A stretch of DNA of 64,000 bases, from positions 62,001-126,000 of the forward strand of contig CALSSW010000002.1 of NCBI GenBank assembly GCA_943789105.1, given 5' to 3'. Each line of letters starts with the position of its first letter. Within the stretch, counting starts at the first letter, position 1. A program made the translations under genes and the position numbers. Positions 1 through 64,000 of the stretch are shown in pieces. This stretch comes from an uncultured Ulvibacter sp. Its GTDB lineage: Bacteria; Bacteroidota; Bacteroidia; Flavobacteriales; Flavobacteriaceae. The notes beneath the pieces are model-generated. The model worked only from the letters and a program-made list of their open reading frames with translations. It was not told the origin of the DNA and ran no database searches.

Positions 1-1179
1 GAGATTTATAGGTTTACTAAATTTAGTAATATTTTAAACCTGGCTATTAAACAAACCTTAGTTTTTTTACTGTTGGCTTTTGCGTTTTTTGGTTTCTACT
101 CAGAGTTGCAAAAGCCTGCTATTGCTATTTTAAAATATGTAGTGATGGTGATGGGAGTGGTGTTTTTAATCAAGGTTTCTATTTATTATTTGCTCAAAAA
201 ATACAGGCGTTTGCTTGGCGGGAATCTCAGAAGAGTAGTAATTCTTGGAGCCAATGATAAAACAAAAGAGCTAGAAAACTTCTTTACTCAAAATACTGAA
301 TACGGATACGCTCTTGTAAAAAGATATGACGTACAGCAAGATAAAGAGCAATTCCTTGAAGGAATTTTCAAAGAAATATCTAACAGTAATGTGGATGAGA
401 TTTACGCCTCTGTTAATGCTCTTAGTGATAGTTGTATGGCAAAAGTTATAGATTTTGCAGACAACAATTTAAAAGTTTTAAAATTTCTGCCAGACAACAA
501 AGAGATTTTTGGCAAGAAACTTGACTTTTCATATTATGGATACCTACCCATATTATCGCTAAGAAAAATACCCACAGATGAACCTTTTAACAAATTCATA
601 AAACGAGCTTTTGACATCTTTTTGTCTTTGCTTGTTATTATTTTTATTGTTTCCTGGTTAACTCCCTTACTTGGTATTTTGATTAAACTAGAATCTAAAG
701 GGCCTGTTTTTTTCAAGCAAAAAAGAAACGGTTTAGTCTATAAAGAGTTTTACTGTTATAAATTTAGGTCTATGACGCCAAGTTTAACCGCAGATTTACA
801 TCAAGCAACCAAAGGAGATACTAGGGTCACAAAAGTGGGCCGTATTATTCGTAAAACCAGCATGGACGAATTACCTCAATTTATAAACGTACTCAAGGGA
901 GATATGTCTGTGGTGGGCCCAAGACCTCATATGGTAAGCCATACCCACATGTATGCAGAAAAAATAGACAAATTCATGGTGCGCCACTTTGTAAAGCCTG
1001 GCATTACAGGTTTGGCCCAAGTAAGTGGGTATAGAGGAGAGGTTGAGACAGACACAGATATTATTAACAGAGTAAAGTGTGATATCTTTTATCTAGAAAA
1101 CTGGTCTATTGTGTTGGATCTTAAAATTGTCTTTAAGACCGTTTATAACGCCATTAAGGGAGAAGAAAAGGCCTACTAA
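1..1179 (+). CDS. Exopolysaccharide polyprenyl sugar-phosphate transferase, 5' end cut by window
   Basis: Membrane glycosylphosphotransferase of the WcaJ/bacterial sugar transferase family, which loads the first sugar phosphate onto undecaprenyl phosphate for exopolysaccharide or O-antigen synthesis. The frame is open from base 1, so the ORF-track start (a TTG at 73) is internal and the true start lies outside the window. What remains has N-terminal membrane segments, a nucleotide-binding-like middle part beginning near RRVVILGAND, a further membrane helix (FDIFLSLLVIIFIV) and the catalytic domain with FFKQKRNG, YKFRSM, DELPQFINVLKGDMS, VGPRP and KPGITGLAQVSGYRGE. The C-terminus is complete. 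The sugar specificity cannot be read from the sequence. Confidence 0.93.
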   Translation, partial: EIYRFTKFSNILNLAIKQTLVFLLLAFAFFGFYSELQKPAIAILKYVVMVMGVVFLIKVSIYYLLKKYRRLLGGNLRRVVILGANDKTKELENFFTQNTEYGYALVKRYDVQQDKEQFLEGIFKEISNSNVDEIYASVNALSDSCMAKVIDFADNNLKVLKFLPDNKEIFGKKLDFSYYGYLPILSLRKIPTDEPFNKFIKRAFDIFLSLLVIIFIVSWLTPLLGILIKLESKGPVFFKQKRNGLVYKEFYCYKFRSMTPSLTADLHQATKGDTRVTKVGRIIRKTSMDELPQFINVLKGDMSVVGPRPHMVSHTHMYAEKIDKFMVRHFVKPGITGLAQVSGYRGEVETDTDIINRVKCDIFYLENWSIVLDLKIVFKTVYNAIKGEEKAY

Positions 1180-1228
1180 AGCTATTTTGAATAGCACCGC
1201 TTTATTTTAAAACACCTAGTAACATCTG

Positions 1229-1258
1229 TTTGCAAACGGCTAATAATTACTATCTTTA
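1229..1258 (+). promoter_or_regulatory. Bacteroidetes-type promoter for the zinc-ribbon gene
   Basis: TTTG (-33 element) followed after 18 bases by TATCTTTA, close to the Bacteroidetes -7 consensus TAnnTTTG. The box ends only four bases before the ATG at 1263, so the transcript may be leaderless or nearly so. Confidence 0.5.
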
Positions 1259-1262
1259 ACTG

Positions 1263-1619
1263 ATGGAAAAGACTTGTCCAGAGTGTGGGGGTAAAATTAT
1301 GGGGCGCGCAGATAAAAAATTCTGTAGTGATGGCTGCCGTAACTCTCACAACAACAGCTTAAATAAAGACAGCAGTAACCTGGTTAGAAATATAAACAAC
1401 CGGTTGCGCAAAAATTACCGCACCTTAAAAATGCTCAATACCAAAGACAAGACCAAGGTAAAAAGAGAAAAGCTGATAAAGCATCAATTTAACTTTAAGT
1501 ACTTTACATCAGAGTATGTTACAAAAACAGGATCTGTCTATCGTTATGTGTATGATCAAGGGTATTTGGAGTTAGAAAATGACTGGATTTTACTTGTCAA
1601 GGTTGATATTACAATCTAA
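1263..1619 (+). CDS. Small zinc-ribbon protein of unknown function
   Basis: 118-residue cytoplasmic protein. The N-terminus carries two cysteine pairs (CPEC at residues 5-8, then C..GC about residues 21-25), spaced as in a zinc ribbon. A basic segment rich in N, R and K follows (VRNINNRLRKNYRTL), then a less charged C-terminal half with YVYDQGYLEL. I recall this type of protein as widespread in Flavobacteriia without an assigned function. Zinc binding is inferred from the cysteines; nucleic-acid binding would be a guess from the basic charge. It appears to be a single-gene unit with its own promoter-like sequence directly upstream. Confidence 0.8.
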   Translation: MEKTCPECGGKIMGRADKKFCSDGCRNSHNNSLNKDSSNLVRNINNRLRKNYRTLKMLNTKDKTKVKREKLIKHQFNFKYFTSEYVTKTGSVYRYVYDQGYLELENDWILLVKVDITI

Positions 1620-1666
1620 ACAACGTTCTTGGTTGTCTTTTACTTTAATTTTAAAGATATTACATC

Positions 1667-4009
1667 ATGAAATACATTAGTGACTTAACTTCGTTTGTTG
1701 TTGTGTTATTGTTGGTTTGGCTAAGCTTTGATAGCTTGTTACCCTCTAAGGCAACGTTAGCCACTGCTCCAGATACAGAGTTCTCTGCACAGCGCGCACT
1801 AGTTCCTCTTGTGGAAATTGCAAATGCGCCACACTACCACGGCACCGATGAGCATACCCGTGTACGGGGTTTTATTGTCTCTGAGCTTGAAAAACTTGGG
1901 CTACAAACACAGCTTCAAGAGGCGTTTGTTTTAAGCAATAACAATAAGAGACTTGTAAGGCCAAATAACATTGTTGCCAGGTTAAAAGGAACAGGTACAG
2001 GAAAGTCTCTGGTGCTTTTATCTCATTATGATAGCGCTCTGGTACCCTCTTTTGGAGCAAGTGATGCGGGAAGCGGTGTGGCAACTATTTTAGAGGGTTT
2101 GCGCGCCTATAATGCCAGTGGTAAAAAACCGATCAATGATATTATTGTAGTTTTTACAGATGCAGAAGAGATAGGTTTGGTTGGGGCCTCCCTTTTTGTA
2201 GACAAACATCCTTGGGCAAAAAACGTTGGTCTTGTGCTTAACTTCGAAGCGCGTGGTAGTGGTGGGCCTAGCAATATGATTGTAGAAACCAATGGCGGAA
2301 ACACCAATCTTATTAAAGCCTTTGCAGCAGCAGATGTTTGCTATCCTGTAGCATCCTCTTTGATGTACAGCGTATATAAAATGCTTCCAAACGATACAGA
2401 CTCCACCGTTTTTAGAGAAGACGGTGACATAGAGAGTATGTTTTTTGCCTTTATCGATGACCACTATGACTACCACACTGCCAATGATACGGTAGAAAAT
2501 TTAGATATAGAAACTTTGCAACACCAAGGAAGTTATTTGCTTCCATTGCTACACTATTTTGCAGTTTCAGACCTAAGCACCCTAAAGGCATCGGATGATT
2601 CGGTATATGTAAACATGCCCTTGGTAACATTTATGTACTATCCATTTTCATGGGTTTTGCCAATGCTTTGTCTTGCCTTTATTTTATTTTTTGTAGTCTT
2701 AGGATATGGCTTGTCAAAACACAAGCTAAATCTAGGTGGTCTATTAAAGGGTTTTTCTCCACTACTACTATCTCTTTTAATTTGTGGAGTCCTTGGTTTT
2801 TTTGGTTGGAAATTACTCACCAACATATACCCGCAATACCAAGAAGTACAGCATGGGTTTAAATATAATGGGCATGCCTATATCGGGTTTTTTGTAACCC
2901 TTTGTTTAGCTATTTTATTTAAGATGTACCGCTATTTTGGAAAACGCAACAGTGTTGTAAATCTAGTAGCGGCACCCCTTTTTTTATGGCTAGTTGTTAA
3001 TGTGCTTGTAGGGATATTTTTAAAGGGAGCTGCGTTTTTTATAATTCCTGTGTTTTTTGGACTCCTTAGTTGGTTTTTACTTTTAAAATTTAAAACTCCT
3101 AGCCTAATTGGCATGGCACTACTAGCTGCTCCTGGGGTGTTTTTATTTGCGCCTTTAATCCAGTTTTTCCCTGTCGGGTTGGGCTCAGACCATATTGTTA
3201 TTAGTTGTGTGTTTACTGTATTATTGTTTGGATTATTACTCCCTATTTTTGGGTTTTATAGACTTAAAAAACTGTTGTCTTACCTGTTTTTAGGATTGGC
3301 ATTGGTGTTTTTTATAGTCGCCCATACCCAGAGTTCTTTTTCTGAAATACGCCAAAAGCCAAATAGTTTATCTTACTATAATAATCTAGATACCAAAAAG
3401 GCCTATTGGGTAAGCTATGATAAGATGTTAGACCCCTGGACAAAGCATTATTTGGGGGGAGATCCAAAACCCGCATCAGCGTATATTGAGAGTGCGGCAG
3501 GAAGCAAATACAACACAAGTTATAGCTTTGCTGCAAAGGCGCCGGTTGTGGCCATTCCAGAATTTAAACTAACAATTAACCACGATAGTATCCATGAAGG
3601 CATGCGAAGGGTTGGTTTTACCATATCCCCAAAAAGAGATGCCCATCAAATACGCCTATACACAGACAAGGAAGTTATTTTTTCGTCCCTGCAATTTAAT
3701 GGGGTGAGCGTTCCTATGAGTGATACTTTAAAACAAGGCACTTTAAACAGAGCAACCGATGAACTATTAAGATACTACATTGCAGACTCAGATTCTCTGA
3801 AAGTGTCTTATAGCTTGCCAGAGAATGAGCCTTCACCGACTTTTAAGGTGCTTGAATACGGTTTTGATTTAATGAGCAATCCCCTGCTTAGTGTAAAAGC
3901 AAGAGCAAAAAACATGATGCCTAAACCCTTTATAAATACAGATGCTGTAATCAATAAAAAATCATTTAGTATTCAAAAAGAGAAATACATACAAGACTCC
4001 TTACAATAA
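1667..4009 (+). CDS. Membrane-anchored M28 family metallopeptidase
   Basis: 780-residue zinc aminopeptidase-like protein. An N-terminal hydrophobic segment (about residues 8-25) is followed by the M28 peptidase domain. Visible metal and catalytic residues are SHYD at 119-122 (His-x-Asp), D133 in GASDAGSG, the glutamate pair E167/E168 in DAEEIGLVGA, and a C-terminal DDHYDYHT histidine motif. Residues about 325-570 form many hydrophobic helices, and a soluble C-terminal domain follows. This layout resembles ER metallopeptidase/Fxna-type M28 proteins more than short secreted aminopeptidases. It probably trims peptides at the cytoplasmic membrane, with the peptidase domain outside. The substrate is unknown. 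It is followed 15 bases later by an SDR gene on the same strand. Confidence 0.9.
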   Translation: MKYISDLTSFVVVLLLVWLSFDSLLPSKATLATAPDTEFSAQRALVPLVEIANAPHYHGTDEHTRVRGFIVSELEKLGLQTQLQEAFVLSNNNKRLVRPNNIVARLKGTGTGKSLVLLSHYDSALVPSFGASDAGSGVATILEGLRAYNASGKKPINDIIVVFTDAEEIGLVGASLFVDKHPWAKNVGLVLNFEARGSGGPSNMIVETNGGNTNLIKAFAAADVCYPVASSLMYSVYKMLPNDTDSTVFREDGDIESMFFAFIDDHYDYHTANDTVENLDIETLQHQGSYLLPLLHYFAVSDLSTLKASDDSVYVNMPLVTFMYYPFSWVLPMLCLAFILFFVVLGYGLSKHKLNLGGLLKGFSPLLLSLLICGVLGFFGWKLLTNIYPQYQEVQHGFKYNGHAYIGFFVTLCLAILFKMYRYFGKRNSVVNLVAAPLFLWLVVNVLVGIFLKGAAFFIIPVFFGLLSWFLLLKFKTPSLIGMALLAAPGVFLFAPLIQFFPVGLGSDHIVISCVFTVLLFGLLLPIFGFYRLKKLLSYLFLGLALVFFIVAHTQSSFSEIRQKPNSLSYYNNLDTKKAYWVSYDKMLDPWTKHYLGGDPKPASAYIESAAGSKYNTSYSFAAKAPVVAIPEFKLTINHDSIHEGMRRVGFTISPKRDAHQIRLYTDKEVIFSSLQFNGVSVPMSDTLKQGTLNRATDELLRYYIADSDSLKVSYSLPENEPSPTFKVLEYGFDLMSNPLLSVKARAKNMMPKPFINTDAVINKKSFSIQKEKYIQDSLQ

Positions 4010-4024
4010 TTTTAAAATTTCAGC

Positions 4025-4831
4025 TTGAAAAAAACAATTGCAATTGCAGGGTTAGGTTGGTTAGGGAAACCCCTAGCCCAACACCTTTTATTTTCAGGAT
4101 ACACCGTAAAAGGTTCTGTGACCTCTCAAAGAAAAGCCACGGTCCTAAAGGAAAGTGGCATTGACACCTATGTAATTAATAGCACAGAAGACGGCCTGTA
4201 CGGCGCCGCTCAAGGCTTTCTAAAACAGGTAGACACCTTGGTTATAATGATTCCACCTGGTCTTAGAAAAAATACTGGGGCAGATTATGTCTTAAAAATG
4301 TCTCATTTTTTGTCTGAAATTTTAAAATCTAAGGTGGACAACATTATTTTTATAAGCAGTACTTCTGTTTATAATGATGCCCAAGGAACAGTAACAGAAA
4401 AACAAGTGCCCTTGCCAAAAACCCAGGCGGCAAAGCAATTATTTCAAGTAGAGCAGTTGTTTTTTAACGCCCCTGGAATTAAAACAACTATTGTGCGATT
4501 TGGAGGGCTCATAGGGGGCGCTAGACAGCCTGTAAAATACCTTGCGGGCAGAACAGATTTAGATGGCGGTACTGCGCCGGTAAATCTTATTCACAAAAAA
4601 GATTGTATTGGCATTATCGCTAGTATTATAAAGCAGGATGCATACGGGCATATTTTTAATGCTGCGCACCCAAATCACCCAAAGAAAAAAGAGTATTATA
4701 CTCAAAAAGCAAAGGAATTGGATCTCATTGCTCCAAGGTATTCAAAATCAAAAGATGACATGCCAAGCAAACAGGTTGATTCTATACATCTAGAGGCTAT
4801 TATTGGGTATCGCTTTAAAGAGTCGCTTTAA
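4025..4831 (+). CDS. NAD(P)-binding SDR/epimerase-like protein (YeeZ type)
   Basis: 268 residues starting at a TTG codon; the ORF begins directly with the Rossmann signature GLGWLGKPLA, so an upstream start is unlikely. The extended-SDR pattern continues with VIMIPPG, IIFISSTSVYND, IVRFGGLIGG and HIFNAAHPNHP. The usual YxxxK catalytic pair of epimerases is not obvious, as in the YeeZ/ActC-like branch of the family. A nucleotide-dependent oxidoreductase or epimerase role is likely, but the substrate is unknown. It lies 15 bases downstream of the M28 peptidase and may be cotranscribed with it. Its 3' end almost touches the convergent lipoprotein gene. Confidence 0.85.
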   Translation: MKKTIAIAGLGWLGKPLAQHLLFSGYTVKGSVTSQRKATVLKESGIDTYVINSTEDGLYGAAQGFLKQVDTLVIMIPPGLRKNTGADYVLKMSHFLSEILKSKVDNIIFISSTSVYNDAQGTVTEKQVPLPKTQAAKQLFQVEQLFFNAPGIKTTIVRFGGLIGGARQPVKYLAGRTDLDGGTAPVNLIHKKDCIGIIASIIKQDAYGHIFNAAHPNHPKKKEYYTQKAKELDLIAPRYSKSKDDMPSKQVDSIHLEAIIGYRFKESL

Positions 4832-4833
4832 GA

Positions 4834-5421
4834 TTACTTGTTATCTGAGGAGGATTTATAATCCGAATACAATCGCTTTTTGAGTACCTGCTTTTCTTTA
4901 CGTTCGTTATTTTTTACGCTATTATCCTGAGTATCTTTTTCAAATTTTTCATTGATTTGGATTATCAAATTTGCAGTTGCCAAATTCATCTCAACTATAG
5001 CTTTCTGCATTGCCAAGGTGTCTAACCTGTCCTTATTAGCTAGTTGTTTTACGATAGCCGCTCTTGTCTTGGTAATGATAACCCTAGCGTAAATGGGCTG
5101 GGTATATAAAGTGTCTGGAATGTTTTTTGTTAAGGAGTCCAACCTTGAAACAAGAAGGTTACTGCGTTGTTGAATTGTTTTTAAACTTGCTTGATTAATA
5201 GCTAAAACCTCTGTAATAAGATCTTCAAAAACAGGCCATTTAGAAATATAATTTTCAGAACTCTCAGAAAAATCTGGCAACATAGTATCTGCTTGACCAA
5301 ATAATTTAGTGTCATCAACTTGATCTATCTGGAGGCTGGAGGCTACTGGTTGATTGTCTATGCAGCTCAATAGAACGAACAGCAGACAGATGCTAGAAAA
5401 AAAAAGAAATTTCAGTTTCAT
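4834..5421 (-). CDS. Hypothetical lipoprotein
   Basis: About 195 residues. I chose the ATG at 5421 (MKLKFLFFSS) over the upstream in-frame start because the signal peptide then has the normal shape: short basic start, hydrophobic core and lipobox LLSC. The mature part is polar and probably mostly helical, with many leucine, isoleucine, lysine and glutamine residues (AIVKQLANKDR, KQVLKKRLYSDYKSS). No domain is recognised. It is predicted to be membrane-anchored on the periplasmic or outer side. The gene is convergent with the upstream SDR gene, with two bases between the stops, and divergent from the threonine dehydrogenase-like gene. Confidence 0.75.
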   Translation of the reverse strand: MKLKFLFFSSICLLFVLLSCIDNQPVASSLQIDQVDDTKLFGQADTMLPDFSESSENYISKWPVFEDLITEVLAINQASLKTIQQRSNLLVSRLDSLTKNIPDTLYTQPIYARVIITKTRAAIVKQLANKDRLDTLAMQKAIVEMNLATANLIIQINEKFEKDTQDNSVKNNERKEKQVLKKRLYSDYKSSSDNK

Positions 5422-5532
5422 AAAAAATGTAATTACCACAAATATACCTTTTCTCTCACAAAGGGCTATTTTCGAGTGTATCTTATTGGCGGTAAATAGT
5501 GCTATATTTACATGAAATATTGACTCTTTAGT

Positions 5533-6471
5533 ATGGAAAAAAGAATTTTAATCATTGGCGCTTCTGGACAAATTGGTAATGAGCTTACTATGTACCTCAG
5601 GGATATATATTCAAATCAAAATGTAATTGCTAGTGATCTTCGAGAAGCTAGTAACCAAGTTATGGAAAGTGGGCCTTTTGAAATCCTTGACGCCATGGAT
5701 GCCCGTGCTATAGAAAAAATAGTAACAGACTATAACATTACAGATGTCTATTTAATGGCAGCGATGTTAAGTGCTACTGCAGAGAAATATCCAATCAAGG
5801 GCTGGGACTTAAACATGAGCTCACTGTTTAATGTATTAAATCTAGCCAAGGACAAGAAAATTAAAAAAGTTTTTTGGCCCTCGAGTATCGCTGTTTTTGG
5901 CCCTACAACACCCAAAACCAACACGCCACAACACACCATTATGGAGCCCGCAACAGTCTATGGAATTAGCAAGCAAACCGGAGAGCGTTGGTGTGAGTAT
6001 TACCACAAACGATATGGAGTGGATGTGCGCAGTATTCGCTATCCTGGACTAATTAGCTATAAAACTCCTCCAGGGGGAGGTACCACAGATTATGCCATTG
6101 AAATCTTCCACAAAGCCTTAAAAGATAAAAAATACACCTGTTTTTTAACGGCTCAAACCACATTGCCTATGATGTTTATGGATGATGCAATTAGTGCCAC
6201 TGTCAATATCATGCTAGCTCCATCACAAAAAATAAAAATAAGAAATGCCTACAATCTTGCAGCATTGAGCTTTAATCCGCAAGAGCTTGCCGCAAGCATT
6301 CAAAAACACATCCCAGATTTTAAAATTGAGTACCAACCAGATTTTAGACAAGCAATTGCAAATTCTTGGCCAGCAAGTATTGATGACGCTTTAGCAAGAA
6401 AAGATTGGGGATGGAAACATCATGTAGATCTTGATAAGATGACCAAAATCATGATTGATAATTTAAAATAA
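5533..6471 (+). CDS. GalE-like SDR, probable L-threonine 3-dehydrogenase
   Basis: 312-residue extended SDR. The NAD-binding motif is IIGASGQIGNEL, and the catalytic pair is in YGISKQTGERWCEYYHKRYG (YxxxK). PGLISYKTPPGGGTTDYA and the C-terminal DDALARKDWGW are features I associate with the GalE-like L-threonine dehydrogenase described from Flavobacterium. That enzyme oxidises L-threonine to 2-amino-3-ketobutyrate with NAD+, the first step of threonine breakdown to glycine and acetyl-CoA. It is unrelated to the zinc-dependent Tdh of Escherichia coli, so I give no symbol. The gene stands alone with a terminator-like hairpin after it. A different sugar-epimerase substrate cannot be fully excluded. 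Confidence 0.85.
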   Translation: MEKRILIIGASGQIGNELTMYLRDIYSNQNVIASDLREASNQVMESGPFEILDAMDARAIEKIVTDYNITDVYLMAAMLSATAEKYPIKGWDLNMSSLFNVLNLAKDKKIKKVFWPSSIAVFGPTTPKTNTPQHTIMEPATVYGISKQTGERWCEYYHKRYGVDVRSIRYPGLISYKTPPGGGTTDYAIEIFHKALKDKKYTCFLTAQTTLPMMFMDDAISATVNIMLAPSQKIKIRNAYNLAALSFNPQELAASIQKHIPDFKIEYQPDFRQAIANSWPASIDDALARKDWGWKHHVDLDKMTKIMIDNLK

Positions 6472-6514
6472 AACACTTTAATAAAGAGCGGTTTATTGCA
6501 TAAATTAATGCGCA

Positions 6515-6549
6515 TAAAAAAAGGCAAACGAGATGTTTACCTTTTTTTG
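6515..6549 (+). terminator. Terminator after the threonine dehydrogenase-like gene
   Basis: AAAAAAGGCAAAC, a five-base loop, then GTTTACCTTTTTTT: a 13-base stem with one mismatch that runs into a T tract on the plus strand. It is also roughly symmetric and could stop transcription from the opposite side. Confidence 0.6.
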
Positions 6550-6709
6550 CCCCAAATTTTACCATGAACTTAACCTACTTATGTTATGGTATAATCCAAA
6601 TGTATAATTATTTTCATACTAACAAAACAACTTCTACAGGTTTTGGATAAAGTGAAATTAAAACCCGACAAACGACTTGTAAATTATGTCATTGTCAACC
6701 AATTAGTGT

Positions 6710-8608
6710 TTAATATGCTCTTTCTGGATTTCCTTCAAAGAAATTAACGTAGGCTCTATTGACAACTCTATTACCTCCGCTAGTTGGATAATCTCCAGTA
6801 AAGTACCAATCTCCTAAATTTTTAGGACACGCCTTATGCAAATCATCTACAGACTGAAATATCAATTTTACTTTGGTAGAAACCCCCTCTTGAGTAATAA
6901 TTTGTGCAATCTTGTCAGATATTTGCTCATCTGTAAAAGGAGCGTATAGGTCTTTAACATGATTAATTACCTCGGTATCCGCAAGCTCAAGTTGCTTTTT
7001 ACACTTATGGTAAATCTCCTCAATAATTACATCTGTACCGTTGTCTTTATGCAACTCTATGGCTGCGTTAAAAGCAACAAGTTTTTCCAACCTAGCCATA
7101 TCAATTCCATAACAATCTGGATAGCGTATTTGAGGGGCAGAAGACACAACTACTATTTGTTTTGGTTGTAAACGATCTAACATGCGTAAGATGCTTTTCT
7201 TTAAGGTGGTGCCCCTTACAATACTATCATCTATAATCACCAAATTATCAGTAGCCTTAACAACACCATAGGTAACATCATACACATGTGCTACCAAATC
7301 ATCTCTACTGCTATCATCTGTAATAAACGTACGTAGCTTAACATCTTTTATGGCTATTTTCTCTGTGCGTATTTTACAAGCCTGTATTTCACGTAGGCGC
7401 TCTGGGGTAAGGGTATTTACCTCTTTTAAAATAGCAGCATTTTTTTGTTTGTTAAGCTCGTTTTGCGCAGCGTCTAGCATTCCGTAAAAAGAGGTCTCTG
7501 CAGTATTTGGTATGAAAGAGAAAACACTGTTTTCTGTGTCATGATTAATGGCAGATAAAACTTTAGGCATAATCAGTCTACCAAGCTCTTTACGTTCTTG
7601 ATAAATTTCGGCGTCACTCCCTCGAGAAAAATAAATACGCTCAAAAGAACAACTCTTTCGCCTTAGTGGGGTTAGTATCTCTGAAATACTCATGCCTCCA
7701 TCCTTTTTAAGAATTAGGGCATTTCCAGGGTCAATTTCTTTTACATCCTCAAAGCCAACATTAAAAACAGTTTGTATCACAGGGCGCTCACTGGCCACAA
7801 CAACAACCTCATCATCTTTATAATAGTATGCCGGGCGTATGCCTGCTGGATCACGTAATACAAAAGCGTCTCCGTGTCCTAAAAGTCCTGCCATGGCATA
7901 ACCACCGTCCCAGTTTTTTGCAGACTTTTTTAGCATCTTCTCTATATTAAGATTCTCAATAATATGAGCAGAGGCTTCCATCTTAGAGAGCCCTTTCTTT
8001 TTTGCTCTCTTATAAAGCTTTGCAACACCTTGGTCTAGGAAATGACCAATGTTTTCTAAAATGGTAATGGTGTCTGCTTTTTCTTTAGGGTGCATTCCTA
8101 GATCAATTAAATTCTGGAATAACTCTGTGGTGTTGGTCATATTAAAATTTCCAGCAATAATAAGATTGCGATGCATCCAGTTATTTTGTCTTAAAAAGGG
8201 ATGTACCGTCTCTACACTATTTCCGCCAAATGTTCCATAACGCACATGCCCTAACATAAGCTCCCCTATGTAAGGAATCTCTTTTTTCTGGGCAGCAACG
8301 TCGTCTTTAATCCCTGGATTTTTTTCAAACTCTGCATTGATACGGCTGTTTATTTGAGCAAAAATATCCTGTATGGGTTGGGGTTTGTTAGACCTAACTC
8401 TACTAATGTAACGCTCTCCTGGTGTTGGGTCTAATTTAATACTTGCAAATCCAGCACCGTCTTGACCACGGTTGTGCTGTTTTTCCATCATTAAATACAT
8501 TTTATTCACTCCGTAAAAAGCGGTGCCGTATTTCTTTTTATAAAATGCCAAAGGTTTTAAAAGTCTAACCATGGCAATACCGCATTCATGTTTTAAGGCG
8601 TCACTCAT
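6710..8608 (-). CDS. purF: Amidophosphoribosyltransferase family protein (PurF-like)
   Basis: 632 residues, longer than the roughly 500 of E. coli or Bacillus PurF. The N-terminal class II glutamine amidotransferase domain has its nucleophile candidate C9 in HECGIA and the motifs HNRGQDGAG and GHVRYGT. The C-terminal phosphoribosyltransferase domain carries VIIDDSIVRGTT, the PRPP-binding motif. PurF makes 5-phosphoribosylamine from PRPP and glutamine, the first step of purine synthesis. The extra length comes from insertions and a C-terminal tail, which I recall as usual in flavobacterial homologues. PurN lies about 1.8 kb away on the same strand, beyond a kinase and an RNase H gene. A terminator separates this gene from pfkB, so it likely has its own promoter. 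Confidence 0.85.
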   Translation of the reverse strand: MSDALKHECGIAMVRLLKPLAFYKKKYGTAFYGVNKMYLMMEKQHNRGQDGAGFASIKLDPTPGERYISRVRSNKPQPIQDIFAQINSRINAEFEKNPGIKDDVAAQKKEIPYIGELMLGHVRYGTFGGNSVETVHPFLRQNNWMHRNLIIAGNFNMTNTTELFQNLIDLGMHPKEKADTITILENIGHFLDQGVAKLYKRAKKKGLSKMEASAHIIENLNIEKMLKKSAKNWDGGYAMAGLLGHGDAFVLRDPAGIRPAYYYKDDEVVVVASERPVIQTVFNVGFEDVKEIDPGNALILKKDGGMSISEILTPLRRKSCSFERIYFSRGSDAEIYQERKELGRLIMPKVLSAINHDTENSVFSFIPNTAETSFYGMLDAAQNELNKQKNAAILKEVNTLTPERLREIQACKIRTEKIAIKDVKLRTFITDDSSRDDLVAHVYDVTYGVVKATDNLVIIDDSIVRGTTLKKSILRMLDRLQPKQIVVVSSAPQIRYPDCYGIDMARLEKLVAFNAAIELHKDNGTDVIIEEIYHKCKKQLELADTEVINHVKDLYAPFTDEQISDKIAQIITQEGVSTKVKLIFQSVDDLHKACPKNLGDWYFTGDYPTSGGNRVVNRAYVNFFEGNPERAY

Positions 8609-8663
8609 ATTGATTTCCCAGACATCTGGAAATGGTATTAATGATTAATAATTATATGTACAT

Positions 8664-8688
8664 AAAAAACGTCCCAAAAACTGGGACG
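8664..8688 (-). terminator. Terminator after the PfkB-family kinase gene
   Basis: On the minus strand CGTCCCA, a short T-rich loop, then TGGGACG followed by TTTTTT. The hairpin lies just past the kinase stop codon and before the PurF-like gene, separating the two same-strand genes. Confidence 0.75.
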
Positions 8689-8693
8689 CGGTG

Positions 8694-9617
8694 TTATGAT
8701 ACTTCTATTTCGTATTGTGTCAAGCTCTTGAACTTGTGCAAGCGAGAGTCTATCTCATTTTTAGTTAAATTTTCCATGCGCTGTGTGCCAAATTTTTCTA
8801 CGCAAAAAGAAGCCAAGCAAGAACCGTAAATAATGGCTCTTTTCATGCTCTCGAAGCTATAGTCACCGGTTTTTGCTAAATACCCTGTAAAGCCACCTGC
8901 AAAAGTGTCTCCGGCTCCCGTGGGGTCAAACACATCAGCTAGGGGCATTGCTGGGGCATAAAACATCTCGTCTTTATAAAAAATCAATGCGCCGTGTTCT
9001 CCTTTTTTTATCACGACATATTTTGGGCCCATCTCCATGATTATCTTTGAAGCGTTTACCAAAGAGTAGGCTCCAGATAATTGTCTTGCTTCCTCATCAT
9101 TAATGGTAATAGCATCTACCTTAGAGATTACTTTTTTAAGATCATCAAGGGCTATGTCCATCCAAAAATTCATGGTGTCTAAAACAACCATTTTTGGGTC
9201 ATGCATCTGCTCTATTACACTCATCTGTACCATTGGGTGCAAATTTCCTAACATAACCACCTCTGAGTCTTTGTATGAATCTGGCACCACTGGTGTAAAT
9301 GTCTCTAACACATTAAGCTCTGTAGCTAGGGTGTCTCTAGAGTTCATGTCATTGTGGTACTTACCACTCCAAAAAAATGTTTTTCCCTCTTTTACAATTT
9401 CAAGCCCTTGGGTGTTGATGCCTTTGTCTTCCAGCATCTGGATATCTGTTTGCAAGAAATCTCCCCCTACTACAGACACAATAGCTGGATCTATATCAAA
9501 CTGGGCGCTAGAGAGGCCAATATAGGTTGCGGCGCCACCTAAAATTTTATCGGTTTTTCCAAAAGGAGTTTCAATAGCGTCAAAAGCCACGGTTCCTACA
9601 ATAACAAGTTTAGTCAT
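8694..9617 (-). CDS. PfkB-family carbohydrate/nucleoside kinase
   Basis: 307 residues of the ribokinase/PfkB family, which phosphorylates sugars or nucleosides with ATP. The second PfkB signature is clear: DPTGAGDTFAGGF, containing the catalytic base aspartate and the anion hole. An N-terminal GGAATYIGLSSAQF and the central TINDEEARQLSG also fit. The exact substrate (ribose, adenosine, inosine or another) cannot be told. In Bacteroidetes this gene commonly sits beside the PurF-like gene, which suggests a link with purine or ribose metabolism; that link is inference. It ends at a strong terminator. Confidence 0.88.
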   Translation of the reverse strand: MTKLVIVGTVAFDAIETPFGKTDKILGGAATYIGLSSAQFDIDPAIVSVVGGDFLQTDIQMLEDKGINTQGLEIVKEGKTFFWSGKYHNDMNSRDTLATELNVLETFTPVVPDSYKDSEVVMLGNLHPMVQMSVIEQMHDPKMVVLDTMNFWMDIALDDLKKVISKVDAITINDEEARQLSGAYSLVNASKIIMEMGPKYVVIKKGEHGALIFYKDEMFYAPAMPLADVFDPTGAGDTFAGGFTGYLAKTGDYSFESMKRAIIYGSCLASFCVEKFGTQRMENLTKNEIDSRLHKFKSLTQYEIEVS

Positions 9618-9754
9618 ACAATTATTTACAATAATTAAGGTGTAAATTTAATCAATTAAATGAGAAAAAAGAAGTTTTATTAAACAGTCTAAAACATAAA
9701 TTAAATACTGAAATTTTGATGAGAAAAAAGCCCTAAAACAGGTATCCCTCTTTA

Positions 9755-10396
9755 TTATTTTCTGCCAAAATCTGCAGGAATTTCTCCCCAGGCTTTGGTT
9801 TCCCATTTAACAATAAAAGTGCTGTAAGAATTATTTTTTAGCCATAGCTCTGCCCTAGATATAAGCTCAAAGATGACCTCATTTTTTATTGTTTTTTTTA
9901 ATCTGGTATTGCACTTGTGCTTTTTCACCCAAGCAATAGCAATTCTAGAGTCAGAATAAATAATCCTGTCGCTTTTCTCTTTTTTAAGAAATGCTAAGCC
10001 ATGAACAAGGGCTAAAAATTCTCCTACATTGTTGGTAGCTTGATCAAATGGCCCTTGATGAAATAACTGCCTGTGTGTTTGAGTATCTACAGCTCGGTAT
10101 TCCATACGCCCCGGATTTCCACTACATGCAGCATCTACGGCAATAGAATATAGATTTGGTTGGCCATATTCGGCTTTTTGTGATGGGGTGAGAACTTTGC
10201 TTTTTCCTAGAGTTTTACCTTTATAATCTTGATAGCTTTTATTGTATGCTATTGTAGCTGCAGGCAACGATTCAAAGCTCATATACTGAGCTCCAGAGAC
10301 TCCTTTAATAACGGCTTGACACTCTTTCCAGCTATGGTATATCCCTGCGGGGTTCCCAAGCCAAACAACATAATATTTTTGCTTTTTTTGTGTCAT
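9755..10396 (-). CDS. Ribonuclease H with N-terminal viroplasmin/hybrid-binding domain
   Basis: 213 residues. The N-terminal ~50 residues (YYVVWLGNPAGIYHSWKECQ, then KGVSGAQYMSF) match the caulimovirus viroplasmin/RNase H1 hybrid-binding domain. The C-terminal domain is RNase H type 1, with acidic active-site candidates D in IAVDAACSGNPG, E in NNVGEFLALVHGL and D in IIYSDSRIAIAWV. The enzyme removes the RNA strand of RNA/DNA hybrids in the cytoplasm. The fourth conserved acidic residue near the C-terminus is not obvious, perhaps in KAWGEIPADFG. The gene starts 10 bases after purN ends, so the two are probably one transcript. Confidence 0.9.
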   Translation of the reverse strand: MTQKKQKYYVVWLGNPAGIYHSWKECQAVIKGVSGAQYMSFESLPAATIAYNKSYQDYKGKTLGKSKVLTPSQKAEYGQPNLYSIAVDAACSGNPGRMEYRAVDTQTHRQLFHQGPFDQATNNVGEFLALVHGLAFLKKEKSDRIIYSDSRIAIAWVKKHKCNTRLKKTIKNEVIFELISRAELWLKNNSYSTFIVKWETKAWGEIPADFGRK

Positions 10397-10406
10397 GTGG
10401 GTTAGG

Positions 10407-10982
10407 TTAGTGAGCTTTAATTAAAACGTCCTCAATTACCTTTGGTAGCCACTGATGCTCTAATTGCTGCACCTTGGCAGCAACATCCTGTGGAGTGTCT
10501 TGTGGGGTTAAACTAATCTTTTTCTGAAATATAACTTCCCCTTTGTCATACTGGTTATTAACATAGTGTATGGTAATCCCGCTGTAAGTTTCTTTATTTT
10601 CTACTACAGCCTTGTGCACATGGTGGCCATACATTCCCTTACCACCATATTTTGGCAAAAGGGCTGGATGTATATTTATAACCTTATTTGGGAAGGCGTC
10701 TATGATAATTTCAGGAAATTTAAGCAAAAATCCCGCCAGTACAATAAGGTCTGGTTTGTATTGTTTTAACAAAGAGAGAAGGTTCTGGGGAGCTAGCATT
10801 TCAGCTTTGGTGAAAGACAAAGCCTCTATACTAAGTGCCTTAGAACGATCTAGCACCTGGGCATTTTTATTATTTGACAGCACACATACAACCTCAGCCT
10901 GGTTTGAGTTTTGAAAATATTTTATAATATTTTGTGTATTTGTGCCATTGCCTGAAGCAAAAAGTACAATGTGCTTCTTCAT
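10407..10982 (-). CDS. purN: Phosphoribosylglycinamide formyltransferase
   Basis: GAR transformylase, third step of purine synthesis, transferring formyl from 10-formyltetrahydrofolate. Family motifs: ASGNGTNTQNI near the N-terminus (phosphate loop), NIHPALLPKYGGKGMYG with the catalytic histidine, and SGITIHYVNNQYDKGEVI. I chose the ATG at 10982 (MKKHIVLFAS) because homologues begin just before the glycine-rich loop; an alternative ATG at 11018 adds 12 unconserved residues. At about 190 residues it is of normal length. A TACTTTTG box lies upstream, and the gene is divergent from acpP across a 140-bp region. Confidence 0.92.
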   Translation of the reverse strand: MKKHIVLFASGNGTNTQNIIKYFQNSNQAEVVCVLSNNKNAQVLDRSKALSIEALSFTKAEMLAPQNLLSLLKQYKPDLIVLAGFLLKFPEIIIDAFPNKVINIHPALLPKYGGKGMYGHHVHKAVVENKETYSGITIHYVNNQYDKGEVIFQKKISLTPQDTPQDVAAKVQQLEHQWLPKVIEDVLIKAH

Positions 10983-11027
10983 AGGATTTGTTTGGGTGCT
11001 TGCAGAAGTTATCATCAATAAATATCA

Positions 11028-11035
11028 CAAAAGTA
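11028..11035 (-). promoter_or_regulatory. -7 promoter box for purN
   Basis: TACTTTTG on the minus strand is an exact match to TAnnTTTG. No clear -33 TTTG is seen at the usual distance, so this rests on the -7 box and its position before purN. Confidence 0.4.
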
Positions 11036-11158
11036 AAGCAATAGAGATACACTTCTATTAAAAATGTTAGATTTGGTTATAGATTTTTTTTTTTAAGTGG
11101 TGTTTTAAGTTAAAATATTTTATTTTTACCGCTTAATTAAAATTTAAAAACAAAGATT

Positions 11159-11392
11159 ATGTCAGACATTGCATCAAGAGTAAAAGCTATCATCGTAGAC
11201 AAATTAGGCGTTGACGAGAATGAGGTTGTAAACCAAGCAAGCTTCACCAACGACCTAGGAGCAGATTCACTAGATACAGTAGAGCTTATTATGGAATTTG
11301 AGAAAGAATTTGATATACAAATTCCAGATGATCAAGCTGAAAACATTGCTACAGTTGGTCAAGCGGTTTCATATATTGAAGAGAACAAATAA
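11159..11392 (+). CDS. acpP: Acyl carrier protein
   Basis: 77-residue acidic four-helix carrier protein. The phosphopantetheine attachment serine is S37 in [15 protein letters not shown], the standard motif. It shuttles growing acyl chains in type II fatty-acid synthesis in the cytoplasm. Directly followed after 12 bases by fabF and then rnc, the classic arrangement in Bacteroidetes, so they are probably one operon. The leader contains TATTTTTA about 30 bases before the ATG, a probable -7 box. Confidence 0.97.
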
Positions 11393-11404
11393 GAAAAATT
11401 CTTT

Positions 11405-12658
11405 ATGGAATTAAAGCGAGTTGTAGTAACAGGTCTTGGCGCACTTACCCCCATTGGAAATAATATCCAAGAATATTGGGATGCTTTAAAAAGCGGTAAA
11501 AGTGGTTGTGCACCTATTACCTATTTCGATACTGAAAAGTTCAAAACAAAATTCGCTTGTGAGGTTAAGAATTATGATCCGTTACAGTATTTCAACCGCA
11601 AAGAGGCTAGAAAATTAGACCGATTTGCTCAATACGCACTAATTTCTAGCGACCAGGCCATACAAGATGCCGCCTTAGATATGGATGCCATCGATAAATT
11701 TCGAGTTGGTGTTATTTGGGGAGCAGGTATTGGAGGTATTGAAACATTTCAAAATGAAGTAATAAACTTTTCACAAGGGGATGGAACACCGCGTTTCAAC
11801 CCCTTTTTTATTCCAAAAATGATTGCAGATATTGCCCCTGGTAATATTTCAATCAAACATGGGTTTATGGGGCCAAACTATACAACAGTCTCTGCCTGTG
11901 CCTCTTCTGCCAATGCCATGATTGATGCTTTAAACTATATTCGATTGGGCCATTGTGATATCATTGTAACAGGAGGAAGTGAAGCAGCTGTAACCATGGC
12001 TGGTTTAGGCGGCTTTAATGCCATGCATGCCCTTTCTACAAGAAACGAATCGCCACAGTCTGCATCAAGGCCTTTTGATGCTACTCGTGATGGATTTGTA
12101 TTAGGAGAAGGAGCTGGCGCACTGGTCTTAGAAGATTATGAGCACGCAAAAGCGCGTGGTGCAGTAATATATGCCGAAGTAATTGGTGGTGGGATGTCTA
12201 GTGATGCATATCACATGACTGCCCCACATCCGGAAGGTATTGGCGTAGAACGTGTAATGCATAATTGTTTAAATGATGCAGGTATTCAGGCCGGTGAGGT
12301 TGACGCAATAAACACACACGGTACATCAACACCTCTTGGAGATGTTGCAGAATTAAAAGCAATTAGCAACGTATTTGGTGCACATGCCAATAAAATAAAC
12401 ATCAACTCTACAAAATCTATGACGGGACACCTACTTGGCGCCGCTGGTGCAGTAGAAGCAATCGCTTCTATTTTATCAATGCAACACAATCTTGTGCCTC
12501 CTACAATTAATCACACTCAGGTGGATCAAAACATAGACCCTTCATTGAATTTAACACTCAATAAAGCGCAAAATAGAGAAGTAAATATTGCCATGAGTAA
12601 CACCTTTGGATTTGGGGGCCACAATGCTTGTGTGCTGTTTAGAAAACTAAAGGAGTAA
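11405..12658 (+). CDS. fabF: Beta-ketoacyl-ACP synthase II
   Basis: 417-residue condensing enzyme of fatty-acid elongation; it joins malonyl-ACP to acyl-ACP. The Cys-His-His catalytic set is visible: C165 in SACASSANA, H305 in NTHGTSTPLGD and H342 in KSMTGHLLGAAG. The C-terminal GFGGHNACVLFR loop and full length are normal for FabF. It lies between acpP (12 bases upstream) and rnc (4 bases downstream) on the same strand, consistent with one operon that balances carrier protein and elongation enzyme. Confidence 0.97.
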   Translation: MELKRVVVTGLGALTPIGNNIQEYWDALKSGKSGCAPITYFDTEKFKTKFACEVKNYDPLQYFNRKEARKLDRFAQYALISSDQAIQDAALDMDAIDKFRVGVIWGAGIGGIETFQNEVINFSQGDGTPRFNPFFIPKMIADIAPGNISIKHGFMGPNYTTVSACASSANAMIDALNYIRLGHCDIIVTGGSEAAVTMAGLGGFNAMHALSTRNESPQSASRPFDATRDGFVLGEGAGALVLEDYEHAKARGAVIYAEVIGGGMSSDAYHMTAPHPEGIGVERVMHNCLNDAGIQAGEVDAINTHGTSTPLGDVAELKAISNVFGAHANKININSTKSMTGHLLGAAGAVEAIASILSMQHNLVPPTINHTQVDQNIDPSLNLTLNKAQNREVNIAMSNTFGFGGHNACVLFRKLKE

Positions 12659-12662
12659 AACA

Positions 12663-13412
12663 ATGGCTACTTTTAAAAACATATTTAATCCCCGTACCAC
12701 TAAGGACGGGGGTTTTTTTTTAGCAATAAAAGAGCTCCTAGGTTTTAACCCTAAAGATATCGGTATCTACCGAGAAGCCTTTACCCACCGCTCCACCAAC
12801 ACGACCTCCACACAAGGGCATGCTCAAAACTATGAGCGCATGGAGTTTCTTGGAGACGCAATGCTAAGTGCCATTATTGCAGCACACCTTTACAATAAAG
12901 TTCCTGGGGGAGATGAAGGCTACCTTACTAAAATGAGAAGCAAAGTGGTGAGCAGAGAACACCTAAACGAATTAGGTAGAGACTTAGAACTAACAAAACA
13001 TGTAAAAACAACCGTGCCCATTAGCCAGTTTGGGGTTAATATTCATGGCAATGTGTTTGAAGCCTTGGTTGGTGCTATATACCTAGACAGAGGGTACAAA
13101 TACTGCGAAAAATTTATCAAAAAACGAGTAATAGAGCCCTACGTTGATATTGAAAAACTAGAAGGAAAAGTAATTAGCTACAAAAGCCTTTTTATTGAGT
13201 GGTGTCAAAAAAACAAACATCAGTTTAAATTCTCTGTTTATGAGGATACCGGAAACGAAACCCTTAAACATTTTGGCGTAAAACTAACCCTAGATAATAA
13301 ACTAGTTGGGAAGGCAAGAGCAACCTCAAAAAAGAAAGGGGAAGAACAAGCTGCCAAAAGAGCTTATTATAAATTACAAGAAGCAATAGACGGTTTTAGC
13401 AAAAAAAAATAA
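12663..13412 (+). CDS. rnc: Ribonuclease III
   Basis: 249-residue double-stranded RNA endonuclease that processes rRNA precursors and structured mRNAs. The RNase III signature is YERMEFLGDAMLSA, followed by VFEALVGAIYLD with the second set of acidic metal ligands. The C-terminal part (from about residue 180: SYKSLFIEWCQ... to KKKGEEQAAKRAYYKL) is a double-stranded RNA-binding domain. The start is 4 bases after the fabF stop codon, so translation is probably coupled. Confidence 0.95.
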   Translation: MATFKNIFNPRTTKDGGFFLAIKELLGFNPKDIGIYREAFTHRSTNTTSTQGHAQNYERMEFLGDAMLSAIIAAHLYNKVPGGDEGYLTKMRSKVVSREHLNELGRDLELTKHVKTTVPISQFGVNIHGNVFEALVGAIYLDRGYKYCEKFIKKRVIEPYVDIEKLEGKVISYKSLFIEWCQKNKHQFKFSVYEDTGNETLKHFGVKLTLDNKLVGKARATSKKKGEEQAAKRAYYKLQEAIDGFSKKK

Positions 13413-13542
13413 TCTATCCAGGGAGAAGCATCAATATCTTGCTACATTACTACAACATATTGTACATTAGCATAGAATTTATGGCGTCTTTTTTTATATA
13501 AACTGAAAGTATATTTACCTTTACCCACTATACCATAAGACT

Positions 13543-14034
13543 ATGGGAACACACAAATTAGTATTGGATGATGATTTTGAAGAGGACTTCTCACTTGTCG
13601 CAATTCATTGTAGTGAAGAGCCATACAAGGTTGCCTATATCCTAAATCAATTTGCCCGTTTAAAACTACGCCGTGAAAAATCAGATTTAGCATTTACCTC
13701 CAGCGGCATAGAAATAACATTACCGCTTTTTGGATTTGAAGACCGTACAGAATACACAGGCTATAGCTTAGTGGCAAACAAATGTAAGTCTGCCGTTATT
13801 AAAACAAACAACAGTGGAGAGCTTTTTGGCAACACCACAGACAAAGAAACAATGATTACATATCTTATTCCAGAACTAAAGAAGGTAGACTACTTTTTAA
13901 AAATCCAGAGTGATTTTGACAAGCTAGGAACTAAAATATTGGTCAACCAGATTAACGAGATAAAACAAATAATCTCTGCATACCAAGTGGAACCAGAGAC
14001 CCTAAAATCAAGGGAAAACCTAATATTTGACTAA
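13543..14034 (+). CDS. IPExxxVDY family protein
   Basis: 163-residue protein of unknown function that carries the family-defining motif almost exactly: IPELKKVDY at about residues 109-117. The N-terminus is acidic (LDDDFEEDFSLVAI). No signal peptide or membrane segment is visible, so it is likely cytoplasmic. Its stop codon is immediately followed by the ATG of pyruvate kinase with no spacer. That suggests the two proteins are made together, and perhaps that this one acts on or with the kinase; the functional link is inference. Confidence 0.9.
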   Translation: MGTHKLVLDDDFEEDFSLVAIHCSEEPYKVAYILNQFARLKLRREKSDLAFTSSGIEITLPLFGFEDRTEYTGYSLVANKCKSAVIKTNNSGELFGNTTDKETMITYLIPELKKVDYFLKIQSDFDKLGTKILVNQINEIKQIISAYQVEPETLKSRENLIFD

Positions 14035-15462
14035 ATGCAACATCAAAAAAAGACCAAAATTGTAGCTACCCTAGGGCCTGCTACTGCAGATAAGAAGATT
14101 CTTAAACAAATGATTCTAGCTGGAGTTAATGTATTCCGCGTTAATTTCTCTCATGCAAATTATGAAAATGTTAAACAAGTGGTTGCTCTTATCAGAGAAC
14201 TAGGAACACAGCTCAATACCTCTACTGCAATTCTTGCAGATTTACAAGGCCCTAAATTAAGAGTGGGTATGATGAAAGAGGAGGTGATTGTTCATCCAGG
14301 AGATGAAATCTCATTTTGCACCGGAGAAGAATTTGAAGGAAACTCCAAGAGAGTATACATGAACTACAACAATTTTCCTAAAGATGTTAAAAAGGGAGAA
14401 CGTGTACTTCTTGATGACGGAAAACTAATGTTTGAAGTACTATCAACAGATGGAAAAGCAGAGGTAAAAACCAAAGTAATACAAGGAGGACCTTTACGAT
14501 CTCGTAAGGGGGTAAATTTACCAAATACAAATATTTCTTTACCTGCACTCACTACCAAAGACAAAGAAGATGCTGTTTTTGCCATTTCTTTAGAGGTAGA
14601 CTGGATTGCGCTTTCTTTTGTGCGCCATGCGGCAGATTTAAAAGAACTACAGGCCTTAATTGAAGCCAATAGTAAATATAAAATTCCAATCATAGCTAAG
14701 ATAGAAAAGCCAGAAGCAGTCGAAAATATTGATAAAATTGTTGCCCATTGTGATGGCTTGATGGTTGCTCGTGGAGACCTAGGTGTTGAGGTTCCTGCAG
14801 AAAAGGTTCCACTAATCCAAAAAGAATTAGTTCTTACAGCCAAAAGAGCAAGAATTCCAGTTATTATTGCCACCCAAATGATGGAAACAATGATTTCATC
14901 TCTCACACCAACAAGAGCAGAGGTAAATGATGTTGCAAACTCTATTATGGATGGGGCAGATGCAGTAATGCTAAGTGGAGAAACTTCGGTGGGCAAATAC
15001 CCTGTAGAGGTAATTCAAAAAATGGCCAGCATCTGTACCCAAGTAGAAAACTCTGATCTAATCTCTGTTCCGCATGAGCCTCCTCATGTTAGAACCAATC
15101 GGTATATAACAAAATCAATTTGCTATCATGCAGCCAACATGGCTAATGAAATTAATGCAACAGCCATATGTACCCTAACCAATAGTGGGTATACTGCTTT
15201 TCAAATATCTGCATGGAGACCAGATGCGCATATTTTGGTGTTTACCAATAACCGTAGAATACTATCAAGATTAAACTTGTTATGGGGAGTAGCCTCTTTT
15301 TACTATGACAAGTATGAAAGTACAGATCAAACCGTAGAAGACGTTAATAAAATTGCACACAAAGCAGGTATTGTAGCAAAGGGAGATTACCTTATTAACC
15401 TAGCAGCTATGCCAATTGTAGATAAAGGGATGGTAAACACCCTACGGGTTTCTATGGTGTAA
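14035..15462 (+). CDS. pyk: Pyruvate kinase
   Basis: 475 residues; last step of glycolysis, turning phosphoenolpyruvate and ADP into pyruvate and ATP. Motifs include KIVATLGPAT at the N-terminus, ILADLQGPKLRVG, the active-site segment IPIIAKIEKPEAVENID, VARGDLGVEVP and ATQMMETMI, and MLSGETSVGKYPVE. The C-terminal domain (ATAICTLTNSGYTAF) is the allosteric-site domain of the family. The ATG follows the stop of the IPExxxVDY gene directly, and a strong terminator follows. Confidence 0.97.
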   Translation: MQHQKKTKIVATLGPATADKKILKQMILAGVNVFRVNFSHANYENVKQVVALIRELGTQLNTSTAILADLQGPKLRVGMMKEEVIVHPGDEISFCTGEEFEGNSKRVYMNYNNFPKDVKKGERVLLDDGKLMFEVLSTDGKAEVKTKVIQGGPLRSRKGVNLPNTNISLPALTTKDKEDAVFAISLEVDWIALSFVRHAADLKELQALIEANSKYKIPIIAKIEKPEAVENIDKIVAHCDGLMVARGDLGVEVPAEKVPLIQKELVLTAKRARIPVIIATQMMETMISSLTPTRAEVNDVANSIMDGADAVMLSGETSVGKYPVEVIQKMASICTQVENSDLISVPHEPPHVRTNRYITKSICYHAANMANEINATAICTLTNSGYTAFQISAWRPDAHILVFTNNRRILSRLNLLWGVASFYYDKYESTDQTVEDVNKIAHKAGIVAKGDYLINLAAMPIVDKGMVNTLRVSMV

Positions 15463-15484
15463 CACATATCGCTTAAATAGCTCT

Positions 15485-15522
15485 AAAAAAAGCCCCTTAA
15501 AAATTATTTTAAGGGGCTTTTT
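15485..15522 (+). terminator. Bidirectional terminator after pyk
   Basis: AAAAAGCCCCTTAAAA, short loop, TTTTAAGGGGCTTTTT: a near-perfect inverted repeat with A and T flanks, between pyk and the convergent SH3 lipoprotein gene. It can serve both strands. Confidence 0.85.
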
Positions 15523-15543
15523 AACACTGACGCTGTTGTGTGT

Positions 15544-16308
15544 TTACAAAACGACAAAGTGCTGCGTTATTTTCATCATCCCATCTTGGGTGCTTATACT
15601 TAAGTGCTGCTTAAAGTTTGTCGTGGTGTAATTATATACAATTTCAACAAGAGTATTATCCAACCGCGTTACCTGCAGCTCACGCACCAAAGCGTCTAAT
15701 GGCTTATTTGTGCTATTTATTACTTGAGCGTCTCTCCCTTTAGGATCTGGCATTGCAAAATCTCTTGGGATGTCATACAGTTTTTGTGCAATCAAATAGG
15801 CCTCGTGCCATTTTGTAGTAGGTATTAAAAGTGTTTCTGTACTACTGGGCTCACTGGCTGTACCACCAGTAAACTCTTTTATACTTGCTGTAGGATGCGT
15901 GTTTTGCAAATCTGCAATATACATCTTTGGATTTGCTCCTGGCTCTGGTGGAAAGAGTTCAGACAAATACCCGCTAAATGCAAATCCTGTTTTATTGTTG
16001 TACAATACCTGATGCATCCCTCCCTTAACCCCACTAATATTCATGGTGTTATTTAATTCTAAAGAAACAATTTCTACTTTAGTTCCGTAGGGCATCACGG
16101 CAAGTTTTTGGCTCTTCAAATTATTATATTGTCTTAAAGAAAGGCCGCTTGCTGCTGTTACATACAATGAAGCTGTTTTTTTTTCGGCTATAGGTTGAGC
16201 GCTTATTTGAGTTAGTGCTATTTCTGGGTTTTGAGGTGTGTTTTTCTCACAAGAGGTAAAGAGTGTAATAATGGTGAGTGCGGCAATGGCAAGAGCTTTG
16301 GTTTTCAT
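15544..16308 (-). CDS. SH3-domain lipoprotein
   Basis: 254 residues with a lipoprotein signal peptide ending at FTSC (Cys about residue 20). After a proline/glutamine-rich linker, residues about 45-120 look like a bacterial SH3 (SH3b) fold: YVTAASGLSLRQYNNLKSQ, MPYGTKVEIVSL and a final GFAFSGYLSEL. SH3b domains often bind cell-wall peptides. The C-terminal half (KWHEAYLIAQKLYDIP, then VEIVYNYTTTNFKQHL) is unassigned. Probably anchored in the envelope. It is convergent with pyk across a shared terminator and stands before dinB on the same strand. Confidence 0.82.
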   Translation of the reverse strand: MKTKALAIAALTIITLFTSCEKNTPQNPEIALTQISAQPIAEKKTASLYVTAASGLSLRQYNNLKSQKLAVMPYGTKVEIVSLELNNTMNISGVKGGMHQVLYNNKTGFAFSGYLSELFPPEPGANPKMYIADLQNTHPTASIKEFTGGTASEPSSTETLLIPTTKWHEAYLIAQKLYDIPRDFAMPDPKGRDAQVINSTNKPLDALVRELQVTRLDNTLVEIVYNYTTTNFKQHLSISTQDGMMKITQHFVVL

Positions 16309-16422
16309 AAGGATTGAGTATTAAAATTAAAGTAAAGCTATTGGCATAAAATATCTTTTTTAGGAATTTGGTTATACATATATAACTAAACTTTATATGG
16401 GTTTATTGCGCTGACATTAGTT

Positions 16423-17529
16423 TTAAAACTCAAATTTCATTTGGACATCGTATTTTTTTTCTTCTTTAAGGCTTAGTTTTTGCTTGTTTTCATTATTAAG
16501 CCCAGAGATAGAGATCCCAAGTAACCGAACCGAGTTTTTCATTTTTTCTTGGTACAATAATTCTGTTATATGCTCCATTATTAACTCCTCGCTTGCTATA
16601 TATAAGGGCAGTGTTTTACTGCGAGTTTGGAGCGTGAAATCACTGTATTTTATTTTTAAGGTAATGGTTTTTCCAGCTACTTTGTTTTTTTTTAGACGGC
16701 GCTCAACCTCTTTGGCAATATCTTGTAATCGCTCTAGCATATACAACTCACTTGATATATTTTTGCCAAATGTGCGCTCTGCTGCCAATGATTTTCTAGT
16801 GCGCTGTGGGCTCACTTTACTAGTGTGTATACCTCGTACAATATTATAGTAATAAGGGCCACTTTTGCCAAAATTTTCAGTCAAAAACGCTAACGATTTT
16901 TTCTTTAAATCACTGCCAGAGTATATCCCTAAACGATACATTTTCTCTTTCATTACTTTACCAACTCCATAGAACTTTTTTATGTCTAGGGCTGCTATAA
17001 AGGCTAACACTTGTTCTGGAGAAACAGTTTTTTGACCATTTGGCTTATTGTAATCACTGGCAATCTTTGCTACAAACTTATTGACAGAAATACCCGCGCT
17101 GGCATGTAAACCTGTTTTTTGATAAATCTTTTCTCGAATTTGTTGGGCTATTAGGGTGGCGCTAGGGTTTCCTTTTTTGTTTTGGGTAACATCAAGATAC
17201 GCCTCGTCTAAAGAGAGCGGCTCTACCAAATCTGTATATTCAAAAAAAACGCTGCGTACTTTATCAGAGATCTCTTTGTAGCGTTCAAAATCTGTTTTTA
17301 CGAAAATAAGATGCGGACATAGTTTAAGGGCTAAAGCCCCAGACATGGCAGAGCGAACACCAAATTTTCTAGCCTGGTAGCTTGCTGCGCTTACCACGCC
17401 TCTTTTACCGCCACCTCCTACTGCAATTGCTTTGCCAACCAAAGACGGGTCATCGAGTTGCGCAACACTGGCATAAAAGGCGTCCATGTCAACATGAATA
17501 ATCTTTCTACTATCAATGGGGGTTTGCAT
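16423..17529 (-). CDS. dinB: DNA polymerase IV (Y-family)
   Basis: 368-residue translesion DNA polymerase. The catalytic palm motifs are HVDMDAFYASV near residue 12 and LSLDEAYLDVT, holding the metal-binding acidic residues. YKEISDKVRSVF, the helix-hairpin-helix segment (KKFYGVGKVMKEKMYRLGI) and the little-finger domain follow. The C-terminal EEKKYDVQMKFEF differs from the QLGLF clamp-binding peptide of some homologues, although a terminal hydrophobic stretch is present. It stands alone, with no LexA box that I can recognise. Confidence 0.95.
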   Translation of the reverse strand: MQTPIDSRKIIHVDMDAFYASVAQLDDPSLVGKAIAVGGGGKRGVVSAASYQARKFGVRSAMSGALALKLCPHLIFVKTDFERYKEISDKVRSVFFEYTDLVEPLSLDEAYLDVTQNKKGNPSATLIAQQIREKIYQKTGLHASAGISVNKFVAKIASDYNKPNGQKTVSPEQVLAFIAALDIKKFYGVGKVMKEKMYRLGIYSGSDLKKKSLAFLTENFGKSGPYYYNIVRGIHTSKVSPQRTRKSLAAERTFGKNISSELYMLERLQDIAKEVERRLKKNKVAGKTITLKIKYSDFTLQTRSKTLPLYIASEELIMEHITELLYQEKMKNSVRLLGISISGLNNENKQKLSLKEEKKYDVQMKFEF

Positions 17530-17672
17530 AGGGTAAAGTTACTATCTTTAAATCACAAATATTATCAACACAGAGCAAATTACTCGCGCTGTTTAAAAAA
17601 TATGCTTTGAGTTATTATTTTTTAAGTATCCTGTATTAAAAACCCAAGCTCTGAGTGTTACAAGAACATATC

Positions 17673-18140
17673 ATGCAAGAAATTGAACGTAAATTCTTAG
17701 TTAAAAACGATGCTTATAAAGCACAGGCCTCGAGTCATAAAAGAATAACTCAGGGCTATTTAACCGCCCATCCACAGCGTACGGTTCGGGTCAGGATTAT
17801 GGGAGATCAGGGCTTTTTAACTATTAAAGGAAAGTCTAACAAAACAGGCACCACGCGTTTTGAATGGGAAAAAGAAATCCCCCTGTTTGAGGCGCAGAGC
17901 TTACTTAAGCTTTGTGAGAAGCCTATTATTGACAAAATTAGATATAATGTTCCAGTGGCAAATCATGTATTTGAAGTAGATGTTTTTACTGCAGACAATG
18001 AGGGTCTTGTAATTGCTGAGGTAGAACTAAACCATGAACATCAGCCCTACACTACCCCCAATTGGCTGGGCAAAGAGGTTACTGGAGAGCTCAAGTATTA
18101 TAATTCTAAGCTTAGCCAAAAGCCCTATAAACAGTGGTAA
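17673..18140 (+). CDS. CYTH domain protein (triphosphate tunnel enzyme family)
   Basis: About 155 residues. The ATG at 17673 (MQEIERKFLV) is preferred over the upstream 17655 start because the family signature ExExK sits at the N-terminus (EIERKFLV). Other tunnel-lining charged motifs are TVRVRIMGDQGFLTIKGKS, RFEWEKEI, KIRYNVP, FEVDVF and IAEVELN. Members bind triphosphate-containing compounds; the likely activity is tripolyphosphatase or a related hydrolase, but not established here. A monocistronic gene between divergent dinB and convergent cutC. Confidence 0.88.
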   Translation: MQEIERKFLVKNDAYKAQASSHKRITQGYLTAHPQRTVRVRIMGDQGFLTIKGKSNKTGTTRFEWEKEIPLFEAQSLLKLCEKPIIDKIRYNVPVANHVFEVDVFTADNEGLVIAEVELNHEHQPYTTPNWLGKEVTGELKYYNSKLSQKPYKQW

Positions 18141-18181
18141 CTGTTTTTGATTTACTGGGCTAAAGATTTGCTAATTAAAAA

Positions 18182-18895
18182 CTAGGAGTGCTGGGTTATC
18201 AGCGCAATAATTTCTGCAATAGTTTGTTGGTCGCTACGACCTTCACTTCCCTTAAAAAAGCTAACTCCAGGATTAGTTTTTTTTATAGGAGTATTTTTAA
18301 GAGCCGAAAAATGAACCATATCAAAACCTGCCTCTTTAAATGAAATTATATTGGTTTTATTAATTCCGCTTCCAGGCATAATTTGCAAGATTTTGGTCTT
18401 GTTTTTTAGTTTTTTTAAGAGTTGTATCCCATCTATGGCTTTTGGCTTTTGGCCAGAAGATAAGACTCTTGTGACCCCTAAAGTCTCTAAATCTTGTAAT
18501 GCTTTATATGGATCCTGGGTCATATCAAAAGCCCTATGAAAGGTAAACTCAATGTTTTTTGAAGCCTGCACAAGCTCTTTGGTGGCCTGGACGTCTACTT
18601 GATTATGAGAGTTAAGTACTCCGCTTACAATACCCTTACAGCCTATAGATTGACAAAAATCAATATCCCGCTTTATAATATCAAGCTCCTGATGGGTGTA
18701 GTTAAAATTACCTGCTCTAGGACGAATGAGCACATGCACCGCAATTTCAAGCTCCTTTACTACCTTCTCAATGCAGCCATAAGACGGCGTAAGCCCTCCA
18801 ACACTTAGTTGGGTGCATAGTTCTACTCTATGGGCGCCTGCGTCTTGAGCGGCCTTGGCAGAGGCAAAAGAATTGGCGCAAATTTCTATAATCAT
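18182..18895 (-). CDS. cutC: CutC family protein
   Basis: 237-residue TIM-barrel protein of the CutC family, historically linked with copper homeostasis, though that role has been questioned. Typical segments: EICANSFASAKAAQDAGAHRVELC at the N-terminus (quoted in part: AGAHRVELC), LIRPRAGNF, FHRAFDM, RVLSSGQ and IMPGSGIN. Likely cytoplasmic. The length matches the family. It lies near dprA on the same strand with a 51-base gap. Confidence 0.9.
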   Translation of the reverse strand: MIIEICANSFASAKAAQDAGAHRVELCTQLSVGGLTPSYGCIEKVVKELEIAVHVLIRPRAGNFNYTHQELDIIKRDIDFCQSIGCKGIVSGVLNSHNQVDVQATKELVQASKNIEFTFHRAFDMTQDPYKALQDLETLGVTRVLSSGQKPKAIDGIQLLKKLKNKTKILQIMPGSGINKTNIISFKEAGFDMVHFSALKNTPIKKTNPGVSFFKGSEGRSDQQTIAEIIALITQHS

Positions 18896-18946
18896 CTACA
18901 CTGGTGCTTTTTATAGCGGCAAAGCTACCACAATTTATTGCTTTTT

Positions 18947-20053
18947 TTATATCCACTGAAACAACTTCCCTGGCAAGGGTCTTACTAGAGATTTCATCTC
19001 TAGTTTCAGTAAAAGTTGTGCAACCTTATAGGTGGGCATTGCACAACCAACAGCAATAGTGTCTAAAAGTACCTTGTCTTTATCTTTTAAAAAATTATAG
19101 AGTATTTTTTCTTCACCATCCAAAGGCATCACTACCTGAGGCGGTAGGTTGGGTTTTTGAATCTCGTCAAGATCCCATCCAAGATGATACACCAAATCTG
19201 CTGCGCTAGTAATAATACTTGCTTGATGGGTTTTAATAAGCATGTTACACCCATGGCTCTGGGGGTCTGTAGCTCTGCCAGGCACAGCAAAAACATCTCT
19301 AGAGTAGCTATTGGCAATATCTGCGGTAACCAAGCTACCCCCTTTGGCTGCAGATTCTATGACTATAGTAGCCTGGCTCATCCCAGCAATAATTCTATTT
19401 CGTTTTAAAAAATTATTTCTATTAAAGGGATCACTAGACCAAAACTCACTAATAAACCCGCCATTTTTAAGCACATCTGGCATATATTTTTTGTGGGCTT
19501 TTGGATAAATTTTATGCATCCCGTGGGCCAAACAAGCAATATTTTGTAGCCCATTTGCAATGGCTGCTTTGTGGGCGCAAATATCTATCCCATAAGCAAA
19601 TCCAGAAACTATGACCGGGTTAAGAGGCGCTAAGTATGCCACCAACTTTTCACAAAATGAAATTCCGTAGGTGGTAATTTTTCTAGTTCCTACAATGCTT
19701 ATAATTTTTTTGTTTACAAAGTCAATATTCCCGTCTTGAAAAAACAAAATAGGGCCATCCAAACAGTGTTTTAATTTTTCTGGGTATTTCGGGTCTTTAA
19801 AATACCGGTACGACAGGTTTTGAGATGCTATAAAATGTAACTCCTCCCTTGCCAGATCCAATAGATTTTTTTGCTGAAGTTGTTTGACTTTAAAGCCTCC
19901 AATCCCATGAATTTTTAGAAGATTTGAGGGTTTTTCTTTAAATATACCCTCGGCAGATCCTACGTGGTGTAATAGTTTTTTGGCAGAGGTATCTCCCAAA
20001 TTTGGTGTGCGCTGTAGCGCTAAGGTGTAAAGTAGTTCTGTTTTAGAAAGCAT
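18947..20053 (-). CDS. dprA: DNA-processing protein DprA
   Basis: 368 residues. DprA binds incoming single-stranded DNA during natural transformation and loads RecA. The N-terminal helix-hairpin-helix-like region (LKIHGIGGFKVKQLQ) precedes the Rossmann-like core with VGTRKITTYG, SGFAYGIDICAHKAA, GMHKIYPKAH, NRIIAGMSQATIVIE and DVFAVPGRATDPQSHGCNMLI. The C-terminal ~70 residues, ending in LVRPLPGKLFQWI, form the DML1-like winged helix. The gene is divergent from the HU/SPOR gene. Confidence 0.94.
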   Translation of the reverse strand: MLSKTELLYTLALQRTPNLGDTSAKKLLHHVGSAEGIFKEKPSNLLKIHGIGGFKVKQLQQKNLLDLAREELHFIASQNLSYRYFKDPKYPEKLKHCLDGPILFFQDGNIDFVNKKIISIVGTRKITTYGISFCEKLVAYLAPLNPVIVSGFAYGIDICAHKAAIANGLQNIACLAHGMHKIYPKAHKKYMPDVLKNGGFISEFWSSDPFNRNNFLKRNRIIAGMSQATIVIESAAKGGSLVTADIANSYSRDVFAVPGRATDPQSHGCNMLIKTHQASIITSAADLVYHLGWDLDEIQKPNLPPQVVMPLDGEEKILYNFLKDKDKVLLDTIAVGCAMPTYKVAQLLLKLEMKSLVRPLPGKLFQWI

Positions 20054-20189
20054 AGTAACGTATTTTTAGAAGTAAACTTCTAGGGCTATGCCAAACCGGG
20101 GAGAATAAGCAAGATACGTATTTTTTAGGTTGTTAATAAGTTGCACAGAGGAGAAAAAAAAGAATATAAAAAAAAGGTATATTTGTTTA

Positions 20190-21128
20190 ATGCAACTCTC
20201 TCCCTTCATAAAAGACTTACTCTATCGTTATGAATGTGTCATCATTCCTGGCTTTGGTGCTTTTTTAGCAAATTATACCTCAGCTAGCATCGATGCAGAT
20301 TCTAGCACGTTTTATCCTCCAGGAAAAACCATTTCTTTTAACAGGCAGCTGCAAACCAATGATGGTTTATTGGCAAATTATGTAGCCTCTGTAGAGGGAA
20401 CGTCTTATGAGTTGGCATTACAAAAAATTAGAAATTTTACAGGATCGTTGTCTCTAAAGCTCTCTAAGGGCGAGCTTGTAACTTTAGATACTATAGGAGA
20501 TTTCTCTCTAACCCCAGAGAATAAAGTCCAGTTTTTACCCTGTGGCACAGAGAACTTTAACATCGCTTCTTTTGGTTTAACTACATTTATTTCTTCAGAA
20601 ATTTTAAGAGACATCCAACAAAAGCAACTAGCTACAGCCCAAAAGGCTCCGGTGATTAGCCCTGCAACTAGAGGTGTTGCCCCATTTATAAAATACGCTG
20701 CTATAGGCCTTATTGCAATTGCAATTTCTGGATTAACGGGTTTAAAAATATATGAGGGCAGCGTTCAAGAACATAATTTTGCGCAAAAGCAAAAGGCAAA
20801 CACCAAGCTAGAAAAACAAATCCAACAAGCCACTTTTAGTATTACAAGCCCGCTGCCAACACTTGAGTTGTCTGTAACCAAACAAACAGGTAAATACCAT
20901 GTCGTTGCAGGTGCTTTTAGAGTAAAAGAAAATGCAGAGAGAAAAGTTGCACAGCTTCATAAAAAGGGATTTGCAGCCGTCAACATAGGGGTTAATAAGT
21001 ATGGATTGCACCAGGTTGTGTATGAAAGTTACCAAAACAGACTGCAGGCCCTTAAAAACCTTCGTATCATAAAGGCTACACAAAACAATGACGCCTGGTT
21101 GCTAGTCAAAGAAATAGCGCTCCACTAA
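20190..21128 (+). CDS. CCDC81-type HU domain, transmembrane helix and SPOR domain protein
   Basis: 312 residues from the ATG at 20190 (MQLSPFIKDLLYRYECVI). I chose this start because the family begins with this helix; the upstream 20-residue extension is lysine-rich and looks non-coding. The N-terminus, with VIIPGFGAFLANY and FNRQLQTNDGLLANYV, matches the bacterial CCDC81-like HU domains. A single membrane helix follows near residue 170 (IKYAAIGLIAIAISGL). The C-terminal ~75 residues (YHVVAGAFRVKENAERKV) are a SPOR domain, which binds denuded peptidoglycan glycan strands. The layout suggests an inner-membrane protein that links a cytoplasmic HU-like domain to septal cell wall. Confidence 0.88.
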   Translation: MQLSPFIKDLLYRYECVIIPGFGAFLANYTSASIDADSSTFYPPGKTISFNRQLQTNDGLLANYVASVEGTSYELALQKIRNFTGSLSLKLSKGELVTLDTIGDFSLTPENKVQFLPCGTENFNIASFGLTTFISSEILRDIQQKQLATAQKAPVISPATRGVAPFIKYAAIGLIAIAISGLTGLKIYEGSVQEHNFAQKQKANTKLEKQIQQATFSITSPLPTLELSVTKQTGKYHVVAGAFRVKENAERKVAQLHKKGFAAVNIGVNKYGLHQVVYESYQNRLQALKNLRIIKATQNNDAWLLVKEIALH

Positions 21129-21181
21129 AAAACAAGTAGCCTTAATTGTAGATAATACATGCCGTTTTACTCTTTTGGTTT

Positions 21182-21189
21182 TATCTTTG
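21182..21189 (+). promoter_or_regulatory. -7 promoter box for the thioesterase gene
   Basis: TATCTTTG is an exact TAnnTTTG match 15 bases before the chosen ATG. No TTTG at the -33 position is evident. Confidence 0.45.
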
Positions 21190-21204
21190 CCTAAAACAAT
21201 TCTT

Positions 21205-21714
21205 ATGGAACCAAAGAACCCTAAAGATTCTTTTACAATTATCACCGACCTTGTACTACCAAGTGAGACCAACCCAATTGGTAATATGTTTGGTGGAGAA
21301 CTCCTAGCGCGTATGGATCGTGCAGCGAGTATTGCCGCTAGAAGGCATAGCCGTAGAATTGTAGTAACTGCCTCGGTAAATCATGTGGCTTTTACTAAGA
21401 TGATTCCGCTGGGAAGCGTTGTAACTGTTGAAGCAAAAGTCTCTAGGGCATTTAAAAGCTCTATGGAAGTGTTTATGGACGTTTGGATAGAAGACCGTGA
21501 GAGCGGCATTAGAAGTAAGGCCAATGAAGGAATCTACACCTTTGTTGCGGTTAACGAAATGGGAAATCCAATGCCAGTTCCGCCTATTGTGCCAGAAACT
21601 AAGATAGAAAAACAACGCTTTGATGCTGCCCTTAGAAGAAAACAACTAAGCCTATTGTTGGCCGGTAAAATAAATCCCCAAGATGCTACAGAGTTAAGGG
21701 CATTGTTTGAATAA
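21205..21714 (+). CDS. Acyl-CoA thioesterase (hotdog fold)
   Basis: 169 residues from the ATG at 21205 (MEPKNPKDSF); the ORF-track start 30 bases upstream lies across the promoter box, so I reject it. YciA/acyl-CoA hydrolase-type hotdog protein: NPIGNMFGGELLARMDRAASIAARRHS contains the conserved helix (short quote NMFGGELLARMD), followed by VNHVAFTKMIPLGSVV and ANEGIYTFVAVN. It hydrolyses acyl-CoA to free fatty acid and CoA. Chain-length preference is unknown. It is convergent with the EnvC-like gene, with six bases between the stops. Confidence 0.88.
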   Translation: MEPKNPKDSFTIITDLVLPSETNPIGNMFGGELLARMDRAASIAARRHSRRIVVTASVNHVAFTKMIPLGSVVTVEAKVSRAFKSSMEVFMDVWIEDRESGIRSKANEGIYTFVAVNEMGNPMPVPPIVPETKIEKQRFDAALRRKQLSLLLAGKINPQDATELRALFE

Positions 21715-21720
21715 CCATGG

Positions 21721-22962
21721 TTACATTTTATACACCCAATCAGCAGGGTTCATCTCTGTGTCGTTTCTGTACACCATAAACTTAATGACAGTTTGCTTTG
21801 TAACGGGATGTGTAAACACCTTCCCAATTGGGTCTTTTGTGGATATTTTATCTCCCTTTTTTACGCTAATAGTAGCCAAATTATAATAAATAGTGATGTA
21901 ATCTCCATGCTGTATCATAACAGCTTTATTTGCGTTTTTTAACTGTTGTATTTGTAGTATTTCACCATTAAACACTGCGCGCGCCTGTGCGTTTGCATTG
22001 GTGGCAATTTCTACCCCGTGAAAGGTTTGTGTTACGTTTGGAAATTGAGGATGTTGCCTGGTTCCATATTTGTTAATGACAAGGCCTTGTTTAACCGGCC
22101 AAATTAATTTGCCCTTATTGTTTTTAAAGTCTTTTGCTATCGCGGCAGCCTCTGGCGTTAAAGCAAACTTTGTGGCAGATGCAGTGGTGGTTTTAGATTT
22201 TTTGTCTCTTGCTTTTTTGTTTGCAGCGGCAATGGCATCACGAATCAATTTTTTAATTTGGCCATTTATTTTATTAGCCTTTTGTTGCTTGGCGCGGATT
22301 TGTTTGGTGAAGGTGCTCTCTTCTTTTTTGAGAGATGCAATAAGGGTTTGTTGCAGCTCTTTCTCTTTTTTAAGCTTGGCTTTAGCAGCTGTATTTTCTG
22401 AAATTAGCAGGTCTTTTTCCTTGCGCTGAGCAATCAAATCTAAATTTAACTGCTGTAATAACGCTGTCTTTATTTTAATGCTTTCTCCTTGTTTTTTTCT
22501 GTGATTGGCATATTGTTTCATGTATTGGACACGCTTGTAGGCTTGCAGAAAATCTTCACTGGACAATAAAAACAGAACCCTGCTTTGTTGTGATTTACTC
22601 TTGTAAGATTTCTGTACCATAGCGGCATAATCTTCTTTTAGTGTTTGAAGCTCGTTTCTTAGTAAAGAAATTTGAGTTAAATTTTGGTTGATTTTTCGAG
22701 TAAGTAAATTAGCCTGTTGGTTGGTGACCCTTATTAGGTTTTGCTGGGCTTTGATGCGCTGGTTTATATCTTCAACCTCAGATAATACTGTTTTTTTTAC
22801 CCCACGAGTTTTAAACAGCAAGGTGTTTATTTTCTTGATATCGTTTAAAATACTTTCTCGCTGCTGTTCTAGTTGCTGTTGTTTGTTTCCAGGTTGAGCC
22901 AAGGCGCTAAAATTTCCGAAGAACAGCACCAAGAAAACCAATATGTAAAAACGTTTTTTCAT
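21721..22962 (-). CDS. EnvC-like murein hydrolase activator with degenerate LytM domain
   Basis: 413 residues: signal peptide (to FSALAQ), then about 230 residues of coiled coil, then a C-terminal M23/LytM-like domain from about residue 290. In that domain the zinc-binding residues of active M23 peptidases are not kept: the HxxxD segment reads FHGVEI, the YAH segment reads IYYNL and the final HxH segment reads IKFMVY. As in EnvC, this suggests an amidase activator rather than a peptidase. Expected location is the periplasm, at division sites. It ends a minus-strand run starting at the flippase; the DUF4292 gene ends directly before it. Confidence 0.88.
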   Translation of the reverse strand: MKKRFYILVFLVLFFGNFSALAQPGNKQQQLEQQRESILNDIKKINTLLFKTRGVKKTVLSEVEDINQRIKAQQNLIRVTNQQANLLTRKINQNLTQISLLRNELQTLKEDYAAMVQKSYKSKSQQSRVLFLLSSEDFLQAYKRVQYMKQYANHRKKQGESIKIKTALLQQLNLDLIAQRKEKDLLISENTAAKAKLKKEKELQQTLIASLKKEESTFTKQIRAKQQKANKINGQIKKLIRDAIAAANKKARDKKSKTTTASATKFALTPEAAAIAKDFKNNKGKLIWPVKQGLVINKYGTRQHPQFPNVTQTFHGVEIATNANAQARAVFNGEILQIQQLKNANKAVMIQHGDYITIYYNLATISVKKGDKISTKDPIGKVFTHPVTKQTVIKFMVYRNDTEMNPADWVYKM

Positions 22963-23760
22963 TTATTTAAAAGATCTTTGGGTATAGCCCTTGGGAATAT
23001 TAAATGAAAAACCAACAGATACATTAAGATCTATTTTTTTATAGCGTATAAAAATACGTGTTTGCTCTAGCCCATCCTGTGCCAAAATACCTAGCCGAGT
23101 TGGGTAATAATCTTCCTGTATTTTTTGATATGGCCCGTATTGGATCATTAGGTTTTTTTGGGCATCTGGTTGTGAAATATGCGCCTGATGAACCATAAAG
23201 TTATCTGGATTTAACAACATAGACAACATATAGTTAAGATTTTGTTTTCTTGGTGTTATGCGGTATTTTGAGATTTGTGAGGGGCCAACCACCGCAGTTG
23301 CAACACTTATTGTTTTAGGTTTTACATCTAAAATACTTTGGCCTAAAAGAAGCCTTTGCACTTGATCAAAGTTAATTTGTGTTCCAAACAAATCACTAAT
23401 GAGGCTAAAATCTCCTTCAAAATATGAATTACTTAAGGTCTCATAGAACTTCACCCGCTCTGGTGTTATTAATATTTTTGCAAGGGTAACTCCCAAAATA
23501 GAGGCTTTGATCCAAATAATACTCCCTTTTTTTATTCTAAGACTCGTTGTAATGCTTTGAGACTCCTTTGGAGCCTCATACTTCACCTGCATTCTTGCTG
23601 CCAGGGTGTTAAAGTCTTGAGAAGCTGCCTTATGAGCATTTAAAAGCGCTTTTGCGCTCAAGTTTTTATCTGCAATTACTGAGCCCTCAATGGATTTTGT
23701 AGTCCCGCAACCAAGGGTAACTAATAAAAGAGCAACTAAGGTAAAGTGTATTGGTTTCAT
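22963..23760 (-). CDS. DUF4292 lipoprotein
   Basis: 265 residues with signal peptide and lipobox LGC (Cys about 18). The body is rich in beta-strand pattern (ARMQVKYEAPKESQSITTSLR, quoted only in part: SLRIKKGSIIWIKAS) that resembles LolA/LolB-like lipoprotein folds, in line with the Bacteroidetes DUF4292 family. It may handle lipids or lipoproteins at the outer membrane, but this is inference from fold type. It lies between the TPR gene (4 bases) and the EnvC-like gene (adjacent), which strongly implies one transcript. Confidence 0.82.
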   Translation of the reverse strand: MKPIHFTLVALLLVTLGCGTTKSIEGSVIADKNLSAKALLNAHKAASQDFNTLAARMQVKYEAPKESQSITTSLRIKKGSIIWIKASILGVTLAKILITPERVKFYETLSNSYFEGDFSLISDLFGTQINFDQVQRLLLGQSILDVKPKTISVATAVVGPSQISKYRITPRKQNLNYMLSMLLNPDNFMVHQAHISQPDAQKNLMIQYGPYQKIQEDYYPTRLGILAQDGLEQTRIFIRYKKIDLNVSVGFSFNIPKGYTQRSFK

Positions 23761-23764
23761 AGCA

Positions 23765-25144
23765 CTAATTTGAGTCTAGAATTTCTGCAGCTTTTTTAGC
23801 AAAATTTGCTGCTTTTATAGTGTTCCCGAGGCCTGTATATGCAACGGCTAATTGCTCATAAAATTCTTTTTCTAACTCTGTATTGTCAAACAAATAGTCT
23901 AAACCTGTTTCTAGGGCATTGATGGCAGCCTTAAAATCTTGAAGGTTGTTATTGGCCATGGCGTTTAACAAATACAATACCGGCTGGGCTGGGAAGACCT
24001 CTAAAGAGCTCGCGCTTAGATTTTTTACCGCTGCAAAGCGGTTAAATTCTAGTTGTAGTAATAAGGTGTTTTTAAGTAAGCTGAAATTATCTGAGTCTAC
24101 CTCAATTCCCTTTTGATAAAAAGTGAGTGCAAGCTCTTTATTGCCTTTAGAGAGATAGTAATCTGCTATTTTTTCAAATACCTGGCCGTTGTTATCTTTA
24201 GAAAACACCTCAACAATACCCTCAAGCTCTGCCTGGTATTGTGGGTTTTGCTGAACAAAGGTTAAAAAATCTCCCAAGACTTTGTATTGGCTTTCTTTTT
24301 CTATCACTCTTGAGGTAAACACTTTTTTCATGGACGCCATGGCGCCCCTGGTGTTGCCTTGGTCTAGGTAAAATTTATACATTGCTAAATGCACCAGGGT
24401 ACTGTTTGGAAACTTATTTTGCAATTCTAAAGCGGTTTGATACGCTTTTTCTGGATTGCCATTTTTACTATACAAGTAAATAAGGTTTAGGTATTCTTCC
24501 TCATTTGCAGGATTATTTTTGCGTTTTTTTTCTGCATTGTTAATGGCCCCGAGGGTATTGCCTGTTTGTCTATAGATTTGCTTTCTCAGAGCAGTTCTAT
24601 ACACACTCTCTCCCCAAGACGCCTCTAATTCATCAAGCAGCAATAAAGCCTTTTGGTACTGCTTTGTTCTTTGATATAAATTGGCCAAGTCTTCTTTGTA
24701 ATCTTGGTCATACACGATAAGCTTTTTCACCAAAACTACAGCCTTGTTGTACTCTCTAGTTAGGTAGTAAAGATCATAGAGGGTTTCTAAAACATCTTGA
24801 TTTTCTGGCTCTTGACGCAGTACCTTTTCTAGGTTTATTTCTGCTTGATTGTATTGCTTGAGCTTTATCTGGTTTTTGGCAAACTCAAAAAACACAATAG
24901 CATCTGCCTGGAGGTTTCCGCCACTTTCTTTTTGGGCTCTTTCTAAAGCAGTAATTGCTAATGCATAGTTCTCTATTGACTTTTGTTTTAAAGCCTCATA
25001 AAAGCTTTCTAGAAAAGCATCTGAGACCTCTTGAGGCTCCCCTAGAGGGGCTGCTGCAGTTTCTTGGGCAACGAGTGCTCTTGGAGCAAAAAAGCCTCCT
25101 AGAATCAATAAAACTGTTACTGTGTGTTTAAAATTCAATAGCAA
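23765..25144 (-). CDS. Tetratricopeptide-repeat protein, periplasmic
   Basis: 459 residues with an N-terminal signal peptide (LLILGGFFAPRALVAQ). The remainder is a run of TPR-like helix pairs, for example FEFAKNQIKLKQYNQAEINL, LYDLYYLTREYNKAVVLV and FYQKGIEVDSDNF. TPR arrays bind proteins and scaffold complexes. The exported location and its place between a nucleotidyltransferase and the DUF4292/EnvC-like genes suggest an envelope role. The partner is not identifiable from the sequence. Confidence 0.85.
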   Translation of the reverse strand: MLLNFKHTVTVLLILGGFFAPRALVAQETAAAPLGEPQEVSDAFLESFYEALKQKSIENYALAITALERAQKESGGNLQADAIVFFEFAKNQIKLKQYNQAEINLEKVLRQEPENQDVLETLYDLYYLTREYNKAVVLVKKLIVYDQDYKEDLANLYQRTKQYQKALLLLDELEASWGESVYRTALRKQIYRQTGNTLGAINNAEKKRKNNPANEEEYLNLIYLYSKNGNPEKAYQTALELQNKFPNSTLVHLAMYKFYLDQGNTRGAMASMKKVFTSRVIEKESQYKVLGDFLTFVQQNPQYQAELEGIVEVFSKDNNGQVFEKIADYYLSKGNKELALTFYQKGIEVDSDNFSLLKNTLLLQLEFNRFAAVKNLSASSLEVFPAQPVLYLLNAMANNNLQDFKAAINALETGLDYLFDNTELEKEFYEQLAVAYTGLGNTIKAANFAKKAAEILDSN

Positions 25145-25177
25145 TGTATTTACACTTTCTGACCCCTTGGGGCAGCA

Positions 25178-26194
25178 TTATTTTAATTGAGAGTAATCGC
25201 CAATACTTACATTGGTGAAATCGCCATTAAAGTGGGCATTGTTTCCAATCATAGCATTATCTAAAGAAGCATTTTCTATAACCGTATTGGTTTGAATGAT
25301 GCTGTTTTTTATAGTACTATTTTCAATTAAAGTGCCCTTCCCAATTGACACAAAAGGACCAACGGTGCTGTTTTTAAGCACCACGCCCTCCCCAATAAAG
25401 CAAGGTTCTATAATAGTAGCGTTGTCTAAAGTAGCTGTTTTTGAAACTAAAGCAGCCCCATCCTCTTGCAAAAATCCTAACATACGGCGGTTGGTTTGTA
25501 CTGTAATTTCTTTATTACCACAATCCATCCACTGTGTAACGGTGCCAGGCTTAAAGATTTTTCCCTTATCCATCATTCTTTTTATACCATCATTAATTTG
25601 GTATTCTCCTCCATTAATAATGTTGTTATCAAGCACAAACTGAAGCTCTTTTTTAAGCATCCCTACCTCTTTAAAATAGTAAATCCCAATCACAGCTTGA
25701 TCACTCACAAAGTGCGCTGGCTTTTCTACGAGCTCTATAATTTCTTGGTTTTGATTTAAATTTACAACACCATAGGCTTCTGGATTGTCTACTTTTTTTG
25801 TCCAGATTACGGCATCTGCCTGTTTGTCTAGATCAAAATCTGCCCTAATTAATGTGTCTGCATAGGCAATAACGGCAGGGCCACTAAGTGATGGTTCTGC
25901 GCACATTATTGCATGTCCTGTGCCTTTTGGGTCTAGTTGTCTATAAATGGTTGGTTTGGCGCCCAAACTCACTGCCAAGTCTTTTAAACTCTCAATTACA
26001 TCGTCTCCAAACCAGGCAGGATCCCCTAAAATAAAAGCAATTTCTTCTATAGGTGTATTTAAAACCCCAGCGATATCTGCAACCAAACGGTGAACAATGG
26101 GTGTCCCCGCAACAGGAATTAAAGGTTTTGGCACGGTTAAACTATGAGGGCGAAGGCGGCTACCGCGACCTGCCATTGGGACTATTATTTTCAT
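25178..26194 (-). CDS. NDP-sugar nucleotidyltransferase with left-handed beta-helix domain
   Basis: 338 residues. The N-terminal nucleotidyltransferase fold starts with IIVPMAGRGSRLRPHSLTVPKPLIPVAGTP (key part GRGSRLRP with the PKP lysine), and continues with DPKGTGHAI, YADTLI and NGGEYQIND. The C-terminal ~90 residues are imperfect hexapeptide repeats (IEPCFIGEGVVLKNSTVG) forming a left-handed beta helix. It would activate a sugar 1-phosphate, as glucose-1-phosphate thymidylyl- or uridylyltransferases do, feeding polysaccharide synthesis. The nucleotide and sugar cannot be decided. It lies 57 bases downstream of dut. Confidence 0.88.
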   Translation of the reverse strand: MKIIVPMAGRGSRLRPHSLTVPKPLIPVAGTPIVHRLVADIAGVLNTPIEEIAFILGDPAWFGDDVIESLKDLAVSLGAKPTIYRQLDPKGTGHAIMCAEPSLSGPAVIAYADTLIRADFDLDKQADAVIWTKKVDNPEAYGVVNLNQNQEIIELVEKPAHFVSDQAVIGIYYFKEVGMLKKELQFVLDNNIINGGEYQINDGIKRMMDKGKIFKPGTVTQWMDCGNKEITVQTNRRMLGFLQEDGAALVSKTATLDNATIIEPCFIGEGVVLKNSTVGPFVSIGKGTLIENSTIKNSIIQTNTVIENASLDNAMIGNNAHFNGDFTNVSIGDYSQLK

Positions 26195-26251
26195 CTATAT
26201 TTTATTAATTGCTGTTGTAAAGAACAACGGCTATGTTTTTTGTTTATTTTA

Positions 26252-26686
26252 TTACTTAAGCCCTGTACTGCCAAATCCTCCTTCACCACGATCGGTGCTG
26301 CTTAATTGGTTTACTTGTTGCCACTGGGCTCGCTCATGGCTGGCAAGTACTAATTGAGCAATGCGCTCTCCATTTTCTATGGTGAAATCTTCATTGCTTA
26401 GGTTTACTAAAATAACTCCAACTTCTCCGCGGTAATCTGCGTCAATGGTTCCAGGGCTATTTAATACTGTGATGCCTTTTTTTGCCGCAAGTCCACTTCT
26501 GGGCCTTACCTGGGCCTCTGTTCCTATTGGTAATTCTAGATACAATCCTGTTTTTATAATAGCCCGCTGCATTGGCTTTAAAACAACCGGCTGAGCAATA
26601 TAGGCTCTAATATCCATCCCAGCGCTGGCTATGGTCTCATAACTTGGTAATGCATGGCTTGATTTATTTATAATCTTTACAGTCAT
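26252..26686 (-). CDS. dut: dUTP diphosphatase
   Basis: 144-residue trimeric dUTPase, splitting dUTP to dUMP and pyrophosphate to keep uracil out of DNA and supply thymidylate synthesis. All five family motifs are visible: [43 protein letters not shown] and the C-terminal [10 protein letters not shown] that closes over the active site. It is the second gene of the minus-strand flippase run, 68 bases after the flippase stop. Confidence 0.96.
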
Positions 26687-26754
26687 GATATTTGCTTTGA
26701 TTTGTATTTATCTACTGCCACTAGTTGTGATGATTCTAGATAAAAAATGAACCA

Positions 26755-28215
26755 CTATTTTTTAATGACACGTTGTATTTCTTGGCGCTCAAAAAAGAAT
26801 ACCGCTAACAAAAATACCAATAATAATGCAGTTCCAATCCAAAGGTTTCTCTCAAAAATATAGAATGAGACTCCGGCAAAACACATTGCGAGCAAAAGGT
26901 ATGCGCCAATGCGTTTAACGTCATAAGGAACCCTATAATATTTGCGTCCTAAAAAATAGGAGAGCGACATCATAGCTCCATAAGCTGCAAGGGTTGCAAT
27001 GGCAGCGCCCATATAGCTTATCGCAGGAATTAATATAAAGTTTAGCCCTAGTGTAATACAGGCTCCTATTACAGAGATGTAGGCTCCGTATCTTGTGCGG
27101 TCTGTAACTTTATACCACACAGATAAATTGTGATAAATCCCTAAACACAAATTAGCAAGTAATATAAGTGGTACAATAGAGAGGGCTACCCAATAGGCTT
27201 CATTTTTTATTAAAAGGGCTTTAAAAAAGTCTATATACACAATAACAAATAACAAAATGGCGCTACCACAAATGGCAAAATATTTGGTGATTGTTGCATA
27301 GGTGCTTTTTGCATTTGCTTTATTAGCGTGGTTAAAGAAAAAAGGCTCTACCCCAAGTCTAAAGGCTGTGGCAAATAGCGTCATAAAAACGCCCAATTTA
27401 TAACAGGCTGCATACACCCCTACCTCACGAGAAGCTATATCTGGAGGTAATAAATAGTTGAGCAAAATTTTATCAAAGGCTTCGTTGACAGAAAAGGCAA
27501 CTCCTGCAATAAGTACAGGAAATGAATACCTAAGCATCTTTTTCCAGATAGAGACGCTGAAATGAAACCCAATTTTAATGTACACCCCAAGGAGCAGTAT
27601 TAGAGTAGCTCCGCTTGCTATTACATTAGAAATAAAGACATACAAAACAGTATTCTCTTGGGTATATAAAGAGTGCCAAAACGCACTAGGGTCATTACTG
27701 GCAAGCAAGGGTAAGGCTAGTAAAAAAAACAAGTTACATCCTAAATTTATGCATACGTTGATGATCTTTATTAGGGCATACTTTAGTGGTTTTTGATTGG
27801 CTCTAAACCACACAAAAGGAATAATAACAAGCGCATCTAACAATAAAATTAAAAGCGCGTAGATTACAAATTGGGTGTTAAAATTAATGAATTGTGCCAG
27901 TTGTTCTCGAAACAAAAAAGCCACTAGAAAAAAAGAAAGTGACGAAATACCTATGGACACTAAGGCGGTAGATTGCACCGTCTTTTTTTGAGAAGGGGCT
28001 TTATTTATAAACCTAAAAAAAGCAGTCTCCATGCCATAGCTTAATACCACATTTCCTAAGATAATATAAGACATTAACGTAGCATAAAGACCAAAATCTG
28101 AAGGCTTAAGTACACTGGTATACAAAGGCACAAGTATAATAGCCAAGGCGCGCGGCAACACCGTTGCTAGCCCATAAATAAATGTTTGTTGAAATAGTTT
28201 TTTAAAAATACGCAA
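26755..28215 (-). CDS. Polysaccharide (oligosaccharide) flippase, Wzx/MATE-like
   Basis: About 486 residues with roughly 14 hydrophobic helices throughout; MOP-superfamily flippase that moves lipid-linked sugars across the cytoplasmic membrane. The first helix region (FIYGLATVLPRALAIILVPLYTSVL) is typical of flavobacterial homologues. I chose a TTG start at 28215 (LRIFKKLFQQTF) because family members begin at this helix and a TACCTTTA box lies just upstream. The ORF-track ATG at 28290 would add 25 residues without resemblance to the family. That start choice is uncertain. First gene of the run to the EnvC-like gene. Confidence 0.88.
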   Translation of the reverse strand: MRIFKKLFQQTFIYGLATVLPRALAIILVPLYTSVLKPSDFGLYATLMSYIILGNVVLSYGMETAFFRFINKAPSQKKTVQSTALVSIGISSLSFFLVAFLFREQLAQFINFNTQFVIYALLILLLDALVIIPFVWFRANQKPLKYALIKIINVCINLGCNLFFLLALPLLASNDPSAFWHSLYTQENTVLYVFISNVIASGATLILLLGVYIKIGFHFSVSIWKKMLRYSFPVLIAGVAFSVNEAFDKILLNYLLPPDIASREVGVYAACYKLGVFMTLFATAFRLGVEPFFFNHANKANAKSTYATITKYFAICGSAILLFVIVYIDFFKALLIKNEAYWVALSIVPLILLANLCLGIYHNLSVWYKVTDRTRYGAYISVIGACITLGLNFILIPAISYMGAAIATLAAYGAMMSLSYFLGRKYYRVPYDVKRIGAYLLLAMCFAGVSFYIFERNLWIGTALLLVFLLAVFFFERQEIQRVIKK

Positions 28216-28329
28216 TGCTTCAAGAGTTTGGGTTGTTAAAGGTAGCCAAATTAATTGTTGTGATGCGCCGGGTGTTGGAGCAAGAACCATTAAAGTTTGC
28301 TAAAAAATAATCTTTTTATGGCGTTAAAC

Positions 28330-28366
28330 TAAAAAAGCCTGTTGCGTTTTTGGCGCAACAGACTTT
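28330..28366 (-). terminator. Terminator of the ATP synthase operon
   Basis: On the minus strand CTGTTGCG, seven-base loop, CGCAACAG then GCTTTTTT. It lies about 26 bases past the last in-frame stop of atpG. Confidence 0.85.
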
Positions 28367-28391
28367 GTATGTATAATGGTATGTTTTGGTA

Positions 28392-29256
28392 TTATCCAGC
28401 CAATGCCTCTGCACCACCAACAATTTCTAGAATTTCATTGGTAATAGCAGCTTGACGTGCTTTGTTGTATTGCAGCTTCAAGGCATCACGCATTTCTGTT
28501 GCGTTGTCTGTTGCTTTATGCATGGCTGTCATTCTAGCTCCGTGCTCACTAGCAACACTATCTCTTATGGCTTTAAATAATTGTGTTTTTAAACTCTTTG
28601 GGATTAGCCCCTCAACAATCTCTGGCTTTGTTGGCTCAAAAATATAATCTGCAGCACTAGTAACTCTGAGTTTGTGTAGGTGGCAAAATTGGCAAAAATT
28701 GTTCTTTCATAACAATTTGTGTCGCTGCATTTTTAAAGTGATTGTACACTAAAACAATCTTATCATAAGCGCCTTGCTGGTATTTTTCCATTAGCATTTC
28801 TGCAATAGCTGAAGAGGCTTTGAAGTTTAAATCATCAAAGATAGCTGCGTTAAACTCTATAACATCCCCGTCTTTGCTAATGATGTCATTTCCTTTTTTA
28901 CCAATGGTAATAAAATCTACCTGCTTGCCAGTGTAGGTTTCTTCTTTAAGAGCCTTGCTTGCTTTAATAATGTTGGTGTTAAAAGCTCCTGCCAAACCAC
29001 GGTTTGAAGTAATGGCAACAACCAATACTTTATTTACCTCACGCTGCTGAGCAAAACTACTACCACTATCTGAGTCTAGCGTTGCGCTTAGATTTTGTAA
29101 TAACTCCGTTAATTTCTCAGAATAGGGCCGCATTGCTGTAATAGCGTCTTGCGCTTTTTTCAGTTTTGCTGCAGATACCATTTTCATGGCACTGGTGATT
29201 TGCATGGTTGATCCAACCGATGCTATTCTGTTTCTAATTTCCTTTAAGTTTGCCAT
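28392..29256 (-). CDS. atpG: ATP synthase gamma subunit, interrupted by a one-base frameshift
   Basis: Rotor shaft of the F1 ATPase. The N-terminus [19 protein letters not shown] is typical and the frame is normal up to [13 protein letters not shown], where a TAG at 28659-28657 stops it after 199 codons. Shifting by +1 restores the conserved C-terminus: [16 protein letters not shown], then [17 protein letters not shown] and [17 protein letters not shown], with TAA at 28394-28392. The whole span is 865 bases, one more than 288 codons, so correcting one base gives a normal 287-residue protein. A sequencing or assembly error is the simplest explanation. A recent mutation or a programmed shift are alternatives; no slippery run is seen at the site. 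Confidence 0.9.
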
Positions 29257-29300
29257 TTTTTTAAGTTATTAGTAACAACAGATAGGCTTAATACTCTTTT

Positions 29301-29327
29301 ACCCCCCCCGCTGTAAGGAAGGTAAAA
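29301..29327 (-). other. G8 tract inside an atpA-atpG intercistronic hairpin
   Basis: The 82-base gap between atpA and atpG holds eight consecutive C on the plus strand (G8 in the mRNA), flanked by TTTTACC and GGTAAAA that can pair on the minus strand. It could be a weak attenuator or processing site. Function is not established. Confidence 0.4.
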
Positions 29328-29338
29328 AAATATAAGAT

Positions 29339-30919
29339 TTATGCTCTGTATTTTGCAGATAAATCTGCAGCTACGCTTGTTAGGATTGCGATCACCTCAT
29401 CTGTTAATTTTCCAGATTTTAATGTATCTAACATACCTCTATGTTTTGCATTTAAAAGCTCTATGTAATCTCTTTCAAACTCTTTTACTTTCTCTACAGG
29501 TACATCACGCAGCAAGTTCTTAGAACCTGCATAGATAATTGCAATTTGATCTTCTACCGTAAAAGGGGTGTTTTCATTTTGCTTTAAGATCTCTACATTA
29601 CGCTTTCCTTTTTCAATTACATTTAGCGTTGCAGCATCTAGGTCTGAACCAAACTTAGCAAATGCTTCTAGTTCACGATACGCAGCTTGATCAAGCTTTA
29701 AGGTACCAGATACCTTCTTCATAGATTTAATCTGCGCGTTACCACCTACACGAGATACCGAGATACCTACGTTAATAGCTGGACGTACTCCAGAATTAAA
29801 TAAATCTCCATCTAAGAAGATTTGACCATCTGTAATAGAAATTACGTTGGTTGGTATATAGGCAGATACATCACCTGCTTGTGTTTCAATAATTGGTAGA
29901 GCAGTTAAAGAACCTCCACCTTTAACAATGCCTTTTAATGATTCTGGAAGGTCATTCATCTCTGAGGCAATCTTATCATCATTTATTACTTTGGCGGCAC
30001 GCTCTAAAAGTCTTGAGTGTAAGAAAAAAACATCTCCAGGATATGCCTCACGTCCCGGTGGGCGACGAAGAAGTAATGATACCTCACGGTATGCAACTGC
30101 TTGTTTAGATAAATCATCAAACACAATTAGTGCAGGTCGACCTGTATCTCTAAAGTACTCGCCAATGGCAGCTCCTGCGAATGGTGCGTATACTTGCATT
30201 GGAGCTGGATCACTTGCGTTTGCAGCAACAATAGTTGTATAGGCTAAAGCTCCTGCTTCATCTAATACCTTTGCAATGTTTGCAACCGTTGAAGCCTTTT
30301 GCCCAATGGCTACATATATGCAGTATACTGGCTGGCCAGCATCGTAAAATTCTTTTTGGTTTAGGATGGTATCAATACAAACAGTAGACTTCCCTGTTTG
30401 ACGGTCACCAATTACCAACTCACGCTGTCCTCTTCCTATTGGAATCATTGCGTCAATTGATTTTATACCGGTTTGCAATGGTTCTGTTACAGGCTCACGA
30501 TAGATAACCCCCGGTGCTTTACGCTCAAGTGGCATCTCATATATTTTACCCTCGATAGCTCCTTTACCATCTATAGGTTCGCCTAGTGTGTTTAATACAC
30601 GACCCACAACACCTTCACCTACATTAATCGAGGCAATACGTTGTGTGCGTTTTACGGTAGCTCCTTCAGAAACACCTCTAGAGGGTCCTAGTAGTACAAC
30701 CCCTACATTATCTTCTTCAAGATTCAAAACAATACCTTCCATACCGTTTTCAAAGGCTACTAATTCACCGTATTGAACATTTGTAAGCCCGTACACACGT
30801 GCAATACCATCACCTACTGTTAATACAGTTCCTACCTCATCAAGTGAAGCGCTTGCCTGAAATCCGGTAAGTTGTTGTTTTAAGATTGCTGAAACTTCAG
30901 CTGGTTTAACTTCTGCCAT
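29339..30919 (-). CDS. atpA: ATP synthase alpha subunit
   Basis: 526 residues; the non-catalytic nucleotide-binding subunit of the F1 head. The Walker A motif is GDRQTGKST, with [10 protein letters not shown] before it and [14 protein letters not shown] and [18 protein letters not shown] after it; the arginine-finger region is [27 protein letters not shown] (core: RPAINVG). Length is slightly above the usual 500-513. It lies between atpH and atpG. The beta subunit gene is not in the window. Confidence 0.97.
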
Positions 30920-30987
30920 TTTTATTTAGATTTTACCCTTTAATCTCTAAGGGTGACTTCAGAAAATTTTCTGAAGGCGTTAAAAAA

Positions 30988-31527
30988 TTATAATGATTTA
31001 CTAAATTCTCTTTTTAAATTTCCTAGTTGGTTTGCAATACTTGCGTTGTATTGCAAATCTCCAACACGGAGTATGAAACCACCAATGATGCTCTCATCAA
31101 TAGTATTGTTGATAGTGACGTTTTCACTACCTGTCATTTGTTTTACCTTACTAAGTACGTTGGCCTCAATCTCTGGTGTAATTGCAACTGCTGTTATTAC
31201 CGTGGCTACTTTTACGCCTTTAGAGTTATTATAAAGATCTACATAGGCCAGTGCAACGCCACCCAAAAGGTTGATGCGTTTATTACTGGTTAGGATTTGA
31301 ATAAGTCCTTTGGTTACATCACTGTTTTTCTCAAAGATTTGTATCAAAGCCTGTTTTTTGTCTTCTGCTTTAACCACAGGGCTTTGTAATACAACACGTA
31401 GCTCTTTACTTCCCGCTAGGGTTTCTTGTATAGATTTCATGTCACCAAAAACAACCTCACTAATATTGGCGTGGTTGGCTTGATCTAAAACTGCTTTTGC
31501 GTATCTTATTGCTGCTCTGCTGCTCAT
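30988..31527 (-). CDS. atpH: ATP synthase delta subunit
   Basis: 179 residues; part of the peripheral stalk that holds the F1 head to the b subunits. Recognised by the N-terminal helical domain (AAIRYAKAVLDQA), and by the C-terminal VTINNTIDESIIGGFILRVGD, whose IDESIIGGFILR segment is the strongest family signature. It follows atpF after eight bases and precedes atpA by 68 bases. Confidence 0.95.
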   Translation of the reverse strand: MSSRAAIRYAKAVLDQANHANISEVVFGDMKSIQETLAGSKELRVVLQSPVVKAEDKKQALIQIFEKNSDVTKGLIQILTSNKRINLLGGVALAYVDLYNNSKGVKVATVITAVAITPEIEANVLSKVKQMTGSENVTINNTIDESIIGGFILRVGDLQYNASIANQLGNLKREFSKSL

Positions 31528-31535
31528 CGTGCTTG

Positions 31536-32036
31536 TTAGTTTACGTTTGCATCTTTCAACATCGTTTCAACCAATTCCAATTGCTTGTCTTTGTTTGATA
31601 ATTCACTCTTCACTATTTTTTCTGCAATGTCTAGAGAAAGACTTGCTACTGTTTGCTTTAATTCTGCAACAGCTGATTTTTTCTCGGCCTCTATGGTAGC
31701 CTGTGCACCCGCAATGGCTTTGCTTGCTTCTGCTTGAGCTTCTTCTTTAGCTCCTGCAATCATGCTAGCCTTAATCTGGCGAGCCTCTTTAAGCATCGTC
31801 TCACGCTCTGCTCTTGCCTCTTGTAACAATTTTTCATTGTCTGCCTGCAAGTTTGCCATTTCAAGCTTTGCCTTTTGTGCAGCATCTAGGGCATCTTTAA
31901 TACCTTGTTCACGCTCATTTACAGCATTTAAAATTGGAGTCCAAGCAAATTTTCTAAGCAAAAAAAGCAATAGAATAAATACAACTGCTTGCCAAAAGAA
32001 AAGACCTACTGAAAATTCGTTTATTAATTTTTCCAT
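31536..32036 (-). CDS. atpF: ATP synthase b subunit
   Basis: 166 residues: one N-terminal membrane helix (GLFFWQAVVFILLLFLLRKFAW), then a long charged helix rich in Ala, Glu and Lys (EAQAEASKAIAGAQATIEAE) that forms the peripheral stalk dimer. Typical length for the subunit. It sits between atpE and atpH. The 109-base space to atpE contains a stem-loop. Confidence 0.95.
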   Translation of the reverse strand: MEKLINEFSVGLFFWQAVVFILLLFLLRKFAWTPILNAVNEREQGIKDALDAAQKAKLEMANLQADNEKLLQEARAERETMLKEARQIKASMIAGAKEEAQAEASKAIAGAQATIEAEKKSAVAELKQTVASLSLDIAEKIVKSELSNKDKQLELVETMLKDANVN

Positions 32037-32097
32037 TATTGTTGTGTTTTGAAGGCCGCCATAGGCGCCCCTGCTAATGATCCTTTAATGTAATAGA

Positions 32098-32132
32098 AAC
32101 ATATCGCTGTAACCAACCGTTACAGCAATATG
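32098..32132 (-). other. Stem-loop between atpE and atpF
   Basis: ACATATCGCTGTAAC and GTTACAGCAATATGT form a long stem with one mismatch around a four-base loop. It lies just past the atpE stop and has no T tract on the minus strand after it, so it looks more like an RNA-stabilising or processing hairpin than a terminator. Confidence 0.55.
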
Positions 32133-32145
32133 TTATCTTTTTTGA

Positions 32146-32397
<252 letters not shown>

Positions 32398-32448
32398 TTA
32401 AAACTCAATTTTGACCCTTTGTCTTTGCAACTCAGGGTATTTAATTAT

Positions 32449-33594
32449 TTATAAATGCGCAATCTCTCCATCGTGCTCCTCTGCATGCTCGTGTGTTTCA
32501 CTTGCAAAACCAAAGTACAATGCAGCCAACATCGTGAAGATGTATGCCTGTAATAATGCTACTAATATTTCAATTAATGAAATGGCAAATGCCAATCCAA
32601 AAGATAAGGTTCCACCAATCCAGTTTTGGAAGATGTAAATTAGGCCAAGCAAACTCCCTAGCACTACGTGACCGGCAGTCATGTTGGCGTACAAACGAAT
32701 TAAAAGTGCAAACGGCTTAATGAACAATCCTAAAATCTCGATAGGTACTAAAATAATATAAATAAAAATCTTTCCTGCCCATGGCATACCATCTCCTAGT
32801 GGATCAAAAATATGCTTCCAATAATCTTTGGTTCCTGTAAAGGTGGTAATAATAAACACAATAAGTGCTAAGGCTGTAGTAACTGCAATATTTCCTGTAA
32901 CATTTACCCCAAGTGGCGTTAGGCCAAACATGTTTAAAAACCAAATAAAGAAAAACACGGTTAGTAAAAATGGCATGTATTTTTTATACTTCCCTTCCCC
33001 AATGTTTGCAATGGCAATATCATCACGAATGTAGGTTATAATTGGTTCAAAAAACCTTCCAGCTCCTGATGCAATACCGCCGTTATTGCCGTAACTTTTT
33101 GCAAGTGATTTAAATAAAAAGAACATTAAAAAAGCAGTAATCAGTATCATAAAGACTCCTTTGGTAATAGAAAAGTCTAATGGTTGTGGGTTGGTTGGGT
33201 GATTGGCAGTGTCATAGGTAATGGTTCCTGCGGCATCAGTCTTGTAGATTTTTGCGTGTTCTATTTTGTAATAATTGCCGTCTACCTGGGCAACAGTCTC
33301 ACCGTGATGAAACTTTGAAGAAGAAAATACCTTCAGGCCATTATCCCAAAGAATTATTGGTAAAGGAAACCCCACATGGTGTTTCTGCTGGGTTGCGTCA
33401 TCTGTGTAAGAGAACAAGCCAAAATCATGAGAATCTAATAAGTGATGAGCGATATAATCTTTCACCTGCTGCTTTCTTTCAGCTCTGCTATCTCCTGATG
33501 AAGCGGCATCTTTTGATGGCCCTTTGGCAGACATTGTAAATGTTGTTGCCAAAAACAGAATTGAAAGTAACTTAACCAATGTTTTTCTTTGCAT
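32449..33594 (-). CDS. atpB: ATP synthase a subunit with long periplasmic N-terminal region
   Basis: 381 residues against about 270 in E. coli. A signal-like hydrophobic stretch (LLSILFLATTFTMSA) is followed by roughly 110 polar residues (HHLLDSHDFGLFSY, HHVGFPLPIILWD). Five or six membrane helices follow. The essential arginine of the proton path lies in LLIRLYANMTAGH. The long N-terminal extension is common in Bacteroidetes as I recall it; its role is unknown. A TATTTTTG box lies about 36 bases before the start, so this gene probably opens a main ATP synthase transcript. Confidence 0.95.
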   Translation of the reverse strand: MQRKTLVKLLSILFLATTFTMSAKGPSKDAASSGDSRAERKQQVKDYIAHHLLDSHDFGLFSYTDDATQQKHHVGFPLPIILWDNGLKVFSSSKFHHGETVAQVDGNYYKIEHAKIYKTDAAGTITYDTANHPTNPQPLDFSITKGVFMILITAFLMFFLFKSLAKSYGNNGGIASGAGRFFEPIITYIRDDIAIANIGEGKYKKYMPFLLTVFFFIWFLNMFGLTPLGVNVTGNIAVTTALALIVFIITTFTGTKDYWKHIFDPLGDGMPWAGKIFIYIILVPIEILGLFIKPFALLIRLYANMTAGHVVLGSLLGLIYIFQNWIGGTLSFGLAFAISLIEILVALLQAYIFTMLAALYFGFASETHEHAEEHDGEIAHL

Positions 33595-33629
33595 TTTGAG
33601 ACAGTTTAAAGGCGTCCTTAAAATCGGTG

Positions 33630-33637
33630 CAAAAATA
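33630..33637 (-). promoter_or_regulatory. -7 promoter box for atpB
   Basis: TATTTTTG on the minus strand is an exact TAnnTTTG match with about 35 bases to the atpB start. The -33 region is T-rich but has no clean TTTG. Confidence 0.45.
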
Positions 33638-33717
33638 CAGTTAATACATAAAAAGAAAAAATTATTTTCTTTCTTTTTTTATTCTTGATTTAGCTCTGGG
33701 TTTGTATTGTTGGCTTT

Positions 33718-34119
33718 CTATGAATAAGACTGGTTATTAAGCTCTTTAGAGAGAAAGAGAACTTCTAGTGTTAAACAAATTGCATAGGGTCCAAAAAATG
33801 CGGCAAACTCTGTAGTTTGCATCTGAGAATCTGCGCTGTAATGAGGGTAAAAAAGAATGAAAAATGCTACAAATTTTATGGCGCTGCCCAACAAAAAAAT
33901 AAAGGCAGTGTTTGACGCTTGTTTATTGAAGTTTGATTGTACAAAATACAACAGCCCTGAAGCGAGCAAATAATTAACAATGTAAGAGAGAATAATTCTG
34001 TTTTGAAAAAGGGGCGCTTCTAACAAATACAAGACCCCTATGTGCCCAATAAAAAAGAGAAGCAGTGTGGCAAAAAGAAGTCCTAAAAAACGAATGCTTG
34101 AGGTTCTCATAAAAAGCAA
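33718..34119 (-). CDS. Small four-helix membrane protein (DUF6168-like) of the atp cluster
   Basis: 133 residues with about four hydrophobic helices: FLGLLFATLLLFFIGHIGVL, a second around IILSYIVNYLLASGLLYFV, a third at FIFLLGSAIKFVAFFILF and a fourth near AAFFGPYAICLTLEVLFL. I think it belongs to DUF6168, seen beside flavobacterial atp genes, but without a search this is tentative. Its start lies one base after the AtpZ-like gene. By position it may act like AtpI, an assembly helper of the c ring. No catalytic motif is visible. Confidence 0.72.
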   Translation of the reverse strand: MLFMRTSSIRFLGLLFATLLLFFIGHIGVLYLLEAPLFQNRIILSYIVNYLLASGLLYFVQSNFNKQASNTAFIFLLGSAIKFVAFFILFYPHYSADSQMQTTEFAAFFGPYAICLTLEVLFLSKELNNQSYS

Positions 34120-34120
34120 A

Positions 34121-34336
34121 TTATTTATGAAGCCTATTGGTTTGTTTTATTACCCCAAAAATTGAAAGACCAACACCTAATAGCGTGCAAATAATTAAAA
34201 ACACATTGCCCTGTGTGTAGTTTGCATCCAACCACTTACCTAATTGTACAAAAAGGTAAATTATCAAACCCATTTGTATTGCTATGCCAGAAAGTGCTGC
34301 CCACCTTCTTATACCGTTGATTGGTTTTTTTGACAT
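34121..34336 (-). CDS. AtpZ/AtpI family protein
   Basis: 71-residue protein with two membrane helices (WAALSGIAIQMGLIIYLFVQ and GNVFLIICTLLGVGLSIFGV) joined by a short polar loop with GKWLDANY. This is the standard architecture of AtpZ/AtpI proteins encoded before atpB, which help assemble the c ring or transport magnesium in other bacteria. It follows bactofilin after nine bases and abuts the DUF6168-like gene. Confidence 0.85.
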   Translation of the reverse strand: MSKKPINGIRRWAALSGIAIQMGLIIYLFVQLGKWLDANYTQGNVFLIICTLLGVGLSIFGVIKQTNRLHK

Positions 34337-34345
34337 CCCTTTGGG

Positions 34346-34795
34346 TTAATTGAGCTGCTGGGTGGTCTCTACACTAGTGCGCTCAGAGCGTTTATAAACA
34401 GGGTTTTCAGGTGGCTTTGACTGGGTGGCCTCTGCTGGTTGCATACGGCAAGTAGCGTTAAAAGCAGCTCCTGGTTCTACAGAAAGTTTACCGACTACAA
34501 CATCGCCTTTTATATTGGCAGAGCTGCGCAGGGTTAGTAATTGAGATACATTAAGATTTCCGCTAAAGTCACCTGCTATATCTGCATTTTCACAAGAAAG
34601 ATTTCCTTTGATAACTCCGTTTTTCCCAAGCACAACCTTGGATGGTGTTGAGACAGTTCCTTCAACAACGCCATCTATTCTAAAAAACCCCTTGGAGGTA
34701 ATATCTCCATTTATATGCGTTCCTTCGTTGATTCTGTTTTGACTAGCTCCGGGCTCGGAGGGAGTGGTATTGGCATTCTTTTTATCTGAAAACAT
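34346..34795 (-). CDS. Bactofilin (polymer-forming cytoskeletal protein)
   Basis: 149 residues. The central ~100 residues show the bactofilin beta-helix pattern with regularly spaced glycine, valine and isoleucine: INGDITSKGFFRIDGVVEG, VVLGKNGVIKGNLSCEN and ANIKGDVVVGKLSVEPGA. Both termini are polar and disordered-like, as usual. Bactofilins form filaments at the membrane that shape cells or position proteins. It lies four bases after the porW/sprE-type gene, and nine before AtpZ, in one apparent operon. Confidence 0.9.
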   Translation of the reverse strand: MFSDKKNANTTPSEPGASQNRINEGTHINGDITSKGFFRIDGVVEGTVSTPSKVVLGKNGVIKGNLSCENADIAGDFSGNLNVSQLLTLRSSANIKGDVVVGKLSVEPGAAFNATCRMQPAEATQSKPPENPVYKRSERTSVETTQQLN

Positions 34796-34799
34796 ATCT

Positions 34800-37514
34800 T
34801 TAAGGTGTTTCTTTCTTATTATCGCCTACTTTTTTTTGACGTTTTAATTTCTCAATAAGCGCTTTCTTTTTAACAGGGTCTGGGGTGTTGTTAAGTGTTG
34901 GGAGTTTTTCTGAGGTTTTTTTAGCGGGAGGCGTTGGGTTAACCGCTGCTTGTTTTGGGTTCAGCCTATAGCCCTCAAGGTTCTTGTGTATCTGCACAAT
35001 CTGGTAGTTCTCTGAGGAGATACCTAAAAAATCTTTAGTGATGCTTGTAATTTTATCTTTCCTAGCCTGTTTTTGGGGTTTAGACAATACTTCTCCAAGG
35101 CCCTGGGCTCCAAGTTTTGAGTCTAGCCCGTGAACCACTACTAAGACTGTTGATGGATTGTAATAATCTGAAGACACAAACATTGTTTCTTGGTAGTTAT
35201 AGTATTCAATTGCATCGTTTAGTTGCTTTATAATGTCTGAAATTTCAGCGTCTTGTTTTTGGTCAAAAATGTATATAAGTTTAAACTTGGTGCTTTGCTT
35301 GTCTGGAAAAAACTCTTTAAACTCTAATCTTGGTATGGTGTTAGAATACAACTCTTGCGCGCTCTTTCCTTGGGGTGAATTTGGGTAGGTAAGAGAAACA
35401 AAGTTTAATGCTTTTTTATAAGCCTGGAACCCATCTTGTCTTGCAATTGCTGTTGCTTTTAATAACTCAAATTTTGGTACAATTTCGGTTCCGTTATACA
35501 GGGTGATGTATCCGTCACTTTTTTTGATAACCTCAGCATACTTAGACGCTTCAAACGCTTTGTAGAGGTCATTGTACTTGAATTCTGGGCTCGAAGCGTC
35601 AGGGGCCAGCTGAGCATTTGGATTTCTTAAAATTTCAGCATACCTAGAATCACTGTGATTGTTTAAAATATCATCCTTGTATTGTTTGGCTAGTTTTTGA
35701 TTTTCAAGCTGCCCATATATTTTGTACAAATTGTATTTTGCTGGTAAAACCAATCGCTTCTGAGGATTGTAGGCTAGTAATTGTTCCAATCTGTTGGTGG
35801 CCAAATCATACTCTTTAAACTTCTCTTTGTATATAAGACCTAATTGATAGTATGCAAAATCTCGATCTATTGTCAAGCTGTCAAGCACTTTTGGATCTGA
35901 AGGGAGTTGTTCAATGTAGGTTTTCGGGTCAAATATTTCGAGCTCAGCAATAGGTGTTGTGTCTATTTCAATTTCTTGGTCTTGGTCAAACCCGCTTGAT
36001 TTTTTTTCAGACCTTCTCCAGTTATCCTCAAGTTTTCTGTCTCCCCATAGTTTTCTAAATTCTACTTTCCCATAGGCAACGGTAGTGGGTGTATAGAAGT
36101 AAAATTTTCCGCCAGAGGGGCTTGGACCACCTGCTGATTTACGTGAAAACTCATTATTGACAATACGCGGCCCTCTATCTGAGAGCTTTGCAGCAGCTGT
36201 AGAATCTGCAATTGCCTTGGCCTTTAAATCATCGGTGTAGGCTCTAAAAAAAGAGAGCTTGTCGCTATCACTCATTTTAGTAATGCGCAAAATACTATCA
36301 TTAATTGAGGCGATGTCTTCATACTTAATAACATCGTCTAGATTTTCACGCTTCTTTTTAATACGGCGCCATTGTTTAGAGTTTTCAGCCAAATTGGTAA
36401 GAGTACTGTCGTAATATGCTCCTGCTTGTTTGTACTCGGCCTTGTCAAAATTCATTTCAGCCAAGGTCTGGTAATTGATAGATTGTAATGTTTGGTCTTC
36501 CTTGAAAGACTGGATAGATTTGTTGTAGTAAACTATTGCTAGACTATCACTTGTGGTGTTTCTGTGGTAGTCTGCCAGGGCATTATATATCTTATCCAAA
36601 AACGGGCGGTTTTCTCTGTCTTTTTCTAAATCATGTAACAAGGTCAAAAGCATTGTTTGATCTTCCTGGGCATAGTTAAAGTTTTTTGTTTTTGCCATAT
36701 GAGCATTAATCATATACACCCTTGCGGTCTTTCTATTAAAACTAATTACTTGATCAAAAGCAATATTTGCGCTGTCTTTATAATTGAGCCTATTGTATAA
36801 TTGCCCTATAATAAATGTAAAACGGCCCTTAAGCTCATAATTGTTTTCAAACTCATTGGCAAGCTTCATGTAGGGCAATGCCTGGGGTATAGAATCTAGG
36901 TTAATCATTGCTTGGGCAATCATTGCATTGGCGTCTGCAACAACTTCACCTTCTAGATTTTCTTCTCTAAGCATTTTTTGAAGACCCTCTATGGCGTACT
37001 CTTCATTGTTTAACCGAATGTTGGTTTTAGCTTTCCAGATTTTAGCATTGTTTACATTGTTACTTGTAGCAGATTTATTTAAAATAAAATTAAAAGCATC
37101 TAAAGCTGGAATAAATCGATTATCATAATAACGGGCCTTCCCTAAAAGCATGTAGGCCTCGTCTATTTGCGGGTTGTACTCTTTCCCGCCAATATACATA
37201 GAGTGCTTTTGTATGGCTTTAACCGCCTTTTCTTCTGCGGTGTTAAAATTTGGGTCTTTTGAGTCTGTGTCAAACCCATCAAGGTCAACAACTTCGATAC
37301 GCTCTACAGGAAGAATTTGATAGTAATCATCCCGGTAGGTTTGAGCGAGAGCTTCTTTACCTTGTATAAAAGCATTATTGCCATTAAATAGGGTATTGTA
37401 CTCTGTAGAAACTGCGTGAAATTTTTTGTTTAAAAAGGTGTCTTTTTTTCTTGAACACGCTGTTAGAGCTAGGATAGCCAATAAAAAAAGAGAAGTATAT
37501 TGTATGGGCTTCAA
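34800..37514 (-). CDS. porW: T9SS/gliding lipoprotein PorW/SprE-type
   Basis: 904 residues with a lipoprotein signal (LLAILALTACSRKK). Most of the protein is TPR-like helical repeats (AYMLLGKARYYDNRFIPALD, YNRLNYKDSANIAFDQVI and YYQLGLIYKEKFKEYDLATN). The family is the SprE/PorW lipoprotein required for type IX secretion and, in gliding species, motility; it links parts of the secretion machine at the periplasmic face. Assignment rests on size, lipoprotein signal, TPR content and the neighbourhood beside bactofilin and ATP synthase genes, which I recall for flavobacterial sprE. The presence of T9SS cargo in this window agrees. Confidence 0.88.
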   Translation of the reverse strand: MKPIQYTSLFLLAILALTACSRKKDTFLNKKFHAVSTEYNTLFNGNNAFIQGKEALAQTYRDDYYQILPVERIEVVDLDGFDTDSKDPNFNTAEEKAVKAIQKHSMYIGGKEYNPQIDEAYMLLGKARYYDNRFIPALDAFNFILNKSATSNNVNNAKIWKAKTNIRLNNEEYAIEGLQKMLREENLEGEVVADANAMIAQAMINLDSIPQALPYMKLANEFENNYELKGRFTFIIGQLYNRLNYKDSANIAFDQVISFNRKTARVYMINAHMAKTKNFNYAQEDQTMLLTLLHDLEKDRENRPFLDKIYNALADYHRNTTSDSLAIVYYNKSIQSFKEDQTLQSINYQTLAEMNFDKAEYKQAGAYYDSTLTNLAENSKQWRRIKKKRENLDDVIKYEDIASINDSILRITKMSDSDKLSFFRAYTDDLKAKAIADSTAAAKLSDRGPRIVNNEFSRKSAGGPSPSGGKFYFYTPTTVAYGKVEFRKLWGDRKLEDNWRRSEKKSSGFDQDQEIEIDTTPIAELEIFDPKTYIEQLPSDPKVLDSLTIDRDFAYYQLGLIYKEKFKEYDLATNRLEQLLAYNPQKRLVLPAKYNLYKIYGQLENQKLAKQYKDDILNNHSDSRYAEILRNPNAQLAPDASSPEFKYNDLYKAFEASKYAEVIKKSDGYITLYNGTEIVPKFELLKATAIARQDGFQAYKKALNFVSLTYPNSPQGKSAQELYSNTIPRLEFKEFFPDKQSTKFKLIYIFDQKQDAEISDIIKQLNDAIEYYNYQETMFVSSDYYNPSTVLVVVHGLDSKLGAQGLGEVLSKPQKQARKDKITSITKDFLGISSENYQIVQIHKNLEGYRLNPKQAAVNPTPPAKKTSEKLPTLNNTPDPVKKKALIEKLKRQKKVGDNKKETP

Positions 37515-37661
37515 AATGTGTTTGGTTTGTTAGTTATAATAACTTAAAACGTTTGTTTTTAGTATCTAAACGGGTAATAGAGTGGTAAAAATACGTTTCT
37601 TTTTGGTTTTAGGTTGAAATTTTGCTCAAAAATGAAGTTTTGTCGGGTAGATGTACGGGGC

Positions 37662-37689
37662 TTTGATTGACAAATTTGTACTATTTTTG
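37662..37689 (+). promoter_or_regulatory. Promoter for the 47-residue membrane protein gene
   Basis: TTTG, 16 bases, then TATTTTTG, an exact TAnnTTTG. The ATG at 37709 lies 19 bases beyond, giving a short leader. Confidence 0.5.
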
Positions 37690-37708
37690 CTGTATAATAT
37701 ATGTAACA

Positions 37709-37852
37709 ATGGACGTTTTCAATTACCTCAATGGCCAAAGTGGCTTTATGATTTTAGCCTTTTTTGTAGTACTGGTAGTTTTATATAGAAAATATAAAAG
37801 CTATCGTTACTTTAAAGACATGAAAAAAGCAAGAAAAAATAAGCAAAAGTAA
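37709..37852 (+). CDS. 47-residue single-pass membrane protein
   Basis: Start at 37709 (MDVFNYLNGQSG); the ORF-track start 42 bases upstream overlaps the promoter, so I reject it. One membrane helix (FMILAFFVVLVVLYR) is followed by a strongly basic tail (KYKSYRYFKDMKKARKNKQK), which by the positive-inside rule should be cytoplasmic. No family is recognised. The gene has its own promoter and ends 14 bases before queD. A small membrane-protein regulator is possible but unproven. Confidence 0.65.
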   Translation: MDVFNYLNGQSGFMILAFFVVLVVLYRKYKSYRYFKDMKKARKNKQK

Positions 37853-37854
37853 CC

Positions 37855-37862
37855 TATCTTTG
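37855..37862 (+). promoter_or_regulatory. -7 promoter box for queD
   Basis: TATCTTTG, exact TAnnTTTG, four bases before the queD ATG. This would give a leaderless or nearly leaderless transcript. Confidence 0.4.
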
Positions 37863-37866
37863 CCAT

Positions 37867-38316
37867 ATGAAATCTATACGTATTACCAAACAATTTTCAT
37901 TTGAAACCGGCCATGCACTATACGGGTATGACGGAAAGTGTCGTAATATTCACGGCCATAGTTTTAAGCTTTATGTAACTGTTATTGGCAATCCAATTGC
38001 AGATTCTTCTCATGTCAAGTATGGTATGGTAATCGACTTTAGCGATTTAAAAAAAATAGTGAAAGAGGAGATTGTAGATGTTTTTGATCACGCCACAGTT
38101 TTTAATAAAAACACCCCTCACGTAGAACTTGCCAAAGAATTAAGCGATCGTGGGCACAATGTTTTACTAGTAAACTACCAACCAACTAGCGAAATGATGG
38201 TGATTGATTTTGCCGAAAAAATAAAACAACGCCTCCCTAAACAAACACAACTGTTCTCTTTAAGATTACAAGAAACTGCCTCTAGCTATGCAGAGTGGTA
38301 TGCCGGTGACAACTAA
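37867..38316 (+). CDS. queD: 6-carboxy-5,6,7,8-tetrahydropterin synthase
   Basis: 149 residues of the 6-pyruvoyl-tetrahydropterin synthase/QueD family. The zinc-binding histidines appear in FETGHALYG and in NIHGHSFKLYVTV; the C of GKCRNIHGH is the catalytic cysteine expected for QueD. Also visible are MVIDFSDLKK, FDHATVFN and the C-terminal LRLQETASSYAEW. It makes the second intermediate of the queuosine pathway for tRNA modification; a role in tetrahydrobiopterin synthesis is less likely. Other queuosine genes are not in the window. Confidence 0.9.
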   Translation: MKSIRITKQFSFETGHALYGYDGKCRNIHGHSFKLYVTVIGNPIADSSHVKYGMVIDFSDLKKIVKEEIVDVFDHATVFNKNTPHVELAKELSDRGHNVLLVNYQPTSEMMVIDFAEKIKQRLPKQTQLFSLRLQETASSYAEWYAGDN

Positions 38317-38365
38317 ACAGCGGCCTTATCTGGAGCTCAAGAGTGGCAATTCGTAAATTTCCAAC

Positions 38366-38373
38366 TATATTTG
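38366..38373 (+). promoter_or_regulatory. -7 promoter box for lpxH
   Basis: TATATTTG, exact TAnnTTTG, four bases before the ATG at 38378. A TGG lies 19 bases upstream of it; the -33 element is weak. Confidence 0.4.
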
Positions 38374-38377
38374 AACC

Positions 38378-39148
38378 ATGCAAATTCCTCCAGGAAAAAA
38401 AATATATTTCTCTAGCGACAATCATCTTGGTGCTCCTACAGCTGCACAGAGCCTTCCCAGAGAACAAAAATTTGTGCGCTGGCTTGACACGGTTAAAAAA
38501 GACGCAGCCGCTATCTTTTTACTAGGAGATTTGTTTGATTTTTGGTTTGAGTACAGAACTGTGGTGCCTAAGGGTTTTGTTCGTGTACTTGGTAAACTAG
38601 CAGAAATTAGTGACAGTGGCATTCCTATTTACTTTTTTGTTGGAAACCATGATCTGTGGATGGGAGACTATTTTGAAAAAGAGCTCAACATACCGACCTA
38701 TAGAGATGTAAAAGAGTTTACCTTCAATGACAAAGTGTTTCTCATTGGCCATGGTGATGGAAAAGGCCCTGGTGATATAGGTTACAAACGAATGAAAAAG
38801 GTGTTTACCAATCCCGTTTTTAAATGGCTCTTTAGATGGTTTCATCCAGAACTAGGAATGCGTTTAGCACAATACCTATCTGTAAAAAACAAACTCATAT
38901 CTGGAGATGATGACAAGGTGTTCTTAGGAGAAGAGCAAGAGTGGTTGGCCCAATATGCTAAAAGAAAGCTAGAAACAAAACACTATGATTACTTTATTTT
39001 TGGCCACCGTCATTTAGCCATGAAAATAAAGATAAGCGACACCAGCACCTACCACAACCTAGGTGATTGGATTACACAATACACCTATGGTGTTTTTGAT
39101 GGCCAGGAGTTTTCTCTCCAGGAGTTTGAGGACCCAAAAACTAACTAG
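38378..39148 (+). CDS. lpxH: UDP-2,3-diacylglucosamine diphosphatase
   Basis: 256-residue calcineurin-like phosphoesterase. Metal ligands are in FSSDNHLG, LLGDLFDFWFEY, VGNHDLWMGDY, IGHGDGKGPGD and IFGHRHLA. LpxH hydrolyses UDP-2,3-diacylglucosamine to lipid X and UMP in lipid A synthesis, at the membrane surface. The DFWFEY and GNHDLWMGD motifs are specific to the LpxH branch. The start is fixed by the N-terminal MQIPPGKKIYFSSD. Its end overlaps the convergent recJ stop by eight bases. Confidence 0.92.
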   Translation: MQIPPGKKIYFSSDNHLGAPTAAQSLPREQKFVRWLDTVKKDAAAIFLLGDLFDFWFEYRTVVPKGFVRVLGKLAEISDSGIPIYFFVGNHDLWMGDYFEKELNIPTYRDVKEFTFNDKVFLIGHGDGKGPGDIGYKRMKKVFTNPVFKWLFRWFHPELGMRLAQYLSVKNKLISGDDDKVFLGEEQEWLAQYAKRKLETKHYDYFIFGHRHLAMKIKISDTSTYHNLGDWITQYTYGVFDGQEFSLQEFEDPKTN

Positions 39149-40835
39149 GCTGTATATCTTTTATCCTTAATTGCAAACTCACTTTCCCTTGCCATAGGTT
39201 TTCATCAATACAATACACCGCTTTAAAGGGGGTATTCGAGCATGCCGTGTCTTTTTTGTCTCCAAGACCAAAACCAATCCCTACAATAGCATTTGTGTTT
39301 GCTTGTTGTACCGTGAGGCGTAAATGAGTTTTATCTGCCCCAACACATTTTCCATACCCGGTATCTTTTAGGTTTTGGGTCATGAAAACTGGTTGCCTGT
39401 TTCCAGGACCAAAGGGTGCAAATTGTTTTAAAATTCTATGAAATTTTGGTGTGATATCTGCCAAATCTAGTTGGGCATCTATATTAATTTCTGGACTTAG
39501 TAGTATGGGGTCTATGGTTTGAGAAACCACTTTTTCAAACTGCGCCTTAAAGCCTGGATAGTCTTTTTCTTGCAAGGTTAGCCCTGCTGCGTATTTATGA
39601 CCTCCAAACTGCTCAATGTATTGCGCGCAGGCCTCCAAAGCATTATAAACATCAAATCCCTTTACAGAACGTGCAGATGCCGCTAACTTATCTCCACTTT
39701 TTGTAAACACCAAAGTGGGGCGATAATAGGTTTCTATTAATCTAGAAGCTACAATACCTATAACCCCTTTATGCCAATGCTCTTTATAGACAACAGTTGT
39801 GCTGTTTTCCTGCTCGCTTGCTTGAGTTATTTGCACCAAAGCTTCTTTGGTGATTTGTTTGTCAGCGTCTTTTCTATCTGCGTTAAAGAGTTCTATTTCG
39901 CTCGCCCATTGATCGGCGCTTTGCGGGTCTGTCTCAACTAGAAGGCTAACGGCATGATTTCCGTGCTTCATCCTGCCGGCAGCATTAATTCTTGGTGCAA
40001 TAATAAAAACAACATCTGTAATGGTCAAGGCGGTTTTGTTGACCTGTTTTAATATGGCTTGGTACCCTACCCTAGGGTTGCTATTAATAACCTGAAGGCC
40101 ATAATAGGCCAACACTCTGTTTTCTCCAGTTATAGGAACAATATCTGCGCCAATGGCAGTGGCAACAAGGTCTAGATACAGCAGTAAATCTTCAATGGTT
40201 TGCCCGCGCTTAGACCCAAGAGCTTGTATGAGTTTAAACCCTATGCCACAACCACAGAGTTCTTTGTATGGGTATGAGCAATCATCTCTTTTAGGGTCTA
40301 AAACCGCGACTGCTTTAGGAATCTTAGCTCCAGGGCGGTGATGGTCGCAAATGATAAAATCAATCCCTTTTTTGCTTGCATAGGCTACTTTTTCTGTGGC
40401 TTTTATTCCGCAATCCAAGGCAATAATTAGCGTGACGTCATTGTTTTGAGCAAAATCAATTCCTTTATAAGAAACGCCATATCCTTCATCATAGCGATCT
40501 GGAATATAAGTGGCTATATTAGGGTAATAGGTTTTTAAATAACTGCTTAATAGCGCAACGCTGGTAGTGCCATCTACGTCATAATCTCCATAAACTAAAA
40601 TATTTTCTTGGGCCTTTATAGCCTTTTGTATTCGCTTTACTGCAAGATCCATGTCTTGCATTAAAAAAGGGTCATGCAGCTCCTCTAGACTGGGTCTAAA
40701 AAAACGCTTGGCTTGATCGAAGGTGGTGATGCCTCTTTGCACCAAAAGAGAGCTCAGTAAAGGATCAATCCCGAGGGCTTGTGCTAAATGAGTTACAATT
40801 TCTAAATTTTGTTTTGGGAATAGGTTCCAGCGCAT
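39141..40835 (-). CDS. recJ: Single-stranded DNA exonuclease RecJ
   Basis: 564 residues. The DHH-phosphoesterase motifs are VYGDYDVDGTTSVALL, ALDCGI, ICDHHRPG (the DHH motif) and the DHHA1 domain with GGHKYAAGLTL. RecJ degrades single-stranded DNA 5' to 3' in recombination and mismatch repair. The C-terminal OB-like domain is present (FAPFGPGNRQPVF). It is convergent with lpxH and overlaps it by eight bases. Confidence 0.95.
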   Translation of the reverse strand: MRWNLFPKQNLEIVTHLAQALGIDPLLSSLLVQRGITTFDQAKRFFRPSLEELHDPFLMQDMDLAVKRIQKAIKAQENILVYGDYDVDGTTSVALLSSYLKTYYPNIATYIPDRYDEGYGVSYKGIDFAQNNDVTLIIALDCGIKATEKVAYASKKGIDFIICDHHRPGAKIPKAVAVLDPKRDDCSYPYKELCGCGIGFKLIQALGSKRGQTIEDLLLYLDLVATAIGADIVPITGENRVLAYYGLQVINSNPRVGYQAILKQVNKTALTITDVVFIIAPRINAAGRMKHGNHAVSLLVETDPQSADQWASEIELFNADRKDADKQITKEALVQITQASEQENSTTVVYKEHWHKGVIGIVASRLIETYYRPTLVFTKSGDKLAASARSVKGFDVYNALEACAQYIEQFGGHKYAAGLTLQEKDYPGFKAQFEKVVSQTIDPILLSPEINIDAQLDLADITPKFHRILKQFAPFGPGNRQPVFMTQNLKDTGYGKCVGADKTHLRLTVQQANTNAIVGIGFGLGDKKDTACSNTPFKAVYCIDENLWQGKVSLQLRIKDIQPS

Positions 40836-40981
40836 AGGTTTGAAAATTACAAAAATATAAAACGATACACCCTATGTCTTTAGATTTATACCTTCAAATT
40901 CAAGAATTATAGGCTGTTTTTTTGTTTGTAAAATCTTAAGCCCACCGATTTACCCCAAAGCATAATAATCAAGGCAATGAT

Positions 40982-41011
40982 TTTGTATGGCTTAAGATAT
41001 TTCTATTTTTA
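40982..41011 (+). promoter_or_regulatory. Promoter for the AhpD-like gene
   Basis: TTTG, 18-base spacer, TATTTTTA, close to the TTTG/TAnnTTTG consensus, about 30 bases before the ATG. Confidence 0.5.
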
Positions 41012-41041
41012 CGAGATAAATTTTTAATTAAAAAATACACC

Positions 41042-41632
41042 ATGGCATTAGTAACTCCATTATCTGCAGATCACGATGATACTACAAAAGAACTTGCCGC
41101 TTTTTTTAACGAAACGCTTGGATTTTGCCCAAATAGCGTGCTTACCATGCAAAGAAGACCTGCCATTAGCAGGGCCTTTATAAACCTTAATAAAGCAGTG
41201 ATGACAAACGATGGCCGTGTTAGCTCGTCTCTAAAGCGAATGATTGCTTGGGTGAGTAGTAATGCAACAGGGTGTAGGTATTGTCAAGCCCATGCCATAA
41301 GAGCCGCTGAACGCTATGGAGCAGAGAAAGAACAACTAGATAATATTTGGGACTACAGAACACACGAGGCTTTTAGCGAGGCCGAGCGTGCTGCGCTTGA
41401 TTTTTCATTGCAAGCATCACAAGTACCCAACGCTGTAGATGTGGCAATTAAGCAGCGGCTCTATACCTACTGGAATGAGGGAGAGATTGTAGAAATGTTG
41501 GGGGTTATCTCTTTGTTTGGGTACCTAAACCGCTGGAATGACTCTATGGGTACCACTATTGAAGAGGGCGCAATACACAGCGGTAACAAACACCTAGGAA
41601 AACACGGCTGGGAAAAAGGAAAACATCTTTAA
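41042..41632 (+). CDS. Carboxymuconolactone decarboxylase/AhpD-like peroxidase-related protein
   Basis: 196 residues, mostly helical. The redox motif is GCRYCQAHAIRAAERYG, i.e. CxxCxxH, as in AhpD-like alkylhydroperoxidases; the second cysteine would be the attacking one. The N-terminal half (FNETLGFCPNSVLTMQRRP) fits peroxidase-related CMD proteins. It probably reduces hydroperoxides with a thiol partner. No AhpC gene is next to it. It has its own promoter-like sequence and is convergent with rsmI. Confidence 0.85.
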   Translation: MALVTPLSADHDDTTKELAAFFNETLGFCPNSVLTMQRRPAISRAFINLNKAVMTNDGRVSSSLKRMIAWVSSNATGCRYCQAHAIRAAERYGAEKEQLDNIWDYRTHEAFSEAERAALDFSLQASQVPNAVDVAIKQRLYTYWNEGEIVEMLGVISLFGYLNRWNDSMGTTIEEGAIHSGNKHLGKHGWEKGKHL

Positions 41633-41645
41633 TTACTAGCGTAGT

Positions 41646-42317
41646 TTATTTTTTTGCTCCAACAATGAGTACTATTTCTCCTTTTGGGGCTTTAGCCTCA
41701 AATACAGAGAGCACTTCTTGGGCGGTTCCTCTAATAGTTTGCTCATGTAGTTTGGAGATTTCTCTTGAAACAGACACGGGGCGGTCTTGGCCAAAATACT
41801 CAATGATTTGCGCTAAGGTTTTTAATAGCTTATGTGGTGACTCATAAAAAATAATGGTGCGCGTTTCTTGAGCCAGTAATTTTAATCTGGTTTGACGGCC
41901 TTTTTTTGGTGGCAAAAACCCTTCAAAAACAAATTTATCATTAGGTAAACCACTATTTACAAGAGCCGGTACAAAGGCTGTAGCCCCTGGCAGGCAATCT
42001 ACCTCAACACCTGCCTCCACACAGGCGCGTGTCAATAAAAATCCTGGATCACTAATGGCTGGGGTACCGGCGTCACTAATAAGTGCAACGCTTTGCCCGC
42101 TTTTAATACGAGATACAATAGCAGCGGTAGTTTTATGCTCATTATGCATATGGTGAGAATGCATCTGGGTAGTAATTTCAAAATGTTTTAATAACTTACC
42201 GCTAGTTCTTGTATCTTCGGCAAGGATCAAATCAACCTCTTGCAATACTTCTATAGCACGAAAAGTAATGTCTTTTAAATTGCCAATTGGCGTAGGCACT
42301 AAATATAATTTTGACAT
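41646..42317 (-). CDS. rsmI: 16S rRNA (cytidine1402-2'-O)-methyltransferase
   Basis: 223-residue tetrapyrrole-methylase-fold enzyme that methylates C1402 of 16S rRNA with S-adenosylmethionine. Recognised by YLVPTPIGNLKDITFRAIEVL, ILAEDTRTSGKLL, SDAGTPAISDPGF, LPGATAFVPALVNSGLP and FYESPHKL. At 223 residues it lacks the longer C-terminal part of E. coli RsmI (286 residues), as in many Bacteroidetes. Single gene between convergent AhpD-like and divergent tdk. Confidence 0.94.
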   Translation of the reverse strand: MSKLYLVPTPIGNLKDITFRAIEVLQEVDLILAEDTRTSGKLLKHFEITTQMHSHHMHNEHKTTAAIVSRIKSGQSVALISDAGTPAISDPGFLLTRACVEAGVEVDCLPGATAFVPALVNSGLPNDKFVFEGFLPPKKGRQTRLKLLAQETRTIIFYESPHKLLKTLAQIIEYFGQDRPVSVSREISKLHEQTIRGTAQEVLSVFEAKAPKGEIVLIVGAKK

Positions 42318-42440
42318 ATCTATAGTATTAAAAAGGAATGGTTAAATCCCTGTGAGCAATATAAGAATTCCTGCAATCAATAGGGAGTTTTCTTGTCTGT
42401 GGTTTTGTTAGGGGAAGGTTTTTTTAATTTAGGAGATAAA

Positions 42441-42471
42441 TTTATGGTTTATCTTGTATGCTCTATTTTTG
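42441..42471 (+). promoter_or_regulatory. Promoter for tdk-alr
   Basis: TTTA, 19-base spacer, TATTTTTG (exact TAnnTTTG). The start codon lies about 67 bases further on, giving a leader of about 60 bases. Confidence 0.45.
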
Positions 42472-42538
42472 TTTTTATAAATTTACCCAACCGAAATCTA
42501 AAATGGAATCCTTTTTTGTTTTCCTTTAATACCTAATT

Positions 42539-43174
42539 ATGTTTTTAGAAAATACCGTAAATCAAAAAGAGCAATTTGGCTGGATCGAAGTCATTAGTGG
42601 TTCTATGTTTTCTGGTAAAACCGAAGAACTTATTAGGCGCTTAAAGCGCGCGCAATTTGCGCGTCAAAAAGTAGAAATTTTTAAGCCTGCCTTAGACACC
42701 CGCTTTGATGACGACCAGGTGGTGTCTCATGACAAAAACCACATACGGTCTACAGCAGTTCCCGCCGCTGCAAATATTCCTATTTTGGCAGATAACTGTG
42801 ATGTTGTGGGTATAGATGAGACGCAATTCTTTGATGATGAAATTGTAAAGGTCTGTAACGATTTGGCAAACCGCGGGGTTCGCGTTATTGTGGCTGGTTT
42901 AGACATGGATTTTAAAGGCAATCCTTTTGGGCCTATGCCTGCCCTAATGGCCACAGCAGAGTATGTGACAAAAGTGCATGCGGTGTGTCCTCGAACAGGA
43001 AATTTGGCAAACTATAGTTTTAGAAAATCTCAAAGTAATGATTTAGTACTCCTTGGAGAAACAGAAGAATATGAGCCGCTAAGCCGTGCTGCTTTTTACA
43101 AGGCAAGGTTAAAAGAAAAACTACGTACTCTTGATGTACAAGAGCCAGAAGAGGTTACTCCCAAAAACAAATAA
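42539..43174 (+). CDS. tdk: Thymidine kinase
   Basis: 211-residue type II thymidine kinase. The phosphate-binding loop is SGSMFSGKTEELIRRLKRA, and the Walker B/catalytic region is GIDETQFFDDEIV. The C-terminal lasso with NLANYSFRKS and YEPLSRAAFYKARL aligns with the thymidine-binding loop. Only one cysteine (HAVCPRT) remains where most relatives have four zinc ligands, which I recall as usual in Bacteroidetes. The enzyme salvages thymidine to dTMP. It is followed 14 bases later by alr, so the two are probably one operon. Confidence 0.93.
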   Translation: MFLENTVNQKEQFGWIEVISGSMFSGKTEELIRRLKRAQFARQKVEIFKPALDTRFDDDQVVSHDKNHIRSTAVPAAANIPILADNCDVVGIDETQFFDDEIVKVCNDLANRGVRVIVAGLDMDFKGNPFGPMPALMATAEYVTKVHAVCPRTGNLANYSFRKSQSNDLVLLGETEEYEPLSRAAFYKARLKEKLRTLDVQEPEEVTPKNK

Positions 43175-43188
43175 GCGCACCTATAAAA

Positions 43189-44298
43189 ATGCCAAAAGCA
43201 ACACAAACTATTTTAGAGATTAACCTTACTGCTTTGGGTCATAACTATCGCTATATTCAATCACAACTTAAACAACCCAGCCGCATTATGGCTGTTGTAA
43301 AAGCCTTTGGATATGGCTCTCAAGACCTTGCAATTGCCAAGGAGCTGGAAAAGTTAGGAGTTGGATATTTTGCGGTTGCATATGCTCAAGAAGGGGCTCG
43401 CCTTAGAGAGGGCGGCATCCAAACGCCTATTTTAGTGCTACACCCACAAGCCGTTAATTTTGATATTATTCTTGACAAATGCTTAGAGCCCTGTATGTAC
43501 AGCTCAAAAATACTTGAAGAGTTTATTAATTTTTCCCAAAAGAAAAAACAAAAACAGTATCCTGTACACCTAAAGTTTAACACCGGACTCAATAGGCTAG
43601 GCTTTGCTAAAAGCGATCTTACGTATATTATAGACTCCCTCACAAATTCAAGCGCAGTTAAAGCCTGTTCTGTTTTTTCGCACCTTGTAGCTAGTGAAGA
43701 TTTGCAACAAGAAGAATTTACCCTGAAACAGTTGGGTGCGTTTGCTGAAATTTCAGAGGAACTAAAAAAGGCACTGCCCAACACCCCTTTTTTACACACC
43801 TTAAACACCTCTGGAGTTTTAAATTACCCGCAAGCCCACTATGATATGGTACGTTGTGGTATTGGGCTCTATGGCTTTGCCAATGATATAGAGCAATCTG
43901 CAAAGCTAAAGCCTGTCGCGACACTTAAAACTATTATCTCTCAAATTCATAGCCTTGAAAAAGGAGATAGCCTTGGTTACAACAGAGCGTTTATTGCTCA
44001 AAAAAAGATGAAAACCGCTACCCTTCCTCTTGGCCATGCAGATGGTATTTCAAGAGCCTACGGAAATGGCATGGGATGGGTGCGGATTAACGGCCACAAA
44101 GCCCCAATCTGTGGAAATGTCTGCATGGACATGATCATGGTAGATATAACCGGTATTGACTGTAAAGAAGGGGATGAAGTGATTGTATTTGGAGAACAAA
44201 CAACTGCAGAAAAACTCTCGGAGGCTGTTGATACAATATCCTATGAAATTCTTACGGCAATCTCTCAGCGTGTGACGCGAGTTATCACAAGATCATAA
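43189..44298 (+). CDS. alr: Alanine racemase
   Basis: 369-residue PLP enzyme that turns L-alanine into D-alanine for peptidoglycan. The PLP lysine is in MAVVKAFGYGS, and the second catalytic base tyrosine is expected in the C-terminal GDSLGYNRAFIA region. CGIGLYGF, GHADGI and GNVCMDMIMVD are typical. Standard length. It is 14 bases downstream of tdk and shortly upstream of asd, which has its own box. Confidence 0.95.
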   Translation: MPKATQTILEINLTALGHNYRYIQSQLKQPSRIMAVVKAFGYGSQDLAIAKELEKLGVGYFAVAYAQEGARLREGGIQTPILVLHPQAVNFDIILDKCLEPCMYSSKILEEFINFSQKKKQKQYPVHLKFNTGLNRLGFAKSDLTYIIDSLTNSSAVKACSVFSHLVASEDLQQEEFTLKQLGAFAEISEELKKALPNTPFLHTLNTSGVLNYPQAHYDMVRCGIGLYGFANDIEQSAKLKPVATLKTIISQIHSLEKGDSLGYNRAFIAQKKMKTATLPLGHADGISRAYGNGMGWVRINGHKAPICGNVCMDMIMVDITGIDCKEGDEVIVFGEQTTAEKLSEAVDTISYEILTAISQRVTRVITRS

Positions 44299-44376
44299 GG
44301 TGTTTTAAGCTGCGTTTTTTTATTTAAAGACCATAAAAATTTTAAACAATAGTGTACCTTTAAAAAAAATAATCCT

Positions 44377-45366
44377 ATGAAAATAGCCGTTATAGGTGCC
44401 ACGGGCATGGTTGGTTCGGTGATACTTACACTTCTTGAAGAGCGTAACTTTCCTGTCACAGAACTGCTACTTGTAGCCTCAAAAAAATCTGTAGGCAAAC
44501 AGCTCTTTTTTAAGAACAAAGCACTTAAAATAATAGCTATTGAAGAGGCCATAAAGGCCAAGCCTGTCATTGCTATATTCTCTGCAGGAGGTGAAACTTC
44601 CTTGGACTGGGCTCCTAAATTTACCCATGTTGGCACTACCGTTATAGACAATTCCTCTGTTTGGCGGATGGATCCAAACAAAAAATTAATTGTTCCAGAA
44701 ATCAATGCTCAAACGCTCACCAAAGAAGATAAAATTATAGCCAACCCAAATTGCTCTACCATACAGCTGGTTATGGCCTTAGCTCCATTGCACAAAAAAT
44801 ACAAAATCAAACGGGTGGTGCTCTCTACCTACCAATCTGTTTCTGGAACAGGAGCAAAGGCTGTAAAACAAATGGAGGGTGAAGAAAAAAATACAGACTC
44901 TGAAATGGCCTATCCATATCAAATTCATAGAAATGTAATCCCACATTGTGACGTCTTTCAAGACAACGGGTACACAAAAGAAGAAATGAAATTGGCCCTA
45001 GAGCCTCAAAAAATATTAAATGACCAAAGTTTTTCCATCACAGCCACAGCCGTTAGGGTGCCCACCTCTGGAGGCCATAGTGAGGCTGTAAATGTTGCCT
45101 TTGACATTGATTTCACCCTAGATCAGGTGCGTACTATCATTAAGCAAACACCTGGGGTTACGCTTCAAGACAACCCAGAGACGAACACCTATCCAATGCC
45201 TCTTTTGGCACACAATAAAGATGAGGTTTTTGTTGGAAGGCTCCGTAGGGATTTTTCACAACAAAACACCCTAAATATGTGGATTGTAAGTGATAATTTA
45301 AGAAAAGGAGCCGCTACAAACGCTATTCAAATTGCAGAATATTTGGTTGACAAGGAGCTCCTCTAA
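44377..45366 (+). CDS. asd: Aspartate-semialdehyde dehydrogenase
   Basis: 329 residues; second step of the aspartate pathway, giving aspartate semialdehyde for lysine, threonine, methionine and diaminopimelate. NADP-binding motif GATGMVGSVI at the N-terminus, catalytic cysteine in ANPNCSTIQLV, and VSTYQSVSGTG-type loop (LSTYQSVSGTGAKA) follow; the catalytic histidine is in TSGGHSEAVNV. A TACCTTTA box about 15 bases before the ATG is a likely -7 element. Confidence 0.95.
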   Translation: MKIAVIGATGMVGSVILTLLEERNFPVTELLLVASKKSVGKQLFFKNKALKIIAIEEAIKAKPVIAIFSAGGETSLDWAPKFTHVGTTVIDNSSVWRMDPNKKLIVPEINAQTLTKEDKIIANPNCSTIQLVMALAPLHKKYKIKRVVLSTYQSVSGTGAKAVKQMEGEEKNTDSEMAYPYQIHRNVIPHCDVFQDNGYTKEEMKLALEPQKILNDQSFSITATAVRVPTSGGHSEAVNVAFDIDFTLDQVRTIIKQTPGVTLQDNPETNTYPMPLLAHNKDEVFVGRLRRDFSQQNTLNMWIVSDNLRKGAATNAIQIAEYLVDKELL

Positions 45367-45547
45367 GGCAAATAAAGTGTCTGTGTATTCATTACATTTT
45401 CAGAAAACAATAGGGTAAAAAAAGTATTAAACTTCTAATAATTGTCTCATCCCTTGATGGATAAACAAATATAACTCATTAGATTGCTTATAAAATTGAA
45501 TATAAAGTCCTATTTTTAGGCTTTTTTAGATTAAATAATTTTAAGAA

Positions 45548-46939
45548 ATGCCAAGAATTTTATGTCTGTTATTTGCAATGCTACTTGTCACCTCGTGTGG
45601 GTCAGATGATGATACAGATGTTTTTGTTCCTCTAGAGATACAAACACAAGAAGATTTTGTGCAAGTATCGACACTGCAAATAATTAGCATTGCTATTTTC
45701 GCTAACGATACAAATATTCCGTCATCTGGAATACTCTCGGTAACATCTCCCAGCAATGGTGATGTGATAATAAACAACAATAACACCCCACAAGACACCA
45801 GCGATGATATTTTAGAATATGACCCAGCACTAAACTTTGTGGGTACAGACACCCTGCAGTATACCATTTGCCTTCAAGACGGAAGCAATTGCAAAACAGA
45901 AACTGTTTCTATTATTGTTTTTCAAGACACAACCGTGACGCTGGATTTAGATAAGTTTCCTTACGATACCCTTTCTGAGTACAACTTTTTTAACGGTGCG
46001 CTAAATGCAATACAGCCTGCATACGGAGTGCTTCCTTACCAGCCCATAAGTTCATTATTTACAGATTATGCGGTTAAAGAAAGATTTGTTTGGGTGCCTG
46101 TAGGAGAAACAGCAAGCTTTGACCAAAACAATAAATCGTTAAATTTCCCCGTAGGGAGTGCGCTTGTAAAAATGTTTTACTACAACAATGTACTACCAAC
46201 AAATACAACCAGAATTATTGAAACCAGAGTAATGGTAAAAACTCAAGATGGCTGGGACTTTGCTGAATATGTATGGAATGATGCTCAAACAGAAGCTTTT
46301 TTAGAAACCACAGAAGATGGTGGATACACAGAAGTAAACTGGTTGCAAGATGGACAGCAAAAGTTTGTTAACTACAGAATTCCAGCAAAACAACAGTGCG
46401 TTATCTGCCACACCAATGATTTTGAAACCGTGCCCCTTGGTATAAAGCCTCAAAACATCAATTCTTTTTTAACCTATGACGATGGCCCAAGCAATCAATT
46501 ACAAAAACTAATTAATTTTGGTTACCTTGAAGACGCCCTTCCTGAAAATATCACAACAGTGGTAGACTGGACAGACACCTCAAACTCCTTAGAGCAAAGA
46601 GCAAAGTCTTACCTTGATATAAATTGTGCTAATTGTCACATTGATGGAGGACAAGGAGATTACAGAGGAATCCGCCTTGGATATACAGATATGTTAAACA
46701 ACGATGAAAATGTAGGGGTTTGTGTTGACGGCGACACTCCAATACCTGTCGGTGGGGGGACGTTTATTACTAAGCTTATAGCGCCTGAAGATTCAGAAAA
46801 CTCAATAATATACTATAGGATGTCTGTCACGGGAGACGAGGCCTATAAAATGCCCCAGTTTGGGCAAAGTCTAGTTCATACAGAGGCCCTAGTGCTTATG
46901 GAAGACTGGATAAATTCTATTAACCAATCTTGTGATTAA
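45548..46939 (+). CDS. Diheme c-type cytochrome lipoprotein (SO2930-like) with Ig-like N-terminal domain
   Basis: 463 residues with a lipoprotein signal (lipobox VTSC, Cys 17). Residues ~30-125 form an Ig/cadherin-like repeat (FANDTNIPSSG, VGTDTLQYTICL). The rest, starting near LDLDKFPYDTLSEYNFF, matches the SO2930/HNE_0200-type diheme family. Heme-binding motifs are CVICH at 284-288 and CANCH at 360-364. It is probably anchored in the envelope and could carry electrons. A paralogue lies two genes downstream with the same 76-residue spacing of heme motifs, and a T9SS-exported FG-GAP protein lies 14 bases downstream. Confidence 0.87.
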   Translation: MPRILCLLFAMLLVTSCGSDDDTDVFVPLEIQTQEDFVQVSTLQIISIAIFANDTNIPSSGILSVTSPSNGDVIINNNNTPQDTSDDILEYDPALNFVGTDTLQYTICLQDGSNCKTETVSIIVFQDTTVTLDLDKFPYDTLSEYNFFNGALNAIQPAYGVLPYQPISSLFTDYAVKERFVWVPVGETASFDQNNKSLNFPVGSALVKMFYYNNVLPTNTTRIIETRVMVKTQDGWDFAEYVWNDAQTEAFLETTEDGGYTEVNWLQDGQQKFVNYRIPAKQQCVICHTNDFETVPLGIKPQNINSFLTYDDGPSNQLQKLINFGYLEDALPENITTVVDWTDTSNSLEQRAKSYLDINCANCHIDGGQGDYRGIRLGYTDMLNNDENVGVCVDGDTPIPVGGGTFITKLIAPEDSENSIIYYRMSVTGDEAYKMPQFGQSLVHTEALVLMEDWINSINQSCD

Positions 46940-46953
46940 TTAAACCAATTATT

Positions 46954-48564
46954 ATGAAAAAATTATTCTTTTTTACCTGTCTTTTTGCTGTAGCTCAATA
47001 CAGTGTAGCTCAAGTAACTTTTACGCCTCAATCTGCCGGCACAAATTACACCGATAGAGGATTTGTAGACATGAATGGAGACGGTCTGGATGACATCCTT
47101 TCTGTTTCAAATACTAATATTCAAGTTTTGTATCAACAACAAGATGGGTCTTTTATAGAGTCAACGGTTGCCACAGAATTTGCTGACAATTCTCCATCTT
47201 GGAGTTTGGCAGCTGCAGATTATGACCGCAACGGCTACACAGACTTGCTATATGGTGGGGGTAGTGGTGTTACCTTTATGAGGGCAAACAATGATGGGAC
47301 AGCGTATACTGAAATATCTGGTCCTGAATATGTGTTCTCACAACGCTCTAACTTTGTAGACATTAACAACGATGGGCATCTAGACGCCTATGTGTGTCAT
47401 GATGTTGAGCCAAGTGTTTTTTATATCAATGACGGACAAGGAAACCTAGAATACTTTCAAGGCGGTTTGGGAGATTACCCGTCTGGCGGACATTATGGGT
47501 CTGTGTGGCTAGATTTTGACAATGATAGAGATGTAGATATGTTTATTGCAAAATGTGGTGGAGAGTCAGAAAGAAGAGACAACGAAATGCATGTAAACAA
47601 TGGAGACGGAACTTTTACAGAAAGTGGCGCCTCTTTAAATCTAGAGGATGATATGCAAACCTGGTCTAGCGCTTGGGCAGACTATGACAATGATGGAGAT
47701 CTAGACGGATGGATTGGAGCAAGTACTTTTAGCAATGGATTCCATAGGCTAATGAGAAATAACGGTAATGGAACTTTTACAGATGTAATTGATGCATCTG
47801 GACTTACAGGATTTAACGTTACAAGTATTGAAAATCAAACCTATGATTTTGACAATGACGGGAATGCTGATATTGTATCTGGCGGGGTTATTTTGTACGG
47901 TAATGGAGATCTAACTTTTACCATCTCTAGTACAAATATTGGTAATGGTGGCTTTGGAGACATCAACGAAGATGGATTTGTGGATGCTATTTCTAACGGA
48001 CAACTTATTATAAACAACACCAACAACAATAACTGGCTGAAAATAAACACCGTTGGTGTAGAAAGTAATGTTGGAGGTATTGGAGCAAGAGTTGAACTAA
48101 CATCACCTTCTGGAACTCAAATTAGAGAAGTAAGAAGTGGTGAAGGATTCAGAAACATGAGTACATTAAACACGCATTTTGGTCTTGGTCAAGACACAGA
48201 GGCAACATCTGTAACAATTTACTGGCCTTCTGGAATTGTAGATATTTATGAAGATCTAGATATTAACATGACCCATAAACTTGTTGAGGGGAATAGTGTT
48301 TTAAACACTGGTGATTTCTTAACAAGCGACCTTTCTGTATTCCCTGTTCCAGCCCTTGACAACCTAACGGTGTCAAATATTCAGGATATTGAAGACCCTA
48401 TTTATACTGTTTTTGATATTACGGGAAGAAAAGTAATGCATGGAAGGCTCCTCAACAAAAACATTGATGTATCTCAATTAACTTCTGGGCAGTACATTCT
48501 TCGTATAGCAGGACAAAGGTTTAGAAGAAACAATGTGAAAGCAACCAAGTTCACAAAAAGATAA
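46954..48564 (+). CDS. T9SS-exported FG-GAP/VCBS-repeat protein with UnbV/ASPIC domain
   Basis: 536 residues with signal peptide ending near YSVAQ. About seven FG-GAP/VCBS-like repeats carry calcium-binding DxDxDG loops: DMNGDGLDD, DYDRNGYTD, DINNDGHLD, DYDNDGDLD, DFDNDGNAD and DINEDGFVD. An ASPIC/UnbV domain (GIGARVELTSPSG, HFGLGQDTEATSVTIYWPSG) follows from about residue 360. The last ~75 residues (VFPVPALDNLTVSN, TSGQYILRI) are a T9SS type A sorting domain. Expected to be surface-exposed or secreted, with a beta-propeller fold. It sits between two paralogous diheme cytochromes; a strong terminator follows it. Confidence 0.9.
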   Translation: MKKLFFFTCLFAVAQYSVAQVTFTPQSAGTNYTDRGFVDMNGDGLDDILSVSNTNIQVLYQQQDGSFIESTVATEFADNSPSWSLAAADYDRNGYTDLLYGGGSGVTFMRANNDGTAYTEISGPEYVFSQRSNFVDINNDGHLDAYVCHDVEPSVFYINDGQGNLEYFQGGLGDYPSGGHYGSVWLDFDNDRDVDMFIAKCGGESERRDNEMHVNNGDGTFTESGASLNLEDDMQTWSSAWADYDNDGDLDGWIGASTFSNGFHRLMRNNGNGTFTDVIDASGLTGFNVTSIENQTYDFDNDGNADIVSGGVILYGNGDLTFTISSTNIGNGGFGDINEDGFVDAISNGQLIINNTNNNNWLKINTVGVESNVGGIGARVELTSPSGTQIREVRSGEGFRNMSTLNTHFGLGQDTEATSVTIYWPSGIVDIYEDLDINMTHKLVEGNSVLNTGDFLTSDLSVFPVPALDNLTVSNIQDIEDPIYTVFDITGRKVMHGRLLNKNIDVSQLTSGQYILRIAGQRFRRNNVKATKFTKR

Positions 48565-48575
48565 TTTTTTAATTC

Positions 48576-48614
48576 TAAAAAACACCATTGAGTGAATTCT
48601 CAATGGTGTTTTTA
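48576..48614 (+). terminator. Terminator after the FG-GAP/UnbV gene
   Basis: AAAAAACACCATTGAG, six-base loop, CTCAATGGTGTTTTTAT: perfect 13-base stem with T tract. It falls between the FG-GAP gene and the second cytochrome, so read-through or a separate promoter is needed for the latter. Confidence 0.88.
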
Positions 48615-48622
48615 TTTACACT

Positions 48623-49717
48623 ATGTTAAAACACGTTCTTTATATAGCTCTAAGTTTTTTTTTATGTGCTAGCTGCTCTAATGAGGATGACGCAGGTTAT
48701 ATTACCGTTGAGCCTATCTCTGTGGTTACTTTAGATTTACTGCAAGTACCCTACCCAACACTCTCTGAGTATCGTTTCTTTGAAGAAACACTAAGTGAGC
48801 TTACACCCACATTTGGGGTGCTTCCCTATGAGCCTATTAGTTCATTATTTTCAAACTATGCGCACAAATCGCGCTTTGTGTGGCTTCCTAGCGGTACAAT
48901 TGGGACCTATAATGGAGACGCTAATAATATTGAGCTACCTGTTGGTAGTGTGCTTATTAAAAACTTCTTCTATGACAATGTACTTCCTGATAATACTAGA
49001 GTACTTATTGAAACCAGGCTCATGATTAGAAAAGAAGAAGGTTGGACTTTTGCAGAATATTTTTGGAATGATCAGCAAACAGAAGCTTTTCTCGATACAC
49101 AGGGGGATGGTGGCTTTAAATATGTTTCTTGGATAGAAGCGGGAGAGCAGCGTGAAATAAACTACAGAATGCCTTCTGGAAGTGAGTGTTTTACTTGTCA
49201 TAAAAGCAATACAACAAATGAGCCTATTGGTATAAAGCCTCAAAGTCTTAATAGTACTTATGCCTTTGCAGATGGCCTGCAAAATCAACTACAAAAGTGG
49301 GTTGAGGTTGGATATCTCGAAGATAATATTCCCACAAACATCAATACCGTTGTAGACTACACAGATACCTCACAAGACCTTGAGACCAGAGTTCGCTCTT
49401 ATGTAGATATTAATTGTGCCAGCTGTCATAGAGATGAGGGGCATTGTAATTACAGGCCTATGAGGTTTGCCTTTAGCGAAAACAACTTATTGGAAAATTT
49501 AGGGGTTTGTGTAACTCCAGATCAAATGCTAAGCAATCTCTCCTTAGATCAAAAATTAATTAAACCTGGAGATCCAGAAAACTCTGTAATATACTACCGC
49601 CTGAATGTAACGGCAGAAGAAGAACGCATGCCGCTTCTTGGTAGAAGTATTATCCACAATGACGGAGTAGACTTGCTAAGAGATTGGATAAACTCTCTGG
49701 ATACTTCCTGTGACTAA
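48623..49717 (+). CDS. Diheme c-type cytochrome lipoprotein (SO2930-like), second copy
   Basis: 364 residues with a lipoprotein signal (FFLCASC, Cys 18). It lacks the Ig-like domain of its upstream paralogue and starts the conserved part soon after the signal (LDLLQVPYPTLSEYRFF). Heme motifs are CFTCH at 189-193 and CASCH at 265-269, with the same 76-residue spacing as in the first copy. Shared segments such as FAEY.WNDQQTEAFLDT and PEDSENSIIYYR-like ends (PGDPENSVIYYR) show recent-type paralogy, though many positions differ. A second envelope electron carrier is likely. A strong terminator follows. Confidence 0.87.
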   Translation: MLKHVLYIALSFFLCASCSNEDDAGYITVEPISVVTLDLLQVPYPTLSEYRFFEETLSELTPTFGVLPYEPISSLFSNYAHKSRFVWLPSGTIGTYNGDANNIELPVGSVLIKNFFYDNVLPDNTRVLIETRLMIRKEEGWTFAEYFWNDQQTEAFLDTQGDGGFKYVSWIEAGEQREINYRMPSGSECFTCHKSNTTNEPIGIKPQSLNSTYAFADGLQNQLQKWVEVGYLEDNIPTNINTVVDYTDTSQDLETRVRSYVDINCASCHRDEGHCNYRPMRFAFSENNLLENLGVCVTPDQMLSNLSLDQKLIKPGDPENSVIYYRLNVTAEEERMPLLGRSIIHNDGVDLLRDWINSLDTSCD

Positions 49718-49733
49718 GGCTTTTAAAATAGCA

Positions 49734-49780
49734 TAAATACCCCATTTGCAACTACTTGCAAATGGGGTATTTATTTTTTG
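49734..49780 (+). terminator. Terminator after the second diheme cytochrome gene
   Basis: AAATACCCCATTTGCA, five-base loop, TTGCAAATGGGGTATTT then ATTTTTTG: perfect long stem with T tract. Confidence 0.9.
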
Positions 49781-49819
49781 TTATCTTTAAGTAACAATAA
49801 CGCTAAACAAATCGCCATT

Positions 49820-50194
49820 ATGAATTCAACTTTTACAACTATTTTACGCATGTTACTGGGTGTTTCTTTGCTAATATTTGGCATGAATAAATTTTTTCCG
49901 TTCATCCCTATTTTTGATATGGCTCCAGCAGCAGCAAACTTTATGGAATCTTTAAATAGCACAGGATATGTTTTATATGTTGTTGCTTGTCTGGAGCTAC
50001 TTATCGGGGGGCTACTACTGTTTAAAAAATGGGTTCCCTTTGCACTTGTTTTGCTAGCTCCTATTGTTGTTAATATTTTATTGTTCCATCTTTTTTTAGA
50101 CGTCTCAGGCATGTTAGTTGCTATTTTTATGTTGGCAATTACCGGGGTACTCATATATAAATACTGGAAATCTTACAGTTCTTTGTTTCAATAA
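49820..50194 (+). CDS. DoxX-like small membrane protein
   Basis: 124 residues from the ATG at 49820 (MNSTFTTILRMLLGVS); the ORF-track start 42 bases earlier lies past the upstream terminator but reads into non-family sequence. Four hydrophobic helices: LLGVSLLIFGMNKFFPF, VLYVVACLELLIGGLLLF, FALVLLAPIVVNILLF and LVAIFMLAITGVLIYKY. The pattern with NKFFPF and LELLIGG fits DoxX/DoxD-like membrane proteins, whose role is uncertain (redox or quinone-linked). Stands alone with a terminator after it. Confidence 0.8.
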   Translation: MNSTFTTILRMLLGVSLLIFGMNKFFPFIPIFDMAPAAANFMESLNSTGYVLYVVACLELLIGGLLLFKKWVPFALVLLAPIVVNILLFHLFLDVSGMLVAIFMLAITGVLIYKYWKSYSSLFQ

Positions 50195-50220
50195 CAACCA
50201 TAAAACACTTTTTTAAACAC

Positions 50221-50259
50221 AAACAGGCCGCCAATACTTTTATTGGGGCTTGTTTTTTT
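50221..50259 (+). terminator. Terminator after the DoxX-like gene
   Basis: AACAGGCCGCCAAT and ATTGGGGCTTGTT can pair with two bulges and are followed by TTTTTTT. It lies directly before the prolyl oligopeptidase gene. Confidence 0.65.
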
Positions 50260-50284
50260 ATGTATTTTTATAAAAAATAACCTC

Positions 50285-52453
50285 ATGAAAAAGTTAATGC
50301 TTCCAATTTTTACAGCCCTAGTTCTTGTAGGGTGTAACAACAGTACTATTTCAAAAAACCAACCCAATATCGTGACCTATCCTAACACCAAAAAAGTTGA
50401 CACTGTTACTAATTATTTTGGAACACAGGTGAAAGACCCTTACAGGTGGCTTGAAGACGATATGAGCGAGGAAACTGCTGGGTGGGTGGAAGATCAAAAC
50501 AAAACAACCTTTGAGTATTTAGAAAACATCCCTTTCAGAGAGGAGCTAAAAGAGCGCCTTACCACGCTTTGGAATTATGAAAAAGTAGGGGCTCCTTTTA
50601 AAGAAGGAGACTACTCTTACTTTTATAAAAATGATGGGCTGCAAAACCAGTATGTAATTTACAGATACAAAACAGGGCAAGGCCCCGATAAGGCCGAAGT
50701 TTTTTTGGACCCTAACACATTCGCTGAAGATGGAACCATTTCTCTAGGTGGGCTTAGTTTTAGCGACAACGGATCGTTGGCCGCCTACAGTATAAGCGAG
50801 GGAGGAAGTGACTGGAGAAAAGTGCTTGTAATGAATGCCCAAAGCAAAGAAATTATAGAAGACACCATTGTGGATGTAAAATTTAGCGGTATTTCTTGGC
50901 TGAAAAATGAAGGGTTTTATTATTCCAGCTATGATAAACCAAAAGGAAGTGAGCTTTCCGCTAAAACAGACCAGCACAAACTTTATTATCATAAACTTGG
51001 GGCTTCTCAAAAAGAAGATCAGCTTATTTTTGGAGGCACCCCAGAACAAAAGCATAGATATGTTGGGGGTCGAACCACACAAGACAATAAATATTTAATT
51101 GTTTCTGCTAGTGTTTCAACCTCAGGAAATAAACTCTTTATCAAAGACCTCAGTGACCCCAAAAGCCGTTTTATTGCTGTACAAAAAGACACAGATAGTG
51201 ACACCTCTGTTATAGATAATGTTGGCAGCAAGCTTTATCTTGTAACAAATAGAAATGCTCCAAACAAAAAAGTGGTTACTGTAGATGCCACTAGTCCAGG
51301 TCCAGAAAACTGGGAAGATCTTATTGAGGAAACTCAAAATGTTTTAAGAGCTAGCACAGGTGGTGGGTATATTTTTGCAAATTATATGGAAGATGCTGTG
51401 AGCGTTATAAAACAGTATGCCTATGACGGAACCAAAGTAAGAGAAGTTGCCTTACCTGGAGTTGGCTCTGTGGGTGGTTTTGGCGCCAAAAAGCAAGAAA
51501 CAAGTCTGTATTATTCTTTTACAAATTACCTCACCCCTGGCAGTATCTATTCTTATGAAATTTCTTCTGGGGTTTCTGAGTTATACAAAAAACCAAACAT
51601 TGATTTTAACTCAGATAATTACCAAAGCAAGCAGATATTCTACACCTCAAAAGACGGCACGAAGGTGCCAATGATAATTACACATAAAAAAGGAATCGTA
51701 TTAGACGGTACAAATCCTACCATTTTATATGGCTATGGTGGTTTTAATATTAGCTTGACTCCAAGTTTCAGTATAACAAATGCCGTATGGATGGAGCAAG
51801 GCGGTGTGTATGCTGTCGCCAACCTTAGAGGTGGTGGAGAGTATGGTAAAAAATGGCATGATGCAGGAACAAAATTACAAAAGCAAAATGTTTTTGATGA
51901 CTTTATAGGCGCCGCAGAATATTTGATTGCTGAAAAATATACCTCTAGTGATTACCTTGCCATTCGTGGCGGATCTAACGGAGGACTTTTAGTGGGCGCT
52001 ACGATGACACAGCGGCCAGATTTAATAAAAGTAGCCCTTCCGGCGGTTGGGGTTTTAGATATGTTGCGCTACCACACCTTTACAGCTGGTGCTGGTTGGG
52101 CCTATGATTATGGTACGGCGCAACAAAGTAAAGAAATGTTTGAATACCTAAAGGCATACTCCCCGGTACATAATGTAACCCTTGGCACAAAGTATCCCGC
52201 AACAATGGTGACCACAGGAGATCATGATGATAGGGTGGTGCCTGCACATAGTTTTAAATTTGCAGCACAATTGCAAGAAAAACAAGGGGGCCCTGCTCCT
52301 GTTTTGATTAGAATTGAAACAGATGCAGGCCATGGTGCAGGAACTCCTGTGAGTAAAACCATAGCGCAATATGCGGACATCTATGGTTTTACTTTATATA
52401 ATATGGGCTATAAGGTATTGCCAAAAAACATTAATGACGGGGTAAAACAATAA
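50285..52453 (+). CDS. Prolyl oligopeptidase family serine peptidase (S9A), lipoprotein
   Basis: 722 residues from the ATG at 50285 ([10 protein letters not shown]), which gives a normal lipoprotein signal with VGC box; the upstream start does not. The N-terminal part ([18 protein letters not shown]) and a central seven-bladed propeller precede the alpha/beta-hydrolase domain. The catalytic triad is S564 in GGSNGG, an aspartate in GDHDDRVVP (about D648) and H683 in DAGHGAG. It cleaves short peptides after proline. The lipoprotein anchor suggests the periplasmic side. Normal length for the family. Confidence 0.93.
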
Positions 52454-52509
52454 CACACTAAAAAACAATCCCTTTAAGATTTGTGTCTTTATTACCACAC
52501 TACTTTTTT

Positions 52510-53463
52510 ATGTTAAACGTAACTATAAAAGATTTTTCTTACCCAAACACACCTGAGGTGTTGATACTAAAAGACATCGTATTTTCCTTAAAAGAGGGAG
52601 AGCATTTGGTGGTTTTAGGAGAGAGTGGCTGCGGAAAATCTACCCTGCTACACTTAATTTACGGGCTATTACATTTAGAAAATGGCCAGTTGTTTTGGAA
52701 AGAAAAACAGCTATTGGGGCCCCAACACAATCTTGTGCCTGGGGAGCTTGCCATGAAATTAGTCACTCAAGAATTTAATGTAATGCCATATACTTCTGTT
52801 GCAGAAAATATCGCCACGCACCTAAAACGAAATAACAAAGAACAAGACGCAGCTCGTGTAGATGAGCTGTTAGAAGTGGTGGCGCTCACTGGTCATAAAA
52901 AAACGAAGGTGAAGAACCTCAGCGGAGGTCAAAAGCAGAGAGTTGCGCTTGCAAAAGCACTTGCAAACAAACCAGAAGTCATTCTTTTAGACGAGCCATT
53001 TAGTAATATAGATACCTTTAGAAAAAACAAACTACGCCGTAATTTATACGGTTATTTAAAAGACAATACTATTACCTGTATTACCGCAACCCATGATAGT
53101 GATGAGGCACTAGGTTTTGCAGACACTATACTTATGCTGCGCGATGGAAACATAGAGATGATGGGAAGTCCGCAGGAAATTATCTCAAATCTTAAAACGC
53201 CTTACCAGGCTGGTTTTTTTGGTTCTGGGTCTGTAATTGATACTTGTCTTTTTAAAGGGGTTAAAAAAGGAGGGATGCAAACAGTGTTGCCTCATAAGTT
53301 AAAAATCTCAAAAACACCTACCACTGTTTATGGTATGGTTTTAAAACAATACTTTAAAGGTCATTTCTATGAGGTAGAAGTAGATACGCCACAAGGTGTT
53401 TTATTTTTAAATCATCCCACAAAACTAGAAGAAAAAACAAAGGTGTATATAGATTTGGTGTAA
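52510..53463 (+). CDS. Orphan ABC transporter ATP-binding protein
   Basis: 317 residues from the ATG at 52510 (MLNVTIKDFSYPN). Walker A is GESGCGKST, the signature motif LSGGQKQRVALAKAL, Walker B VILLDEPFSNID, and the H-loop ATHDSDEAL. The C-terminal ~90 residues (from about VIDTCLFKGVKKGG) resemble a TOBE-like regulatory domain, as in PotA/CysA-type importers. No permease or binding protein gene is in the neighbourhood, so the partner is unknown. It is convergent with the HupE-like gene. Confidence 0.88.
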   Translation: MLNVTIKDFSYPNTPEVLILKDIVFSLKEGEHLVVLGESGCGKSTLLHLIYGLLHLENGQLFWKEKQLLGPQHNLVPGELAMKLVTQEFNVMPYTSVAENIATHLKRNNKEQDAARVDELLEVVALTGHKKTKVKNLSGGQKQRVALAKALANKPEVILLDEPFSNIDTFRKNKLRRNLYGYLKDNTITCITATHDSDEALGFADTILMLRDGNIEMMGSPQEIISNLKTPYQAGFFGSGSVIDTCLFKGVKKGGMQTVLPHKLKISKTPTTVYGMVLKQYFKGHFYEVEVDTPQGVLFLNHPTKLEEKTKVYIDLV

Positions 53464-53490
53464 AGCTTGACGGCTGAATAATCTTTGTTT

Positions 53491-54069
53491 TTAAAGCAGA
53501 TCCCACACAATTTTTAATGCAAAAACTATTAGTAGTATTGAGCATGCTATGATAATATGATCGTGTTTTAGTTTTTTAAAACAACGTAATACTATCTGTA
53601 TAGCGGCCAAAAACACACCCACAATTAAAAGTTGACCTATCTCAATTCCTATATTAAAGCCCAAGAGAGATGCTAATAAATTATCACCTTCAAAAAAGGC
53701 CATTTTTAGAAAATTTGAAAATGCCAAACCATGAATACAGCCAAAGACTAAGACCATAATGTATAATAGTTGGTAATTAACTTGAGTGGGCTTATACACT
53801 TTAAATAAATTATTTATACACGTTATAATAATTGTAATGGGTATCAACTGCTCTATAATATCGCGCTGCAAGTTAAGGACATCATAGACAGAAAGCACTA
53901 GAGTAATACTGTGCCCTAGGGTGAAGGCCGTTATAAGCAGCGCTAGTTTTTTCCAATGAGAAAGACTAAAAAAAACCGTAATAGCTAGTATAAAAAGCAG
54001 GTGGTCAATGCCGTCTATGTCTAAAATATGTGATAGTCCTTGTTTAAAAAAAAGTACAAATGCCTGCAT
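53491..54069 (-). CDS. HupE/UreJ-like membrane protein
   Basis: 192 residues with about six or seven hydrophobic helices. The N-terminal segment FKQGLSHILDIDGIDHLLFILA carries the HupE/UreJ motif with conserved G, H and D (GIDHLLF), and a later segment is HSITLVLS in the second helix and FGCIHGLAFSNFL in the fourth. These proteins are proposed nickel or metal transporters. No urease or hydrogenase genes are nearby, so the role here is unclear. It starts on the last base of the upstream GreA/B-like gene (TAATG overlap), showing translational coupling. Confidence 0.85.
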   Translation of the reverse strand: MQAFVLFFKQGLSHILDIDGIDHLLFILAITVFFSLSHWKKLALLITAFTLGHSITLVLSVYDVLNLQRDIIEQLIPITIIITCINNLFKVYKPTQVNYQLLYIMVLVFGCIHGLAFSNFLKMAFFEGDNLLASLLGFNIGIEIGQLLIVGVFLAAIQIVLRCFKKLKHDHIIIACSILLIVFALKIVWDLL

Positions 54070-54527
54070 TACTCAATCGTTTTAATTGTATAGGTGGTCT
54101 TTCTAAAACAAAAGGTGTCCCCCTCTTTTTTTCCAAAAAGCAATTTACCAATTGGTGTTTGTAGGCCAATACAATAGTAAAGCGTTTTTTGGTGGGTCAC
54201 AACACCCAGGGAGATACTTAAAAAAAACAGGCCATTATTGGTAGTCACCAAACTTCCTAGATGAGCATGAGTTGCTGTTTTTGTAAGATTAATTTTATGA
54301 AGGGTTTCAAGGGTTTTCTCAATTTCTACCAACCGCTCACCAGCTTGCTCTCTGTCTAGTTGCAACATTGCTCTTGTGGTCTGGTGCTTATCTCCAGCGC
54401 TGCTTTTTGTGTCATCATCTAAAGACGCAACAATACTCTTAATTTTATCTTGAACAATGCTATACTTCTGCATTATTTGCTGTTCACAAGATAGCAGTAA
54501 GTGTTCTTTGATTTTTTTTGAGCTCAT
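54069..54527 (-). CDS. GreA/GreB-like coiled-coil and FKBP-like protein
   Basis: 152 residues. The N-terminal ~90 residues are charged and helical, with SSAGDKHQTTRAMLQLDREQ, a segment of the Bacteroidetes Gre-like family. The C-terminal domain (VVTHQKTLYYCIGLQTPIGKLLFGKK) resembles the FKBP-like domain of GreA, with SPIGKALLGKK-type motif in the Gre family. It could act at the RNA polymerase secondary channel, but the two acidic residues at the coiled-coil tip of real GreA are not certain here. Similar proteins are sometimes misnamed 3-oxoacyl-ACP synthase. Coupled with the HupE-like gene. Confidence 0.7.
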   Translation of the reverse strand: MSSKKIKEHLLLSCEQQIMQKYSIVQDKIKSIVASLDDDTKSSAGDKHQTTRAMLQLDREQAGERLVEIEKTLETLHKINLTKTATHAHLGSLVTTNNGLFFLSISLGVVTHQKTLYYCIGLQTPIGKLLFGKKEGDTFCFRKTTYTIKTIE

Positions 54528-54545
54528 TACTGTTAATTTAAGTAA

Positions 54546-55676
54546 CTAGAGTTGTTCTTTTTTTGATGAAAGTTCTGCCAACTCTTTACCAATAATGCTT
54601 CCTATAGCAACACCCATACCACCTAAACGTACACCACAATATACATTAGGGTGTATTTGCTTTACAATGGGCTTTTTTTGGCTTCCAACCCCCATAATCC
54701 CACTCCAACGAGTGTCTATCTCGAAAGGAGTTTGAGGTAATATCGTGGTGGTAAGGAGTTGTTCTAGCTTGTTTTGTATTATTGGGGTGAGTCCTGTTTG
54801 AGAGGTGTTTTCTTTGTCAAAATCAAGGTTTCTAGCACCACCAAATAAAATTCTATCATCAATATTTCTAAAATAATAATAGCCGCAATCAAGATGAAAA
54901 GTGCCTTTAATGGCTAAGTCTTTAATGGGCTTTGTGATGAGCACTTGCGCTCTTGCCGGTTGCACCTCTTCTTGGAGCAACTCCTTGGCAAAGCCGTTGG
55001 TGGCAATACATATGTTTTTCACCTCAACAGTTAGGGAGTCTATGGTAAGCACTGGCAATGTGCCTTTTTGTGATATGGCCGTTACCGGTGCGTTGTTTAG
55101 TATTAAAACCCCTTTTGAGGTAACCTTTTCTAGTAATGCCGTCATCATCTTACCGGTATCGAGTTGTCCTTCAAATTTGTTAAAAATAGCTTTAGGGGCA
55201 ACTTTTTCAAAGCCAAATGGTGTGTCAACCACAGAAAACACATTAGCATTAAAAATGGGAAACAGCAGCTCATTGATGGTGTCTAGGTTTTTAAAACATG
55301 TGTCAAAAACAGCGCTATCTGTATCTGGAAAAAGCTCATATCCTCCAAGCTGGGTATAAGCAATGCGCTGATCTGTTAGGGTAGCTCTTAGAGTCGATAG
55401 GCCCTTAAGACGCGCAGAAATAAGCGCAACTACCTCACTTGGAGTGTGTGTTTCAAGGTCCTGTAGTATTTCAGACATGCTACCAAAACATGCAAAACCT
55501 GCGTTTTTGGTGCTAGCTCCGCTGGGCAAGATTCCTTTTTCAAACACCGCAATTTTAGCCTGTGGATGAAGCGCTCTTAATTCTAAAGCACAGCTTAGAC
55601 CAACAATCCCGCTGCCAATAATAGCAAAGTCTATACTAGTAAACCATGAGGTGTGTTCCCAATAGGATAGATTCAT
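54546..55676 (-). CDS. FAD-dependent oxidoreductase (DAO family)
   Basis: 376 residues. The N-terminal dinucleotide-binding fold is DFAIIGSGIVGLSCALEL, with the conserved glutamate in AVFEKG and the STKNAGFACFG loop typical of D-amino-acid oxidase/glycine oxidase-like proteins. RILFGGARN and VYCGVRLGGMGVAIGS form the C-terminal FAD site. It probably oxidises an amino acid or amine; the substrate is unknown. It precedes the Gre-like and HupE-like genes on the same strand (18 bases to the Gre-like gene), so the three may be one transcript. Confidence 0.88.
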   Translation of the reverse strand: MNLSYWEHTSWFTSIDFAIIGSGIVGLSCALELRALHPQAKIAVFEKGILPSGASTKNAGFACFGSMSEILQDLETHTPSEVVALISARLKGLSTLRATLTDQRIAYTQLGGYELFPDTDSAVFDTCFKNLDTINELLFPIFNANVFSVVDTPFGFEKVAPKAIFNKFEGQLDTGKMMTALLEKVTSKGVLILNNAPVTAISQKGTLPVLTIDSLTVEVKNICIATNGFAKELLQEEVQPARAQVLITKPIKDLAIKGTFHLDCGYYYFRNIDDRILFGGARNLDFDKENTSQTGLTPIIQNKLEQLLTTTILPQTPFEIDTRWSGIMGVGSQKKPIVKQIHPNVYCGVRLGGMGVAIGSIIGKELAELSSKKEQL

Positions 55677-55742
55677 AAATAGTATTATATTTAAGCCTAT
55701 TTGCTTGAAGCAATTTGCTTTTATAAATTTAATTACATTCTG

Positions 55743-58700
55743 ATGAAAACCAACTACAGATTATTACTTGTTTTTATTTTATTCTCTTTTTTGTCATTTT
55801 CTCAACAGCCCGGAGATGAAATCGAAATACAAACCATAGAATTTGATGGATATCCTGTTGGAGAGGGCTGGCTTGCCCCAAGAGAGGGATATTTTGATTT
55901 TACCTCCTTGGAAGGACTTGACTTTGAAAAAGTATATATTAAATATAAACTAAAGTGTGACCCAACTCAAAATCCAAATTGTGGAGAATGGGACTACCTC
56001 TCCTACCTAAAAGTTATTGAACATACCGGCAAAGGGCTTCATCCCAGCTACTATATTGGTGGAAGCGGTGGGTTAACACCAGATACATTTTCTTACATGA
56101 ACAATACCGCTTGGAGCTACTCCCCAAGGTATGAACAAACCATCGTTTTTGATGACCCTTCTGCCCTTGATGACTACCAGGTGGGTGATGGAACACAAGA
56201 GGTTCAAGATCCTTTTAACGCCTCTTTGGAAGACTCTCAGGTGCAGTATTTATTTAGGCAGTCTGAGCTGGTGGCCTCTGGATTAACTCCGGGAGAGATT
56301 ACAGGAATGCAATTTAATATTCTTGATACTGGCGGAGAAATGCAGCACCTTAGAATTGGTCTAAAGACTACCACACAAAACGAATTACAAGAAAATGAGA
56401 TAATTACAGATTTTGTTGAGGTGTTTGCTAAAGATTTGGCCTTTAGTGATACAGGCTGGCAGCATATTGATTTTTCTTCATTTTTTAATTGGGATGGGGT
56501 TTCAAATATATTAGTTGAGGTTGCCTTTACAGGAAAAGAAGGGGCAAGTGCGGTTTCTTTAAGTGGAAGTGACTACTCCTGGGGTTGTGCATCACAGGCG
56601 GCAACTACAGACGCTTATTTTAATTTTAATGGGCCAGATAAACTAGAGGTTCCTACCACAAACCTAACAGAGATAGAAAATGAGATTACGATTTCTTTTT
56701 GGCTTAACGGAAATGGAGAGCAGCCCCAAAACGACAGTGTTTTTGATGTCCATGACCAAGACGGAAACAGAGTTTTAAACATACATCTCCCTTGGAGCAA
56801 CCAAAGAGTATATTGGGATGCAGGAGATGCAACAGGGTATGACCGTATAGACAAACAGGTTGATGATATTGATCAGTACAAAAATGTTTGGAATCATTGG
56901 GCCTTCACTAAAAATGCAACTACTGGTGTGATGAACATATACCTCAACGCAGAGCTTTGGCATACCGGAACAGGGCTTAATAGGGCCATAGGGACTATCG
57001 CTGATTTTAATCTTGGCAGAGGGCAGTGGAATGCAGATAATTTTTATGATGGCAAACTGGATGATTTCCAGATTTGGTCTACAGAGCTAGACCCTGCAAC
57101 TATTGTCAACTGGATGCACAAGGATATTGACGCAACTCATCCTAACTATTCAGCATTAGAAGTAAATTACAAGTTTAATCAAGTCACTACAAATTATGAG
57201 ACTCTTGAGGGGGTCTTAGCCCAGCAAACACCGCTTTATGGAATTCCTCAATTAAAAAGTTATAATGGCAAGCATTTTAAAAACTTTACCCCCTCTACAA
57301 CAAGACCCAACGTAAAATTTAATCGCAATACTTCTACCTATACTGTAAATACAGCGCTTGTTATAGACTCCATAGCCAAAGGAAAAGTAATGGTAGAAAA
57401 ATACGTGCAAGAAGTGGCTGGAGAAATTCCTGTTTTGGATGAAACTCTTTATGTAAACCCAACCTATTATAACAATTACCAGTATGATGCCAATTTGGTT
57501 GCCACAGACTCTACGGCTGTAGCTGCAGATAATACTCTTATATTAGAACAAATTGAGTATAACACCACAGTCCCTGGAGAAGAGGTCCTTGTGCCTTGGG
57601 AGATTGGCCGTTATATAACGCCCTACGGAAATGGCCTCTCATTGGGCGATGATGGCTGGACATGGATTTTTGATGTTACAGATTTTCAGCACCTTTTTCA
57701 AGGAGATGATGTACATATTCAGGCCGGTAACTTTCAAGAACTACTTGATATGAAGGTTGTCTTTAAAGTGGGCACCCCACCTAGAGAACTCCTGGGCATT
57801 CATAGTTTGTATTCTGGTAATTATAGTTTAAACACCTTCGATGATGTGGTTATTAACACCACAGTGCCTCTCAACCCAGAAGCAGAGATGTTTTCTGTAA
57901 AATCAACCCTAACAGGACATGATTTTGGATCTGGTAATAATTGTGGTGAGTTTTGTAACAATACCCATAAAGTACTTGTAAATGGTGTCGAGCAATATAG
58001 CTGGCAAATTATGCAAGAATGTGGAGAAAACCCACTCTACCCTCAAGGTGGAACTTGGATGTACGATAGGGCTGGTTGGTGTCCAGGAGCTCCAGCAACG
58101 GTGCAAAACCTGGATGTTACTCCGTTTATTAATGTTGGTGTAGACACCACAACAGACATAGATTACAACATAGATCAAGACCCTTATGGAAACTATGTTA
58201 CAGAAATCTTTTTTGTAGAATATGGCGCTCCAAATTTTAGTAATGACGCGGCTTTAGAAGAAATTATTGCTCCTAATATTTTTAAACTCAATACCAGGTT
58301 CAACCCAACCTGTGGCGAGCCTGTTATTAGAATAAAAAACAATGGAGAAAACCCATTAGAGTCTGTAACGGTGACCTATGGGGTTCAAGGAGAGGCGCCT
58401 TACAGCTATACTTGGACAGGAAATTTAGCGTTTTTAGAACAACAGATAATCACGCTTCCTGCCATTGAAGTTGGTAGTTACTACCAAGGAGCTACCTCTT
58501 TTGAGGTAAGTCTTGGCGAGCCTAATGGCAGCTCAGATCAATACGAGTTTAATAACAGTCTTACCTCAGAGTTTGAGCCCGCTCCAATTCATGAGGAACA
58601 AATGGTAATCGACTTTAAGACAAATAATCGTCCTTTTGAAAACAGCTACAAGGTGTTTGACACAGCCGGAAACGTTATGTTTGAAAGAGATTTTGATGAC

Positions 58701-59174
58701 TCAAACACAACACATACAGATCTAATTAATCTTCCACAGGGATGCTATGAGCTAGTGGTATATGATACTGGTGGTGACGGAATGAATAACTGGCCCTCAA
58801 ACCATGGTAACGGATTCATTCGTTTAAAAAACTTGAGCGGCTCTACGATCGTTTATCTTGAGCGTTGGTTTGGGGAGACTATAAAGTATCGCTTTAGAAA
58901 CGATGCTGCCCTAAGCTCTGAAGGCCAGCAAAGTAGTTTGTTTTCTGTTCATCCAAACCCTACAGACAATGCTTTTACGGTATCGCTTTTAAACTCGGGG
59001 GAGTCTTTCTCTATGGAAATTTTTAACATCACAGGCATGACAATCTATAAAGAGAAAGACATGGACCCTTCAAACAACACCGTGGATGTCTCTAGCTATA
59101 GTAGTGGCGTGTATTTAATTTACTTAAAAACCCAAAGTGGCGCTACACAGGTTAGGAAACTAATTGTTAATTAA
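55743..59174 (+). CDS. Large PNGase F-like T9SS protein with LamG-type insertion
   Basis: 1143 residues from the ATG at 55743 (MKTNYRLLLVFILFS), with signal peptide to about FSQQ. From memory of PNGase F, two parts align: residues ~72-90 (CGEWDYLSYL, D84 at the catalytic Asp) and ~620-800 (GRYITPYGNG; NCGEFC with E736; DRAGWCPGAP). Between these lies a ~500-residue insertion with a LamG/concanavalin-like domain near residues 295-480 (ISFWLNGNGEQ). The last ~75 residues are a T9SS sorting domain (SVHPNPTDNAF). It likely removes N-glycans from proteins outside the cell, but the third catalytic Glu of PNGase F is not evident at the expected AGNFQELLD position. Confidence 0.85.
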   Translation: MKTNYRLLLVFILFSFLSFSQQPGDEIEIQTIEFDGYPVGEGWLAPREGYFDFTSLEGLDFEKVYIKYKLKCDPTQNPNCGEWDYLSYLKVIEHTGKGLHPSYYIGGSGGLTPDTFSYMNNTAWSYSPRYEQTIVFDDPSALDDYQVGDGTQEVQDPFNASLEDSQVQYLFRQSELVASGLTPGEITGMQFNILDTGGEMQHLRIGLKTTTQNELQENEIITDFVEVFAKDLAFSDTGWQHIDFSSFFNWDGVSNILVEVAFTGKEGASAVSLSGSDYSWGCASQAATTDAYFNFNGPDKLEVPTTNLTEIENEITISFWLNGNGEQPQNDSVFDVHDQDGNRVLNIHLPWSNQRVYWDAGDATGYDRIDKQVDDIDQYKNVWNHWAFTKNATTGVMNIYLNAELWHTGTGLNRAIGTIADFNLGRGQWNADNFYDGKLDDFQIWSTELDPATIVNWMHKDIDATHPNYSALEVNYKFNQVTTNYETLEGVLAQQTPLYGIPQLKSYNGKHFKNFTPSTTRPNVKFNRNTSTYTVNTALVIDSIAKGKVMVEKYVQEVAGEIPVLDETLYVNPTYYNNYQYDANLVATDSTAVAADNTLILEQIEYNTTVPGEEVLVPWEIGRYITPYGNGLSLGDDGWTWIFDVTDFQHLFQGDDVHIQAGNFQELLDMKVVFKVGTPPRELLGIHSLYSGNYSLNTFDDVVINTTVPLNPEAEMFSVKSTLTGHDFGSGNNCGEFCNNTHKVLVNGVEQYSWQIMQECGENPLYPQGGTWMYDRAGWCPGAPATVQNLDVTPFINVGVDTTTDIDYNIDQDPYGNYVTEIFFVEYGAPNFSNDAALEEIIAPNIFKLNTRFNPTCGEPVIRIKNNGENPLESVTVTYGVQGEAPYSYTWTGNLAFLEQQIITLPAIEVGSYYQGATSFEVSLGEPNGSSDQYEFNNSLTSEFEPAPIHEEQMVIDFKTNNRPFENSYKVFDTAGNVMFERDFDDSNTTHTDLINLPQGCYELVVYDTGGDGMNNWPSNHGNGFIRLKNLSGSTIVYLERWFGETIKYRFRNDAALSSEGQQSSLFSVHPNPTDNAFTVSLLNSGESFSMEIFNITGMTIYKEKDMDPSNNTVDVSSYSSGVYLIYLKTQSGATQVRKLIVN

Positions 59175-59193
59175 TATTGACTATTGATGTCGT

Positions 59194-59234
59194 AAAAAAA
59201 GTGCTATCTAGAATTAGGTAGCACTTTTTTATTT
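59194..59234 (+). terminator. Terminator after the PNGase F-like gene
   Basis: AAAAAAAGTGCTATCTA, four-base loop, TAGGTAGCACTTTTTTATTT: good stem with flanking A and T runs, placed between two convergent genes (accC on the other strand). Confidence 0.85.
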
Positions 59235-59247
59235 AATCTTAAGTGGT

Positions 59248-60603
59248 TTATTCCTCCTCTTGAGGTTCATTCATTTTCCATGTATTCATAAATGCCGTGG
59301 TGTAATTACCAGAGACGTAATCTGGGTGGTCCATGAGTTGTCTGTGAAATGGTATGGTTGTTTTAATTCCTTCAATAACAAATTCATCTAGGGCGCGCTT
59401 CATTTTATTGATGGCTTCCTCACGTGATTGAGCAGTCGTAATCAGCTTAGCAATCATAGAGTCGTAGTTTGGTGGTATAGAATACCCTGCATATACGTGG
59501 GTATCTAGTCTAACCCCATGCCCGCCTGGTGCGTGCAGGGTCGTTATTTTTCCCGGAGAAGGTCTAAAGTCATTATAGGGGTCTTCTGCGTTGATACGAC
59601 ACTCAATTGAGTGTAGAGACGGAAAATAGTTTTTGCCAGAAATAAGTACCCCTGCAGCTACAAGAATTTGCTCACGAATTAAATCATGATCAACCACTTG
59701 TTCTGTAATAGGGTGCTCTACTTGAATACGCGTATTCATTTCCATGAAGTAGAAATTTCTGTGCTTATCTACTAAAAACTCAACGGTTCCTGCTCCTTCA
59801 TATTTTATGTATTCGGCGGCTTTTACAGCGGCCTCCCCCATATTTTTTCTGAGGGCATCAGTCATAAAAGGGCTTGGTGTTTCTTCCGTTAGTTTTTGGT
59901 GACGGCGCTGTACAGAACAATCTCGTTCACTAAGATGGCATGCATTTCCTTTGCTGTCTCCAAGAATTTGTATTTCTATATGGCGTGGCTCTTCAATTAG
60001 CTTTTCCATATACATGTCGTCGTTTCCAAAGGCTGCTTTGCTTTCTTGTCTGGCAGACTCCCAAGCATCTTGCAGCTCATCTGGTTTCCAAACGGCACGC
60101 ATTCCTTTTCCACCGCCGCCTGCGCTTGCCTTAAGCATCACTGGGTAGCCTGTTTTTTTAGCAACTTTAATACATGTTTTAAAATCTGGAATAACGCCTT
60201 CACTGCCTGGCACACAAGGTACCCCTGCAGCAATCATGGTTGATTTTGCATTTGCCTTATCACCCATTCTATCTATCATCTCTGGAGAAGCCCCAATAAA
60301 TTTAATGTTGTGTTCGTCACAAATTTTTGAAAACTTTGCGTTTTCAGAAAGAAATCCATATCCTGGATGAATTGCATCTGCGTTTGTAATTTCTGCCGCT
60401 GCAATAATGTTGCTAACTTTTAAGTAACTCTCACTACTTGGCGCTGGGCCAATACATACTGCTTCGTCAGCAAATTTTACATGTAAACTTTCTTCATCAG
60501 CTCTACTATAAACGGCCACTGTTTTAATGCCCATTTCTTTACAGGTGCGTATGATGCGAAGTGCTATTTCACCCCTATTGGCAATCAATATTTTTTTAAA
60601 CAT
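59248..60603 (-). CDS. accC: Acetyl-CoA carboxylase, biotin carboxylase subunit
   Basis: 451 residues. ATP-grasp enzyme that carboxylates biotin on Acc[21 protein letters not shown] at the N-terminus, the glycine-rich ATP loop [27 protein letters not shown], and [14 protein letters not shown] with [11 protein letters not shown] are family landmarks. It lies 81 bases after accB on the same strand and ends before a terminator. The transferase subunits are not in the window. Confidence 0.97.
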
Positions 60604-60684
60604 ATCTCTTTTATTTAAACTTATAACTCACGGCTTTGTTTTCACAAAGGTTGTTAAAGCGCTATCTAAGATTTAAAATATAAA

Positions 60685-61152
60685 TTATGATGGGTCTACT
60701 AAAAATAGTGGCTGGTCAAACTCTACAGGAGAGGCATCATCAACCAATACTTTTACAATTTTACCAGAGACTTCACTCTCTATCTCGTTAAAAAGTTTCA
60801 TGGCCTCGATAACACATAAAACATCTCCCTCACCAATAACAGTCCCTACCTCAACAAACATAGGTTTGTCTGGGGATGGCTTGCGATAAAATGTCCCAAT
60901 AATTGGTGATTTTACAGTGATAAGATTAGATTCCTCTTTACTTTCTGGTGGGGTTTCTTCAACAGGGGCTGGGGCAGCAGGTGCTGGAGCAGTGGCTGCC
61001 ATCTGTGGCATTTGCTGTATAAAGGTTGTTTCACCTTTATTGTGCTCACCTGTTCTAATGGTAATTTTAACGTCTTCCATTTCAAGTTTTACCTCACTAG
61101 CGCCAGACTTAGTTACGAACTTGATTAAACTTTGAATGTCTTTTAATTCCAT
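60685..61152 (-). CDS. accB: Acetyl-CoA carboxylase, biotin carboxyl carrier protein
   Basis: 155 residues. The N-terminal part (IQSLIKFVTKSGASEVKLE) is the usual dimer/interaction domain, followed by a proline/alanine-rich linker (APAPAAPAPVEETPP). The biotinyl domain at the C-terminus has the biotin lysine in CVIEAMKLFNEIES. It carries carboxyl groups from AccC to the transferase. It is 30 bases after fabH and 81 before accC. Confidence 0.96.
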   Translation of the reverse strand: MELKDIQSLIKFVTKSGASEVKLEMEDVKITIRTGEHNKGETTFIQQMPQMAATAPAPAAPAPVEETPPESKEESNLITVKSPIIGTFYRKPSPDKPMFVEVGTVIGEGDVLCVIEAMKLFNEIESEVSGKIVKVLVDDASPVEFDQPLFLVDPS

Positions 61153-61182
61153 AATATAATTGTTTGTTAATAGGTACTTGTT

Positions 61183-62184
61183 TTATTGTTTTGGATCATA
61201 GGCCCATTTTACATACATAGAGCCCCAGGTAAAGCCTCCGCCAAAAGCAGCAAAAACGATATTGTCTCCTTTTTTAAGTTGGTTTTCATAGTCAAACAAA
61301 CACAGGGGTAATGTCGCTGATGTGGTATTACCGTATCTGTGAATATTTAACATCACTTTATCTTGTGGCAAATTCATTCTTCTTGAAGTTGCGTCTATTA
61401 TTCTTTTATTGGCCTGGTGTGGTACTAGCCAGTTTACATCGTCACCTCTTAAGTTGTTTCGCTGCATTATTTTCTCTGAAACATCTGCCATTTTTGAAAC
61501 AGCAAATTTAAATACTGTTTTCCCATCTTGATAAACATAGTGCTCTTTGTCTACGATGGTTTGGTTTGATGGAGGCAAAATAGATCCCCCTGCGGCAATT
61601 TTAAGACTGTCTCTTCCAACACCATCAGAGCGTAATATTTCGTCTTGCACACCAAGTCCTTCTAGGTTGGGTTCAAACAAAACAGCTCCTGCACCGTCTC
61701 CAAAGATAATACATGTGGTGCGATCTGTATAATCTACAATCGAAGACATTTTATCTGCTCCAATAAGTAATACTTTTTTGTATCTGCCAGACTCTATATA
61801 TCTAGCTGCTGTAGACATCCCAAAAAGAAAGCCAGAACATGCAGCTGCTAGGTCATAAGAAAAAGCATTTACAGCGCCTATTTGTGAGGCTACATAAACA
61901 CCTGTTGAGGCAACGGGCATATCTGGTGTGGCAGTTGCCATAATCACCATGTCTATATCTTCTGGATTGATCTTGTTTTTGGAAAGCAGTTGCTCAGCTG
62001 CTTTTATGGCCATAAAGGAGGTTCCTTGACCTTGTTCTTTTAAGATGCGGCGCTCTTTGATTCCTGTTCTTGAGGTAATCCACTCATCGTTGGTGTCTAC
62101 CATTGTTGCCAGTATTTTGTTTGTTAAAACATACTCAGGAACATAGCCTCCAACAGCAGTAATTGCAGCAGTAATGGTACTCAT
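61183..62184 (-). CDS. fabH: Beta-ketoacyl-ACP synthase III
   Basis: 333 residues; starts fatty-acid synthesis by condensing an acyl-CoA with malonyl-ACP. The Cys-His-Asn triad is seen in DLAAACSGF (C116), VPHQANKRII and YGNTTSATLPL. The dimer-interface and CoA sites (SRTGIKERR) are normal. It follows rpmF across a terminator-like hairpin and precedes accB, an arrangement common in Bacteroidetes. Confidence 0.95.
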   Translation of the reverse strand: MSTITAAITAVGGYVPEYVLTNKILATMVDTNDEWITSRTGIKERRILKEQGQGTSFMAIKAAEQLLSKNKINPEDIDMVIMATATPDMPVASTGVYVASQIGAVNAFSYDLAAACSGFLFGMSTAARYIESGRYKKVLLIGADKMSSIVDYTDRTTCIIFGDGAGAVLFEPNLEGLGVQDEILRSDGVGRDSLKIAAGGSILPPSNQTIVDKEHYVYQDGKTVFKFAVSKMADVSEKIMQRNNLRGDDVNWLVPHQANKRIIDATSRRMNLPQDKVMLNIHRYGNTTSATLPLCLFDYENQLKKGDNIVFAAFGGGFTWGSMYVKWAYDPKQ

Positions 62185-62304
62185 AGAATTTGTTTAAATT
62201 CAGTAAAAAGAGTCAAAATCTCTCTAAAAAGCCCGAAAAATAGTCAATTTTAATCAAAAACAAGGCTTTTTTGATTTTTTTGATTTTTACTAATAGCTAA
62301 GAAA

Positions 62305-62332
62305 ACAAAAAACTCTCACAGGTTGTGAGAGT
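62305..62332 (-). terminator. Terminator after rpmF
   Basis: Minus strand ACTCTCACA, three-base loop, TGTGAGAGT then TTTTTTG, between rpmF and fabH. Genes downstream would need a separate promoter or read-through. Confidence 0.8.
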
Positions 62333-62358
62333 TCTCATTATATCACTTTTTATAAGCC

Positions 62359-62556
62359 CTATGCTTCTACTTCTTCTACTGCGTCAATAACAATTTGACC
62401 ACGGTAGTATAGTTTACCTTCATGCCAGTGCGCTCTATGGTAAAGGTGCGATTCTCCGGTTGTAGGATCTGTAGCAATTTGCGGTGCAACTGCTTTGTAA
62501 TGTGTTCTTCTTTTATCTCTTCTAGTTTTGGAGATTTTTCTCTTAGGATGTGCCAT
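62359..62556 (-). CDS. rpmF: 50S ribosomal protein L32
   Basis: 65 residues, basic, starting [21 protein letters not shown], the typical L32 N-terminus. The zinc cysteines of some L32 proteins are absent; the middle part has [20 protein letters not shown]. It follows the DUF177 gene by six bases, a pairing seen across bacteria. Confidence 0.95.
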
Positions 62557-62562
62557 TACGCT

Positions 62563-63120
62563 CTATTTATTTTCGTTTAGTAAATTTTTTAATGAATCCC
62601 ATCTTGGATCTGTTGGTCCTTGTTGGAGTTCTTCTATATCTTCTTTGGGTGCCTTTGGGCTTAACTCTTCAAGTTTGTCGAGAATGTCACTTTGCAGTGT
62701 TCCATCTTCTATTCCTGGGTGTATTCTTCTGCTGGGTAAATTTAAAATTACAGACTCATAAATGAATTGTTGAATATTAACCTCATAACTTCCGTGTGGA
62801 ATTTGTAGTAAATCTTCATTTTCATCATTAAAATCATCTCCAAACTTTACAATAAAATGATAGCTTCCCCCCACAAGCTCGTTGTAAGGCTCGTTGGTTA
62901 CATCACAATTTACATTTACATCACCCGTGTAGGTTAATGTAAACTCCATAAAGGTTGTTTTTTTATCTAGCAGTACGTCCAGAGAAATGGCTGCTCCATT
63001 AAACTCGTCATACTCAAAATGCTCAAAGAACGTATTGTCTATTGTAAAATCAAAGTGATGCTCTCCAAGTTTCAACCCAACAAAAGGGATTGTAAATTCT
63101 TTCAAATCTCTCATAATCAC
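62563..63120 (-). CDS. DUF177/YceD family protein
   Basis: 185 residues of the family encoded next to rpmF (YceD, DUF177), which takes part in 23S rRNA/large-subunit maturation in E. coli and plants. Seen: MDVNCDVTNEPYNELVGG-like segment (VNVNCDVTNEPYNELV), with a single cysteine where others have a cluster, and the C-terminal LPSRRIHPGIEDG, then DPRWDSLKNLL, which is the most conserved stretch. Cytoplasmic. Six bases from rpmF, so cotranslated in effect. Confidence 0.88.
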   Translation of the reverse strand: MIMRDLKEFTIPFVGLKLGEHHFDFTIDNTFFEHFEYDEFNGAAISLDVLLDKKTTFMEFTLTYTGDVNVNCDVTNEPYNELVGGSYHFIVKFGDDFNDENEDLLQIPHGSYEVNIQQFIYESVILNLPSRRIHPGIEDGTLQSDILDKLEELSPKAPKEDIEELQQGPTDPRWDSLKNLLNENK

Positions 63121-63198
63121 ACCAAATTGAAATATCCGCCTTACGCATAAAGCGGCTGCAAAGATAAAAAATTATTTCATTTGCAAATTATTTTATCA

Positions 63199-64000
63199 CT
63201 ACTTTTTTACAAAGGGCTTGCGCTTGCTAATTTTTAAGGGGTTTTCTGCAGAAACCAGATATGCTTTCCTTGTTTTATGTATGGTAATGGCGCTAAAAAC
63301 TGCTGCTCTAAAGGAGGAGAAGTCTGCCTTGTTTTTACCAGCAATATCATAGGCGGTGCCGTGGTCTGGAGAGGTTCTTATCTCACTAAGTCCGGCGGTG
63401 TAGTTTACCCCAAAGCCAAAGGCAAGGGTCTTAAAAGGTACAAGACCTTGGTCATGGTAGGAGGCTATAATAACATCAAAGTTTTTATAGTTTGCACTAC
63501 CAAAAAAACTGTCTGCGGCATAAGGGCCAAAAACCGTTTTACCATTATTGCGTAAGTTATCTAGTGTTGGGCGCATAATTGTGTCATCCTCATTTCCAAT
63601 AACACCGTTGTCTCCAGTGTGAGGATTAATCCCTAAAACGGCTATTTTTGGTTTGGCAATTCCAAAATCTTGAATTAGGGTTTTATGTATGGTGTTGATC
63701 TTTTTTTCTATGACCTCCCTGGTAATGTTTGCCGAAATGTCTTTTACCGCTACATGGTCTGTCAAAAGGCCTACTCTTAGGCTTTCTGAAATCATCAACA
63801 TCAAACTGTCTCCTTCCAATTGTTGTTGTAAATAATCTGTGTGGCCAGGAAAATTAAAGCGCTCTGACTGTATGTTTGCTTTGTTTATTGGAGCGGTTAC
63901 AAGGGCGTGTATCGTGTTTTGTTTAAGCGCTAATACTGCAGCCTCTAATGACCTTACAGCATACTGGCCAATAGTGTTGTCTTGTTTTCCAAAATCAATC
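63199..64000 (-). CDS. pdxA: 4-hydroxythreonine-4-phosphate dehydrogenase, 5' part outside the window
   Basis: PdxA oxidises 4-phosphohydroxy-L-threonine in pyridoxal phosphate synthesis. The minus-strand frame stays open to base 64000, so the ORF-track TTG start at 63819 is internal. Family motifs: NFPGHTDYLQQQL, ALVTAPINKANI, GINPHTGDNGVIGNED, VFGPYAADSFF, and YHDQGLVPFKTLAFG with metal-binding histidine. The C-terminus is complete. The N-terminus and start lie beyond the window. It precedes the DUF177/rpmF pair by about 80 bases. Confidence 0.95.
   Translation of the reverse strand, partial: IDFGKQDNTIGQYAVRSLEAAVLALKQNTIHALVTAPINKANIQSERFNFPGHTDYLQQQLEGDSLMLMISESLRVGLLTDHVAVKDISANITREVIEKKINTIHKTLIQDFGIAKPKIAVLGINPHTGDNGVIGNEDDTIMRPTLDNLRNNGKTVFGPYAADSFFGSANYKNFDVIIASYHDQGLVPFKTLAFGFGVNYTAGLSEIRTSPDHGTAYDIAGKNKADFSSFRAAVFSAITIHKTRKAYLVSAENPLKISKRKPFVKK

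Follow-up and report, generated by a model that had tools for sequence, protein, structure and literature searches.

The canonical SO2930 cytochromes (NCBIfam family TIGR03806) have a beta-helix protein (TIGR03805) as neighbour in 17 of the 21 loci scoring above the family cut-off, and the two are found side by side also on a Novosphingobium plasmid, which bears out an association mentioned in an earlier note on the DNA studied here. In Shewanella, SO_2930 and SO_2931 are entered as outer-membrane/extracellular in a localisation table where the side of the membrane is not given (PMC4837345). We found no known function for these widespread SO2930-type cytochromes, and nothing in the literature searched on a pairing of TIGR03806 and UnbV proteins in Bacteroidota.

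Results

The window (the whole 64,000-nucleotide stretch analysed, from an uncultured Ulvibacter sp.) has three co-directional open reading frames, genes A, B and C, at exactly the positions given in Table 1. The earlier description of SO2930-like diheme lipoproteins on both sides of a T9SS-tailed UnbV protein agrees with the ORFs, motifs and profiles. A and C are 48-51% identical, carry the two CxxCH heme motifs of the SO2930 family (starting at residues 284 and 360 in A, 189 and 265 in C) and match TIGR03806 over their full length (273.5 and 279.8 bits), but as both score under the curated cut-off of 313.3 bits, "SO2930-like" is the correct term and full family membership is not supported. 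The TIGR03805 beta-helix gene is absent as a neighbour of A and C at the locus, and the UnbV/T9SS propeller stands in its place. No Rfam element was matched within positions 43000-52000 of the window.

Table 1. Features of the locus, in positions of the window
Feature	Position	Strand	Basis
Gene A (463 aa), SO2930-like lipoprotein, c-type cytochrome with two hemes and an Ig-like domain at the N-terminus	45548..46939	+	ORF; TIGR03806 2.1e-81 (under cut-off); Big_9 1.1e-7
Gene A, Cys17 (predicted lipid attachment) within CGSDDD, an acidic LES-like motif for surface export	45596..45613	+	Sequence; motif statistics; F. johnsoniae LES consensus
Gene A, Big_9 Ig-like domain, residues 35-122	45650..45913	+	Domain match 1.1e-7
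Gene A, Lys208 codon, counterpart of C Lys113 (P460 cross-link position)	46169..46171	+	Alignment
Gene A, heme-1 motif CVICH, residues 284-288	46397..46411	+	Motif scan
Gene A, heme-2 motif CANCH, residues 360-364	46625..46639	+	Motif scan
Gene B (536 aa), protein of CRTAC1-like fold with FG-GAP beta-propeller, UnbV/ASPIC and T9SS type A sorting domain	46954..48564	+	Domain matches; AlphaFold2; Foldseek; phmmer
Gene B, UnbV_ASPIC domain, residues 375-440	48076..48273	+	Domain match
Gene B, T9SS type A C-terminal sorting domain	48337..48561	+	Profile matches
Terminator-like hairpin plus U-run in the B-C intergenic region, 9 nt 5' of the C ATG	48578..48613	+	Folding of window region and relatives, -14.7 to -21.6 kcal/mol
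Gene C (364 aa), SO2930-like lipoprotein with two hemes and no Ig domain, second cytochrome of the locus	48623..49717	+	TIGR03806 2.6e-83 (under cut-off); AlphaFold2 pLDDT 84.9
Gene C, Cys18 (predicted lipid attachment) and acidic LES-like motif CSNEDD	48674..48691	+	Sequence; motif statistics
Gene C, Lys113 codon, aligned to P460 cross-linking Lys position	48959..48961	+	Invariant in 120/120 relatives
Gene C, heme-1 motif CFTCH, residues 189-193, closing the P460/c'-beta-like domain	49187..49201	+	Motif scan; profile comparison
Gene C, heme-2 motif CASCH, residues 265-269, class I/PSCyt1-like domain with invariant Met336	49415..49429	+	Motif scan; domain match
Bidirectional terminator-like 19-bp hairpin at cassette end	49733..49774	.	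Hairpin analysis

Two differences and likenesses between the cytochromes had been stressed earlier and are true of the locus itself. The identical spacing of 76 residues between the heme motifs holds for A and C but was rejected as a special feature, because 54 of 94 relatives share it and others have 75-86. Likewise, the Ig-like domain is found in A only, but it is not a constant difference between the copies, as both are long (at least 421 aa) in the genus mates G005 and G007, and the short second copy is limited to a clade of small-genome MAGs.

The product of B matches five FG-GAP_3 repeats (4.6e-36) followed by UnbV_ASPIC (1.5e-17), the order of a CRTAC1-like protein, and has the features of a T9SS type A cargo: a signal peptide, judged by eye, and a sorting domain recognised by both TIGR04183 (27.2 bits, cut-off 23) and PF18962 (33.7, cut-off 27). 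The source genome carries T9SS PorP-family and ResB-type genes. In Foldseek, the AlphaFold2 model (pLDDT 86) had murine CRTAC1 (9etn) as best match (E 1.1e-22), and CRTAC1 was the sole significant PDB sequence match in phmmer (7.8e-10); the propeller also resembles fungal lectins. The domain search gave no match to PF07995 (GSDH) in B, and no catalytic or PQQ site could be recognised in the propeller.

The conserved unit is a pair

In relatives, the cytochrome directly precedes the propeller for 83 of 90 cytochromes at 80 loci, with a median gap of 25.5 bp, and the seven exceptions are three second copies and four cut or broken propeller ORFs. When 396 Bacteroidota genomes were drawn evenly, all 15 strong homologues of B lay directly downstream of a sub-cutoff cytochrome. 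The pair, a tightly linked two-heme surface-type lipoprotein gene and secreted propeller gene, is carried by many marine and freshwater flavobacteria, although paralogues of B without a cytochrome partner exist. In many Flavobacteriaceae it lies within one interval between asd and ABC genes, so it could be thought that only chance or synteny has placed the genes next to asd and the prolyl oligopeptidase/ABC genes; however, the pair is kept, with gaps of tens of bp, in the unlike gene contexts of Flavobacterium, Fluviicola, Moheibacter and Kordia, and in the phylum sample. The probability of this explanation is practically nil, and chance adjacency is ruled out by the two surveys, in which the arrangement was far beyond chance.

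A single cytochrome is present in 70 of the 80 loci. Thus, twin flanking cytochromes were rejected as the defining unit, and the three genes, earlier read as one cassette, are instead a conserved cytochrome-propeller pair with a lineage-specific second cytochrome, C, which was duplicated at the level of the genus and follows a conserved terminator-like hairpin. The cassette idea was to be dropped if the genes were never found together in relatives, and since the neighbourhood survey found the pair conserved, this objection falls away. According to the tree, cytochrome duplicates arose separately in the genus from which the window comes, in Flavobacterium and in Moheibacter. The hairpin is kept in relatives, and C, lying behind it, probably has a lower expression level or one that is set separately.

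Two clades and predicted surface export

In the tree, the UnbV-paired cytochromes are monophyletic (support 100/99), as are the beta-helix-paired ones (100/94). A T9SS tail is present on 96 of 101 homologues of B and on none of the 20 beta-helix partners, and the Cys296/Cys363 pair occurs in all 96 UnbV-type cytochromes but is mostly missing in the beta-helix type. After the lipid cysteine, both A and C have a polar residue and an acidic run, as expected by sequence of a lipoprotein export signal (LES); the F. johnsoniae LES consensus is SDDFE (PMC5080379), which comes from another genus and may not be that of this host. At least two acidic residues at +3 to +6 past the lipid cysteine were found in 81 of 87 pair cytochromes against 15 of 49 other lipoprotein-like ORFs, and the motif is missing from most beta-helix-paired relatives. 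Judging from these acidic motifs, the cysteine pair and the partner, partner and predicted compartment switch together between the clades. The outer-surface placement proposed earlier is favoured by two independent predicted export signals, LES-like in the cytochrome and a T9SS tail in the propeller, and we infer that both proteins are probably located on the surface.

The cytochrome could also be turned to the periplasm, a placement that is possible for canonical SO2930 lipoproteins too, with the propeller alone outside and the two co-expressed without contact. This fits with the LES being known from sequence prediction only and with the open membrane side of the Shewanella proteins, but the strong enrichment of the motif over background and its loss in most beta-helix-paired relatives, the added cysteine pair and the change of partner to a T9SS cargo make it very unlikely.

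Heme 1 and heme 2

No solved structure was convincingly related to the cytochrome by sequence. By profile comparison, the heme-1 domain is a cryptic, remote cytochrome P460/c'-beta domain, which is new here (hhalign 94%, E 1.2e-7). The score was 56% after removal of the heme motifs and at most 7% in 40 shuffles; over all the controls, which used column shuffling, unrelated profiles and a profile read in reverse, the maximum was 7%. Pfam Cytochrome_P460 matched 10 of 14 members (best 1.4e-4), with the match of C itself far under the gathering score (E 3.6), and cytochrome c'-beta was among the top Foldseek matches of the cytochrome model, weakly (E 0.09). The invariant Lys113 aligns with the position of Phe61 in TtCP-beta, which is Lys70 of NeP460. 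Where P460 has its proton-accepting carboxylate (Glu/Asp), C has an invariant Arg132 in the alignment, for which reason hydroxylamine oxidase chemistry is not predicted, and an invariant Glu130 stands two residues earlier; Lys82 and Arg84 are also invariant. Heme 1 has no invariant distal Met or His, and is likely a heme site for small molecules rather than only a wire, which the earlier note did not consider. Heme 2, in the C-terminal domain with its invariant Met336, appears from the sequence to be a typical Met-ligated relay.

Discussion

It seems about evenly balanced, and is the reading we prefer, that the two-gene operon is a surface redox module of Flavobacteriales, consisting of an exported diheme lipoprotein with a P460-like heme 1 and a T9SS propeller. 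The acidic export signal would bring the lipoprotein across to the outer surface, and heme 1 would lie in an open, polar, ligand-binding pocket formed by Lys113, Arg132, Glu130, Lys82 and Arg84, where redox catalysis would take place, with heme 2 taking the electrons and relaying them. The CRTAC1-like, putatively Ca-binding propeller would be secreted by the T9SS, attached to the surface, dock with the cytochrome in a complex and position the substrate. The apparent P460-like pocket suggests such a surface redox enzyme rather than plain wiring. The pair has no gene for electron transfer across the outer membrane, a point that speaks against a surface redox module, as do the remoteness of the P460 link, the want of a recognisable catalytic or PQQ site in the propeller and the paralogues of B that have no cytochrome.

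In two genomes, a propeller of the PQQ-dependent glucose/sorbosone dehydrogenase (GSDH) type, an SO2930 module and a T9SS tail form single chains, and such fusions to PQQ-dehydrogenase-type propellers support the partnership of propeller and cytochrome, suggest that the module serves as electron partner, and favour the earlier prediction of electron passage between propeller and heme lipoproteins. As they resemble dehydrogenase-to-cytochrome transfer, and heme 2 is a typical relay, both hemes might only move electrons from an oxidising surface propeller to the cell, with heme 1 non-catalytic. We consider this unlikely, because heme 1 lies in a P460/c'-beta-like domain and has no invariant distal ligand, B lacks a GSDH domain and the operon lacks a trans-outer-membrane conduit. 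It is less probable still that heme 1 is a sensor or scavenger binding NO, CO or peroxide at the cell surface while the propeller, acting like a lectin, fixes it on glycans or on a host alga, with no metabolic electron flow. The c'-beta relatives of the domain, for which NO roles have been proposed (PMC11928373), and the likeness of the propeller to fungal lectins and CRTAC1 would suit this, but the lysine is invariant here where cytochromes c'-beta are mostly hydrophobic, and heme 2 would have no use.

Of the earlier interpretation, the conserved cytochrome-propeller pair and the beta-helix association stand and the surface location and electron link are favoured, whereas the three-gene unit and the Ig domain as a copy difference do not. 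With heme 1 assigned to the P460/c'-beta superfamily, there is now a concrete active-site prediction for SO2930-type cytochromes, and the split between beta-helix and propeller clades, with the predicted compartment following the partner, is a natural experiment in which a redox module would have been moved to the Bacteroidota surface. More tentatively than the redox module itself, the whole SO2930 family may be an unrecognised P460 branch, possibly with a Lys-cross-linked heme, that carries its own cytochrome c relay; one Flavobacteriales clade would have moved outside by acquiring a signal for surface export and exchanging the beta-helix partner for a T9SS CRTAC1-like propeller, to become a surface-displayed P460-like redox enzyme.

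Comparison with known systems

Cytochromes of the MtrC/OmcA type are outer-membrane c-type cytochrome lipoproteins, as A and C are predicted to be, but have ten hemes instead of two, and the operon has no porin or periplasmic decaheme partner; no Mtr-type conduit (porin and multiheme partner) was found among its neighbours. The GSDH fusions share with A-B a propeller, an SO2930-type diheme module and T9SS export, but in one chain and with another propeller family, to which B has no homology. CRTAC1 and other FG-GAP/UnbV proteins have, like B, a propeller with UnbV/ASPIC and Ca-type DxDxDG loops; unlike CRTAC1, B has a T9SS sorting tail and shares a bacterial operon with a cytochrome. The P460/c'-beta superfamily (PF16694) and the heme-1 domain have in common a predicted beta fold ending in CxxCH, a PxGxxxxK motif with the lysine at the cross-link position and GWxxxxY, although the similarity is remote, Arg replaces Glu/Asp, a second heme domain is fused and the protein is a lipoprotein. 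With the canonical SO2930 family, A and C share full-length homology, two CxxCH motifs, a one-partner operon and the invariant Lys82, Arg84, Lys113, Glu130-Thr-Arg and Met336, but they score under the cut-off, form a separate clade, have the extra cysteine pair and LES-like motif, and are followed by a T9SS propeller as partner, whereas the canonical cytochromes are preceded by a beta-helix protein.

Gene organisation

Three co-directional open reading frames, A, B and C, fill positions 45548-49717 of the window (see table). The spacing between the two CxxCH motifs is 76 residues in both A and C, the two proteins are 48-51% identical, and both match the NCBIfam family TIGR03806 (SO2930 family) end to end (A 2e-81, C 3e-83), with scores under the cut-off (273.5 for A and 279.8 for C versus 313.3 bits). 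A and B are separated by 14 bp. The hairpin between B and C was found in the window and in 8/8 relatives folded, including one with an independent duplication (Moheibacter), and C is therefore probably expressed via read-through or from its own start. DoxX-family genes also stand in front of the cassette in several relatives (L034, L035, L038), and the protein with the weak GreA/GreB match is a common cassette neighbour in relatives.

Features at the locus and at related loci (window numbering, or fetched locus L with compared genome G)
Feature	Position	Strand	Description
A	45548-46939	+	463 aa, lipoprotein, two CxxCH, Big_9 Ig-like domain
B	46954-48564	+	536 aa, FG-GAP repeats, UnbV/ASPIC domain, T9SS type A tail
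Hairpin	48578-48613		strong, with U-run, between B and C, 9 nt ahead of C start
C	48623-49717	+	364 aa, lipoprotein, two CxxCH, without Ig-like domain
Terminator	49733-49774		bidirectional hairpin, 19 bp, near-perfect, 3' of C
DoxX-family	49817-50191		small membrane protein gene behind cassette
HupE/UreJ-like	53491-54527		membrane protein, adjoins protein with weak GreA/GreB C-terminal match
T9SS type A	55701-59174		large protein (1157 aa) near cassette
Fusion	L195:2775-5402 (G310)		GSDH/SO2930/T9SS
Fusion	L196:2667-7649 (G281)		GSDH/SO2930/T9SS
Second clade	L130:7435-9051		FG-GAP/UnbV/T9SS, no cytochrome, window's genus
Second clade	L131:7572-9209		same
Second clade	L132:7153-8772		same
Second clade	L129:1681-3303		same
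B gene	L137:7154-8648 (G010)		near relative; in-frame stops and frameshift (decay or assembly error), both cytochromes intact

Pairing of cytochrome and propeller

In 80 genome loci fetched by the cytochrome profile (Flavobacteriaceae, Weeksellaceae, Crocinitomicaceae and other groups), a same-strand B homologue followed 83 of the 90 cytochromes at a median gap of 25.5 bp; the seven unpaired were three second copies and four at loci with a cut or broken B frame. Since this set was picked for similarity to C, an independent sample of 396 genomes, drawn evenly across the phylum Bacteroidota, was used, and each of the 15 strong matches to B (E < 1e-200) lay directly downstream of an SO2930-like cytochrome scoring below the cut-off. 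Beside the 21 above-cut-off cytochromes of this sample no such B match was found; a TIGR03805-type beta-helix gene stood directly upstream in 17 of them, and the annotation of a Novosphingobium plasmid has the same order. The earlier note's statement that SO2930 cytochromes occur beside a beta-helix protein is thus correct, and partners of two types, beta-helix and UnbV propeller, exist in the family. Several tandem UnbV propellers follow one or two cytochromes in L097, L110, L127 and L055. B-like proteins without a cytochrome in the window's genus are a separate paralogue.

In the tree, UnbV-paired cytochromes formed one group (support 100/99) and beta-helix-paired ones another (100/94), with a third group carrying extra N-terminal domains apart from both (100/99). 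This third clade (L043-L047; ORFs of 343-493 aa) adjoins neither partner gene and retains the Lys and the ETR along with both heme motifs. Within the genus, whose GTDB members include Patiriisocius marinistellae, A and C were separate clades each holding genomes G005, G007 and small-genome MAGs; the duplication thus dates back at least to the common ancestor of these genomes. In G005 and G007 each copy is long (421 aa or more), and in the MAG clade C is short, which is most simply explained by loss of its Ig domain there. Separate duplications were seen in Flavobacterium (tandem copies), Moheibacter and the double pairs of L071 and L099.

Export and compartment

After the lipid-bearing cysteine, UnbV-type cytochromes have a polar residue and then an acidic stretch (CGSDDD in A, CSNEDD in C), which resembles the lipoprotein export signals described in PMC5080379 for Flavobacterium johnsoniae (SDDFE) and for Bacteroides fragilis (SDDDD). 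Two or more acidic residues at +3 to +6 occurred in 81/87 cytochromes, a few of them of other types, versus 15/49 other lipoprotein-like ORFs of the same loci; beta-helix-type cytochromes mostly lack the motif. A T9SS tail was found in 96/101 B homologues versus 0/20 beta-helix partners, and the cysteine pair C296 and C363 (C numbering throughout) is invariant (96/96) in the UnbV type alone. Partner and predicted compartment thus changed together. A periplasmic cytochrome that shares only an operon with the propeller is a less likely reading than a surface module. The window genome has three PorP-family T9SS genes and one ResB-type gene.

Heme domains and propeller

The stretch PVGSVLIKNFFY ... 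ETRLMIRK..GWTFAEY ... CFTCH in C prompted the idea of a cytochrome P460-type domain around heme 1. Foldseek with the AlphaFold2 model of C (pLDDT 84.9) gave no match below E 0.001, cytochromes c'-beta ranking 2, 11 and 30, and 10 of 14 cytochrome family members matched Pfam Cytochrome_P460 (best 1.4e-4). Aligned by hhalign with a Bacteroidota P460-family profile, the cytochrome profile reached 94% (E 1.2e-7), and 56% (score 31.6) with the heme motifs removed; 40 column shuffles gave at most 6.9% (score 22.3), and reversed and unrelated profiles stayed below 1%. Individual subsets of the P460 proteins scored less well (probability 34-90%), so the link is good, though distant. All alignments place Lys113 at the position occupied by Lys70 of N. 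europaea P460 and by Phe61 of Thermus c'-beta (PMC11928373); this residue is lysine in 120/120 relatives, and the fusions and third-clade proteins have it too. At the catalytic carboxylate position of P460 stands Arg132, invariant like the nearby Glu130, and membership in the hydroxylamine-oxidising enzymes is therefore not claimed. A gas or peroxide sensor or scavenger is a rival function for such a domain. Heme 2 is housed in a PSCyt1/cytochrome c-like domain with an invariant Met336; a plain electron wire is another rival, and we rank it and the sensor or scavenger below a substrate-handling module.

B is predicted to fold as a propeller with an UnbV domain (pLDDT 86). In structure the model was closest to murine CRTAC1 (E 1.1e-22), with fungal lectins next, and CRTAC1 was the sole significant PDB sequence match.

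Discussion

The computation shows the gene content, the pairing, the clades, the residues that are invariant and the remote homology. The most likely reading of the A/B pair, to which we give about an even chance, is a surface redox module whose exposure, docking and chemistry we infer: the propeller would bind or present a substrate and dock the cytochrome, heme 1 would bind or convert a small molecule, and heme 2 would act as a relay passing electrons on. Two other Bacteroidota genomes encode a single polypeptide that joins an SO2930-type diheme module to a GSDH (PQQ glucose/sorbosone dehydrogenase) propeller and a T9SS tail, which is independent evidence that SO2930-type modules act together with secreted-side propellers; unlike that propeller, B is not a GSDH.

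No account of the cytochrome-propeller pairing turned up in the literature searched, which covers only a minority of subscription journals. Every part is of a known kind, and the novelty is thus that of a variant: within the SO2930 family, partner and predicted compartment have switched, and the heme 1 domain is a cryptic one of P460 type.
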